Origin: Physcomitrium patens
Lineage: Eukaryota > Streptophyta > Bryopsida > Funariales > Funariaceae
DNA: 64,000 bases
Assembly (NCBI RefSeq): GCF_000002425.4
Contig: NC_037253.1
Span: 17,376,407 to 17,440,406, forward strand
Direction of reading: 5' to 3'
How positions within the stretch are numbered: the stretch's first letter is position 1; every line of letters begins with the position of its first letter. The notes under the pieces were generated by a model. The model did no database searches, was not told the DNA's origin, and saw nothing but the letters and a program-made list of their open reading frames with translations. Made by a program: the position numbers and the translations under genes. Of this stretch, positions 1 to 64,000 are shown in pieces.

Positions 1-840
1 ATTAATGCATTTGTGCTATATTAAGATCATACAAATAGATGCAATATCTATTACATAATAATGTATTGTGTTAGCAAAGGATTTGAAGCTTTAATTTCTT
101 GTATAATTTATTAGTAAATACTATTACCTTATTTGAAAGAAAAAACTTATATATTAGTCATAGTCCAATCTCAAAAAAAAGTAGAACTTAACAAATTTTA
201 TTTAGAATTGTATCTTTCTAAAAGTATTTAGTCAACAAGATATTAAAGTAAAAAAATAATATTATGATTTTATCAAGTGTAATATTTATAACTTCTTTAA
301 TGTGATTTCTTATATCTATTTTTGTTATATATTATAAGTTTATTTTTATGAATCTCTTAAACCACGAGTGACATTATCCATTATTCATTTATTTTTATTT
401 TATAATATTTTATTTTGTATAACAAATTATATTATAATAGAGCATATTATAGCCTTTTATACACTATAATTCTTTATGATAGAAGAAATTATTGATTTTG
501 CATGTATATAAAATTTATAATTTATAATTTTATTAAATATATTATTTTGATTTGTTTTTTTTCTTTTTTTCTTAAGTATATAATTAGATTTGAATGATGA
601 GTTAAGAAAACACATTGTTTAACAATGATGGATTTAGTTTGAATGCATATTTATATGAAGTAGGCTATATACAAATTTATTGCAAATATGGCTTTTGTAG
701 ACAATTTGACTTTTTTTTAAAATTTCATAGGTAGAAACTACCATGTGTAATATCATCATATTAAATAAATAGACCTAGGTTTGCTTGATTTTGATGTTCG
801 AAACCTAGGTCTACCCACCAATTTTCAGTAGACAGTACCT
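1..840. other. AT-rich intergenic DNA, no gene seen
   Basis: This stretch is strongly AT-rich with homopolymer runs and stops in every frame. I see no coding region, RNA gene or recognisable transposon part in it. Base composition changes abruptly near 840, where the 3' flank of the YqgF/RuvX gene begins. Confidence 0.6.
771..812. repeat. 12-bp perfect inverted repeat
   Basis: AGACCTAGGTTT at 771-782 is matched by its exact reverse complement AAACCTAGGTCT at 801-812, leaving an 18-nt loop. It lies at the AT-rich/GC-rich boundary, about 160 bp beyond the stop codon of the YqgF/RuvX gene on its 3' side. It could fold in a transcript reading from that gene, or be a remnant of a short inverted-repeat element; no target duplication was recognised. 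Confidence 0.6.
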
Positions 841-972
841 AACTATCCAGGTTGGGAATTTCAGATTGCTAAAAACTCATGCGCGTTTAACCTACTTGCA
901 ATCCCTGAACCACCACCACCAACATTCTGTTGCACCATCGACGCCTCTGTTAGAGTATTCCGACATCACCAT

Positions 973-3359
973 TCACTCGTCATCGAAGTCAAAGAATTCG
1001 CCCAAGTCCTCATCATCCTCATACACTCTCACGGCAGATGCGACTGACGGGCCTTCGCACAGCGCCTGCTGCACGTTCAGTGCTTTCGGCACCACCATTT
1101 GAGCACCACTTCCACCCGATTCAAAATACCTGCACAGCAGCGCCTGCGAGTGAAACCATGTTCGTTAGTATCACTTGCACCGGACTCCCATCCAGTTACC
1201 ACACAACACTTCTGTGACCTGTCCAACACCTTCTTCGGGCAGCCTGCTGTACCAGCATCACACAGCAGCCTCCTACACTCCAGCTTCTCCCAACCTACGT
1301 ACCCTATCCTTCCAACACTCTGTTACGTCCTTCATAACTTCACACAATCCATCTACAATAGCGTTCTAACTTTTCCACTGCATACGTCCTCCCTGCTTTG
1401 CGCGTGATCGCCCTTTCATCTCAACGCTTTCTAATTTTGCTCCACTACATCTCCAGGACAGGCTTTCCCACGCCTAGCTACAAGAACAAGCACACTCTGC
1501 ATCGCCAACCACGCGTTACCCCCCAACAAACCACTACCCATACCACTCCACAACCATCGCCCACTCTCCCAGCTGCCCACTTATGTTGCGTCCTATCCAA
1601 CACTTCCTATTGTCATTTCGAATTGCCCCACCCAACCACCATTCATCACCCGTCACCCATCACAACTCATGTTCAACGACTATCAACGCTCCTCACCGTG
1701 GCGGCGTACGCGTCCAGTTGCTCCTTCCGAGACCGTCTGTTGCTGCCCCTGCGTCACATTCAACCAACTCCCATCACCCACATGTTCCCTCCCTACCCAA
1801 CCTCCCCCACCTCCAATTCCTGCCCTGCACCACGCCCACCAACCATGCATTCCCCAAGCACCGCATCCACACCGTGCATCACCACAACTCCAACAGGGAT
1901 CTCGATGTTTACATGTCAATCATGTAGTCCAGCGCATCCTGCGAAGTCCCATACTCGTCTTGCAAATATACTCGCCACCCTCTGCAATACGCCACCACAC
2001 CTGCCTCAGATCCCTACTGCTCCATGCAATGTGCACTACTTGACCAACGACGACACTGTCCGATCGCCGTGTACTTCCCCTTGTCGATCACCCCACTCGT
2101 ATCCCTACTGCTGAAACCCCTGCCCGCTACACATCATCCCTTTCCCCCACTCTGTCACCCCCATTGTGTGCACCGCTGCACCTTGCAACTACTCAACCAC
2201 AACTCACTCCTTCACAAGATCTCATCATGTGACATTGGCGGTGGGACTTTACCGCCGACCAACGATATTCGCCAGCCTCCCGGCAAAGCTGCGGCACTTG
2301 TTGGCTTGGTCCGAGTCCTTGCCATCCCACGCTTTGGGCAGCCCAACCACAAACTCGTCTGCTCTCTGCGCTCCACCCACCCAGCCACACAACACCACCA
2401 TCAACGTCTTCGCCGAACACATCCTGCACCGCTGCTACCAAAACCACTCACACCTCTCATGACCTAATCACGCCATCCCTCCAAAACCCTGAACCCTTTC
2501 TTCACTGAAATTGCACCTGCCGAAGGGAATCAGGTTCACGTCAGAGCCGGTTCGTGCGTGCGCCCCACCGTAATGTACCATTGCGCGAACGTGACTCTCA
2601 CTAAACGTAAAAGAAAATTGCAACTCGCTTTGTCAACTGCTCATTCTTCCGGCATATGTCAATCCACCAATCAGCCCGTGTTATCAACCAACGGTCGACA
2701 TAATTCTTACCTCACGTATGCCGACTTGCAATATGGTTTCGAGTAACTTGTCTCCCCTCTGCCGCACCACCTACAACCACAAGGTACGTGAGACACCTCC
2801 TTCCATCCCTTCGGAATCCACCCACCGCTTGGCTTCACCAACACAAAGGGTGGGCAGGAACACGCTCACGGACACACGAGACGCCCCACGTATCTCCCAC
2901 GCCCGCTTCGTGCACTACGAAGGTTGCAATAGCACAAAAGCTTACGGTCAAAGGCCGGGGCGCATAACCACCCAGACTGATCGCCAATCCAGTCTTTGCA
3001 TCCCCGAGATCCACACCCACTGTGTGTCCGCGCACCCTCTCTCCACCTCTCGCCCTCTGCGCATTGCACTCCAGACTGCCAATCTTCGCTTTCAGCTCCA
3101 ACCTCAGCCGGGGATCCTCCGCCACGCGCTCTGGACTGCCATCCCCGTCTCCTCGCCCAGGGCTTGCTTTCCCGAGCTTCTCAACCCCAGCATTCGAGTC
3201 ATTTCGAGCACACACAACGCCGACAGCCCTCAACCGCAGCTTCCTCAGCGGAAACGCTGGCGCGGGAACAGAGCGCAGCTGCCGAATGGGAGTTCTAGGA
3301 AACAACACAGCACAATTCAGGGTGCTCACATGGCGCCCTCCGAGACTCATCCTGCCCAA
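973..3359 (-). CDS. YqgF/RuvX-family RNase-H-fold nuclease, probably chloroplast-targeted (6 exons)
   Basis: Six exons on the minus strand joined by GT/AG introns: 3359-2946, 2770-2711, 2365-2253, 1981-1913, 1748-1697, 1143-973. Together they give 292 residues with phases matching at every junction. In order: a basic, Arg/Ser-rich N-terminus ending near VVCAR (residue 52) that looks like a plastid transit peptide; GVDLGDAKTGLAIS (115-128); PRPLT at the exon 1/2 junction; DEFVVGLPKAWDG (161-173); VYLQDEYGTSQDAL (200-213); QLDAYAATALLCRYF (229-243); and an acidic tail ending DDE. These are the conserved blocks of bacterial YqgF/RuvX; D117, E205 and D231 fit the catalytic triad. Bacterial YqgF acts in 16S rRNA 5'-end maturation and is also discussed as a Holliday-junction resolvase; an organellar RNA- or DNA-processing role is inference. 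The start codon is the first in-frame ATG; residue 4 is an alternative. No breaks seen. Confidence 0.88.
1787..1808 (-). other. Potential G-quadruplex in intron 4 of the YqgF/RuvX gene
   Basis: On the sense strand of the gene, four G runs (five, three, three and three G) follow each other with spacers of 5, 2 and 1 nt. This fits the usual G3+N1-7 pattern. The surrounding introns have a strongly G-over-C skewed sense strand. Whether it folds or affects splicing is unknown. Confidence 0.5.
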
Positions 3360-3744
3360 CTAGCCACTCACTGCACATGCGACGCAACAGTCCCCAAACA
3401 CAACTCGAAAGAAAACATGAAGGGTGCAAACTGAACCCACTACCACAGTACTGCTTTCGCCTCCTACCGGGCCAGGGTGGTGTCTGAGCGAGTGACGCCT
3501 CGTATTGGCGACCACGGCAAATGCAGGCGCGAGAGCACGCATCCCTCGTCGTCCTCTGAGTGTGTGGGGGTACAGGCCTTGTCACGCAGAGCTCGCCGTG
3601 GTCCTGGATGCGCTTACCGGCCGTGGGCGTCGCCGGTCCTAGTGCGTCCTCCGTATCGGCAATCCTTTCTCGATCGGGCAGCCTGGAAGGCGGGCAGACG
3701 CTCCCACGGTAATACACTTACTCAGTGGGGATGGGTGTAGAGGG
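3360..3744 (-). promoter_or_regulatory. GC-rich 5' flank of the YqgF/RuvX gene (presumed 5' UTR and promoter)
   Basis: This GC-balanced, CpG-containing segment lies directly upstream of the start codon and ends where the R6 gypsy relic begins. Frames open on both strands here but have no recognisable protein content. I see no clear TATA box. The promoter assignment rests on position only. Confidence 0.4.
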
Positions 3745-6165
3745 AAAATTCTGGCAGCTCACGATTCTTGTCAGAGCCAATGGTTGGAGCACAGCTGTCT
3801 TCGACCTATTGCCGAGCAAAGAGTTAGGACCCCACCAGAGGTGCCGATGAAGACGAGGGAGCATGATGACGAGGTGAAGGATACGTAGAGCTCGTGGATG
3901 AAACGCATTCATTCAAAGCGTAACATACACACGTAGAGGAAAATATATGCACCTCAATACCTACCTGGGACAGTGTCCTCGACAACCTTTTATATTAGAA
4001 TGAGAAGAGCGTTTAGCCCACAAATTGCGGCGCAGAATGAACCTCATTGGGCATCATATGATTTGTGTCAAGCCCGTTTCTTATCCCTACAGGTGTAGAG
4101 GGATCCCCCTTGTCGCAAGATTGAATCACGACGGCGTTGTTTCTCGAGGCGCGTTGTGAGTATTGAACAATGCGACCGACATGATTTATGTTGGTGAGGT
4201 CAAAATGAAGATTGCAGTGAATCAAATCATACCTTGGAACTAGAAACGCTATTATCGTTGTTTCAGGTCGAAGAGGGTCCATGTGAAATCTTTTCTTTTC
4301 TTCATCTTGGGTGTTAATGCAATACGGCCCTGTGTACTTCGCCCAAAATTTATCCTTTTTCTTACATAGCTTTTTCTTTTGATATAAGACTACATCTCCA
4401 ACAGCGAAGTCTCGTGTATATGTTACTTTTTTGTCATGACCCTCTTTCTGCGGCCGTTGTGCTTTGCCAATGTTGGTGTGCGCTTGTGTTCGTAACTAGT
4501 CCCGTTGTTGTAGTAACTCATCAAGCCACGTGTGTAAGTCGGTGGGTTGTGTGATGGCTAGTGCTGGAGCCAGCAGCACTATTGGCAAGCGTGGTTTGCG
4601 CCGATACAACATTTCGAACAGCAAGAATCTAGTACTAGAATGAACGGTGGTCCGGTAGGCGAACACAATCGCCGATAGCATTGTGTGCCAATACTGGTCA
4701 TACTCCCCATTTTTCTCAATAAGCAAACATAATGTCATCTTAAATCTTTTGGTCAGGCTATTACACTGCGGGTGGTAGGGCGATCTAGTGGTATGTTTGG
4801 TGTGAAGGTGAATGGCTAGCACTTTGAGTAAGGCGATACAAAACTCGCTTCTGTTGTCATTTAGAATTTTGATGGGGCTATTGTGTTTCACCATAATGGA
4901 ATTAAAGAAGAATTGTGCAATTTGCTCACATTCTTTGGACTTCAAAGCATGCACCTCGACCCACTTCGTGAGGTAGCAGGTTGCAACAATCACGTACTTA
5001 TTGCGCCATGACGTCCATGCCGACCTTTGCTAACGGCTCAAAAACTGGGATCGAGGTTAATAATCAGAGCTGCATGTTTTTATCATGCGTACATTTTACC
5101 TGGCATGTCGGGCATTTGCGAATGTAGTTTGTTACATCCTCAACCATGCCAATCTAGTAGTAAGCATCTTGCAACCTTTTCAACGTTCTTCGTACGGCAA
5201 AGTGTCCGGATGTGCGAGCCGCGTGGAATAGTTCTAATACCTAAGGAAGTTCAAAGGCCCCGGGAACTCTCAAAATACGAATACCCTCTAGAGCGGACTT
5301 TTTGTGAAAGAGAGTACCATCTCGCATGAGGTATTAGGAGAGATGGTACCTCACTCTCTTGGCCAGCGTTCTATCCAGGCCGATGGCGATCGAGCCAGTC
5401 CGGCAGGCTTCAGAGTGCATCTAACAATGCTTCTTTTATCACGTTTATTTTTGAGCAGAGTGTTTTGTTGAGGGCGGGGTTGGGAGTGCCTGTCTTTGTG
5501 GTCTCCTCTCTTAAAGACCTAAGCAACTTGTCACAACAGTTGGAGCTCGTGATGGATCCATCGTTAGTTTCAATCATCCTGACAATGCAATTCACCCTAC
5601 TTGACGTTCATAAAGACTGTTTTATGTATGCTGCGAATGTCATCGCAACACCAATCAAAGAAAACACAAAACATATTATTGACATATATAGCTACGAACG
5701 TAGTTAGTGCACACATGTTCTGATACAATTTTGAGGTGTGCTGTGACACCCTGCCATTCTCCCGGGAGGCTGATGCGTTGTAATTTAGTAGTATAGAGCC
5801 ATGAACCATTGGGCATTTGGAGTAGCGAAGCTGTTGGAGTGTGTTCAGGTCGCTGAGCGTAGGATATAGTTTAGGCACGGTGTTTTTAGTGCAAGTTTGT
5901 GCGTCTACGTTTGCATGGAGGAGTCCCGGTTTGTGTATGATTGTGCAATCGTAGAATTGCAAAAGTCGCAAGGCAAGGAGGAGTGCATGGTCGATTTTGA
6001 TGATAAATTCAAACCTATGAAGATATGGGCGAAAATATTTTACCTCAAAGACCAATGTGAGGCCTTCTTTATCAATGATCCCATAATTCTTTTTTGCCTT
6101 TGATAATTGTTTGGAGAATGATCCCATAATTCTTTTCTGCCTTTGATAATTGTTTGGAGGCTTAG
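3745..6165 (-). mobile_element. R6: broken Ty3/gypsy element, 3' half only
   Basis: Minus-strand reading gives, from right to left, an RNase H part (about 6127-5850: KKNYGIIDKEGL, FRPYLHRFEF, IIHKPGLLHANVDA), an integrase zinc-finger part (near 5150-5090, CPTCQVKC), the integrase core (4993-4496: LTKWVEVHALK, HTTRSPYHPQCNSL) and a GPY/F-like part (near 4400-4320). After that comes a roughly 90-residue tail (4282-4013) without a recognisable chromodomain. The integrase is unlike that of R1/R2, so this is a separate gypsy lineage. Reverse transcriptase, protease and gag are absent, and LTR limits were not established. The element is a broken fossil with many breaks. Its CpG content is still moderate, so it is younger than the related fragment at 14156-14495. 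Confidence 0.75.
6074..6159. repeat. 43-bp direct tandem duplication
   Basis: Two head-to-tail copies, 6074-6116 and 6117-6159, differ at one position. They lie at the truncated 5' edge of R6, so the duplication probably arose locally at the junction with neighbouring repeat DNA. Confidence 0.85.
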
Positions 6166-8119
6166 GCTACCACCAGTTTTGTCAAATGGGTGCAATTGTA
6201 GTTATAATGTCATGAGTTATATGCGGTTCAGATTAATGGGACCATTACTAAAGATATCTAGATTTCTATAGATGATATAGATTCCTATTGGAATATAATG
6301 TCATTTTAAATCTTGTGGTTAGACCATTGCATAGGAATCTATATAATCTATAAGAATTAATGTTAAGAAGGCAAGATGTTTGAATTATCTAATTGAGCAT
6401 GACATTATATTCAAAATATTTGTACTTTGTCCAAAATGTTTTCTTCCATTAATCTCCTTCTTTAATCTGCACCAAATTGTACACTATATATAAATCTATT
6501 CTAGTGTAGATCCTAGCTTGACTGAATTGCTTTAAAAGCTTTGATATCAGTGGTAATAGATAAAGATTCTTCAGGATTATTTTATTGAGGTCATAATAAT
6601 CAATACACATTTGCAAAGATCCATCTTTTTTCTTCACAAAAACTATTGGTCCATTTGCTGGAGATTCACAATACCAAATAAAGTTCTTTGCAAGATTTTG
6701 ATCAATATAATCCTTCAATGCCAAAAGTTTATTTTGTGATAGGTTGTAGATTGAGCTAAACGGTGGTTGAGCCTCTTTGAAGATCAATGGTACTAGGATA
6801 GCTACTAGCGAGCTTACTTCTTCATAAGTTGGAGTTGCATAAATAACAAATGGCATTTTTTTCTTAGTAGTCTTCATAAAAGCCCTTGCTTAAAGGAATA
6901 AATAAATTTGAGGTATTGGAATGTCCAACTACATGGTCTCTATTAAAGTTGGATCTCTTTATTTTCCTAAAAAATTGCAATCTTAATCCTATTTGTACAT
7001 TGTTTCTTTGGACAGTTCTCAAATTTATGACCTTCTTCATTACAATACAAGTATAGACCTTATTCAAATTGACACTTCTTCTCTTCTATTATAAGAGGTT
7101 TAAACTATATTGCATCAATTTACATATCTTCAACTTTGGAATCTAAAAGTATTGTATTTATTGAAATAATAGAGTACAAATTTTTAGTATGTTGCTTTAT
7201 CAAAGTCGAAAAGTATTGATTTTGATATTATTAAAATAATCAATAATTATTTTTTACAGCTTGGTTAATAGTCTCATTGAGTGTTTGAGGATCACATAAT
7301 GATAGTAATAGGTCTTTGACATCATCATTTAATCTCCAATAGAATTGGTTCATAAAAGCTTTTTCATCCCAATTGATGTGACAAACCAATTACTTAAAAT
7401 CAAATACATAAACTTATACAAAGCATGACCTTTGATGTAATGAGCAAATTTTTATTGATATCCATCAAGCCTTATCATATTTTCTAAATGCCTCTACAAA
7501 TACTTCTAAAAAAGTCTTTAAAATTATTCAAGATTAGAGTTCTTTTTTCAAATAAAAGATCAAACCAAAATAAGGCTTATCTTGAGATCAAGGTTCCAAC
7601 TAAATCAACTCACTATTCTTTTGTTGGATAGCACTCAAGTTGTAGAAAAGTTACTAATCAAATTTTATTAATAAATCTTTAAAACTTAGAATGTGTATCA
7701 TCAAAAAAATTTGAAAGACTAATTTGAGGCTCTTTATGTTGTTGAATAAGTGAGTTTTTTTGTCGAAATACAAGTGCCACCACTTCCTTGGATGTAAAAG
7801 CTTGAAAAAGTGGTTGTATTACAGGTTAAACTATTCTAGATCTTATATCACTATAAAATCTTACAAAACATCTTTTTATTTTAGTAGTTCTATGAGATAA
7901 AGTATTGAACATGTTCATAATACTATCTAATTAGGATTTAGAAGATTTAACCATATTAATATCTTGACTTCTAGCTATTTTAAAAGAAAAAAATTAAACA
8001 ATACTAATTTAATTTAAAGAAGAAATCTTGCAACCTCTAAAACATTGAAATGACTTCAAGAAGAGAAATAATCCAATCTTTATTAAAAAAGATCAAGCTT
8101 TAGTATTGATAAGAAAGTT

Positions 8120-8130
8120 AGTCTTGACAA
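8120..8130 (-). promoter_or_regulatory. R5 candidate self-priming primer-binding site
   Basis: TTGTCAAGACT lies 2 nt downstream of the inferred LTR end. Its complement, AGTCTTGACAA, matches 8 of 11 positions of the LTR segment at 8284-8274, which starts 33 nt from the beginning of the TATA box. Spacing and length are the same as in R1, R2, R3 and R8. Confidence 0.45.
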
Positions 8131-8132
8131 AA

Positions 8133-8620
8133 TGTCATGGATATACTATACAAAAGATCAAATAAGAAATTGAATAAAAAAAATTTCAATAAAAAAGCTA
8201 GTAAGAACTTGATGAAATCAAATAAGTACAATATCAACACCAAGAGAGATGAGCTAGAGCTCCAAGAGATGTGTTGTTGAGATTGAAGATCCCCTCACCC
8301 TTAACTCCAATATATATTAGGTATTAAAAAGCTTTTTTAGAAATTTTAATGTTGCTTAAGAACAAAGCAACCTTAGAAGGGTTCTCGAAAAGTTTTCATT
8401 TTACTTGAAGACAAAAACAATCCTAGAAAGCTTCTTAGATAGCTTCCTTAATCATCTTAGAAATTTTTAGAATCTATTGGAATTTTTTGAAAACCTTCTA
8501 AATCTTTTTAAATATTTAAAGGAACTTTTTAAAATCTTCTATTAAAGTATTTTTAAAATATTTAAAAATTTGATAGATTATTTTAAAAATATTCCTAAAA
8601 TCTTTTGATTGTTTATAACA
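8133..8620 (-). repeat. R5 5' LTR (about 488 bp)
   Basis: Begins TGTTATAAAC and ends ATGACA when read on the minus strand, so it has TG...CA ends. A TATA-like box lies near 8320-8313. The boundary is inferred from the TG/CA ends and the leader that follows; no second LTR is available to confirm it. Confidence 0.5.
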
Positions 8621-8973
8621 AAAGTTTTATTATTGATAATGCCAAAAGAAAATTTATTGCTTAAGTCATTGCATGTAATAATTGATTCTTTAAAAGATAC
8701 AAAGAACAAAGATTTTATTGAAGAGGTATAAATGAAATTTTGGTGATAACTTTTAAATTTGTAGAAGCTTATTCATCAAAGTTGGAATCCATGCAAATTG
8801 ATAAGATATGTTTCAAAGCTCTTATTGAGCAAGAAAAGACTTGACATTGTCAAAAATGATTGTGCTTATATTGCAAAGAACCTAAATACACTACTCAACA
8901 TTGTCTAAAGAAGCAACAAAATCACAAAATGAGGAGCATAGTTACCAGAGAAGATGATGTGTTAAAAAAAAAG

Positions 8974-8975
<2 letters not shown>

Positions 8976-9009
<34 letters not shown>
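8976..9009. repeat. 34-nt poly-T tract
   Basis: An uninterrupted run of T lies inside the R4 gag relic. It is probably a slippage expansion after the element died. Confidence 0.95.
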
Positions 9010-9012
<3 letters not shown>

Positions 9013-10781
9013 TACAATAAGAATTATTCATCTAAAATCTTGCTTAACACCTAATAAATATCTTATTTTTTTTTTTCAAATCTCTCACCTTGTTTTACAA
9101 TAGAAATTTGTTTAAGATCAAAAAATCACAAAGTCTTTGCTTTATTAGATTCAAGAGCCTCAACATATTTTATAGGCAAAGCCTTTATTAAAAAATAAGA
9201 AATATCTTTACTTAAAAAAAAAAAAAAATCCGTGCATGTAGAAGTCATAGATAGTCATTTGTTATCTTTTGGAAATATTATCGATAAGATAATTTCTTTA
9301 GATGTAGCAATTAAAGATCATAATAGCTTAATAATATTTAATGAGATTAGATCTCCTTTTAATCCAATTATTTTAGGATTATTATGGCTAAAAAAAATAT
9401 AAGCCTCAAATAGACGATTTCTTATAACTTTAATTTTTTTTGAAATTTAGCCGAAGATTTTCCTAGTCAAGTAAAAATTCTTAAGTCCAATACATCCAAA
9501 TCCTTATTGATATGTACAAGAGCTTTTATGCATACTATAAAAGAAGAGTTAGCTTTGTTGTAGATTCTGCACCTATTTTCGATAGAAATAAGATTTCAAG
9601 TAGTATTTTAAGTAAATATTAAGATTATTAAGGTATTTTTAAAAAATAAATATAAACATTCTTTTAGAGTATTATCCTTATGACTGTTCCATTGATTTTA
9701 AAGAAAGAACTCAACTACCATTTGGACCAATCTATAGCTTATCACAAAAGAAGTTGGTTGCACTCAAAGAACACATTGACAAGAATTTAGCTAAAAATTT
9801 TATATACCATTTTAAATCTCAAGGAAGGACTCTTGTTTTATTTGTGAAGAAAAAAGACAAATCTCTATAGATGTCTCTTGACTATTAAAGTTTTAATAAT
9901 ATCACCATTAAAAATACATATCATCTATCTTTGATTTCAAGACTTTTTAATTAATTAAATTAAATAAATATCTATATAAAAATAGATCTATGAGAAGCAT
10001 ATAACATGATACATATTAAAAAAAGATATGAATGAAAAATTACGTTTCAAATTAGGTAATGTCATACCCTTTAGATTCATAAATATACTAATTAATTTTT
10101 AACATTTAATAAATGATGTCTTTCATGAGTTTCTTGATGACTTTGTTGTTTGTTATCTAGATGTTATTTTAATCTATTCTAAAAATATAAAAAACATGAA
10201 TTTCATGTTTGACATGTCTTACAAAAATTAAAAAATATATACTTATATGCCAAGATAGAATAGTGTATATTTCATATTACTCAAATTGACTTCATAGGAT
10301 ATATCATGTTAAACAATAGCCTTATGATGGATCCTAAAGAAGTCTAGACTATCATAAATTGAAAGATCTCAAAAATAGTCAAAGATGAGTAATTTTAAAA
10401 AAATTTACTATTTATTATTAAACTTTTATCAATTTTTTTTTTTCAAATTACAGCTTCTTATATATATTTAACTTGTAAAGATAAACTTGAGTAGAGTAAA
10501 GAAGCCATAATATCTTTTGAAGCTTTAAAGACAATATTTATTTTTGTACAAATCTTATATTATGTGAACTTTTTTAAAGCATTTTTTATAGAAAGAAATG
10601 CATCAAACTTTGCTACAAGTGCAATGTTGTCACAAATAGGAGTGAATGATAAGTTCCATCTAATAGTTTCTTATTCTAATAAATTTTCAATAATCAAGAT
10701 TAACTACAAGATTGACAAAAAAGAACTTCATGCAATTATAGATTCATTTTAAGAATGGCATCAGTATCTAAAAGAAACTTT

Positions 10782-10823
<42 letters not shown>

Positions 10824-12589
10824 ATATTTATTATAAGAACATCAAGTATTTCATGTCAACACATGTTTTGAATTCTGACTAAGCCCATTGGAGCATATTT
10901 TTATGAAGGTTTGATTTCAATATGACTTATTAACTCAAAAAATAATAAGATTTGTCAAAGACATTTTTTAGACATTCTTATGTTACATCAAAGGAAAAAA
11001 ATGTAATTTTTGATCAATGAAGATTTTTTCTTTTTAAAGTTGGAGCATTTTTATCTTTAAGCAATGAAATCAATATTGATTATTGATTCAATTTTTTTTA
11101 AGCAAATTCAATCAAATATATTCTGTGATTCTTTTATTTATGATATTAAAAATAATTCTTTTAATTATTATATTACTTTCAACTTTAAGTTCAAAAATAA
11201 TCTGTTTTATTTTTAAAAATAATTATATATTCCAAAAGACAAAGCAAAATTATGTATTATTCAAGCTCATCATCAGTTTCTAATATCCAAATATTTTGAA
11301 TACAATAAGACTTTGAAGCTAATATCAAAAGATTTTTTATGGCATCAATGTAAAATGTTGTAAAACACTTTGTACAATTATGTGACGTTTATTTAAGATC
11401 AAAAACTCTTTGGCATTGATCTTATGGAATTCTTTAGCTATTATCTATTCCAAAACAACTATAGTCTTTTATTTTTATGGATTTTATTATAGATTTTTTA
11501 GTCTCATGTTCTTGTGATAGTAGATTATTTTGCTAAGATAGCATAGTTTGTACTATATATAAAATCTATCATAGATGAAGAAATAACTAATTTTTTTTTT
11601 TGATAATATCTATCACCATTATGGATTGTCAAATGATATTATATCAAAAATGAAGATTCAATCTATATCAAGATTTTTAAAAGTTCTTCTTAAGATTTTA
11701 AAGATAGAAATAAAATTACATTTGGCTTTTCATCCTCTAATCAATGGACAAATAGAAGGAATAATCAAAGTTTTGGAATAATTTTTTTACCATTGGTAGA
11801 TTTTTTTTATAATAACATAGTACATTCTCCTATAAAACAAACACCTTTTTTATATTAATTATGATTATTATTGTGCTTTCAATTTTGCAATCATCCCTTT
11901 GATTTCATAAAAGTCTATAATTATGTAAAAAAAATTAAAAAGAATAATTATTTGAGCTATATATAACAATAAAGGTACAATTAAAAAAAAGCTCAAGAAT
12001 AATAAAAGTCTAAAGCATATGCCTATTACAAGGAACAACTTCAATTCCACATTGGCAACAAGGTATGGTCACTTTATTATAATATGAAGAGTAGCCGCTT
12101 TTGTGATAAGATGGATTATTATAGGCTTGGACCATTTCATATTTGTAAATAAATCAATTTAGTTGCTTATTAATTACACTTATTGGAGTCTATAAAGATC
12201 CATTCCATATTCTATATTTTTTTTAAACCATATAAGAAAGTGAATATCTCAAAAAAAAAAGATAAATACTATTTTTTTTATATAATTGGATAATAATCAA
12301 GATTTTAAAGTAGAAGAAGTCTTCAACTCAAGGTAGCATTGAAATAGATTGAAATATCTTGTTTATTGGCATTGATATGATATTAATGAATGCACATAGA
12401 AGCCAACAAAGAATCTTGCAAATACAATAAAGAAGATTGATACTTTTCATTAACAATATCTATCAAAATCAAGATAAAGAATAAAAAATCTTTTTTTTAA
12501 AGAAATAAGATCTAAAAAAGATAATATTTTATTTCATATTATTGTTTATAATTTTTGTATATTTATAATACTATAAAGATAAAAAAATC

Positions 12590-12985
12590 AACAACCAACA
12601 AATTCAACTCAAGAGCTATCATTTGATGACTTATTGGATGAAATATTATAATTATTACAGCCTTCGAGACAACATAATAGAGATGGAGATCCTAAAGAAT
12701 GACATGTTCTTTTTTAAATAGATAATGAAATATGATACATTTGGTATCACAACCTTGGAAGAGATTTCTAATGTTTGGTGATTTTATTACAATTAGGAAT
12801 GATTTTTAATCGTATTTCAAATGTTTTATTTGAAGAGAGTTATAAAAGTCTCAAGAATGATCAAATAATAAAATGGTTTTTCTACCTTAATAAAGGAGAC
12901 TATCAACTGCCTTCAAAATAAACAAAGATCAAAGTATGTGGAAATTATAATTTGCCATATCTTAGACTTCTTTAATATATAGTGA
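12590..12985 (+). pseudogene. R4 relic of the third ORF (between chromodomain and LTR)
   Basis: Nucleotide similarity to the intact third ORF of R1 and R2 runs from the Gln/Pro-rich start to the IIDFFNI-like end. The relic is old and broken. It matters because it shows that the third ORF was already part of the family when R4 inserted. Confidence 0.65.
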
Positions 12986-13023
12986 CTATTCCTTATAGAA
13001 CTCAATCTTAGAAAGGGAGATAA

Positions 13024-13553
13024 TAACATAGACATGTATATTTATCTAGATTAGAAGTATTAAGTAAAAAATAAATGTAGATAGATTTGATATTATTTTA
13101 TAGCAAAGCTTTTTAGGAGCTTTATAGATGTGTACTTGACTTTGTATGTGTTTATAATTGATTATAGGTTAGAAACTTAGCCAACAAATTAGTCATGTAT
13201 TGCACATGTAGATAGCTTATAATACAAGCTAATAATGTGGCGTACATATAAGAAACTTATAATACAAATTAAGACATGTGTCTTATATATTAGACATGTG
13301 TTAGAGGTCCTATAAAACATCACCTTGTAGCTCTTAGTTAGATAGTATATATAGAGACAAGAGTGATACCTTCTTTACTTTTATCAATGCCTTTTTAGTT
13401 CTTAATCTTCTTTCAAGACTTTTTTGTCTTCTTGTCTTTGACAATAGCCATTCTAGTTGAATATTATACCATCTTTGAATGATTTTTTAAATTTGTTTGA
13501 ATAGCATAAGAATTTATTGATCTTTTAGTTCTTTAAAATTCATGTCCTTGATA
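13024..13553 (+). repeat. R4 3' LTR
   Basis: Aligns over its length with the R1/R2 LTR, including the TATA box (TATATATAGAG) and, 32 nt from its start, ACTTTTATCAA at the predicted transcription start. It ends CCTTGATA. About 530 bp and AT-drifted. Confidence 0.7.
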
Positions 13554-14155
13554 GGAGGTGATAACATAATGTGCTACAAGTAAGTAAAAGATAGTGCTTT
13601 GATTAAAAGGTTGATTTTAATTGTTGTGTTGATAGAATATTGGAATTTTGATGAAGGTGCTAGTATTGGATGGATATATTATGTCTAGTGTAAAACATGA
13701 GGTGGCTAAGAATAATGTTGTTGATGATTCAACGTCTTTTTTGTATGTAGAACTCTTTGATAAGTCTTTTCATATAGCTCTTACTTGATTCAAATATAGA
13801 GTGGAGCTTTGTTGGATGCTAATGTTGTATCCTTGGCAAGAAATTGATGGAAAATGCTCCATGTCATGTACTACTAATAATTGCTCATTGTAATTGATCA
13901 ATTTAGTTAGGGAACTTTGTCGTGGCATATAATAAATATCCTACTTATTATGACTTATGTCCAATTATTGAATTTTGTATACTAACTGCTTGTCCAAACC
14001 TTGTAATCTTTTAGGAGATTTTCAAATACATTAGCTTGGAATTTTCCTAATATCCATCAAAGAAATTCATGTTAACAAAAAAAAATTCCATTTAGTCATC
14101 TGTTTGAGTTTTTGTAAATTCTATTCTATGTATTACTTAGCGTCTTAAACAAAAT
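13554..14155. other. AT-rich DNA, no gene seen
   Basis: No coding frame or clear repeat was recognised between the R4 3' LTR and the R6-like fragment. Confidence 0.5.
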
Positions 14156-14495
14156 ACTAGTCACTCAAAATTCTTATTAGAGCCAATCATTTGAGCATAA
14201 TTGTATTTGACCTATTACAAAGGAAAGAGTTGGGACTCTACTAGAGGTGGCTATAAAGACAAGAAACCATGATGACAAGGTGAAGGATATACAGAGCTTC
14301 ATTCATTTAAAGCATAACATATACATGTAGAAGTAAATATGTACATCCCAATACTTGCCTAGGACAATGTCTTTGACAAATCTTTTATATTAAAATAAGA
14401 CAAGTGTTAAGCCTATTAAGTACGACTCAACATAAATCTCATTGGACATCATACAATTTGTGTCAAGCTTATTTCTTATTCCTACAATAGGAACC
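14156..14495 (-). mobile_element. Decayed fragment related to the R6 3' end
   Basis: Collinear with 3760-4096 of R6 over about 340 bp. Most differences are C-to-T or G-to-A relative to R6, including loss of nearly every CpG. It carries no recognisable protein part. It is an old fossil, probably the 3' end or LTR of a second R6-family insertion. Confidence 0.7.
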
Positions 14496-15703
14496 ATTGT
14501 GCCCAATTGTAGCATATAAAACTACTCTAGTTTGAAGGACTTTGTCAAATTGTCTAGTTAAAATTAATTTGGATAATTATTTGAATTTGAATTTTATTTT
14601 TGAAGGTCAAAATAAATATTTTGGATTATAGTACCATTGCACTTAAAATAAAATAATAGAAAAGTAGTCTACAATTTGGATGAAGATATCCACAATCAAT
14701 GAATGATATTAAAAATGATCAACACAAAGTTTGCAGGTCACTAGATGCCAATTAGCATTTTCTTGTACCCTACTCTTTCTCAAAATAGAACGAAGATGGA
14801 TTCGGTCGCCTATATCCGGAATCGTTTTAACAGAATCTAACATCGTGTGGAGCATCCAGAATTAAGTCTAAATGGTCGGTAAAATGATCGGTATTATTTG
14901 TTTATTAATGTCGGCTGAAAACGCGTCGCAGCAAACCGTGAAAGAAGTAGCGAAGGGTGTGGTCATTTGGATATCCATCCAGATCCGAAGGTTTTGCTAT
15001 GCGCTACGAATTAGTCACAACTGCGTTGAAGACTACTTCAAAATCGTGTGGTGTCTGTATTTCGCTGCAAAATACAGGAAATCCTGCAAGAAAGCGGCTA
15101 CAGAATGAGCGCGTTGAGCACTCCTGGATTGAATGGTCGTGTAAAAGCGAATCTGAGACTTGCATCTTATCAAGATAACTGTAGAGAGAGCATAGTCCAT
15201 TGTCACGCACTTGGAGGGGTCTCCAAATATATAAACCTTTCGTAGGAGGCTTAATATTCAAGATTTGATATCGATGAAAACTACAGGAATTGGGGAAGGA
15301 ATTGAGAACTGAGGGATTCGAAATCCACTTGTGCTGATGGTCATTCAAACGATTGAGTCGTGGATTGTGATCTTGTTCGATGTCTATTAAAAGAGTTGGA
15401 GAAGAGATTGATGACAGTTCGTGAGGCAGATCTTTTGCTTCATGGTCCAGCCGATTCAATTCCACTCCTCAAGTTGCTCGACATTTTGTCGCTCAATCAG
15501 GACCAGTTCTTAAAGTCTGGTGTCGATTGCCGCCAGTTTGCTTTTGTCATAACACCTCAGTCCTTTCTTCATCGTGATTGACAGCTTCATTCTTTCCGGA
15601 ATATGTCTTCTGGATTACTTTGATCATCACTCTCAGCGGTTTTCAGTTCCTCAATTGTTTCATTTTACAAACCACTACGTCTGTGGCTAGCTAGGTACAG
15701 AAA
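14496..15703 (+). other. Upstream region of the neprosin gene
   Basis: AT-rich to about 14760, then GC-balanced and CpG-containing like host DNA up to the neprosin start. Several short frames exist. One at 15360-15581 (73 codons) has protein-like composition but no recognisable domain, so I do not call it a gene. The segment probably holds the promoter and 5' UTR. I could not place a TATA box. Confidence 0.4.
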
Positions 15704-17002
15704 ATGGCTTCTCTAAACGAAAGCCAATCACTTCCTCGATCATGGAGATGTTGCGTCGCACTTTTGCTATCTTTGTCGTTTTTGATGGTAGGCTCAACTC
15801 AAGCCAGCAGGAAATTACAAACAGCTCAACCACAAAGGAGACTCCAGGCGCACAGGGACAATACCGACACGGCTATGCACGCTCCTTCAGCTCAATCTTA
15901 CCTGGTTTCAGACGGTAGCTGGGTAGATTGTGTCCCCATCGAAGGACAGATTGCAGCCCACCACCCTGCTCTCAAAGACCACATCATCAAGATGAGGCCA
16001 TCGGTACCTCCCAATGCTCGCTCTTCATTAGGCGCGAGATCGCATCCACAATTGTTTGCTCGGGAGCATGGCGGGTGCCCGGACGGCTATATTCCCGTTC
16101 AACGAATGGACCCCAACAGCCCGCGTTTGCGAAAAGAGCATCCCCCTCAAGCCCCTGGACCTGCTCCAGTTGACGTAGCAGTTCATGAATATGCTGTAAC
16201 AACCATGCCAGTTTCTAGCGGAGCTTACAGTGGATCTGCGGCTGTCCTCAGTGTAAATGGCCCCACCGTTGCAAATACCAGGGAGTTCAGCCTGTCTCAG
16301 CTATGGATCATCGACGGCTCCTTCAAAGACACAAGCCTGTGCACAATTGAAGTTGGCTGGCAAACGTATCCCGGCAGACACACTGGTGACGCGGACTTTG
16401 CTCCTCACCTTTTCGTGTACTGGACTGCAGACCATTACAATATTTCTGGGTGCTATGACCTGGAATGCCCCGGCTTTGTCCAGGTCGAAAATTCGTGGGT
16501 GATCGGAGGCGCCATGCCGAGCTACACAACGCTTGAACAATTAAATAATGGGGAGATTGCCGAGGTTGACATTCAAGTGCTCTACGACTCCACTGATCTT
16601 GTCTGGTGGTTATTTCTCAACGGCGTGGCGATTGGGTACTGGCCAGCGGCGCTATACCCCAGCACTTATTTGCACGGGACTGCAAATTTTTTAGAGTGGG
16701 GAGGCGAGGTCGCCATCGAAAAGAACAACACTGCTCACTCGAGGACTGTGATGGGCAGTGGTGCAGTTCCCACCGCGGGCTTCCCTTTATCAGCTTACCA
16801 GAGAAACATCACGTACGCGGATGTGGTGTCTGGAGTTACAAACATGGATGCAAATGTTAAGTATCTGACGGAAGGTCAAATCCGGACGGATCCCAGCTGC
16901 TATGATATAGCAGTTCAATTGAATAACTACGCGAATTGGGGTACATATTTCTTCTTCGGAGGGCCTGGAGGAAACAACGTTTTTTGTAAGGGCACGCCAT
17001 AG
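15704..17002 (+). CDS. Neprosin-family secreted prolyl endopeptidase-like protein
   Basis: Intronless, 432 residues. It has a signal peptide (hydrophobic 18-30, likely cleaved near TQA/SRKL at 34), a neprosin activation-peptide region (about 65-145: DGSWVDCVPIEGQIA, HPALKDHIIKMRP) and a neprosin catalytic domain (about 157-430: SLSQLWIIDG, IEVGWQTYP, FVYWTADHY, FLEWGGEV, SGVTNMD, CYDI). Neprosins are glutamate peptidases cutting after proline; E216 (IEVGWQ) and E331 or E335 (EWGGEV) lie in the conserved blocks where the catalytic glutamates are expected, though I cannot confirm the exact pair. It should be made as a secreted zymogen for the apoplast or vacuole. The start has an upstream purine-rich context (CAGAAAATGG) and directly precedes the signal peptide. 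The gene is intact and stands alone, about 1.2 kb from the nearest retroelement fragment. Confidence 0.93.
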   Translation: MASLNESQSLPRSWRCCVALLLSLSFLMVGSTQASRKLQTAQPQRRLQAHRDNTDTAMHAPSAQSYLVSDGSWVDCVPIEGQIAAHHPALKDHIIKMRPSVPPNARSSLGARSHPQLFAREHGGCPDGYIPVQRMDPNSPRLRKEHPPQAPGPAPVDVAVHEYAVTTMPVSSGAYSGSAAVLSVNGPTVANTREFSLSQLWIIDGSFKDTSLCTIEVGWQTYPGRHTGDADFAPHLFVYWTADHYNISGCYDLECPGFVQVENSWVIGGAMPSYTTLEQLNNGEIAEVDIQVLYDSTDLVWWLFLNGVAIGYWPAALYPSTYLHGTANFLEWGGEVAIEKNNTAHSRTVMGSGAVPTAGFPLSAYQRNITYADVVSGVTNMDANVKYLTEGQIRTDPSCYDIAVQLNNYANWGTYFFFGGPGGNNVFCKGTP

Positions 17003-17830
17003 TTCTGCTGAAAGCATGAATTGGATAAAAAACACCAGCGGTTGATTGCGGTGGATTCAACAATGTGTTTATAGATAGTGGCAATCTGTATTACGTTAGA
17101 ACCTAAGTATAGGAAGGATTGGAACAATCTGTGGTTGAATGCGCATGGCAAACCACAGATTCATACTCATTAGAGCAAAATCAACACCTCAATGTATTCC
17201 TGCGAAGATGAAGCCAGTAGATGACCCCCCCCCCACACACACACACACACACGAGTAGCTGTGCTACAAAATGTTTCCTCGCAATTTTATGTTTATTGGA
17301 GACCTCTAAGTCGACATGTCAACTTTCTTCATTCTCTAGCCCTCCTGTAATGTTTTGAAGAAAAGCAACTAGACCAGCCGCGGTCCTGCCAGTGTTGGAA
17401 CCCCGTCTAGCCTCCCTTTGGTCTCGTTCAAGGCGGGCGCGAGGCTCTTATAACCCGCAACGACAGCGAGATTTCCAACGCGCGGAATTCAATAACTGTT
17501 TTGCATCTAGAATCCTAGAGTTGCACGACATAACTTCTTGTCTCGAAATATGGTCTTGTCTAAACTGAATCACTTCTCGATCTGTTCTTTTGGTCACGTT
17601 TACCTGATTGTTGTTTTGAAATAGGTGAATGAAGTATCCATGAGTGTTCGATTTCTGTGTAAATTCAAATAGATACTTCAACTGCGCCTTCTCAGTGTGT
17701 GTTTCTGTATTAAAAAGTAATTCTTTTTCTAAATGGTTGGGCCCTGAGCCATCACGATAATGTCTGTGATGTTGGAATTGCGAGTATTAAGTGGTCTTGC
17801 TCCATTGTGGTCCTGCCTAGTTGGTTGAAA
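17003..17830 (+). other. 3' flank of the neprosin gene
   Basis: GC-balanced host-type DNA that becomes AT-rich after about 17700. It should hold the 3' UTR; no canonical AATAAA was evident close to the stop codon. Short frames are not protein-like. Confidence 0.45.
17226..17253. repeat. (C)n(AC)n microsatellite
   Basis: A run of C is followed by about nine AC repeats. It is the only AC-type microsatellite noted; nearly all others in the window are (TA)n. Confidence 0.9.
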
Positions 17831-20800
17831 GTGATATGATCAATTGCCAACATCAAATTTTCTTTCTCTAAATAAATCGTTCTCTGTTGTATAACTTTGA
17901 TAATCACATAATCTTGAAATCAACACCCATGTCACACATTTTAGCACAAGAGTTGTGGAAGGAGTGTAAGGTCTGTCAATTGACATAGTAATAAATGCAA
18001 TGAATACTTTGGAAGAGAACACCAACACACACTACAATCGTTGCAATTCAATCAAAAGCCTCTCACCATTTAATTTAATAGAGAAGTTTTGAGAGGCAAG
18101 TACTTAAACTTGTAGATATCTAAGATAGACTCTTTATTTCAATGATACCCAAAAATCTTGTAATAGAATCATATCTATTTTATTTTTTTTATTTTTTTTT
18201 ATTTTTTTTCTTATAATGAAAGCACTGAAAACAAAAGGAACACAGTAGCAACATCTAGTCTCTTTTTTGAAAATACATTATTTTTTTACCTAAACTTTTC
18301 TTTGAGAAGGCAATAAGAATTTTATTAATTTCAAAATGACTTGAATAGTACTTAAGAACTTCTAAAAGAAATTAGTACTCAACTCGTTTTAACAAAACTC
18401 AGTCCCTTACAAGTTTTTCCACAAAAGAAGTACAAATGACTCCACTTCACAACTATGATTTTAATACAAGTAGAAAAATTTTATCTCCAAGTAGTCATTT
18501 AATCAATTAAAGAAGAGAGAAAACACACATCTTTTAAAAAAATATGAAATCAAAAAGAATAAGTTAGCATCTTAAAAGACAAAATAAGATAATTTTTATT
18601 AAATTAAAGTTTGATGAATTTTGTTTTATAAAATATCTATAAACACATCACATAATATGACAAATATATTACTTTTGAACTTATTTTAATTACTAAAAAA
18701 TATTTTTTGGATATATATTCTTTTTTGTAAATATAAAATTAAACTTTTTATTATATAATACTAATGATTTAATAATCCTTCTAGGATATCTCAATTTCAA
18801 AACTATATTAAGTATATATAACCATTATATAATACCATTTCATTAGAAGATTATAAACAAAGTATAATAAATGCAATCAATTTGTTTTTTATAATTTGTA
18901 GTAGATAGTGGACGACTACATACTTGAATTTGTACCAAGTTGCAACCATGTAGAAGATAGCTAAAAATAGAAATATATGCATAATATTGAGTCTTGCTAT
19001 CAAAGATTTGATTTTCTTTGTTGATTCTTTGATTGATAATAGGACCTTTGGATTATTTTAAAGAACACGTCTATTGACAAAATGGAAATTCCAAATATCT
19101 ACATGCAAAATCAAATACAAGATATAAATATGCTAAAAAATGAATGATACTTTGCATATATTAATTATATTAGATAGGTAATAGAAGGTAATTAGAACAT
19201 AAAAAAAGATAAAAATAAAATTATTTAAATGCAACAAAGCTAAATTTATAATATAATCAATAAATTGAAAATGAATAGATGGGCAACTTGATTTACTAAA
19301 TAATTTATTATCTTTTCTTTTAGTCAATTTTACAATAGATAATAAAAACCAAAAAATAAATAATGATAAGAATGGATATATTTTATACCACATTACAAAC
19401 ACTTTATCAATTTCATATTATAAAATATTGCATAGTAAAAGACTAGTAGAAAAGAACCAAATAAAAAAAGAGACGACCAAATTAGAGAGAAAGAGAGATT
19501 TTTAAGCTAGCAATGGAAAGAAGTGGCTTCCAACCATCCATCCAAGAGCACCGTTATAATTTTAGTTTATAATTGATCTATTCTACATGGTTAAAATAGG
19601 GCATCTTAAAAACCAAAAATTACAATAAGTATAATTTTTAACTTATTTTAATTATCAAATATAATTTTAAAATTTTAAAAAAATCCTTCTTCTTTACATC
19701 TAATATTTTAAAAAATAAAGCCTTAATTCTAGCTATCAATCCAAAAAATCATTGCTAATTCTTTATTTTTCTTAAACTGATGTTTCTTGACTTATTAGAA
19801 TGATTATATATATGGCTTTAGTACTACAAATATTTGAAGTAATCTAATGAGTAAACAATAAAAGCTATTCTTCCAAAGTCAAGTAATCCAAACTACTTAG
19901 GCAATAGATTGTTCTTCAATTGAATTCTTGACAAAAAAATTATTTTGATTCCAAATTTAATAATTCATCATCAATTATAAAGTTGTTTTTAAGAAGATTC
20001 TACTTGAGAATATTTACCTTAAAAACCAAAATGTCAAAATATTAATAAAAGAGATATGTGGCCTTCCAACAATGAATTTTAATCCATACTCTTGCTCAAT
20101 TGAGTGTTAACATTAGACCTATAGCATGGCCATTGACATCAAAAGTTTCATCTTTCATAATCTATTTGCATCAATTAATTCTAGAAGCATGTAATATATT
20201 GTGAAATCAAATAGACCACCATAAAATCTATTAAATATTCTTTATTGTAAATCCTTGTTTTCATATTATTGTGATATTTTAGCCTTATTTAATAAAGAAA
20301 TCTTGAAAATCTCCTAAGCCAATATAACTCCCTTATATATGTCATTAAATTCTTTAAGCTTACATTTAGATATAAAAAATCTTTTTTTAGTACCTAAATG
20401 ATTATATTCAAGACTAAAAAATAATAAAAATATGATAATATTAAAAAAAAAAAGTTAGCATATTTAACTAATAAACCTATTTAAGTACTTACAATTATTT
20501 TTAGTATATATTTTATGATAGAATGCATGGCATTGATAAATAAATAAATAAAGCATCTATTTTAAATACTAAAAAACTTATGAAGTTGAAGAAATTAAAA
20601 ATAGAATAATTTATTTTTGCTCTTATAATTGTCAAGCTTTGTAACTTATGCTACATTTATAACATGATTGTACTCATGTCCAACCCACATAATCTTTTAT
20701 GTACTTGGTCTTTTATGTACTTGGTGCTTATAATTGAAGAGAACAATGTAAATGATTAAGATTAGAGTAGAGAGTATATGGCAATATAGAAGTTTGATAC

Positions 20801-21809
20801 AATACAAGTTTAAAGAAATATAATAAAGATGACATGGATTAATATATTGACAAAAATATAAAAAATGGCAACCAAAGAGTTAAAGTGGAAAAACTCTACT
20901 ATAGTCAAATTCAAACAAGTTTTTTAATAAAAAAACTAAAAATTAGAAGAGAAGTTAAAAAATAAAAACCTTAAGATATAGAGACAATTAAGAAATAAAA
21001 GAATTCTCAAATAAAAATGTGATATTTAAAAATAAAATAAATATAAAAATAAATTTCTAAAAAATCTTTGTATTAAAAAATTATGAGTAAAAATTATATA
21101 ATTATAATTTCAAAAATTAAATCAAGTTTTATTTAAATATATATTATACTTTCTATAATTTTATGAATCAAACTAATGTAGGTAAATATAGTTATTTTAA
21201 AAATAATATTAACTTAAAAAACTTGAATATAAGTAAATTTTCTTATATTCATAATAAAATTAAAATAAAAAATTCATGATATGCTTAGAGAAAAAAATAC
21301 AAACTATCATAATGTCATAATATCTTGTATAAAACTAAATTTAGTTAAAATAGTATATTAAATATTTAAAAAATCAAAATCTCCTATTCATATTATAATA
21401 TATATTTGTGTAATTTATTTAGCTTACTTTGTGAATTATGTTTTTTGTAAATTGTGGATCATGTATAAAATTATTTTTGGATTTTTGTCATTGCCACTTA
21501 AATAGTATACTATGAATAGTATGTAAATAAAAAAAGAAGAAGATTTTATTTAATAATTCAAGGATCACATAAGAAAAAAAAAAAGGTATTAGACATTGTA
21601 AATTATAAGTAAAGTATTACTAAATAGAACTTATTTTAAAATATTTGAAAATTCTTATTTTAAATCCAATTTTCATGGCACCAATACTTAATATTTTCTA
21701 TCAAAAAATTTGCTATTGATAATTCATGCACATAAAATAAACTTTTATTATTATTTAAATAAAACCTAAAATTTAGTGTTTTATATAAATATAAATGATT
21801 TTATATTAT

Positions 21810-21851
<42 letters not shown>

Positions 21852-23481
21852 CTAGCAAAAATTCATGTTGTTGGATACAGAAATCTGTATTCTCTTGTTT
21901 CTATATTCCCATATGTCCCTCATTCTTATGTTTCTTTATTCTCATGTTTGGCTAATGAAAAGGCTTCTTTGTCTCTTTGTGTTACATCCAAGCTATTTTA
22001 TTATATATATACATTTTAAATAATATTTTTTAAATTTAAATATTTAATTACTTATAAAAAATAAAATATATTTTATATAATAGTATTTATAACTTTTAGC
22101 ATACAATATGATTCTATATTAGAAAGAATCAAATAAGCAAAAAAATACAAAGTAAAGAAATAAAAGAATTAAAGTTAAGAACAATATATTATTGCTTGAT
22201 TTAAAAATAGATTGATTGTAATCACTATTGTATTTATCTTGAAGTATTACATACAAAAAACTAAGGTAAAATATTTTTTTTCTCAATAATTTGATTTAAG
22301 TTGTTATGTTAATATTACTTTCTTTAATTGATTTATAAATATATATTTTTTAAAATAATAAATAAAAAATAGCATCTAACAAGAGAAATAAAAAAAAATT
22401 ATAGCACAAAATATAAAAGAATAAAGAAAAGTATAGTAAGAAAATATAAACATCTACGATCAATATTGCATTTATAGAAATGACTCTTGTATGATTTTAT
22501 TTGTGAAACATGCAATGACATCTACATATTAAGATTGCTCAAGGAAACAAGTGGTCGCTTTCATTCATTATATAGATGGATCTTTGTTTTCATCAAAAAA
22601 ATTCACCTTTCCTAGAGTTCATAGGTCATTTTATAATTCATCAATCTTTATTTTCATCAAAAAACTTAACATTGTTTAGAGTCCATTAGGTATTTTACTA
22701 TTGATCACATGGCATTTTACATTAAAGTAGTAGGAAGTGCATGCATCAAGGAATTTTGTATATATCTACATAAATGGACTCTCTTTTGGTTTCAATGAAG
22801 GTGATATTCTCACAACCTTTTGATGGATTGAGTATGAGAGAGGAAAAAAAAAAAAAAAAAACAAAGAGAATACTACTACTGACAGGCTGCGGCATTGGGA
22901 GAAAGACAATACTATAGAATATCAGATCTCCTACATACATTTAAGATGCAATATCAAGATTGCATAGAAAAATTGAGTTGGATTAAAAATCTCTAAAAAC
23001 ATGGCCATTTATCTTAAATTCTTTTACTTGCTCAATATAAAAGATACCAAAGACTTCTATATTTCAAATTTCTATGTTAACAACTAATTTGTAAGTTTTG
23101 AATCTATGAGGTATTTTAAGATTGATCACATGAGGTTCATAAGGTATTTTAAATTGGAGTAGTAGAAAGGATATGCATCTTGGTGAGTTGGTGCTCTTTC
23201 AGGTGTTTAGCCTTAATTCAAAGGGCCAAGTCTTTCTTTAATGTTAGATCCTAAATCTCTCTTCTCCATCTCTCTCTCTTATACTTTGGATATTTGAGGT
23301 CTTAGAGTCCTTCAAATTTTTATTCAATGTTGATGATCATGTTTCTATACACAATTTAATTTTGTTGCAATTATATCAGTTGGAGCATTATTTGTTGGGA
23401 TTTTGGTTGAAGGCGTAGTTGGTGTAAAATTTAGAAATTAAGGTATTGATATTATTAGTCTTGTTGTGAAATGTTACCATT
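17831..23481. other. AT-rich gene-free DNA
   Basis: About 5.6 kb of very AT-rich sequence with stops in all frames and a (TA)n tract near 21810-21846. A diverged pair of segments (about 22686-22760 and 23106-23195, both with 'attttactattgatcacat'-like cores) suggests an old local duplication. I recognise no gene or transposon domain. Confidence 0.5.
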
Positions 23482-23486
23482 GGATA

Positions 23487-24037
23487 TGTCACGGCCATAA
23501 TCATGTAAGCTAATAATTACATATAGAAATAGGTAGAAGTAAGTAAAAGTAGATAAAAGTAAGTTAATTCTATAATATTTAATATAAAAGCTTCTAGAAA
23601 CTTCCTAGACGCTGCTTTGACTTCATAGGTGTCTTTAATTGACTTTTTGGATTAGAAACGTGGTCAACAAGTTGGCCATGTGCCACACATGTTGTTAGCT
23701 TGAAGATCAAGCTAACTATGTGGCCCACACGTAGAAAAACTTGCCTTGTAAGTCAAGGCATGTGTCCTACAAAGTCAACACATATTGGAGGTCCTATAGA
23801 ACGTCGCCACGTAGCCCCTAGTTAGATAGTATATATAGAGACAAGAGTGAAGGCTTCTTCACTCTTGTCAACTCCTTTCTTGCTTCTAGTCTAGGTTCAA
23901 GAGTCTTTAGTTTCTTGTCTTGTGGCAATAGCCATTCCAGTTTCCTTTTAATATACCTACTTGTTTATATTTTGACTTATTATATCGAGATAGCCTTTTG
24001 GTGTATATTTTCTCTCATCGAGTCTTTGTCCTTGACA
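23487..24037 (+). repeat. R1 5' LTR (551 bp)
   Basis: TGTCACGGCC...CTTGACA, preceded by target duplication GGATA. It contains a TATA box (23830-23837), a 13-bp hairpin (23840-23869) and the predicted transcription start at 23861. U3 is then about 374 nt and R plus U5 about 177 nt. Confidence 0.97.
23830..23871 (+). promoter_or_regulatory. R1 LTR core promoter: TATA box, hairpin and predicted start
   Basis: TATATATA at 23830-23837. The A of ACTCTTGTCAA (23861-23871) is the 32nd nucleotide counted from the first T, in a CA context typical of plant start sites. GACAAGAGTGAAG (23840-23852) and CTTCACTCTTGTC (23857-23869) form a perfect 13-bp stem with loop GCTT. The start position is inferred from spacing and was not mapped. 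Confidence 0.65.
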
Positions 24038-24069
24038 GATTGACAAGAATACACTTACAATATCAGAGC
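24038..24069 (+). promoter_or_regulatory. R1 priming region: candidate self-priming site plus tRNA-Met-like stretch
   Basis: After a 2-nt gap, 24040-24050 is complementary to 10 of 11 nt of the predicted transcript 5' end (ACTCTTGTCAA at 23861-23871). Further on, TATCAGAGC (24061-24069) matches 9 nt of the usual plant initiator-tRNA-Met primer-binding sequence. It lacks the TGG that pairs with the tRNA CCA end, and it sits 23 nt from the LTR. The first feature looks like the real primer site; the second may be a vestige or chance. Confidence 0.55.
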
Positions 24070-24249
24070 TTTGTTTTTTCTTGAGTAAGAGTGGATTACT
24101 CCTTTCTCTTGACAAGACATAAGCGTATTAGAAGTTTGCGGATTACCCACTTCTAAACTGATATTGTTCTTAGTATCTTCTTTATTATCAAGTCTTTCTT
24201 TTCTTTTGTCTTGAGTAATATCAAACAAATTTTTCTTCTTAGTGTCATT

Positions 24250-25092
24250 ATGGCAGAGCTTGTTGAATTGAAGAGTGCAATGGCACAAATGCAAGAGCAA
24301 ATGAGGGAGTTAATGCTTGCGATGCATCAACTCAATTCACCAACACAAGAAAGAACAAGAATAGCAGAAAGTGGAGATATAGAGATGATCGGAGCTGCTT
24401 CAACATCTACAACAAATCACGTTCCTTCTCCAATTGTACAACACCCTATAAGTACTAGAGAACCAAGAATTGCCTTACCTGAGAAATTTGATGGTACGAG
24501 ATCAAAGTTTCGAGGGTTCATCAATCAAGTATAATTGGCAATTGAACTTCAACCGCAAAGCTATCCAACTCCAGGATCACAAGTCAGGTATATTGGCACT
24601 CTACTTTCTGGTTCTGCATTATCGTGGTTTTCGTCTTTTCTTGAACAACGAAATCCAATATTGGACAATTTGGAAGCTTTTTTGGCGGAGTTTCGATCTA
24701 TGTATGGTGAACACGATGCAACTCGTATTGCAACAAATAAGATCCAAATTTTGCGACAAAGAAATCGCTCAGTAACAGTATATGCTTCACAATTTCGACA
24801 ACTTGCAATTGACATCAAGTGGGATGATGCTGCACTCATCAGTCATATTCTTTATGGATTGCAATACGAAGTAAAGAAATTGATGCTCAACTTACCTGAT
24901 CCTCAAACTTTGAGTCAAGCAATCGATTTTGCGGTAAAATGTGATAATCGACTTTTCGAATTTTGATCCGAGAATCATTCACAGGAACCTCAACGTTATT
25001 ACTCAATGGCAACATCAACATCTTTGCCAAACGTACATTCAGAAGTAGAAGACATGCAAATTGACGCGGTACGTTTTAAACCCCTAACTGAG
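24250..25092 (+). pseudogene. R1 gag, 5' part up to the R2 insertion
   Basis: Encodes the capsid-like part of gag (PEKFDGTRSKFRGFINQV, LSGSALSWFSSFLE, MYGEHDA). It ends exactly at target duplication CTGAG, where R2 inserted; the zinc-knuckle end of gag resumes at 31472. It is broken in addition to the insertion. Confidence 0.85.
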
Positions 25093-25645
25093 TGTCAAGG
25101 ATAAGAACTCGATGAAAGCTAAAGAGTAAGTGAGACTTTTCTCAAAAAAGAAATAGGACAAAATAGAAATATGTATATTAAGAAAGAAACTGGAATGGCT
25201 ATTGCCAAAATACAAGAAAACTAGAGACCCTTGAAACTAGACTAGAAGCAAGAAAGGAGTTGACAAGAGTGAAGAAGCCTTCACTCTTGTCTCTATATAT
25301 ACTATCTAACTAGGGGCTACGTGGCGACGTTCTATAGGACCTCCAATATGTGTTGACTTTGTAGGACACATGCCTTGACTTACAAGGCAAGTTTTCCTAC
25401 GTGTGGGCCACATAGTTAGCTTGATCTTCAAGCTAACAACATGTGTGGCACATGGCCAACTTGTTGACCACGTTTCTAATCCAAAAAGTCAATTAAAGAC
25501 ACCTATGAAGTCAAAGCAGCGTCTAGGAAGTTTCTAGGAAGCTTCTATATTAAATATTATACAATTAACTTACTTTTATCTACTTTTACTTACTTCTACC
25601 TATTTCTATATGTAATTATTAGCTTATATGATTATGGCCGTGACA
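25093..25645 (-). repeat. R2 3' LTR (553 bp)
   Basis: Reverse-orientation LTR starting TGTCAAGG on the plus strand and ending CCGTGACA. It is adjacent to target duplication CTGAG on the left and to the polypurine tract on the right. Confidence 0.97.
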
Positions 25646-25648
25646 TTA

Positions 25649-25654
25649 CCCCCC
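25649..25654 (-). promoter_or_regulatory. R2 polypurine tract
   Basis: Six G in the minus-strand context GAATGGGGGGTAA lie directly before the 3' LTR. This is the usual plus-strand primer position. R1 has the same tract at 35682-35687. Confidence 0.8.
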
Positions 25655-25686
25655 ATTCTAGAGACGAGTTCCACGAGGAGCGGTCA

Positions 25687-26109
25687 TCATATATTGAAGA
25701 AATCTATGATGCGACGAATTGTATTCGCCACATACTCTGATCTCTGTTCTCTTCGAAGATGATTGATAGGGCCTCTCAACCATCGGTAGTGTCCCATACC
25801 AGGGCGGGAAGACCACCCAGTTATTTGATCATTATTGAGGCCTTCATAACTTCCTTCGAATAGAATATTCGGAACACCATCAGGAGTTGTTCCTACCTCT
25901 AGCAAAATCACCAAACATCGAGAGTCCCTTCCCAAATCGTGATACCAAACGCGTTGTATCTCACCATCTGTTCGAGGAAGAACATGTCGTTCTTGAAGAT
26001 CTTCATCTCGATTGCGTCGTCTTGAAGGTTGTGACAATCGTAATGTCTCGTCCGGCAGGTCAGCAAACGAAGGTTCTTGAGTTGAATCCGCTGGTTGTTG
26101 GCTCTCCAT
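25687..26109 (-). CDS. R2 third ORF, 140 residues, unknown function
   Basis: Lies between the chromodomain end of pol and the 3' LTR, where errantiviruses and retroviruses carry env. It has no signal peptide or membrane segment. An acidic/Gln-rich start (MESQQPADSTQEPSF) is followed by an Arg-rich stretch (SRRRNRDED), a central part with GEIQRVWYHDLG and LVILLEVG, and an Arg-rich end closing IRRIIDFFNI. A pyrimidine-rich stretch ending in AG directly precedes the ATG (CTAATTAGATGG), which would suit a splice acceptor for a subgenomic mRNA; that is inference. R1 has a nearly identical ORF, and R3, R4 and R9 keep relics. I recognise no family. An RNA- or DNA-binding accessory protein would fit the basic stretches. 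Confidence 0.8.
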   Translation of the reverse strand: MESQQPADSTQEPSFADLPDETLRLSQPSRRRNRDEDLQERHVLPRTDGEIQRVWYHDLGRDSRCLVILLEVGTTPDGVPNILFEGSYEGLNNDQITGWSSRPGMGHYRWLRGPINHLRREQRSEYVANTIRRIIDFFNI

Positions 26110-26227
26110 CTAATTAGCGTCACAAATGTAAAGAAGTTACAAACAAGGATAGGAAATTGAATGTTATCTTGCCTCAATCTTGTCTCTTTTATAAGAGAGG
26201 TTTTCATCTTGGTTTTGATGGATGTCG

Positions 26228-29200
26228 TTAATGAAAAACTTTGACTTTAGCTGATGCATTTCCTAGATTCCTGGATGGCTCCCATGTGCGCTCACTAATA
26301 TCATATCCGCGCCAATGAACAAGATATTCCAGCTTATTTCGGCGCCGCCTTGAGTCTAATATCTCTTCCACCTCAAATTCTTCATTATTATCTACTTCTA
26401 TAGGAGGCGGTGGCATTTGTCTTCTTCCTTGTATATCCACTGTCTTATATGGTTCAAGAAGAGACATGTGGAATACAGGATGGATCTTCATTGACTCCGG
26501 TAGATGTAACCGATATGCAACTGGGTTGATCTGTTCAGAAACAGAAAAGGGGCCAAGCCTACGATAGTCCAATTTGTCATAAGGTCGAGTGGTCTTGATA
26601 TTGCGACGAAGTAGCCATACCTTATCACCCACGTTGAGTTGTGGTTGCTCTTTACGATATACATCTGCATTTATCTTTTGTCGTTCTTGAGCTTTCTTCA
26701 ACTGCGCCTTCATTATTGCATGTAACTCTGACAACCGATTTGCCATGTCTTCTGCTGCAGGATTATCAACTTTTGAAAAATCAAAAGTATCAAGTCGTGG
26801 ATGATAGCCATAATTGGCAAAGAAAGGTGTTTGTTGCGTGGAAGAACGTACTGTATTATTATAAGCAAACTCTGCCAATGGCAGAAGGATTGTCCAATCA
26901 TCTTGTTGGTAGTCGATGGTACACCTTAAATACTGTTCCAAGACTTGGTTTACGCGCTCTGTTTGTCCATCAGTTTGAGGATGGAAAGCCGAAGATAGCT
27001 TTATGTCTACTTTTAAAATCTTGAAAAGGGTCCTCCAGAATCTTGATACAAATTGAGTTCCCCTATCTGATATGATATCTTTAGGTAATCCATGATAGCG
27101 ATAGATATTATCAATGAAAAGCTTAGCTGTTTCTTCACCTGTGATAGATTTTGTACATGGCATAAAATGTGCCATCTTGGTGAAACGATCTACTATCACA
27201 AATATAGAATCATAAGATCTTGAGTTTGGAAGATCTGTGATGAAATCCATAGAAACAGAAGACCATGGTTGTTCTGGTATAGGTAATGGCTGAAGAAGTC
27301 CGTAAGGTCGATGTCGAGGAATTTTTGATCTTGAACAAATATCACATGATTGTACAAAGTCTTTGACTAACTTCCACATTTGTGGCCACCAAAAATCTCT
27401 TGATATGAGTTCCAGAGTCTTATTATATCCAAAGTGACCTGCTGCTGGAAAGTCATGACGTGCTTGAAGAACACGCAAACGTGCTTTTCCTTCTCGAACA
27501 TATAGGCGTCCTTCAAAATATAATAGATTATTCTTGAACTCGAACTTAGAAGAATCATGAGACTTGGAAGAATTATTCTCGATATCATAAACAAGAGGGT
27601 CTGAGGACATACTGGACTGGATTTGCTTGAGAAAAGTTGAATCAACAGTCAGTGTTGATTTCATTGCTCGGAGATGAAATTGCTCCGGTTTCAAGAGGAC
27701 CGTTCTTTGTTGCTCAAAAGCTGCATCTCCTTCTTTTGGTGCAAAATAAGAACGTCTAGACAGGGCATCGGACAAACCTTGTTGTTTTCCTGGCCGATAA
27801 GTGATAATGAACTCAAATCTTGACAAAGACATACTCCAACGAGCTTGACGACGATTCAACACGCGTGCTGACATGAAATACTCGAGGTTCTTGTGATCTG
27901 TATACACAGTGACTGGACTAGAAGCACCTTCTAGATAATGATGCCATTCTTGAAAGGAATCCACGATTGCAAGAAGTTCTTTATCGTGGATCTCATAATT
28001 GATCTCGGCTGCTGAGAATTTTCTTGAATGAAAAGCTATCGGATGAAGTTTGTCATATGTTCCCATTTGTGATAAAACTGCACCCAAGGCAAAATCCGAT
28101 GCGTCTGTTTCCATAAAAAATGCCTTGGAAAAGTCAACACGATATAAGACTGGTGCAGAGACAAACGATGTCTTCAAGGCTTCAAATGCTGCTTCCGCTT
28201 CTTGATTCCATTGGAATTTATCTTTACTAGTCAAGCGTGTAAGTGGAGCTGCAACTCGTGAGAAGTCTTTGATGAAGATCCGATAGTAATTGGCAAATCC
28301 CAAGAAACATTGGACATCTCTTACAGTCTTTGGAATCTTCCAATCCATGATTGTTTGGACTTTCTTAGAATCCATCATAAGACCATCATTTGAAATGATG
28401 TATCCTAAAAAGTCAACTTGAGTAGTGTGAAATACACACTTTTCCATCTTGGCGTACAATCCTGCATCTCTAAGTTTTTGTAATACTTGACGAACATGTA
28501 TTTCATGTTCTTCAACATTCTTAGAATAAATCAGGATATTGTCTAGGTAGCAGACGACAAAATTGTCTAAGAATTCACGAAATACATCATTCATGAGATA
28601 TTGAAAAGCAGCTGGTGCATTCGTGAGTCCAAAAGGCATGACATTGTATTCAAAGTGTCCGTACCTGGTTCGAAACGCAGTCTTCCATTCATCTCCTTCT
28701 TTGATCCGTACTAGATTATATGCTCCTCTTAGATCTATTTTTGTATAGATCTTAGCTTGATTTAACTGGTCAAGGAGTCCTGATATCAAAGGTAATGGAT
28801 ACCTGTTCTTAATTGTGATCTTGTTGAGTCCTCGATAGTCAACACACATTCGTAAAGATCCATCTTTTTTCTTTACGAATAAAATTGGAGCTCCTGCTGG
28901 AGATTTTGAATGGCGTATGAAATTCTTCGCTAAATTCTCGTCAATATATGTCTTGAGTTCAGCCAACTCATCTTGCGATAAACTGTAAATTGGTCCAAAT
29001 GGTGGCTGAGTTCCTTCCTTGAGATCGATTGAACAATCGTATGGGCGATGCTCAGGAAGAATATCTGCATTCTTTTTCTCAAAAACGTCTTGATAATCTT
29101 GATATTGACTTGGAATGCCACTTGAAGTCTTTACGCTTTCAGAAATAGGTGCAGCATAAATAGCAAAAGTTGATCCTTCTTTTGCTGCGTGTATAAATGC

Positions 29201-29692
29201 TTTTGCACCTATAAGTGCGGGTTTTACTATACTAGACTCATGGTTTTTTACTTGATTAATAGAACTGTTACTAATGCTCCGAGGAAAATCAAGTTTACGA
29301 GAAATCCAATCTATTCGAGGATTATACTTTTCTAACCATGATAAGCCTAAAATTATTGGATTAGAGGGAGATCTAATTATATTAAAAATTATGCAACTAC
29401 TATGACCATTTATTACTACATCTACAGGAAGTGTTTCGTGAGTTACATCTCCAGAAGACAACGGACGACCATCTATGACTTCTACGTGTACAGGTTTAGT
29501 TTTTTGTATTAATGATATTCTATGACATCTAGCAAATTCTTCATCTAAAAAACAAGCTGAGGCTCCTGAATTTATCAAGGCAGAGGCTTTGTAATTATTA
29601 GGTCCTAAACGCACATCTATTATAAAACAAGGAGATGGTTCTGAGGAGAGGATAGGACCTTCATTAGAAGTTGTACAAGATTCCAGCCGCAC
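26228..29692 (-). CDS. R2 pol polyprotein (protease, RT, RNase H, integrase, chromodomain)
   Basis: 1154 residues in one open frame. Order: aspartic-protease region (about 30-130), reverse transcriptase (about 235-420: [32 protein letters not shown]), RNase H (about 520-620: FFMETDASDFALGAVLSQ, VYTDHKNLEYF), integrase zinc finger (about 740-785, HHCC pattern), integrase core (about 810-960: MDFITDLP, SAFHPQTDGQTERVNQ), GPY/F-like module (about 1030-1065: RRLGPFSVSEQIN) and C-terminal chromodomain (about 1105-1150: EVEEILDSRRRRNKLEYLVHW). This order and the chromodomain place it among the chromoviruses of Ty3/gypsy. The length is normal for the family. It looks whole. Confidence 0.95.
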   Translation of the reverse strand: MRLESCTTSNEGPILSSEPSPCFIIDVRLGPNNYKASALINSGASACFLDEEFARCHRISLIQKTKPVHVEVIDGRPLSSGDVTHETLPVDVVINGHSSCIIFNIIRSPSNPIILGLSWLEKYNPRIDWISRKLDFPRSISNSSINQVKNHESSIVKPALIGAKAFIHAAKEGSTFAIYAAPISESVKTSSGIPSQYQDYQDVFEKKNADILPEHRPYDCSIDLKEGTQPPFGPIYSLSQDELAELKTYIDENLAKNFIRHSKSPAGAPILFVKKKDGSLRMCVDYRGLNKITIKNRYPLPLISGLLDQLNQAKIYTKIDLRGAYNLVRIKEGDEWKTAFRTRYGHFEYNVMPFGLTNAPAAFQYLMNDVFREFLDNFVVCYLDNILIYSKNVEEHEIHVRQVLQKLRDAGLYAKMEKCVFHTTQVDFLGYIISNDGLMMDSKKVQTIMDWKIPKTVRDVQCFLGFANYYRIFIKDFSRVAAPLTRLTSKDKFQWNQEAEAAFEALKTSFVSAPVLYRVDFSKAFFMETDASDFALGAVLSQMGTYDKLHPIAFHSRKFSAAEINYEIHDKELLAIVDSFQEWHHYLEGASSPVTVYTDHKNLEYFMSARVLNRRQARWSMSLSRFEFIITYRPGKQQGLSDALSRRSYFAPKEGDAAFEQQRTVLLKPEQFHLRAMKSTLTVDSTFLKQIQSSMSSDPLVYDIENNSSKSHDSSKFEFKNNLLYFEGRLYVREGKARLRVLQARHDFPAAGHFGYNKTLELISRDFWWPQMWKLVKDFVQSCDICSRSKIPRHRPYGLLQPLPIPEQPWSSVSMDFITDLPNSRSYDSIFVIVDRFTKMAHFMPCTKSITGEETAKLFIDNIYRYHGLPKDIISDRGTQFVSRFWRTLFKILKVDIKLSSAFHPQTDGQTERVNQVLEQYLRCTIDYQQDDWTILLPLAEFAYNNTVRSSTQQTPFFANYGYHPRLDTFDFSKVDNPAAEDMANRLSELHAIMKAQLKKAQERQKINADVYRKEQPQLNVGDKVWLLRRNIKTTRPYDKLDYRRLGPFSVSEQINPVAYRLHLPESMKIHPVFHMSLLEPYKTVDIQGRRQMPPPPIEVDNNEEFEVEEILDSRRRRNKLEYLVHWRGYDISERTWEPSRNLGNASAKVKVFH

Positions 29693-29697
29693 GGTCC

Positions 29698-30705
29698 CTA
29701 TTGTAGCTGGACGTACTCGTTTTCCGACATACTGTCTTCTTTGACAGCCGTACTCCTTATTTTGTAGTTACGTCGCTTCTTTGGACAATGTTGAGCAGTG
29801 TGCTTAGGTTCTCCACAATATAAGCACAATCCTTCTTGTCGACGACGAGACTTTTCTTGCTCAGTAAGAGGTTTGAAACGTACCGCATCAATTTGCATAT
29901 CCTCTACTTCTGAAGGTATGTGTTGAGGAGACGTCGGTGTTGCCATTGAATTGTAGTAACGTTGAGGCCCACTTGTGCGACTCTCGGATCGAAATTCAAA
30001 AAGTCGATTGTCGCACTTCACAGCAAAGTCAATTGCTTGACTCAATGTTTGAGGATCAGGTAAATTAAGCATCAATTTCTTTACCTCATATTGTAATCCG
30101 TAGAGAAATTGACTCACAAGTGCGGCATCATCCCACTTGATATCAGTTGCAAGTTGTCGAAATTGCGAAGCATATAATATTACTGATCGATTGCCTTGTT
30201 GCAAAATACGGATCTTCTTGATTGCAACACGAATTGCATCATGTTCTCCAAACATGGATCGAAACTCCGCCAAAAAAGCCTCCAGATTATCCAATATTGG
30301 ATCTCGTCGTTCAAGAAAAGATGAAAACCATGACAATGCTGAACCTGAAAGAAGTGTACCAATGAATCTAACTTGTGACCCTGGAGTTGGATAGCTCTGG
30401 GGTTGAAGTTCAATCACTAGTTGGACCTGATTGATGAATCCTCGAAACTTGGATCTGGTACCATCAAACTTCTCGGGCAAGGCAACTCTCGGTTCTCTAA
30501 CACTCGAAGGGTGTTCCATTCTGGGAGAAGGGACATGGTTTGGTGCAGATGTTGAAGCAGCCCCAATCATCTCTATATCTTCACTTCCTACCATTCTTGT
30601 TGCTCCTTGTGGTGGTAAATTGAGTTGATGCATCGCAAGCATTAACTCCCTCAATTGTTCTTGCATCTGTGCCATTGTACTCTTCATTTCAACAAGCTCT
30701 GCCAT
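29698..30705 (-). CDS. R2 gag protein
   Basis: 335 residues. A coiled, Met/Gln-rich start (MAELVEMKSTMAQMQEQLRE) is followed by a retrotransposon-gag capsid region (about 75-225: PEKFDGTRSKFRGFINQV, LSGSALSWFSSFLERRDP) and a CCHC zinc knuckle near the C-terminus (CLYCGEPKHTAQHC). It forms the particle and binds genomic RNA in this family. It ends 6 nt before the pol frame opens, in another frame. It looks whole. Confidence 0.92.
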   Translation of the reverse strand: MAELVEMKSTMAQMQEQLRELMLAMHQLNLPPQGATRMVGSEDIEMIGAASTSAPNHVPSPRMEHPSSVREPRVALPEKFDGTRSKFRGFINQVQLVIELQPQSYPTPGSQVRFIGTLLSGSALSWFSSFLERRDPILDNLEAFLAEFRSMFGEHDAIRVAIKKIRILQQGNRSVILYASQFRQLATDIKWDDAALVSQFLYGLQYEVKKLMLNLPDPQTLSQAIDFAVKCDNRLFEFRSESRTSGPQRYYNSMATPTSPQHIPSEVEDMQIDAVRFKPLTEQEKSRRRQEGLCLYCGEPKHTAQHCPKKRRNYKIRSTAVKEDSMSENEYVQLQ

Positions 30706-30886
30706 AGTAGCACTTAGAAAAGAGAAGATGTCTAATAACGCTCAAAACAAATAGAAGAGAGGAATTGATAACAAAGAAAAATACTAAGAACAATATCAGT
30801 TTAAAAGAGGGTAATCCGCAACTTCTAATGCGCTTATGTCTTATCAAGAAAAAGGGGTAATCCACTCTTAATCAAGAAAAGACAAA

Positions 30887-30918
30887 GCTCTGATATTGTA
30901 AGTGTACTCTTGTCAATC
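30887..30918 (-). promoter_or_regulatory. R2 priming region: candidate self-priming site plus tRNA-Met-like stretch
   Basis: TTGACAAGAGT (30916-30906, minus strand) starts 2 nt after the LTR end and is complementary over all 11 nt to ACTCTTGTCAA at 31096-31086, the predicted transcript 5' end. TATCAGAGC (30895-30887) resembles a tRNA-Met primer site without the TGG, more than 20 nt from the LTR. Confidence 0.6.
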
Positions 30919-31471
30919 TGTCAAGGACAAGAACTCGATGAAAGCTAAAGAGTAAGTGAGACTTTTCTCAAAAAAGAAATAGGACAAAATAGAAATATAT
31001 ATATTAAGAAAGAAACTGGAATGGCTATTGCCAAAATACAAGAAAACTAGAGACCCTTGAAACTAGACTAGAAGCAAGAAAGGAGTTGACAAGAGTGAAG
31101 AAGCCTTCACTCTTGTCTCTATATATACTATCTAACTAGGGGCTACGTGGCGACGTTCTATAGGACCTCCAATATGTGTTGACTTTGTAGGACACATGCC
31201 TTGACTTACAAGGCAAGTTTTCCTACGTGTGGGCTACATAGTTAGCTTGATCTTCAAGCTAACAACATGTGTGGCACATGGCCAACTTGTTGACCACGTT
31301 TCTAATCCAAAAAGTCAATTAAAGACACCTATGAAGTCAAAGCAGCGTCTAGGAAGTTTCTAGGAAGCTTCTATATTAAATATTATACAATTAACTTACT
31401 TTTATCTACTTTTACTTACTTCTACCTATTTCTATATGTAATTATTAGCTTATATGATTATGGCCGTGACA
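30919..31471 (-). repeat. R2 5' LTR (553 bp)
   Basis: Nearly identical to the 3' LTR at 25093-25645. TATA box at 31127-31120, hairpin arms at 31117-31105 and 31100-31088, predicted start at 31096. Target duplication CTGAG follows at 31472. Confidence 0.97.
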
Positions 31472-31640
31472 CTGAGCAAGAAAAGATTCGTCGTCGTCAA
31501 GAAGGATTATGTTTATATTGCGGAAAACCTAAGCACACTGCTCAACATTATCCAAAGAAACGACGCAACTATAAAATGAGGGGTACGACGGTCAAAGAAG
31601 ACAACATGTCGGAAAACGGATTCGTCTAGCTACAATAGGG
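31472..31640 (+). pseudogene. R1 gag, 3' part after the R2 insertion
   Basis: Resumes at the second CTGAG and encodes the zinc-knuckle end of gag (EGLCLYCGKPKHTAQH-like). It is a continuation of 24250-25092, separated by the whole of R2, and is part of a broken element. Confidence 0.85.
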
Positions 31641-31643
31641 ACC

Positions 31644-34600
31644 GTGCAGTTGGAACCTTGTACAATTCCTAATGAAGGTCCTATCCTCTCCTCAGAACCC
31701 TCTCCTTGTTTTATAATAGACTTATATTTAGGACCTAAGAATTACAAAGCCTCTGCTTTATTAGATTCGGGAGCCTCAGCATGTTTTTTAGATGAACAAT
31801 TTGTTAAAAGTCGTAAAATACCCTTTGTACAGAAACCTAAACTAGTACATGTAGAAGTCATAGATGGTCGTCCCTTGTCTTCTGGAGATGTCACTCATGA
31901 AACTCATCCTATAAAAGTAACAATAGACGGTCATGATAGCTACATAGCTTTTAACATAATTAAATCCCCCTCCAATCCAGTTATTTTAGGTTTATCCTGG
32001 CTAGAAAAATATAACCCTCGAATAGATTGGAATTCGCATAAACTTGACTTTTTCCAAAGCATTATTAATAGTTCTACCAACCAAGTAAAAAATTATAAGT
32101 CTAGTATAGTAAAACCCGTACTGATAGGTGCAAAAGCATTTATACACGCAGCACAAGAAGGATCAACTTTTGCTATTTATGCTGCACCTATTTCTGAAAA
32201 CGTAAAGACTTCAATTGGCATTCCAAGTCAATATCAAGATTATCAAGACGTTTTTGAGAAAAAGAATGCAGATATTCTTCCTGAGCATCGCCCATATGAT
32301 TGTTCAATCGACCTCAAGGAAGGAACTCAGCCACCATTTGGACCAATTTACAGTTTATCACAAGATGAGATGGCTGAACTCAAGACATATATTGACGAGA
32401 ATTTAGCGAAGAATTTCATACGCCATTCAAAATCTCCAGCAGGAGCTCCAATTCTATTCGTAAAGAAAAAAGATGGATCTTTACGAATGTGTGTTGATTA
32501 TCAAGGACTCAACAAGATCACAATCAAGAACAGGTATCCATTACCTTTGATATCAGGACTCCTTGACCAGTTGAATCAAGCTAAGATCTATACAAAAATA
32601 GATCTAAGAAGAGCATATAATCTAGTACGGATCAAAGGAGGAGATGAATGGAAGACTGCATTTCGAACCAGGTACGGACACTTTGAATACAATGTCATGC
32701 CTTTTGGACTCACGAATGCACCAGCTGCTTTTCAACATCTCATGAATGATGTATATCGTGAATTCTTAGACAATTTTTTCGTCTGCTATCTAGACGATAT
32801 CCTGATCTATTCTAAGAACGTCGAAGAACATGAAATACATGTTCGTCAAGTATTACAAAAACTTAGAGATGCAGGATTGTACGCCAAGATGGAAAAGTGT
32901 ATATTTCACACTACTCAAGTTGACTTTTTAGGATACATCATTTCAAATGATGGTCTCATGATGGATTCTAAGAAAGTCCAAAAAATCATGGATTGGAAGA
33001 TTCCAAGGACAGTAAGAGATGTCCAATGTTTCTTGGGATTTGCCAATTACTATCGGATCTTCATCAAAGATTTCTCACGAGTTGCAGCTCCACTTACACG
33101 CTTGACTAGTAAAGATAAATTCCAATGGAATCAAGAAGCGGAAGCAGCATTTGAAGCCTTGAAGACATCGTTTGTCTCTGCACCAGTCTTATATCGTGTT
33201 GATTTTTCCAAGGCATTTTTTATGGAAACAGATGCATCAGATTTTGCCTTGGGTGCAGTTTTATCACAAATAGGAACATATGACAAACTTCATCCGATAG
33301 CTTTTCATTCAAGAAAATTCTCAGCAGCCGAGATCAATTATGAGATCCACGATAAAGAACTTCTTGCAATCGTGGATTCCTTTCAAGAATGGCATCATTA
33401 TCTAGAAGGTGCTTCTAGTCCAGTCACTGTGTATACAGATCACAAGAACCTCGAGTATTTCATGTCAGCACGTGTGTTGAATCGTCGTCAAGCTCATTGG
33501 AGTATGTCTTTGTCAAGATTTGAGTTCATTATCACTTATCGGCCAGGAAAACAACAAGGTTTGTCCGATGCCCTGTCTAGACGTTCTTATTTTGCACCAA
33601 AAGAAGGAGATGCAGCTTTTGAGCAACAAAGAACGGTCCTCTTGAAACCGGAGCAATTTCATCTCCGAGCAATAAAATCAACATTGACTGTTGATTCAAC
33701 TTTTCTCAAGCAAATCCAGTCCAATATGTCCTCAGACCCTCTTGTTTATGATATCGAGAATAATTCTTCCAAGTCTCATGATCCTTCTAAGTTCGAGTTC
33801 AAGAATAATCTATTATATTTTGAAGGACGCCTATATGTTCCAGAAGGAGAAGCACGTTTGCGTGTTCTTCAAGCATGTCATGACTTTCCAGCAGTAGGGC
33901 ACTTTGGATATAATAAGACTTTGGAATTCATATCAAGAGATTTTTGGTGGCCACAAATGTGAAAGTCAGTCAAAGTCTTTGTACAATCATGTGATATTTG
34001 TTCAAGATCAAAAATTCCTCGTCATCGACCTTACGGACTTCTTCAGCCATTACCTATACCAGAACAACCATGGTCTTCTGTTTCTATGGATTTCATCACA
34101 GATCTTCCAAGCTCAAGATCTTATGATTCTATATTTGTGATAGTAGATCGTTTCACCAAGATGGCACATTTTGTGCCATGTACAAAATCTATCACAGGTG
34201 AAGAAACAGCTAAGCTTTTCATTGATAATATCTATCGCTATCATGGATTACCTAAAGATATCATATCAGATAGGGGAACTCAATTTGTATCAAGATTCTG
34301 GAGGACCCTTTTCAAGATTTTAAAAGTAGACATAAAGCTATCTTCGGCTTTCCATCCTCAAACTGATGGACAAACAGAGCGCGTAAACCAAGTCTTGGAG
34401 CAATATTTAAGGTGTACTATCAACTACCAACAAGATGATTGGACAATCCTTCTGCCATTGGCAGAGTTTGCTTATAATAATACGGTACATTCTTCCACGC
34501 AACAAACACCTTTCTTTGCCAATTATGGCTATCATCCATGACTTGATACTTTTGATTTTTCAAAAGTTGATAATCCTGCAGCAGAAGATATGGCAAATCG

Positions 34601-35132
34601 GTTGTCAGAGTTACATGCAATAATGAAGACGCAATTGAAGGAAGCTCAAGAACGACAAAAGATAAACGCAGATCTATATCGTAAGGAGCAACCACAAATC
34701 AACATGGGTGATAAGGTATGGCTACTTCGTCGCAATATCAAGACTACTCGACCTTGTGACAAGTTGGACTATCGTAGGCTTGGCCCCTTTTCTGTTTCTG
34801 AACAGATCAACCCAATTGCATATCGGTTACATCTATCGGAGTCAATGAAGATCCATCCTGTATTCCATGTGTCTCTTCTTGAACCATATAAGACAGTGGA
34901 TATACAAGGAAGAAGACAAATGCCACCGCCTCCTATAGAAGTAGATAATAATGAAGAATTTGAGGTGGAAGAGATATTAGACTCAAGGCGGCGCCGAAAT
35001 AAGCTGGAATATCTTGTTCATTGGCACGGATATGATATTAGTGAACGCACATGGGAGCCATCCAGGAATCTAGGAAATGCATCAGCTAAAGTCAAATTTT
35101 TTCATCAACGACATCCATCAAAACCAAGATGA
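31644..35132 (+). pseudogene. R1 pol polyprotein region, broken
   Basis: Same domain order as R2 pol: aspartic protease (LLDSGASACFLDE), reverse transcriptase (CYLDDILIYS near 32790), RNase H (near 33220-33500), integrase (near 33860-34540) and chromodomain (near 34960-35100). Similarity to R2 is very high throughout. It is interrupted by a few breaks, which fits its slightly greater age. Confidence 0.92.
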
Positions 35133-35226
35133 AAATCTCTCTTATAAAAGAGACAAGATTGAGGCAAGATAACATTCAATTTCCTATCCTTGTTTGTAAC
35201 TTCTTTGCATTTGTGACGCTAATTAG

Positions 35227-35649
35227 ATGGAGAGCCAACAACCAGCGGATTCAACTCAAGAACCTTCGTTTGCTGACCTGCCGGATGAGACATTTCGATT
35301 ATCACAACCTTCAAGACGACGCAATCGAGATGAAGATCTTCAAGAACGACATGTTCTTCCTCGAACAGATGGTGAGATACAACGCGTTTGGTATCACGTT
35401 TTGGGAAGGGACTCTCGATGTTTGGTGATTTTGCTAGAGGTAGGAACAACTCCTGATGGTGTTCCGAATATTCTATTCGAAGGAAGTTATGAAGGCCTCA
35501 ACAATGATCAAATAACTGGGTGGTCTTCCCGCCCTGGTATGGGACACTACCGATGGTTGAGAGGCCCTATCAATCATCTTCGAAGAGAACAGAGATCAGA
35601 GTATGTGGCGAATACAATTCGTCGCATCATAGATTTCTTCAATATATGA
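35227..35649 (+). CDS. R1 third ORF, 140 residues, unknown function
   Basis: Same length as the R2 third ORF, and nearly identical in sequence (only about two residues differ). It is open from the ATG to the stop although R1 pol is broken. It lies about 95 nt after the end of the chromodomain frame and 41 nt before the 3' LTR. The frame would not stay open for long by drift alone, but the element is young, so two copies do not prove selection. Confidence 0.8.
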   Translation: MESQQPADSTQEPSFADLPDETFRLSQPSRRRNRDEDLQERHVLPRTDGEIQRVWYHVLGRDSRCLVILLEVGTTPDGVPNILFEGSYEGLNNDQITGWSSRPGMGHYRWLRGPINHLRREQRSEYVANTIRRIIDFFNI

Positions 35650-35681
35650 TGACCGCTCCTCGTGGAACTCGTCTCTAGAAT

Positions 35682-35687
35682 GGGGGG
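35682..35687 (+). promoter_or_regulatory. R1 polypurine tract
   Basis: Six G in the context GAATGGGGGGTAA, ending 3 nt before the 3' LTR. Confidence 0.8.
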
Positions 35688-35690
35688 TAA

Positions 35691-36242
35691 TGTCACGGCC
35701 ATAATCATATAAGCTAATAATTACATATAGAAATAGGTAGAAGTAAGTAAAAGTAGATAAAAGTAAGTTAATTGTATAATATTTAATATAGAAGCTTCCT
35801 AGAAACTTCCTAGACGCTGCTTTGACTTCATAGGTGTCTTTAATTGACTTTTTGGATTAGAAACGTGGTCAACAAGTTGGCCATGTGCCACACATGTTGT
35901 TAGCTTGAAGATCAAGCTAACTATGTGGCCCACACGTAGAAAAACTTGCCTTGTAAGTCAAGGCATGTGTCCTACAAAGTCAACACATATTGGAGGTCCT
36001 ATAGAACGTCGCCACGTAGCCCCTAGTTAGATAGTATATATAAAGACAAGAGTGAAGGCTTCTTCACTCTTGTCAACTCCTTTCTTGCTTCTAGTCTAGG
36101 TTCAAGAGTCTTTAGTTTCTTGTCTTGTGGCAATAGCCATTCCAGTTTCCTTTTAATATACCTACTTGTTTATATTTTGACTTATTATATCGAGATAGCC
36201 TTTTGGTGTATATTTTCCGTCATCGAGTCTTTGTCCTTGACA
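35691..36242 (+). repeat. R1 3' LTR (552 bp)
   Basis: TGTCACGGCC...CCTTGACA, followed by the target duplication GGATA at 36243-36247. It matches the 5' LTR at 23487-24037 apart from about seven differences. Confidence 0.97.
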
Positions 36243-36247
36243 GGATA

Positions 36248-37600
36248 TTACATTTTGGAGAGAAAGAATTTTAAAATTGTAAATTATCAATTCATGAATG
36301 AAATCTCAGAGTTAAGGCAAGCATACGATGATAATCGAGAGTTGTGGCATAGTATGACTATTACAAAAGAGATTAACTGAACATGATCAATAGAATATGT
36401 TATGCTAGAGTTTAACTAAACGTGGAAAAATTTAGCAATGCATTATTTGTTGCATGCATGCAATCCAATTGAAGGTGAAGTTTGGTCCTTGATGGAGAAG
36501 AAGACATGACTGTATTTTTTTTTGTGTTTTCTTGAAGTTGCATTGTGTACTTATAACATCTACCAAAAGTTTTTATTATTTATACTATGGATATGTGTGT
36601 ATTGTGTTTGAGCTTCTGTCAAAGAATTTGTGAGTGAAAGTACAAAAGGAAGGTAAGTTATAATTTATATTAAAAGAAAAAATTGACAAAATTCAAAGAT
36701 TTCAAAAACCATGCTTTCCATTCTTTTTAAATTATGTTACTAAGCTTTGCATTGCAAAGTTAGAATATTTTTAGATATTTCAGAATTTTCAAAAATTTAT
36801 ATGTATTTCATTGCATTACATTTTAGAACTTTTATTGTGCTTTACATTATAGAGTATTATACAAAAAATTACATAAGAAAATTTTATGTAATTTTTGAAA
36901 TATGTAATCATCATTATGTAAAACAACACTCAAAATAGCAGTATGTGCCTTGTTGTCAAGCAATGATTGTTCCAAATAGAAAGGATTAGCTTTTTTAATT
37001 GAAACTTCTTGAGTGGAGTATGATTACAAGGAAATTAATTTTTAAAAGAAAATTGAACAAGATCTACTAAGACAAAGGAATTTGTGTTGAAAGACCATAT
37101 TTAATTTAATTTTGGTAGTGTTGGCTTCTAGAAAATAATTACAATTCTATCTGAAGATGTCAATATTTTCTTTTTAAAATTAGTTACAGCTTTGTTCTAA
37201 AGGATATATGATAGATGAAGAATGTGGTCACTAGTGAAAAAATGGATAGTGTTGTGTTTGAGCTCACAGAGAACCAACTCCAATATATTTCATGCAATAT
37301 CATTTTATAAACAAAATTCTTGAACAACATAATTTTATTGGAATTTTCCAAGTATTATCAATTGCAACAAGAACTATATTGTATTGTTAATTGGGTTCAT
37401 CTAGTCTCTTATATAAAACTACTCAAAGAGATAAACCAATGGGATAAACCACAAGAGACAAAAACCATCTCTAATTGATTGCATATCTCATTGTTTTTCA
37501 TCACAAGTGAAGCAATAATTCAACTTTTGATGAATTATAGATCAAAATTTGCATGTAGCTGATGTAGATTGCCAAGAATAGCACTATGATATCACTAGGA
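36248..37600. other. AT-rich intergenic DNA, no gene seen
   Basis: It continues the sequence interrupted at 23486. Small frames are not protein-like and no transposon domain was recognised. Confidence 0.5.
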
Positions 37601-38176
37601 GCAGAGGTTAGAAGCTCCCACTTGTAATTTAGTAAATATTTTCCAGTACATATTTTTTTGTGCCCAATGGCACATGTTTTCACTAGTTATAAATAATAGA
37701 CAAACAAATGTGACTTCAATTATGAAAATCTCCACACAAAAGCCAAAATACCAGACATCAAAGAAGAACAGAAACGATGTCAGAGTAACGAACTGTGCGT
37801 GGACCTCGAAAAAGCAAAAAGCCCAAGTCGGGCAAAAGCCGAGGCATAATTGGCAGGACGGGCAGCAGGGCCATGCTGGAGCAAGATGAGAGTGATAACG
37901 ACGAGGATGGGGATGGATGTCCACATCGGCTAGGTCTTCCCACACATCGCCCCCAACCCCCCCCCTCTCAACCACGCGCGCAACCACGCCCCTTGAGGAG
38001 TTCTGCCAGCACTGTGGCCGTTGGATCGAGGATCTGACGGCTGACCCATGAGACGAAGCCCTTGAAGGCGCTGCGGCGAGAATTGCCCATTCCCTTTCGA
38101 TTTCAGAGCTCTCAGTGAGAGCTTCCTCTGCTGCCATCACTGTTGGAGTTGCGCCAACTTGTTTTACGACTCTCAG
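37601..38176 (+). promoter_or_regulatory. EF-1alpha promoter and first (non-coding) exon region
   Basis: AT-rich up to about 37780, with TATAAATA at 37688-37695, then GC-rich and CpG-rich up to a splice donor at 38176/38177. The TATA-like site is a candidate only. If the start site is nearer the GC-rich block, the leader exon would be shorter. Frames here (for example 37795-38037 plus and 38140-37595 minus) look like chance openings in GC-rich DNA. Confidence 0.45.
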
Positions 38177-38562
38177 GTACGTTCTGGCTTGGTGTGGTTC
38201 GAGCTTTCGTGTATGAGTGTTTGTCTGTGTGTGAGAGAAAGGTCTGAGGGTGTTGTTTTGACATTGATGGACGATGGGGGGATTGGTGCTGTGTCTGAGA
38301 GTTGTACGTGAATGCCGTGGCTTTTGATGCGAGTGAATGGTGGGGTGAGTATCAGTTAGGCTGAAATTCTTTCGTGAGAGGGTGGGAGTTTTTATCGCTG
38401 TTTGAGTGAGGGAGAGAGATCAGGTGGAGAGGATTTCAGAGCGTGGAGTAAGGTTCTGTTTAGGGTTTGGAACGTGGTTGTGAGCAGATGATCCATTGCA
38501 CATCATCTGCTTCATTCTCTGTTTAGTGATGAATTGGAATTTGGTGCGGGGTATTTTGGCAG
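38177..38562 (+). other. Leader (5' UTR) intron of EF-1alpha
   Basis: Donor CTCAG/GTACGT at 38176/38177 and acceptor TTGGCAG/ACAG at 38562/38563, 14 nt before the ATG. Plant EF-1alpha genes typically carry an intron in the leader that boosts expression. TTTAGGGTTT at 38459-38468 is a telo-box in reverse orientation, an element often found in the 5' region of plant translation-factor and ribosomal-protein genes. Confidence 0.75.
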
Positions 38563-38576
38563 ACAGTTGAGCAATC

Positions 38577-40108
38577 ATGGGTAAGGAGAAGGTGCACATC
38601 AATATCGTGGTCATCGGCCATGTCGACTCTGGCAAGTCGACGACCACTGGGCACCTCATCTACAAGTTGGGAGGTATCGACAAGCGTGTGATCGAGCGTT
38701 TCGAGAAGGAGGCGGCGGAGATGAACAAGCGTTCGTTCAAGTATGCGTGGGTGCTGGACAAGCTGAAGGCAGAGCGCGAGCGTGGTATCACGATTGATAT
38801 TGCGCTGTGGAAGTTCGAGACCATGAAGTACTACTGCACTGTGATCGACGCGCCCGGACATCGCGATTTCATCAAGAACATGATCACGGGAACGTCGCAG
38901 GCAGACTGCGCTGTGCTGATCATCGACTCGACGACGGGAGGGTTCGAGGCCGGTATCTCGAAGGATGGGCAGACGCGTGAGCACGCACTGCTGGCGTTCA
39001 CTTTGGGAGTGAAGCAGATGATTTGCTGCTGCAACAAGGTGAGTTGAGAAGACACGGCACAGTGTATATTTGTATGGGGTCAGTGAGACTGGATTGGGTC
39101 TGAGCACGGTGTCTGTGAGAGCCGTGAGGTGTCACGGCACAATGAGATAAAGTGGTGATTTTAGGAGTAGGGTGTATGGGTATTGGTGTATTTGAGGGCT
39201 GATGTTGGACTATGTGTGGATGGTAGATGGACGCGACCACCCCGAAGTACAGCAAGGCCCGATATGAGGAGATCGTGAAGGAGGTGTCGGCGTACCTGAA
39301 GAAGGTGGGGTACAACCCGGAGAAGGTTCCGTTCGTGCCGATCTCAGGGTTCGAGGGCGACAACATGATCGAGAGGTCGACGAACCTGGACTGGTACAAG
39401 GGCCCGACTCTGTTGGAGGCGTTGGACAACGTGTCAGAGCCGAAGCGGCCATCTGACAAGCCTCTGAGGCTGCCGCTTCAGGACGTGTACAAGATTGGAG
39501 GCATCGGAACTGTGCCAGTGGGACGGGTGGAGACAGGAATCATCAGGCCAGGTATGTTGGTGTGCTTCGCACCGACGGGACTGACGACTGAGGTGAAGTC
39601 GGTGGAGATGCATCACGAGTCGATGCCTGAGGCGCACCCAGGTGACAACGTCGGGTTCAACGTGAAGAACGTGGCGGTGAAGGACCTGAAGAGAGGGTAC
39701 GTGGCCTCAGACTCGAAGAACGACCCTGCCAAGGAGGCAGCCAACTTCACGGCGCAGGTTATCATCATGAACCACCCGGGACAGATCGGGAACGGTTACG
39801 CACCAGTGCTGGATTGCCACACGTCGCACATTGCGGTGAAGTTCGCGGAGATCTTGACGAAGGTGGACAGGCGATCGGGTAAGGAGCTGGAGAAGGAGCC
39901 GAAGTTTTTGAAGAACGGGGACGCAGGGTTCGTGAAGATGATTCCGACGAAGCCGATGACAGTGGAGACGTTCGCGGAGTACCCACCATTGGGACGTTTC
40001 GCGGTGCGTGATATGAGGCAGACGGTGGCTGTGGGTGTTATCAAGGCCGTAGAGAAGAAGGAACCCACCGGCGCCAAGGTGACGAAGGCCGCTGCGAAGA
40101 AGAAGTGA
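38577..40108 (+). CDS. EF1A: Translation elongation factor 1-alpha (eEF1A)
   Basis: Exons 38577-39038 and 39227-40108, joined by a GT/AG intron after N153-K154. They give 447 residues, the standard plant length. It delivers aminoacyl-tRNA to the ribosomal A site as a GTPase in the cytosol. GTPase motifs: GHVDSGKS (14-21), ERGITID (68-74), DAPGH (91-95), NKMD (153-156, split by the intron). Domains 2 and 3 follow and the protein ends in the usual [10 protein letters not shown]. The intron lies where plant EF-1alpha genes commonly have one. Codons end mostly in G or C, in contrast with the AT-rich surroundings, as expected for a highly expressed gene. No breaks. The start is fixed by the invariant MGKEK. 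Land plants usually have several near-identical copies; this is one. Confidence 0.98.
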
Positions 40109-40345
40109 ATAGTGCGGGAAGGGGGTGAAGGCGAGGCGGAGAAGGGGGCGGAGTGGCGGTGGTGGGTGGAGAGGTGGATGTGGAGCATAGAGTTGCTGAC
40201 TTTGAGTGGTTGGTCGATATATTTGTTGCAAGCGCGACAGAGGCAGACTTGGGTACTTGACAGGAGATGGCAGGGCATAGTGGGTACGAGGGCATGGGTG
40301 TAAGAGAGAGGGAAATAAAAGAGTATACTATTTCTAAGTAAAAAT
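40109..40345 (+). terminator. EF-1alpha 3' UTR with polyadenylation signal
   Basis: AATAAA at 40314-40319, about 205 nt after the stop codon, followed by a U-rich stretch. The cleavage site is probably within a few tens of nucleotides; it is inferred, not mapped. Confidence 0.6.
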
Positions 40346-41907
40346 GCGTGGCGTTTTTTTGATGTGGTTGGTGCTTGTGGAATGCTGGATGTGTGGGTAT
40401 TCAAAGAGATGGTGTGATTCCTTCTGGATTGGGTACGTTGGCGTGAGTTTGGCTTTCATGCGTGTGATTGTGTCATGCCCTAAATTATAGAGAAGCTTAC
40501 TGAAACACTAATTTTGTTGTCGGTGGTTTGTATGGCCTGGCCGGTTTTGTCGTTTTGTTGTGTAGGGTTTTTTTTTGTGCCACTTTCTGGCTTATGCAGT
40601 GTTTGGGTGTTCAATTTCCGCCGAGGATAAACAGCGGTCAATCGAACATTGTGGGATGTCTAGAGAAATGATTATGTGATGGTCGTTGTGAAGCTATGTC
40701 GCATGAAATAAGGTTGAGGTTTCGTGCTTATTTGTGAGTATTAATCACACGTCTATTTGAATGATGTGTACCTTGATTCTGGAGTGAACTATTTGTAGGC
40801 CTTCTTATGACCAATTTGTGAAAAGCTTAGGAACGTAGGGGACAGGATGAATCATTCAACACTGATACGCTGTGCAGCTTTGAAACAATGCCATTTCACA
40901 GTCAAATTGCCTACCACTCTTATGTCGATGTGAAGGTCTTCAATGAGCATGTATTGATCACTTTTGTGACACAATTTGACCTGGTTGATTTGAATGTTCC
41001 GAACAATTCAACCAGTAAGCTTCTCTATTATTTCGGGCACGACACCATATATGTCGCCGAGAGCTATCTGTTCCAACCCCATATTCTAACTCTCTTTCTC
41101 CAGCACGCTTTGCTCAATTCTGTGAGTGTAACCCAAAGAACTTTTTCTATCTTGTCTTCTGCCTATTTTAGCTATCTAAATCTTTTGTCATTATACTGTT
41201 TTAAAATGGTCTACAAATAAGATCAAACAATTAGAGGCTAAAATACTTTTATATCTTAAAAGTTGATGAAAATGTCACCAAATATTGTTTGTTGTGAACT
41301 TGTTGTATATTTGTTTTACAAAGATGGTGTAGAAAAATTGTCCTCTAGTTCCAAGGTATTTGGTGAGTAGGGATTTTCCAAAATTTGTAGATGATTGTTA
41401 TGGAATATTTGTAGTGCAAAGAAAATAAACATTGTGAATTCCTTGACCTAGTTTTTTTCTCCATGTATTTTTTGTAGTGCCTTTGTAACAAACTAGCCAA
41501 ATCAAAATTGATTCATGTTTTGGTCATGTTTTATTTTAAATTTTGGTCCACTTTATCTCTAAGGTTGGTTGAAACATTTCACAATATTTTGTGATTTGAA
41601 TTTGAACAATAATAAGATGTTGCCTTAAAAGTTGTTTTTACTTTTTGGCATTGTATACATCCAAAGAACAATTGTCTCTAAATGTGAAGTTATTGAAATC
41701 AAACTTTAGTATTTGTACTTGATCGAAGAATATTGAAGTTAAATTGCAGCCTAGTTTTATTCCTTGCTAGGCCTCCACTCTTCAAAGATACATTAATATT
41801 GCCTCCCAATTATCTATGTCTATTTAGGTATGAAGTTCATTTATAATAGTTACTCTTATGTCTTTTTATAAGATATAATTGAATTTATTAAATATAAATA
41901 AACAAAT

Positions 41908-41948
<41 letters not shown>

Positions 41949-41949
41949 C
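40346..41949. other. Intergenic DNA, no gene seen
   Basis: Moderately AT-rich flank grading into very AT-rich DNA, with a (TA)n tract at about 41909-41946. A 110-codon frame at 40888-41220 has no recognisable domain and is probably chance. Confidence 0.5.
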
Positions 41950-43434
41950 ATCTTATTAGAGCATAAGAAGAAAGTTGTTCCTTTCTTGCCAATCCTTTTT
42001 TTCTTTGAAAATTTGGAATAAGGAATAAGACCATGTTAAGTTATCATTGCTATAATCAAATATAACCTATGTCTTAATAATTATCTTATTAAGCCATCAA
42101 TAATCTATATATATTTGCTACAACTTGTCTTTTTTCTATACAAAAAAGATTAAAGATCTAATAAAAAAATTTGAATGGTGTATTACATTCTTGGTCAAAT
42201 TTTCATTAGTATATTCCTTGAGTGAAGTCATTTCATTTTGCAATGAGCTATAGATTGATCCAATATAGTGATTGAGTCATTTCTTGAAGATCAATTGAGC
42301 AGTCACAAGGACAATGCTTTGTTAGAATATCTGCATTTTTCTTTTCAAACATGTCTAAATATTCTTAATATTATTTTGGAAGTTTCTTGATATCTTTCTA
42401 CCATAAAAAATTGGTGCCACATAAATAACAAATGTTAATCCTTCTTTTGTAGCTTACATTATTATTTTTGTTTCTACAAATAATAACTTAGTTGTTCTAG
42501 TCTTATAACAAATTATTTAGTTAGAGACATCTTTAGATATATTATAATAAAAATAAAAATTACAAGAGATCTAATCTATTTAAAGGTTATACTTTCTTAA
42601 TCATAATAGATCTAAAATAACTATAATAATAGAAGATCTAATAATATTAAATATTACTAAGCTATTATCATCTTTTGTTATTATGTCTATAGAAATGGTT
42701 TTATGAAAAAACATCTCCAAAAGACAATAGTCAACCATTTATAACTTCTACATATATTAGTTTATTTTATTTTTTCTTATTAGTATTCTAAATTTTTTAA
42801 TCAATATTTTATTTTTTAAAAAAAAAATTAGACTTCTAAATCTAATAAGGTAGAATATTTTATTTTATTTTTAGATCATAAATAAATATTTGCTATAATA
42901 CAAGAAGAAGATTTTGAAGAAAGAATAGAATTTTATAAGATGTTTTAGACAAATCTAACATGACAATCCATATTGTAGTTAGGAAGACTTATTTTCAAAC
43001 ATATTGTCTTTCATAACAACCATGCTCTTCATTTTAAAGTTATAACACTTCTTAGAACAATGTTGAACAATGTATTTGTGTTTTCCACAATATAAACATA
43101 ATTGTTTTTGAGAACATCAATATTTTTTTTATTTAGTAAGAAAATTAAAGAATATTTTATGAATTTACATATCTTCTATTTCAAAATGCATAGATTAAGA
43201 AGGTATTGGAATAACAATGAAATTTTAAAGATATTGTGACATATTTGTATAATTTCTAGATCAAAGTCCAAAAAATTAATTATTATATTTTATAGAAAAT
43301 TTAATTAATTGACTCAATGTTTAAAGATCATATAAGTTTAGCATCAATTTTTTTACTTTATATTTCAATTTATAGAAAAATTAGTTAATAATTGTATCAT
43401 CATCCCACTTAATATTAATTTTTAGTTGTTAAAA

Positions 43435-43481
<47 letters not shown>

Positions 43482-44170
43482 AATGATTTTCTTGATATAA
43501 GATATGAATTTTATTGCTATGAATAATAAAAATTATAACATGACAAAAAATAAAAGTAATTTTTAAATAAATATAACTTATAATCTTATGAATGGATAGC
43601 TTTGGAATCGAAGCTTAATTGCTAGTTACACTTGATTGATAAATCTTTGAAATTTTGTTCTTGTACCACCAAACTTCTAAAGTAAGCAAATTTTTATTTT
43701 TTTAACAATAATAATAATGCTTGTAGGATGCTTTATCATAAGATTTTTTTATAGTATAGACCTAGATGTTTGTGTAGCTCGAATAGCTCTTTATCTTTAT
43801 TTTCAACCAATCTTAATATTGCTTGTGGCAATGAAGTAAGTTGATGCATAAAAAATGTTAACTCTTTAATTTATTCTTGCATTTGTATCATTACATCTTT
43901 TATCGTTGTAAAATATATTATTATTATATAATAGGAAAAAATGACATCTATTACTTATGATAAGAAGTTAAAAAGGATTATGAATAAAATAGAAATATTC
44001 TAAAAATAAAATAGAAATAGAAGTAGATAATCTACAACCTCTAATATACTTATATCTAATGAAGAAAAATAGATAATCTATTTTAAATTAAGAAAAATAA
44101 AACTCTAATCTTATAAGTGTATTCTTATCAATATATTAAGGATAAGAACTTAAAGAATGTAAATAAATAA

Positions 44171-44220
<50 letters not shown>

Positions 44221-44560
44221 ATATTTTCAAGAAGAAATTAGAATGGCCATTATCAAAAATAAAAAAAACTAAAGACTCTTGAAACTAGACTAGAAGCAAT
44301 GACAGAGTTGATAAGACTGAAGAAGATCTCACTTTTAACTCTGTATATAATATCTACTAAAGAATTACTTAATAACACCTTATAAGCTACCTGACATATT
44401 TTTAATTTACAAGGCATGTGTTATAGATATATAAAGAATATTCTAAAATCTTAAAAAATATTCTATATTATAAAATATTTTTCTAAAATATTATAAAAAC
44501 TTGTTAGAAGTATATAGTGTACAAATTAGAAACTAAACTATATTAAATGGCATCTTAAAA
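41950..44560 (-). mobile_element. R7: very old, broken Ty3/gypsy element
   Basis: Minus strand. Nucleotide similarity to R2 is visible in the reverse-transcriptase start (about 42080-42330), protease (about 42500-42860), gag zinc knuckle (about 42990-43120), gag (about 43150-43900) and leader (about 44030-44125). A partial 5' LTR begins near 44139. A priming-type 11-mer (ATTCTTATCAA on the plus strand) ends 2 nt before the LTR, as in R1-R3. It is 3'-truncated and extremely AT-drifted, with very many breaks and (TA)n expansions at 43439-43480 and 44170-44217. Confidence 0.6.
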
Positions 44561-44597
44561 AAAAAAAAAAATCTAAAATAGCTTAAAAATTAAGCTA

Positions 44598-44861
44598 TGT
44601 AATTTAACTTGGACGGCAAGTCATTTTAAGAAGCTCCTTGAGAGGCTTCTTGAAACTTGGCCAATATGTCATCTACTAGCTTACATAAAAGACATGAGAG
44701 GCTTGGACTTCAAGCCTTAAGTCTCACAAGTAGTATAAATAGAGACATGATCGAGGCCTTCCTTAGTCTTATCAATTCATCTTTTGAATTTGTTCTTCTA
44801 ATGGCCTTTAGGCTCTTTTTTATATTAATCATTGGTTGTTGTCTTTTTAGTTATTTTTTAT

Positions 44862-44937
<76 letters not shown>

Positions 44938-44998
44938 TAGACTTTAGTGCTTGAAACTAATTCTTTTTTTTATTGAAGTTTTAGATGTGTCTCTAACA
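44598..44998 (+). repeat. R8 5' LTR (start uncertain)
   Basis: TATAAATA at 44734-44741; AGTCTTATCAA at 44765-44775 begins 32 nt from the first T, the same spacing as in R1 and R2. It ends TCTCTAACA at 44998. The left end is a guess at TGTAATTTAA. A (TA)n tract at 44872-44932 has expanded inside U5. Confidence 0.5.
44872..44932. repeat. (TA)n microsatellite, about 30 units
   Basis: Longest of the many (TA)n tracts in the window. Others lie near 10784-10821, 21810-21846, 41909-41946, 43439-43480, 44170-44217, 53184-53214, 60881-60914 and 61577-61618. Confidence 0.95.
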
Positions 44999-45000
44999 AT

Positions 45001-45011
45001 TTGATTAGACT
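45001..45011 (+). promoter_or_regulatory. R8 candidate self-priming primer-binding site
   Basis: TTGATTAGACT lies 2 nt after the LTR end and is complementary to 10 of 11 nt of AGTCTTATCAA at 44765-44775. The pair differs in sequence from the R1/R2/R3 pair but keeps the same geometry. Confidence 0.55.
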
Positions 45012-45030
45012 ATTGTTTTTGTTTCTAGAA

Positions 45031-45275
45031 TTATTTTGTGTTGAAAACTAAGTAGATTATCCCACTTCTTAAGTGTTATTTTGTATTAAGAATTCAATGA
45101 ATTATTCTATTTCTTTGGTATTATTTTGTATTAATAAGTGAGTGGACTATCTTGCTTCTTAGGTATGGTTTTGTATTGAGAAGTGAGTGGACTATTCCAC
45201 TTCTTATGTATTATTTTGTAATAAAAAGTAAGTGGATTACTCTACTTTTTAAATATTTTTTTATTAAGAATATTA
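45031..45275 (+). repeat. 45-bp tandem array in the R8 leader
   Basis: Units start at 45031, 45076, 45121, 45166 and 45211, with a partial sixth at 45256, all exactly 45 bp apart. They share a start like TTATTTTGTATTAA and an inner palindrome (AGTGGA...TCCACT) best kept in units 3 and 4. The unit resembles a stretch of the R1 leader near 24140-24180 that ends in CCCACTTCTAAACTG, so the array seems to be an expansion of a leader element. Confidence 0.8.
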
Positions 45276-45800
45276 TTACAAATGAAAAAAATTAAATATG
45301 CATAAAAGAAGTGATAATATATTTGTTACAATTGTACAATTTAATGATCTTTTTAATACTCTTTGAGCTAAAATACCACATACAAGTACCTCTAATTATA
45401 GGAGTCTTGTTTTAATACCTATAAAAGAAGTTAATAACAAAATTTAAAGTTTGTGCTAAATTTTTTTATAATTATAAGAAGTAAGTATAAGTAGGTAAGC
45501 ATCACAATTCGATCCTAGAATTGTTTCTATAAAAAGTTTAAAGGAATGAAAGACAAGTAAGTTAGAGAAATTTAATGGTATTATATCAAATTTTCAAGAA
45601 TTTTTGTTACAAGAGCCAATTTGATTCTTCATCATCTATTCCTATTATTTGGGGCTTCTAATTCATCTTTCATTTATTTTTTGAAATCTTTTCTTTTTAG
45701 TATTTGGTACCTCATCTCTAACCATTTTTAATCAAGTATTATATATTTATTTTTAATATTTAATGTGCTTTGTTTGATATTTAAGTTTTTTCTGAATAGA

Positions 45801-46356
45801 TGTCAAGAATATGAACTAAAAGATGATGCATAAATCAATGAAATTTTTATAAAAAAAAGTAAAAAAATAGAAATAAAAAAGTACGTATATTAAAAAAAAA
45901 CTAGAATAGCTTATTGCCAAAAGACAAGAAAATTTAAGACTCTTGAAACTAGACTAGAAGCAAGAAAAGAATTGACAAGAGTGAAGAGGGCTTCACTCTT
46001 GTCTCTATATATACTATCTAATTAGGGGCTATGTAGCGATGTTCTATAAGACCTTTAATATGTGTTGACTTTGTAGGACACATGCCTTGACTTATAAGAC
46101 AAATTTTTCTATATGTTTGCCACATAGTTAGCTTGTTCTTCAAGCTACCAATATGTATGGCACATGATTGACTTGTTGACCAAGTTTCTAACCTAGAATT
46201 CAATAATGGACACTTATAAAGTCAAAGCAATGTCTATGAAGCTTCTAAGATGCTATTTTAGAAGATATTATAGAATTAACTTACTTTTATATACTTCTAT
46301 CTATTTCTACTTATTCATATAGATAATTATTGGCTTACATGTGTATGTATGTGACA
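45801..46356 (-). repeat. R3 3' LTR (556 bp)
   Basis: TGTCAAGAAT...GTATGTGACA on the plus strand. It contains the 13-bp hairpin: arms 45974-45986 and 45991-46003, loop AGGG. The target duplication ATAGA lies on its left. Confidence 0.93.
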
Positions 46357-46395
46357 TTATCTTCCTTTCTAGGGATGAATTCTACAAGGAATGGT

Positions 46396-46820
46396 CATCA
46401 TATGTTGAAAAAATCTATGATTTGACAAATTATATTTGCCACATACTTAGATCTTTGTTTTCTTTAAAGATGGTTGATAGGGCCTCTCAACTATTGATAG
46501 TGTCACATATCAAGGTGGAAAGACCACCATGTTATTTAGTCATTATTGAGGCCTTTATAACTTTGTTCAAATAAAACAATTGGAACACCGTCAAGAGTTG
46601 TTTCTACCTCTAATAAAATTACCAAACATCAAAAGTCTCTTCCAAGGTTGTGATACCAAATACATTGTATCTCGCCACCTATTCGAGGAAAAATATGTCA
46701 TTCTTGAAGATCTTCATCTCAATTGTATCATCTTGAAGTTTGTGACAATCATAATGTCTCATCCTGTAGGTTAGAAAATGAATGCTCTTTAGCCAAATCC
46801 ATTAGTTGTTGGTTTTTCAT
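46396..46820 (-). pseudogene. R3 relic of the third ORF
   Basis: Aligns over its whole length with the third ORF of R1 and R2, in the same position between chromodomain and 3' LTR. It is broken. Confidence 0.75.
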
Positions 46821-46929
46821 CTCTTTAGCATCACAAATACAAAGAAGTCACAAACAAGGATTGAAAGTAGAATATTATCTTGCATAGATCTTGTTTTCTT
46901 TATATAAAAGATCTTCATGTTAAATTTGA

Positions 46930-49900
46930 TGGATGTCATCGATGAAAAGCCTCCACCTTCTTTACTGCATTTGCAAGATTCTTTGCTAACTTCCATGTGT
47001 ATTCACTAATATTGTATTTGTAGCATTGAATAAGATATTTTAACTTATTTTGGTGCCACTTTAAGTCTAAGACTTCTTCCACTTCAAATTCTTCATTATT
47101 ATCTACTCTTATAAGAAGAAGTAACACTTGTCTTCTTCTTCATATGTCCATTATCTTGTATGATTCAAAAGGAAACATGTAGAATACTAGATGAATTTTT
47201 ATTAATTTCAATAGGTATAAATGATATGCAATTGGATTGATTTGTACAGAAATAGGAAATGGTCTAAGCTTACGATAGTCCAACTTGTCACAATGATGAG
47301 TAGTCTTGATATTATGATAAAATAATCATACCTTGTTACCCATGTCAAATGATGGTTGTTTCTTTCGATAGACATGTCTATTGAGCTTTTGTTGTTCTTG
47401 AACTTCTTTTAACTACTCCTTTATTATTGTATGTAGCTCTGACAAATAATTTGCTAAATCTTTCGTTATAGGATTATCAGCTTTTAAAAAGTCAAAAGTG
47501 TCAAATCATGGATAATAACCATAATTGAAAAAAAAAAATGTTTGTTTTGTAGAAAAATATATTGTGTTATTATAAAAAAACTTTGCCAATGGCAAAAGAG
47601 TTGTCCAATCATCTTATTGGTAGTTGATACTATATCTTAAATACTGCTCAAAAACTTGATTAATATGCTTTATTTGTCCATTAGTTTGAAGATGGAATAC
47701 CAAAGATAGTTTTATATCTAATTTTAGAAACTTAAAAAGAATGTATCAAAATCTTAATACAAATTGAGTTCTCCTATTTAATATAATATCCTTGGATAAT
47801 CCATGATAGTAATAGATGTTATTAAGAAAAAATTTAGTTGTTTCTTCACTTGTGATAAATTTTGTACACGGTACAAAATGTGCCATCTTGGTAAAACGAT
47901 CTACTATCACAAATATAGAGTCATAAGAACCTAAGATTGGAAGATCGATGATGAAATCCATTGAAACAGAAGTCTATGGTTGTTTTGGAATGGATAATGG
48001 TTAAAGAAGTCTGTAAGGTTGATGACAAGGAGTTTTTTATCTTGAACAAATGTTGCATGATTGAACAAAGTCTTTTATACCCTTTCACATTTGTGGCCAC
48101 CAAAAATCTCTAGATATAAGCTCCAAAGTCTTGTTGTATCCAAAATGTCATGCTGCTAAAAAGTTGTGACGTGCTTGAAGAATACGTAATCGTGCTTCTT
48201 CTTTTGGAACATATAATTGACCTTCAAAATAGAATAAGTTGTTTTTGAACTCAAACTTAGAATTATTTTGGAACTTAAAAGAAAGATTCTTGATATTGTG
48301 AATAAGAGGATCAGAAGATATACTTGATTGGATTTATTTTGTAAAGATTGAATCAACAATTAATGTTGATTTCATTACTCAAAGATGAAAATACTCTGGC
48401 TTTAAGAAAATCATTCTTTGTTGATTAAAAGATGCATCTCTTTCTTTTGGTGAAAGATAAGAACGCTTAAAAAGGAAGTCTGACAAATCTTGTTATTTTT
48501 CAAGTCGATATGTGATCTTGAAATCAAATCTTAATAAAGACATGCTCCAACGGGCTTGGCGACAATTCAAAATACATGCTGACATGAAATACTCGAGATT
48601 CTTATAATTTGTATACATGGTGACTAGATTGGAAGCGCCTTCTAGATGATGACACAATTCTTCAAATGAATCCACAATTAGAAGAAGCTTTTTTTCATGG
48701 ATTTCATAGTTAATCTCGGTTGCTAAAAAATTTCTGGAATGAAAAGCTACTAGGTGAAGTTTATCATCTATTCTCATTTGTGATAATACGGCATCCAAAG
48801 CAAAGTCTAATACGTCTGTTTCTATAAAAAATGCCTTAAAAAAGTTGACACAATACAAGGTTGGTGCAAAAATAAAGGTTGACTTCAAAGCTTCAAAAGA
48901 TGCTTCAACTTCTTTGCTCCATTTGAATTTGTCTTGGCAAGTCAAATGTGCAAGTGGAAGTGTAACTTAAGATAAGTCTTTGATGAAGATCCAATAATAA
49001 TTGGCATAGCCCAAAAAATATTAGATATCTCTTATCGTTTTTAGAATCTTTCAATCTATAATAATTTGAACTTTTAAAGATCCATCATAAGTCCATCATT
49101 TGAAATGATATATCTTAAGAAGTCGACTTGAGTAGTGTGAAATATACACTTTTCTATCTTGGTATAGAGTCTTGCATGTCTTAATTTTTGTAACACATGA
49201 TGAACATAAAGTTTATATTCATCTATGTTCTTAGAATAGATCAAGATGTCTTCTAGATAAGAGACAAAAAAATCGTCCAAAAATTCTCAAAAAATATCAT
49301 TCATTAGATGTTGAAAAGCTATCGATGCATTTGTAAGTCTAAAAGGCATGACATCGTATTCAAAATGTCCATATTTACTTCAAAATATAATCTTCCATTC
49401 ATCTCCTTCTTTAATACATACTAAATTGTATACTCTCCATAGATCTATTTTTGTATAGATCTTAGCTTGATTCAATTGATTGAGAAGTCTAGATATCAAA
49501 GATAGAAGGTATCTATTCTTGATGGTGATCTTATTGAGTCCTCGATAATCAACACATATCCACAATGATTCATCTTTTTTCTTCACAAATAAGATTGGAG
49601 CTCTTACTGGCAATTTGGAAGGAAATATGAAATTCTTGGCTAGATTTTCTTCAATATATTCCTTGAGTTCACCTAATTCATTTTGTGATAAACTATAGAT
49701 TGGTCCAAATGGCAGTCGTGCTCCTTCTTAAAGATCAATTGAGTAGTCATAGGAATGATGTTTTTGAAGAGTATCTAATTTCTTCTTCTCGAATATATCT
49801 TGAAATTCTGGATATTGGCTTGGAATGCCACTTGAAGTCTTTGCATCATTAGAAATAGGTGTGGTATAAATGACATAAGGTGAACTTTCTTTTACAGCAT

Positions 49901-50340
49901 GCAAGAAGGCTCTCGTACCTACAAATATAAGTTTTATTGTGCTAGACTTATGACTTTTTACTAGATTAATTTCACTCTTAATTATACTTTTAGAAGAGTC
50001 AAGAATATAAGAAATCCAATCTATGCAAAGATTATACTTTTTTAACCATAATAAACCTAAAATGACTAGATTAGGAAGAAATTTAATTATATTAAAGCTT
50101 ACGCAACTACTATGATTATTTATTGCTACATTTGTAGGAAGTATTTCATGACTAACATCTCCAAAAGACAATGGATAATCATCTATGACTTTTACATGAA
50201 CACGTTTAGTTTTTTGTATTAACAGTATTTTGTGACTTTTAACAAATTCTACGTCTAAAAAGTAAGTTGAGACTCGTAAATCTATTAAGGTGGAGGCTTT
50301 ATAATTATTAGATCGTGAATGCATATCTATTATAAAACAA
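46930..50340 (-). pseudogene. R3 pol relic
   Basis: Protease (about 50324-49730), reverse transcriptase (about 49613-49074: [19 protein letters not shown]), RNase H (about 48945-48493), integrase (about 48120-47700: MDFIIDLP, VDRFTKMAHFVPCTK) and chromodomain (47127-46936: EEFEVEEVLDLKWHQNKLKYL) are all recognisable. It is an old fossil with many breaks. Confidence 0.88.
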
Positions 50341-50449
50341 GGAGAAGGTTCTAATGAGAGGATAGGACCTTTATTAGAAATTGTAAAAGATTTTAGTCAC
50401 CCAGTTCCTACTATAACTGGATAATTTTGTTTTTTCATACATTCTCTTC

Positions 50450-51414
50450 TTATATAGTTGTGCTCTTCATTTTGTGGTTTCATTGCTTCTTTGGACAATG
50501 TCGAGTAGTGAGTTTAGGTTCTTCAAAATATAAGGACAATCCTTCTTGATGGCGACAAGTCTTTTCTTGCTCGGTAAGAAGTTTAAAACGTACCACATCA
50601 ATTTGTATATCCTCTACTTTTGAATGTATGTATTGAAGACATATTGGCATTGTCATCAAATTGTAGTAACGTTGAGGCCCACTTGTACAACTCTCAGATT
50701 GAAATTCAAAAAGCCAATTGTTGCACTTCACAACAAAGTCAATTGCTTGACTCAATGTTTGAGGATCAAGTAAGTTGAGCATCAATTTCTTTACTTCATA
50801 TTGTAATCTATAGAGAAATTGGCTAATAAGTGCAACATCATCCTACTTGATATCAGTTGTAAGTTATGGAAATTGTGAAGCATATAATATTACAAATCAA
50901 TTACCTTATCGCAATATACGGATCTTATTGGTTGCAACATATATTACATTATGTTCTCTATATATGGACCAAAATTTTACTAAAAATATCTTCAAATTAT
51001 ACAATATTGAAGCTTGTCATTCAACAAAAGATGAAAACTATAATAGTGTTGAATTTGAAAGAAGTATATCAATGAACCAAACTTGTGATCCTAGAGATGG
51101 ATAGCTTTGAGGTTGAAGTTCAATTACAAGTTGTACTTGATTGATAAATCTTCAAAATTTAGATCTTGTACCATTAAACTTATCGAGTAGGGCAACTCTT
51201 GGTTCTTTAACACTTGAAAGATATTCCACTATAGGTAGAGGGATATGATTTGGTGCAGATATTGAGGTAGCTCTAATCATCTATACATCGTCACTTCCTA
51301 CCATTCTTATTGATCCTTATGGTGGTAAGCTAAATTGATGCATTGTAAGCATCAACTCCTTTAATTTTTCTTGCATTTGTGCCATAGCTTTTATGATTTC
51401 AACAAGCTCTACCA
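50450..51414 (-). pseudogene. R3 gag relic
   Basis: Similar to R2 gag from the Met/Gln-rich start to the zinc knuckle region (LNLLDPQTLSQAIDFVVKC near 50780, CCHC-like motif near 50540). Broken. Confidence 0.85.
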
Positions 51415-51608
51415 TAATAACACTCAGAAAAATATCTAATACTACTCAAGACAAGTAAAAAAAAGGACTTGAGGACAAAGAAAATGTTAAGAACAATATA
51501 AGTTTAGAAGAGGATAATCCGCAAATTTTAATATGCTTATGTCTTATCATGAGAAAGAGGTAATCCACTCTTAATCAAGACAAGACAAAGCTTTGATATT
51601 GTAAAAGT

Positions 51609-51619
51609 ACTCTTGTCAA
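51609..51619 (-). promoter_or_regulatory. R3 candidate self-priming primer-binding site
   Basis: TTGACAAGAGT lies 2 nt from the LTR end and is identical to the R2 site although the rest of R3 has drifted strongly. Its complement ACTCTTGTCAA is present at the predicted start site in the R3 LTRs. Confidence 0.6.
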
Positions 51620-51621
51620 TC

Positions 51622-52181
51622 TGTCAAGGATATGAACTAGAAGATGATGAATAAACCAATGAAATTTGTATCAAAGAAAAAGTGACCAAATAGAAATAAA
51701 AAAATACGTATATTAAAAAAAAACTTGAATGGCTTATTGCCAAAAGACAAGAAAACCTAAGACTCTTGAAACTATACTAGAAGCAAGAAAAGAGTTGACA
51801 AGAGTGAAGAGGGCTTCACTCTTATCTCTATATATACTATTTAATTAAGAACTATGTGGTGATGTTCTATAGGACCTCCAATATGTGTTGACTTTGTAGG
51901 ACACATGCCTTGACTTATAAGACAAGTTTTTCTATATGTTTGCCACATAATTAGCTTGTTCTTCAAGCTACCAACATGTATGGTTTTATGATTAACTTGT
52001 TGATCAAGTTTTTAACCTAAAAGGTAATAATGGACACATATAAAGTCAAAGCAGTGTCTAATAAGCTTTTAGGAAGTTTTTTTTAGAAGATATTATAGAA
52101 TTAACTTATTTTTACCTACTTCTATCTATTTCTATTTATTTATATAGGTAATTATTTGCCTACATGTGTATATATGTAACA
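51622..52181 (-). repeat. R3 5' LTR (560 bp)
   Basis: TGTCAAGGAT...ATATGTAACA on the plus strand, followed by the target duplication ATAGA at 52182-52186. Confidence 0.93.
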
Positions 52182-52186
52182 ATAGA

Positions 52187-53183
52187 TTATTAAGATATTA
52201 GAGCTAATTTTTAAAGTTAAGTTAGAATTTTTATGAGAATGTGACTTCCTCCTATAATAATTATAGCTTTAGAAGAGAAATATAAAGGTTTTTTAATACT
52301 TACTATATTTTTTTTATTTTATTATTGTATATTCAATAAATTTAAGAAAAATACAATGATGAACCAAAAAACACAATCAAGTCATGCAAATCAATCTGAT
52401 AGGGTCAATATATGGTCTAGGGCTAAAAAAAGAGATATGATTGTTGGTTCTTTCAGCATAGCATCAATACCAAAATAGTCAAAGAATTGCTCAATTCCTT
52501 GAGCAATATCACTTGAAAGGCACCTACAATTACAGAATTTAGGCATATCAAAGAAAGCATATGCTCTAATAAGATAGACTTTACATCTATTTTATTATAC
52601 TAATATTAATATAATATTAGATACAAAATAATTAAGATAGAAGAGTGCTTATATAATGATCAATAATAATTCTAGAAATGTCATGCTTTTTATATTGAAG
52701 AGATATAAAAAACCATATTGATATTGGATAAAATTCAAAAAAAAGATTGAAGCTTTTAATGGACCATATAAAACCATGCTCATTGAAAAATGTTTTAGCC
52801 TAAAAAAACTAGAGAATATAAGTATAGATATATTTTTAAATGATGTAAAAGAAGTTGTTGACTTACTATTAGGAGTTAATATTGACTTGTCCAAAGATGT
52901 GGTAGTCTATTATGATGTAAAGAATTTCCATCACCAATATAAAATTTTCAAAAGGATGATACTAAATGCAAATTAATTTCTTATGTATAAAGCACTAGAA
53001 TCTAAGCTTATTATTATTGAGATATCTTTAAGACTAGATTCAAGATTAGAAAGAATAAATGAGACTCATTTATTCTTTCTAATCTTATCTTTTTTAAATA
53101 ATTAGATATTTCTAAGATTATTATATCTTAGAATCACCAAGATTTTAGAGTCAATTTTAGAAAGGCTCTCAAATTCAATACTT

Positions 53184-53220
<37 letters not shown>

Positions 53221-53400
53221 TATTAATAATATAAATAGTAGTAATATCAATGTAGACCAATTTAATAATAAAGATTGCCTACTTACTAGCTTCAAAAAAT
53301 TTACATCAACTAATAAAGCTCAAATTATCAATTAAGATGCAAAGCTCAAAAATCAAAGAAATTAAGATCCAAAGTATACAACTTTTGTAAAAAATCTAGT
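52187..53400. other. AT-rich DNA of unknown origin
   Basis: 52380-53000 has slightly less extreme composition and short frames on both strands (for example 52776-52976 plus), but I recognise no domain. It could be the decayed continuation of R8. A (TA)n tract lies at about 53184-53214. Confidence 0.4.
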
Positions 53401-53989
53401 TACTTTAAAAGAGACAAATGATTGTGATGGATGATAAGACCTATCAATTATTTCAAAGGGAATGAAGATTAGAGTTTGTAGCAAATACAATTTATTGTAT
53501 CTTAGATTTTTTCAACATATGATCAATGGTCTTTGTAGAACTCGTCCCTAAAAAGTGGAATAATTTCATAGACAAATATATTTATTATAATAATTATCTA
53601 AATAATATGAGTTGATAGAAGTAAGTAAAAATAAATAAATTTAATATATGGCATACATATGGCATACATATAAAAAGCTTGTCTTGCTTATTAGACACAT
53701 GTAAGAGATTCTATTAAACTTCGCAATGTAGCTCCTAGTTACGTAGTTTATATAGATGCAAGAGTGATGTCCTATTTATTCTTATCAATTTCTTTTTTAG
53801 TTTCAATAGTCTCTAGTTTTCTTGTCTTTTGACAATATTTATTCCAATTTCATCTTGAATATATATATAAAGAAGTAAGATATTTTTCAAAGAAATATTA
53901 CAATATATATATATATATATATATCGTAATATTCCTTTGAAAAATATCTTACTTCTTTACTTAAATTTTTCAAGCTCTTATCTTTGATA
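53400..53989 (+). mobile_element. R9: broken 3' end of a gypsy element (third-ORF end plus LTR)
   Basis: Plus strand. 53430-53525 matches the end of the third ORF of R1, followed by the degenerate polypurine region and an LTR from about 53567 to 53989. A TATA-like stretch and, 32 nt on, ATTCTTATCAA are still in register with R1. The rest of the element is missing or unrecognisable. Old fossil, R1/R2/R3 group. Confidence 0.65.
53869..53958. repeat. 33-bp inverted duplication inside the R9 LTR
   Basis: Arms 53869-53901 and 53926-53958 are reverse complements with one mismatch, separated by a 24-nt (TA)-rich loop. The right arm lies where LTR sequence is expected; the left arm is an extra inverted copy. 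Confidence 0.85.
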
Positions 53990-54329
53990 TTTATACATAC
54001 TATGATAAAATATATAATAAATTCCTAAATAATATATTTGATAATAAAATATAGCATATTAGATTTTTTATTTTTATATACTAATATTTAAATTATATTT
54101 ATATTTATTGAATGGAAAAATTTTATTAAAGAAGATTTTAGCTATAATAAAATAGTATCTTTAATATGAAGATAATTTATTTTAAGCCTATTTCAAATTA
54201 TATTTATTACTTTTTTGAAAAAAATAGAGTTGTAACTATTATAATATTAAGGAATTTATATTGTTGATATCAAATCTAAACTCTAGAAATAATGAATTTA
54301 GTAAATTTATTGTAACACCAATATTGGAT

Positions 54330-55700
54330 TTAAATTCTTTTAAATAAATTACATGATTATAAGCATTTTAATTGACAATTAATTTGGCTTCTTGTTTTAA
54401 GAATTATAGATCTTTATTCTTGCCTTTTAAAGAAGCCAACTTAAGTTTGAAGTTGAATATTTTTCCTTCTAAGAAGAAAAAATATGGTACCAAAAGGCAA
54501 CATTGTCTAATTTGTTCCTCATTGAAAAAAATAGAAATTTTTTTTTAATCTTCTTGACATGTATTTTTAATATTAAAAAGAATAATTTTATTGTTTGAAT
54601 AAATTTTAGACCAAAGCTAAAAACATCTATTCCTTAAATAATAAAATTTCTATTAATATTATTTTATATTTTTATAAAATATAATTTAAACATAATGAGA
54701 TTTTATTCAAGCATAGATCTAGTATGTAGTCTTATATATGAATAGAATATTTTTTAAGATATATTATAAAAAAATAGTATTCGATTTGGATATATTGAAT
54801 ATAACAATATAGATTGGATTCATAATTGTAGTATTTTTGTAAAAGTTTTATAATTTGAATTAAATAGAATAATACATTAGTAATTAATTAGAAGGTTTCT
54901 ATCACCTTTCTTGAAGATAAGGGTAATAAGTCCTTATAAAATTGCTATAAAAAATGCTTATCTATTCAATGAATCTTCAATTAGTTGTAGATAGACATAT
55001 TTGATGGTGCCTAAAAGATTTCAAAAAATTCAGTTCCTACACCATTTAATTTAAGAGCTTTGTTATAAGTTAATGGCTTAATTGAATTTATGTAGTTTTT
55101 TCAATGTAAGGACTTGCTCAAGAAAAGTTCTAACTTTTTCTTATAGTTTTAATATGTAGAGGTTCTTGATGGAGTCTTTAGTTGGCATAAGATCTCATTC
55201 ATTTTTAAATTTTTTATGGAATTGAGAATTTTTTTAACTCAATCTTGATATTTTTTTAAAGAATTTTTTATATTTATTAAATTATATTTTTGAGAATAAA
55301 TTTTTTAATACAAGAATTTTTCTCTTTAAGTGTTTTTTTTTCTTTATTAATAATAATCTTTATAATTAATCCAACTAATTCAACATATGATTCTTTGACT
55401 ATTTTCTTCATTTAAAAAAAAATATGCTATGTTATCTTAATGTTCTTTTAACATACTTTAGATAGTGACATTGTTTGAATGTGTATGTAGCTTAATATAA
55501 ATTTCTTCAAAAAAAATCTTCTCTACTTGCTCTTACTTCTTATAGTCATTGATCCTCACCATATAATAATTTCTATAGTATTTTACTTCATATTATTTCG
55601 GTCTATCAAATATATTATTTTGAAAGTATCTTAAGGTTATTTTTTTATGTTTTAGTTTCCACCTAATATCTATTTACTATTATTTAGTAAGAAGAGATAA
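54330..55700 (-). pseudogene. LINE (L1-type) reverse-transcriptase relic
   Basis: Minus-strand translation in shifting frames gives the L1-type RT series in the right order: KALKLNGVGTEFFEIF (near 55070-55020, compare NGKAPGLDG), GLITLIFKKGD (near 54955-54905), SFGLKFIQTIKLFF (near 54615-54570, compare GFGPKFIQWIKLLY) and a VPYFFFLEGK-like stretch (near 54500-54450, compare CPLSPYLF). An endonuclease-like ILGGN.NI stretch near 55670 suggests the EN end (compare GGDFNM). Many stops and frame changes occur between blocks and the catalytic YADD block was not found. No poly-A tail or target duplication was located. An old, dead copy. Confidence 0.6.
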
Positions 55701-57709
55701 AAATATTTTTACGGCATACTTCTATCTTAGTAGTAATTTGGAGTATGTGTATATATATATATATATATATGTATATTTGCTATACCAATCTTTTTCTATT
55801 TAAAAATAATTGACAATAAGTAATAAGATCCTTGTATCAAAGACAAAATCAATATATAATATTAAATACTTTAAATGATGATAGATTATGTTACATAAAC
55901 TTTCTTTTTCAATTCTATCTTTGATTTAAATATTTTAGAATTGCTTTTAGTATGTGGCACTTTCTTCCTTTTACAACTTGCAACCAAATTCTCTTGTATT
56001 GAAATTGCTTAGTTTGTGCTCTTAAAAAATATTGTTACACATCAATTTTTTGTATCTAATAATTTCTAATTTATAATAAATTTGAAGAAAAAATAAGATT
56101 TATTATATTATATGATAAAATATTGAATCAGTTTTATGATTCTTTACAAAAAAAAGAAAAAAAGAAAAAAAGAAAAAATTTCAACATCTAAATAATATTT
56201 TAGTATTGATTCGTGTCTAAAGGAATTCATCTTGGATTTACCTATTCTTCATAAAATATTCTTTTTATGCTTTGCTACTATATAAATAATTGATATTTCA
56301 TAATCTTTTTAGGAATAGATTTTTCTTTATAATTTATAATTTATTTCTATTTTATCTTGTATGTAATTGATATTTTATAGTACCATAAGTCCATAATATA
56401 TGCTTCCTATTTTTGTTTTCATAAATAATAGACTTCTATTTTTTTTGTTAAAATAAAATAAAAAATCATCTCAATTGCATTTTAATAAAGTGGCAAGTAT
56501 TGGAATAAATATCTTTAGTGTCATTTATATTATCTCTAGAAGAAATCTACTTTATTTGCCTTGATTTGGATTGAAATCAAGTGAAACTTCTAAATATGTA
56601 TTGATGGTATTTAATTTAAAGCATTTATCTTTGAATACCTTGTTGTAGATTTCTATTAAAATTTCTATTATATGTTCTAAATTTAATCTAAATAAAGAGG
56701 TATCCTTTTTAATGCTATCATATCAATTATCATTTATTGTTTGCCATATCTTTCTAGCAATTAGTGGTTCTCTGTATACACCTTTGAATTTAACATATAT
56801 ATATATATATATATATATTTTCATAGGCTTAGTATGGTATTTCTTCATTATATTAGATATTACTATCTGAACTCTATCATAGTGTGTATTAGATTGTTAG
56901 CTAATAGATTTTTTTATTGATATTGCTTGAGAGCTTATTATTGATGTTGCTTATAAAAATTCTACATATGGCATTGCCCGCTATAGTGTTTTTTTTTTTT
57001 AATTTTTAGTTCAAGAAAACCTTAGAATAATTTTAGTGATTATTATTATAAAATTTATTGCTATTATTAACTTATTTTTAAAAGAAAAAAAGATTACTAA
57101 AACTACAACCTTTGTATTAATTATTATATAGTCTTGCTTCTAGCTAGACCTTTATAAATAAAACTTGTTATTGTTTAAGAATAGATATTGATTCAATCAT
57201 CTTAATTATAAAAAATTTAAAATTTAATATCATCTATTTTTTATTATAATTATTTTTTTCCATGTATCTCTTATTATATTACTTTTATCATTGTTATCTT
57301 TTATGATCACTACAAATGTTGATCTTTAGAAATATAATTAATCTAAGACTAAAATTTTATTTATTATTAAGAATTTGAACTTTTGTTGTGTAAAAGGACA
57401 TATGAAAAAAAATTAAGATTGGTAATTGAAATTTTGTGTCTTTAGAAGATGGGCCTAAATATGTAAGTCAAAATGGGTTGGCTTTGGACTATTTGGTAGA
57501 GACTATTAAGATTTTCCTTGATCTTTTTCCTTGATTCAGTATATATTTTTGATCCAATTGCAAATCTTCTAGAGAATCATGTTAGTTGCGTATAGTGTTA
57601 TCTCAAGATTATATTATAATAAATTTATATAATTCAAAATTTGAAAATATTTTATTAATTGTTGTTGGAACTTGAAGAGAAATTCTTGATATTTTTTAAA
57701 GTGATTTTA

Positions 57710-57749
<40 letters not shown>

Positions 57750-57828
57750 TTTTCAAAGTGTAGAAATTTTTATTTTTATTTTATATAATAATTTAATATT
57801 TATTTCTAAGAAATAAGTAACTTTAGTC

Positions 57829-57865
<37 letters not shown>

Positions 57866-58149
57866 ATGTATATAAGATTAATGAATATAAAAGAAGGCTC
57901 CTGTAAAACAATTTAATAGATTATTAATTAATTTGAAGCTAATTTTTATTTTTTATTATATTTTTTTATTTTTAGTAATTCTTAAGTATAATTATGTTAA
58001 GAAGGATGTAAAATAAAAATTAAAAGTAAGTTAGAAGTTATTTAGGAATAAATTATATTCAAATATATTTTATTGTATTTTTAAATTTTATAAGTATTAA
58101 AATATTTTATAAAATAAACCATATGAATAGTCAATTCTTACTAAAAGAT
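55701..58149. other. AT-rich DNA, possible continuation of the LINE relic
   Basis: The region up to about 56760 may still be LINE endonuclease domain, but I could not read conserved blocks. It holds (TA)n tracts near 55750, 56795 and 57831 and a 32-nt poly-T at 57712-57743. No gene seen. Confidence 0.4.
57712..57743. repeat. 32-nt poly-T tract
   Basis: An uninterrupted run of T. It might mark the poly-A end of a minus-strand retroposon, but no adjoining element was recognised. Confidence 0.9.
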
Positions 58150-58420
58150 GTATTTTAAATACAATAATTAAGTCATTTTGGCCAAAAAAGTACTTCTAAG
58201 GCTTATTTGATGGCTATTAGCCTTGATCCTTTGATCAATGAAGGAAGTAGATTTTTAGATATATAATTTTTTATCTTTTTAATAATATAAAAAATATTTA
58301 AATTTTAAATGGTCATAAGTAAGTTTGAGCCTCACTAAGGCTCACAAGTAGTATATATGAGTGTCCTAGATAGGCGACAATGCCTTAGTCTTAGTCTCCT
58401 ACCTACATCCAAGGTGCTAC
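58150..58420 (+). mobile_element. Possible LTR fragment of the R8 subfamily
   Basis: Shares the stretch CTCACAAGTAGTATA(A/T)AT with the R8 LTR just before the TATA box, and CCTTAGTCTTA shortly after it. The distance from TATA to that motif is 36 nt here, not 32. No internal region or second LTR was found. It is weak evidence for an old LTR remnant. Confidence 0.35.
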
Positions 58421-60879
58421 ATTCCATATGGAACTTGTGCACCTCCCTTCCTACAAGTACTATAGTAGCTATTGGTCCTCTTATTTTTTTTTTACTAGTA
58501 ATTGTTTTTTTTCTTTCTTTCTTTCTTTTATTTTTTTTTATTTTTATTTATTTTTTGTTTTCACAATGGTCTTCAAAAATATCCAATCAGCCTATAAATC
58601 TCTTAAGGCTTCCAAATCTTGTTCCATTTCTTTGTAATAACCTCTCAAGGTTGATAAAATAATTTTTATCAAAGTCTTAAAAATTTCTCAATTTTTTAAT
58701 TTTTTTTTAAAAAAATTATAATTTTATTTTAATTTATTTTCTAATACTAATATTAATTTAAAATATTTTTTTTTTACCTTGATAATTTATTTTAATATTA
58801 AAATTAATTTAAATCATTCAACAATGTTATTTCTTATATAAATAATTAAAAAGATATGAAGTTCTTTTTCATGCTTTTTTTACCTACTAAATAAAATTTA
58901 TTATTGCTTCAATAATTAATAAATATGATTAAAAGATCAATATAAATATTGGTCTCAATTACTAAATACTAATTCCTGCAATTAAAAGAAATACTATTTG
59001 AATTAAGATATTTATCTCTAAGACTTACTAAGATTCCAATTGCATAATTTTTTTTCTAATAAGACTCTTATAACTTATAAACACTTTTAAATTATAATAA
59101 ATACTTAATAAATAAAAAATATTCTATAATATTTATATTTTTTTAATTAAATAACTTAAAACTATACTTTTAATAATTATGCCAATTAAGATCTATTTGT
59201 AAGACTTACACTTTGGAATAGCTTTTATATTATTATGGTCTTCCATTCATGTCTTTGCCTTTCTATACTCTTTTGGTATTTGAGCATCTAATATTAACAT
59301 GTTATTTTTAAAAAATTTAGTAATCACGTGAAACATTATGTTATTATTAATATGATACTAATGATTTATTCTATCTAGGATTAATGAACTTGTTATGCTA
59401 AATACTTTAACAACCTCAATTTGGAATATTTTTAGAATCCTAATGCTTCAAACATTACTTTAACATCTGTTTTTCAATTTAAGTTTCTAAATATTTGCAT
59501 ATAGACAACAAAAATGAATGATTGAGTATTACAAACTATTAATTAGCATTTTAAAGAGTCAATAAAGACTAATATGTTGAAAGTACAATTTGTAGTAGCT
59601 ATGGATGTTTCAACTCTATTTCCAAGCTTCATTCACACAAAAAAAAGAAAAAAGAAAAAGAAAAATAAAATAATAACATAAAATAACTAATAAAATGAAT
59701 ATTATTATTTTTTTTAGCTATTATAGCATTGCTAATTATTAAGATACATATAATTATTTTTGACTAATTCTATTAAATAATATTATATTTAAAAATATTA
59801 TATTAAATAGTAAGAAAAAAATTACATCTAATTTTGTTGTAGATAAAAAATGTATATGAGTTTTTAAATCACATCAAAATACTTAGATTTTCTTATAACA
59901 TTTAAGCTAGATAAGTCCATAATTTTTATGATTCTTGATAAGTGATTTTTTGGCCTTGTGCATACATTATGATAGTATTGATAGTTTTTTTCAATTGATT
60001 TAACAAATGAGATAATTTCGAATACTATAATATAAGATATTTCAACAATGGACATAATTGAGTATTTGAGTAAGCATATCTTCAAATATTATGATAATCT
60101 GCAATAATATTTCATGTCATATAATTTTAAATTTTTATATATAAAAAAATAATTACTATTTTATATTTTTTAAAGATTATTTTTTATTAATATAAATAAA
60201 ATAAGTAAAAAATATATAATTAAAATAATAAAAAATGAATCAAATAGATATTAATTTTGAATAGAAGTTGTTTGTATATGAATATATTTCACTTTGTATG
60301 GATATATACCTCGTTGCTTAAATTTAGATATAATAATAATAGAAATGATTATATTGGCCATTTTCCACCTCAAAACATGCAATATATAAAGTTTTAGGAA
60401 ATATTTAGAAAGAAATAGTAATGGAAAAGAATAATAAATATATTTGTAACAAATAAAAAATAAAAATCAAAAAGCATTGCAATGTATAAAATGTGTGAAT
60501 AATTTTGTGAATAATTGTGTGAAACATGATTTCTTTGGCGTATCCAAAAAAAAATATAATATTATTCAAGCATTAAATTAAAAATAAAATGGCAAGTTTA
60601 AAATTTAAAATTTGATTTCAACAGTGGATTCATAAACCTAGAATATTATATTTGAATTATAAGAAAAACATTTACTACTAAATAAATATGGAGGTTGTCA
60701 GTAACAACAAGGTTGTAAAGAAACAAACTTAGATAAAACTAACCAAAAAGGTTGTGGAGTGGAATATTTTCAAGATAGTGGAACAATTTAAAAATTCATT
60801 TCAAAAATATGTAGGATTAAAATAAATAGTATGACATTAAATATATATGATTAAAATTAAAGTTAAAAAAATGATAAGG

Positions 60880-60915
<36 letters not shown>

Positions 60916-61572
60916 AAATCAACAATAATAGTGTTTCAACATTAAATCAAGTGCCAAAAACCCGATTATTTTATTGAAATATCCAGAAATTCCTTTTAAA
61001 AGAAAAGAAATACTGTGACTTCTTTTTTAAACTACTGAATAATATTACTATATCTATTCAGATTTAACTAAAATAAACATCAAAATTTTAAACAATACTA
61101 AAAATTTTATGTTCTTATATTGAATCAATAGCTCACTTGAAGTAAGAATTATAAAATTTACAGAAATATTATAAAGAAAACTCTCAATATAGCTAATATT
61201 TCTTTTTAAAAGAAAAAAATTACGAAATTTTCTTTTTAAATAACCAGAATATTAGAATCACAGCACCAATTAGCTTTGAAGCTATTCTAAAATTATACAG
61301 TACTATTATATTCATACTATAAATCCTAATTCCTTTTTAAATACACTAATTCATAAGGAATATGTATATGTGCATCTATATATATAGAAAGAGAGATATG
61401 AAGTTATAAGAAAATAAGAATATAGTTAGTTTTATGTCTCTTTCAAAGAGAAAATAAGAATATAATTAGTTTTATGTCTCTTTCAAAGAGAAAATAAATT
61501 TCTTAGTATTAAATATTTCTTATAAAAAAATGTAACATAAATTAAAATTATTCTAAAAATTAATTTTTGTCT

Positions 61573-61619
<47 letters not shown>

Positions 61620-64000
61620 TTATGAGTAAAATATTTTTTGATAATTTTTAAATAATATATATAATAATAAAATTATTTTTAAATATTAGAAGTATCTTTA
61701 TATAAATTAAAAAATACAATCATATAAAACTAGCATTACTACATTGGCAAGGATACAAAACAATATTCACTTAAGACAACTAAAACACAAATTAGTAACT
61801 ATGTTTCAGTAAATATTTTATTATAAAACTATTACTGCAATTGCTTTTAAAGAATTTTAAAAATAATCTTTAACAAGTCACAATTATATTATAATTTATT
61901 TATTTAATAATTAAAAAAAACTAACTTATTTTACAAGTAATTGAGATTGGGCACTTTCATTAATACCATTTTTATGTTAGTGTAGACTAAAAGTATATTT
62001 CATGACATCTAAAAATATAATGTGTTACTATCAAATTAAATTTATACTTATATTACTAAATTTTAAAAAATTAAAATCATAAAAATAGATTAAACTTATA
62101 GGTATCTTTTGATGTGCAATGTTGCTATTGAAACTTGATTTAATTATTTTGTTAATATAGAAAGATACAATAGAAGCAACTAACAACCAAGACACTTATT
62201 CTGCAAGTTGTGTGATTTTTGTAGAGGTTCTACATGACTTTTTATTAAACTAGTATATATAGGGGTTAGTCTAAAGCCATATTTTGTCATATCAATGCAT
62301 TTATTGTATTCTAGTTTGTAATCAAGATTCTTTGGTTTTTGTATTTAGTAAGCTTTCCCAAAATATATCTTTAAAAAATATCATATTTTTAGTTGTTTAT
62401 GTATTAAATATTCTTTAATAATTATTTATTTTTTATATATATTTGGTACATAACCATATCTTTATTTTTTCTTTTTATTACAAGAATATAGAGAAAAAAT
62501 CATAAAATTTATGTTTACAATTTTTTAGAATTTCAATATATTATAACTAAAAACAATAAATGGTTAAAAAAATACTAGCTATTTGTATATTTAAATTTTT
62601 TAAATATTGACCCAGATTCTAATTTTTCTATGTCTATTAGATTTTAGAATCAATCAAATAATATAAGTAATTAATTTTAAAAAATTTATGTAATTGTGTA
62701 TAAAAGAATAATTCTTAAAGAGATCAATTTTTTCAATGCTTGTATATTTTTTATTCAATAATGTTATTTAGATTTTATAATTTAAGTTGATTATTAAGTT
62801 TGATAATTAAACTTTAAGGTATTAATATAAAATAATATATAATTTTTTTTTAGATAATTTATATTCTTAGTATAAGTTTATTTAAGTAAAATAATATTCT
62901 AAGTACTTACTAACACATAAATTAATTTGGAGTGAAGAAAAAACCAAAATTAGTAATTATTGTAAGAATAATAATAGTATTTATTTACATATTCTTATTA
63001 ATGACATATGAAAATATTATTAAATAAATTGCAACTGTTACTTATATTCTATTTTTTTTGAGTTGAGATTTCATCACTGAAAAAGACTAGTTGGTTAGTT
63101 GATTGGATTGACTATGTTTGAAATAAAATTAATTTGTAAATATAGAGATAATATTTAAGTAGATTAAATGTTATATTCTAAAGTTGAATTTTAGTTCAAA
63201 TTCTAATATCTAAAACTTAGAATCCAAGTTTTAAAAGAAACAAATTATAAGAATAGTAAGAATAAAGTAATAATTGTAAAGAGATAGGTGCTCAAAAAAT
63301 GACACTTAGATGGCTTAGATTTATACTAAACCAGAATGTAGAGTTGTACAAGAATATAAAATTAACTTTTATAGGATTAAAAAAAAATATTCTAAATGAG
63401 TAGAAGCAATTGTAATGTAGGCCTTAGGCTTTCAACAAAAGCAAAAAAATAAAAAATTGCAGATTGTAGTAATACTAGTCAAGAAGATGGTTCTTACATA
63501 ATTCATATATTCTACTTAAAAAATGATGTACAAAGAAACTATCCTTGGAATTGGATTGATAATATATTGTATTATTTTCAATATAGAATAAACCAAGTGA
63601 AAAATTGAAAGAAAAGAAACAACTTCTCTAGAACAATAATATGTTTTCTAGTTTGGGTAGGATTGTACATTTAAATTAGATTAGCCTAATGACAAATCAC
63701 AGCCAAGAAAAGATGCAGGATACAAACATTATCATCCCATTGGATTAAAGTGTAACATAGTAATGAAACAAATAGATTGCAGCAGTAAATGTTAACTTAT
63801 TTTGATTGTAATAACTAACTTGTAGTAGTAAAAAAAAGGTGAAACACAGCCAGCAATCTATTATTTTATTTTAATATAACATTCTGAACTCTTATATTAA
63901 TTAACATTTTTTTTGTAAAGTACAATATCTTCAATATGTATATATATATATATATATATTTATTTATTTATTTTTATTACAATTGCTTTAAAATTGGCAT
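58421..64000. other. AT-rich gene-free DNA to the window end
   Basis: Stops in all frames and numerous (TA)n and poly-A/T tracts, for example near 60881-60914, 61577-61618 and 63938-63960. I recognise no gene, RNA or transposon domain. Confidence 0.5.
61409..61488. repeat. 40-bp direct tandem duplication
   Basis: Two copies, 61409-61448 and 61449-61488, differ at one position, followed by the start of a third (AGAAAATAA). A local duplication in AT-rich DNA. Confidence 0.85.

Follow-up and report, generated by a model that had tools for sequence, protein, structure and literature searches.

The self-primer of Tf1 is 11 nt long. In the available descriptions of Tf1/Tf2 and Tj1, elements of fission yeasts, a self-primer at the 5' end of the mRNA pairs with a site located beyond the 5' LTR, the elements carry a chromodomain and the LTR ends in CA (PMC4600332, PMC10085805); the elements reported here resemble them in these features, the self-primer being predicted and the chromodomain read in R2. 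The experimental work on self-priming cited in the available sources is that on fission yeast. For plants, self-priming is in print as a prediction. According to the available text of Neumann et al. 2019 (PMC6317226), most Gypsy elements of the Tcn1 clade in mosses and club-mosses are without tRNA-type sites and are predicted to be self-primed like Tf1/sushi, the criterion being a complementary stretch of 10 bp or more that starts 0-5 bp past the LTR, and the same prediction is made there for TAR copia elements. Elements of Physcomitrium patens (PpatensLTR) were grouped with Tcn1-like elements by Novikova et al. 2010 (PMC2864245), as far as the available text describes them. The main idea of self-priming in moss elements is therefore not new. 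The first-pass annotation of the DNA analysed here knew of no demonstrated case in a plant; this must be restricted by the predictions for the moss and club-moss clade and for TAR copia, while it agrees with our search of the open-licence literature, which returned no experimental demonstration of self-priming in a plant.

The elements described below share with those of the Tcn1 clade, as described, the predicted self-priming, the moss hosts and the chromodomain. The published prediction is described as using complementarity alone, whereas start-site spacing, register, differences between families, a hot spot at base 12 and a palindrome were added here; the tests of register, family differences, base 12 and palindrome possibly go beyond the predictions published so far, judging from the portions available. 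RLG1 of P. patens is described in PMC7466625 as the most abundant, recently mobile and expressed Gypsy family, with a chromodomain, and the main text of that source contains no match for 'PBS' or 'self-prim'. The family of element R2 fits this description, and we call it RLG1 on a likeness of description rather than of sequence. If such an abundant moss family self-primes, priming becomes open to study in a plant through RNA and DNA data.

Paired 11-mers in the nested Gypsy elements

The window, a 64-kb stretch of P. patens DNA, contains nested Gypsy elements, among which R2 (minus strand) appears from alignments to sit inside R1. The 5' LTR of R2 (TGT...ACA; 30919-31471, minus) and its 3' LTR (25093-25645, minus) are both 553 bp long and 99.5% identical, and identical 5-bp target duplications (CTGAG) flank the element on both sides, so that R2 is a real insertion. 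Its gag ORF (335 aa; 29698-30705, minus) matches PF03732 and PF19259. The pol ORF (1154 aa; 26228-29692, minus) encodes protease, RT, RNase H, integrase, a Tf2-1-like SH3 domain (PF24626, E 1.4e-20) and, in R2, where it was examined, a chromodomain (PF00385, residues 1106-1153 of 1154, E 1.3e-13). The R2 integrase thus carries the C-terminal chromodomain that is a feature of the self-primed Tf1/sushi chromoviruses, represented in plants by the Tcn1 clade. A search of IMG/VR with the pol protein gave no match. Elsewhere in the window, a 293-aa ORF (39227-40108, plus) resembles by eye the C-terminal portion of translation elongation factor 1-alpha.

The 11-mers were located and paired by script in R1, R2, R3, R5, R7 and R8. 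In R2, the primer binding site (PBS) TTGACAAGAGT (30906-30916, minus) begins 2 nt (GA) past the LTR end at 30919 and is the exact inverse of ACTCTTGTCAA (31086-31096, minus), the predicted self-primer and predicted mRNA nt 1-11, with 11/11 pairs. The A of ACTCTTGTCAA is the 32nd base counted from the first T (31127) of the TATA box TATATATA (31120-31127, minus), and thus lies 31 nt downstream of that T; the same TATA box, hairpin and 11-mer are present in the 3' LTR. The layout that the first-pass annotation gave for R2 was read exactly so, and its extension to R3 was borne out, the R3 PBS (51609-51619, minus) pairing at 11/11 with the predicted self-primer at 51795-51805 (minus). For R1 the layout was confirmed while the identity of the pair was not: the PBS at 24040-24050 (plus) reads TTGACAAGAAT and pairs at 10/11, with one mismatch, with the predicted self-primer at 23861-23871 (plus). 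The different pairs described for R8 and R5 were recovered as well. In R8, the predicted self-primer AGTCTTATCAA (44765-44775, plus) pairs at 10/11 with the PBS TTGATTAGACT (45001-45011, plus), and in R5 the PBS TTGTCAAGACT (8120-8130, minus) pairs at 8/11, with three mismatches, with the predicted self-primer at 8274-8284 (minus), whose A is in position 33 from the first T of the TATA box. R7, a decayed relative, has AGTCTTATCAA as its predicted self-primer (44308-44318, minus), which pairs at 10/11 with its PBS TTGATAAGAAT (44121-44131, minus). Inverted 11-mers therefore stand at fixed places, one starting 31-32 nt past the first T of the TATA box and one 2 nt past the LTR, this gap being read from the alignment of the LTR partners in R1-R3 and from the CA alone of the LTR end in R5 and R8.

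The site past the 5' LTR pairs with the LTR segment where the RNA is predicted to begin and, having no TGG, would not fit the 3' end of a tRNA. Its first bases are TTG in 18/18 young RLG1 copies and in 4 of 6 R8-type sites, the third base is G in 16 of 21 rows of the R5 family, and a TGG-type tRNA site adjoining the LTR was found in none of these 18 copies, 21 rows and 6 sites. If a tRNA primed in the usual way, it would have to use a degenerate site or one further downstream, such as TATCAGAGC, which begins 24 nt past the LTR and is present in 17 of the 18 young copies. TGG is absent both before TATCAGAGC and beside the LTR in R2, so that the CCA end of a tRNA could not sit there, and TATCAGAGC was not seen in R5 or R8; we regard tRNA priming as very unlikely. 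The scan for tRNA genes returned two in 22 loci and none in the window. In R2, TATCAGAGC lies in the leader past the PBS (30887-30895, minus), without TGG, and is possibly a relic or due to chance; its sequence is similar to the initiator-tRNA portion of primer sites common in plants.

The best reading of this anatomy is that R1-R3, R5, R7 and R8 are Tf1/sushi-type Gypsy elements in which the 5' end of the element's own mRNA serves as the primer of reverse transcription, with a probability of about 0.85. Transcription would start at the predicted A, as the TATA spacing of 31-32 nt suggests, and mRNA nt 1-11 would fold onto the site past the LTR. The RNase H of the element would cleave past nt 11, and the freed 3' end would open minus-strand synthesis, leaving the 2-nt gap. 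The plus strand would then copy the primer, so that the PBS would be rewritten in each round. The interpretation in the first-pass annotation is supported in part: self-priming, which it had proposed from complementarity and spacing, is strengthened by a single register, two matched differences between families, the base-12 hot spot and the lack of a TGG-type site.

Register and differences between families

Chance pairing was estimated by sampling within this AT-rich window, with the true elements kept in. The sample comprised 33884 positions that had a TATA box in range; pairing of 11/11 at 30-32 nt from that box was obtained at 1 of them, and at least 10/11, 9/11 and 8/11 at 46, 359 and 2022, respectively. 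The pairing of R2 and R3 is convincing against this background and that of R8 nearly so, whereas R5 alone is unconvincing because 8/11 is common by chance. A blind scan of 264 kb for pairing of at least 10/11 gave 23 matches, some of them counted twice, as compared to 13 in the reversed sequence, so that single 10/11 matches mean little, and the weight of the case for self-priming rests on copies and families rather than on single matches. A second blind scan of the 264 kb, for further self-primed families, gave 57 matches and the control 58. The blind-scan matches beyond simple repeats that look by eye like real elements are of RLG1 or R8 type. Genome-wide, the 11-mer was counted 10188 + 10291 times, compared with 64 + 59 times for the reversed control.

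Young RLG1 copies were selected through matches to gag, independently of the motif. Twenty were taken from 120 gag matches listed, and 18 were used, L069 and L080 being too short. Both 11-mers are unchanged and fully paired in 18/18 of these copies; in 17 they stand in one LTR setting, 179-189 nt apart, and the stretch of the remaining one (L083) contains more than one copy. The copies L001-L009 were excluded from the young-copy statistics because their primer and site may derive from different LTRs (the 5' LTR of L009 differs from the copy first used for pairing, and L006 and L007 overlap); they are still among the 26 rows of the register test and the 29 rows of the palindrome test.

The register test showed that the 26 RLG1 copies have a mean of 10.92 pairs in register and at most 5.08 in 12 shifts, while the R5 family (R5 and 20 further copies at 74-80% identity) has 8.81 of 11 pairs in register and at most 5.76 in 12 shifts. 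RLG1 pairing falls beyond the 11 positions, the fraction of paired copies being 0.12 at position 0 and 0.23 at position 12. For the 21 R5 copies these fractions are 0.05 and 0.48, and the value at position 12 is not below those at positions 5, 6 and 10, where pairing in this family is itself weak (0.52, 0.43 and 0.57).

Comparison of the families showed two differences that are matched on both sides, at PBS4 in R5 and at PBS10 in R8, which represent few events. The pair PBS4:primer8 is A:T in RLG1 and T:A in R5 (20/21 on each side), with A in 5 of 6 R8-type sites and T in 21/21 R8 primers. The pair PBS10:primer2 is G:C in RLG1, while the R8 family has C at PBS10 in 5 of 6 sites and G14/A7 at primer2 among 21 primers. 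The R8 family comprises 20 + 7 copies, of which six have sites readable by eye (R8, L029, L030, L091, L092 and L095); two copies with gapped alignments, L031 and L043, which have C and A at PBS10, respectively, were excluded. In R5, PBS10 is C13/T7/G1 and primer2 is A14/G7, so that the commonest bases, C (13/21) and A (14/21), are unpaired; R5 PBS10 and R5 PBS6 are both mixed and decide nothing on matched change. At PBS 5-6 and primer 6-7 of R5, the states CA, TG and TA predominate and CG occurs once, and the mismatches at PBS 5-6 show the pattern that CpG decay on either side would give. A genome search for copies with a change at PBS10 or primer2 gave 545 + 514 matches, and among the first 100 of these at least 11 copies altered on both sides of the pair were read, six of which pair and five of which do not.

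The first-pass annotation had suggested that the pairs co-evolve between subfamilies and had proposed a test of covariation against shuffled pairs. Matched change between families was observed at the two pair positions above; between copies within a family the shuffling test gave no covariation of primer and PBS (fractions of 0.71-0.82 for R5 and 0.21 for RLG1), as is expected of dead copies. Rewriting of the PBS, if true, would explain why primer and site match despite change between families.

A diverged RLG1 subfamily, RLG1b, was found at 596 genome places for its anchor CTTTCTAGTCCTTAGTCTT, and three of its copies among the matches listed appear to pair ATTCTTGTCAA with TTGACAAGAAT, which is perhaps a further matched pair. 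A second Gypsy family, G2 (L024, L089 and L090), is young, and an open frame of 1166 aa is present in many of its copies (71 matches scored). L089 is its one copy with a readable LTR end; the LTR is followed by AAAGTAGTGAACCCGACG, which is neither of TGG type nor self-complementary in place, and no self-complementary pair was found beside this LTR, the best match being 9/11 and out of place.

Variation at the base past the primer binding site

The base directly past the PBS (base 12; 30905, minus, in R2) is a hot spot of variation. It is A in 14, G in 3 and C in 1 of the 18 young RLG1 copies. With the 30 other bases of a 31-mer fixed, the genome-wide count gave 240 copies with another base at this position (G in 201, C in 37 and T in 2), while the same-base control, at position 14 two bases on, gave non-A in 9 copies (T6, C2 and G1); these numbers are copies and not independent events, with one control position counted. 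Of the 512 columns compared among the 18 young copies, 15 vary more than base 12; these are split 12:6 or 13:5, we take them to mark two types, and 14 of them lie upstream of the start site.

All 18 young copies have C at nt -1 of the predicted RNA, and a G at base 12 is therefore the expected trace of a primer copied one base longer, while a C is what copying of the cap guanosine would leave. The base past the PBS would then record where the RNA 5' end lay, G being a copy of nt -1 and C a copy of the cap. The hot spot is as expected if the PBS is rewritten in each round from the RNA 5' end, and is possibly a new observation. The main rival to rewriting is that several source elements differed at this base (A, G or C) and each spawned copies, so that base-12 variation was inherited and would have no bearing on rewriting. 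We give this close to an even chance, for the counts are of copies rather than events and the G and C states may represent few inherited lineages; it accounts less readily for the finding of G with both U3-arm forms among the 18 copies (L077 and L079 versus L088), for three states at one base beside a control of the same base that is nearly silent, and for the identity of the G as the complement of nt -1. In the 21 copies of the R5 family a clear link of base 12 to nt -1 was not seen. If the hot spot is the footprint of rewriting, priming and the choice of start site would become readable from genome sequence alone in self-primed families.

Palindrome over the predicted start site and folding of the leader

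A palindrome of 13 bp with a 4-nt loop lies over the U3/R border of R2 (31088-31117, minus; arms 31105-31117 and 31088-31100). In RLG1 and R8, primer bases 1-9 are inside the right arm of this 13-bp hairpin and the left arm is between the TATA box and the start site. The palindrome axis is the best one in 28/29 RLG1, 18/21 R8 and 10/21 R5 rows. Mean pairing on the axis is 0.92 in RLG1, 0.75 in R8 and 0.70 in R5, as compared to at most 0.69, 0.54 and 0.72, respectively, on other axes, so that the axis is not special in R5. Covariation of the two arms within families was not found, the shuffles reaching the observed value in 1518 (R5), 189 (R8) and 2000 (RLG1) of 2000. The palindrome of R2 has a folding energy of -19.8 kcal/mol, compared with -14.4 kcal/mol for the primer:PBS helix.

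The motif occurs in three copies (left arm, right arm and post-LTR site), which could instead represent a promoter palindrome acting at the DNA level together with a third copy due to chance or duplication, none of them taking part in priming. In favour of this, the palindrome is real and, at 13 bp, longer than its overlap with the primer. However, the RLG1 PBS corresponds to primer nt 1-11 together with the AA that is absent from the left arm, its pairing weakens at positions 0 and 12, its place is 2 nt from the end of the LTR, and between families the PBS tracks the primer at PBS4 and PBS10; a promoter palindrome by itself is thus very unlikely.

Under self-priming, the palindrome could distinguish the two primer copies of the mRNA. 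An RNA starting at the A would be without the left arm and its 5' primer copy would be free, while the copy in the 3' LTR would keep the left arm and would be locked and hidden from the PBS; the locked hairpin would keep the mRNA 3' end from serving as a primer. Such a palindrome at the U3/R border, with its potential to lock the 3' primer copy, is possibly new, and none is mentioned for Tf1/Tf2 and Tj1 in the available text of PMC4600332 and PMC10085805, with which the comparison is by description. We tentatively suggest, at somewhat less than even odds, that the PBS is a slave copy rewritten from the capped mRNA 5' end, that base 12 records the choice of start site and that the palindrome locks the 3' copy and would thereby restrict priming to a true 5' end.

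Eight RLG1 leaders were folded, and in 7 of them the minimum-energy structure contains the primer:PBS helix, that of R1 being without it; the R2 leader folds no better than its shuffles (z 0.10). Flanking duplexes like those of Tf1 reached z <= -2, against single-base shuffles, in 1 of 24 RLG1 leaders on the left and in 0 of 24 on the right, so the three-duplex 'pretzel' of Tf1 is unsupported in RLG1. The same threshold was reached in 0 of 5 R8 leaders, and in the R5 family in 1 of 21 leaders on the left and 12 of 21 on the right. In these 12 R5 leaders (e.g. 8060-8284, minus), the LTR downstream of the primer pairs with bases past the PBS, in a duplex that resembles one side duplex of the Tf1 pretzel.
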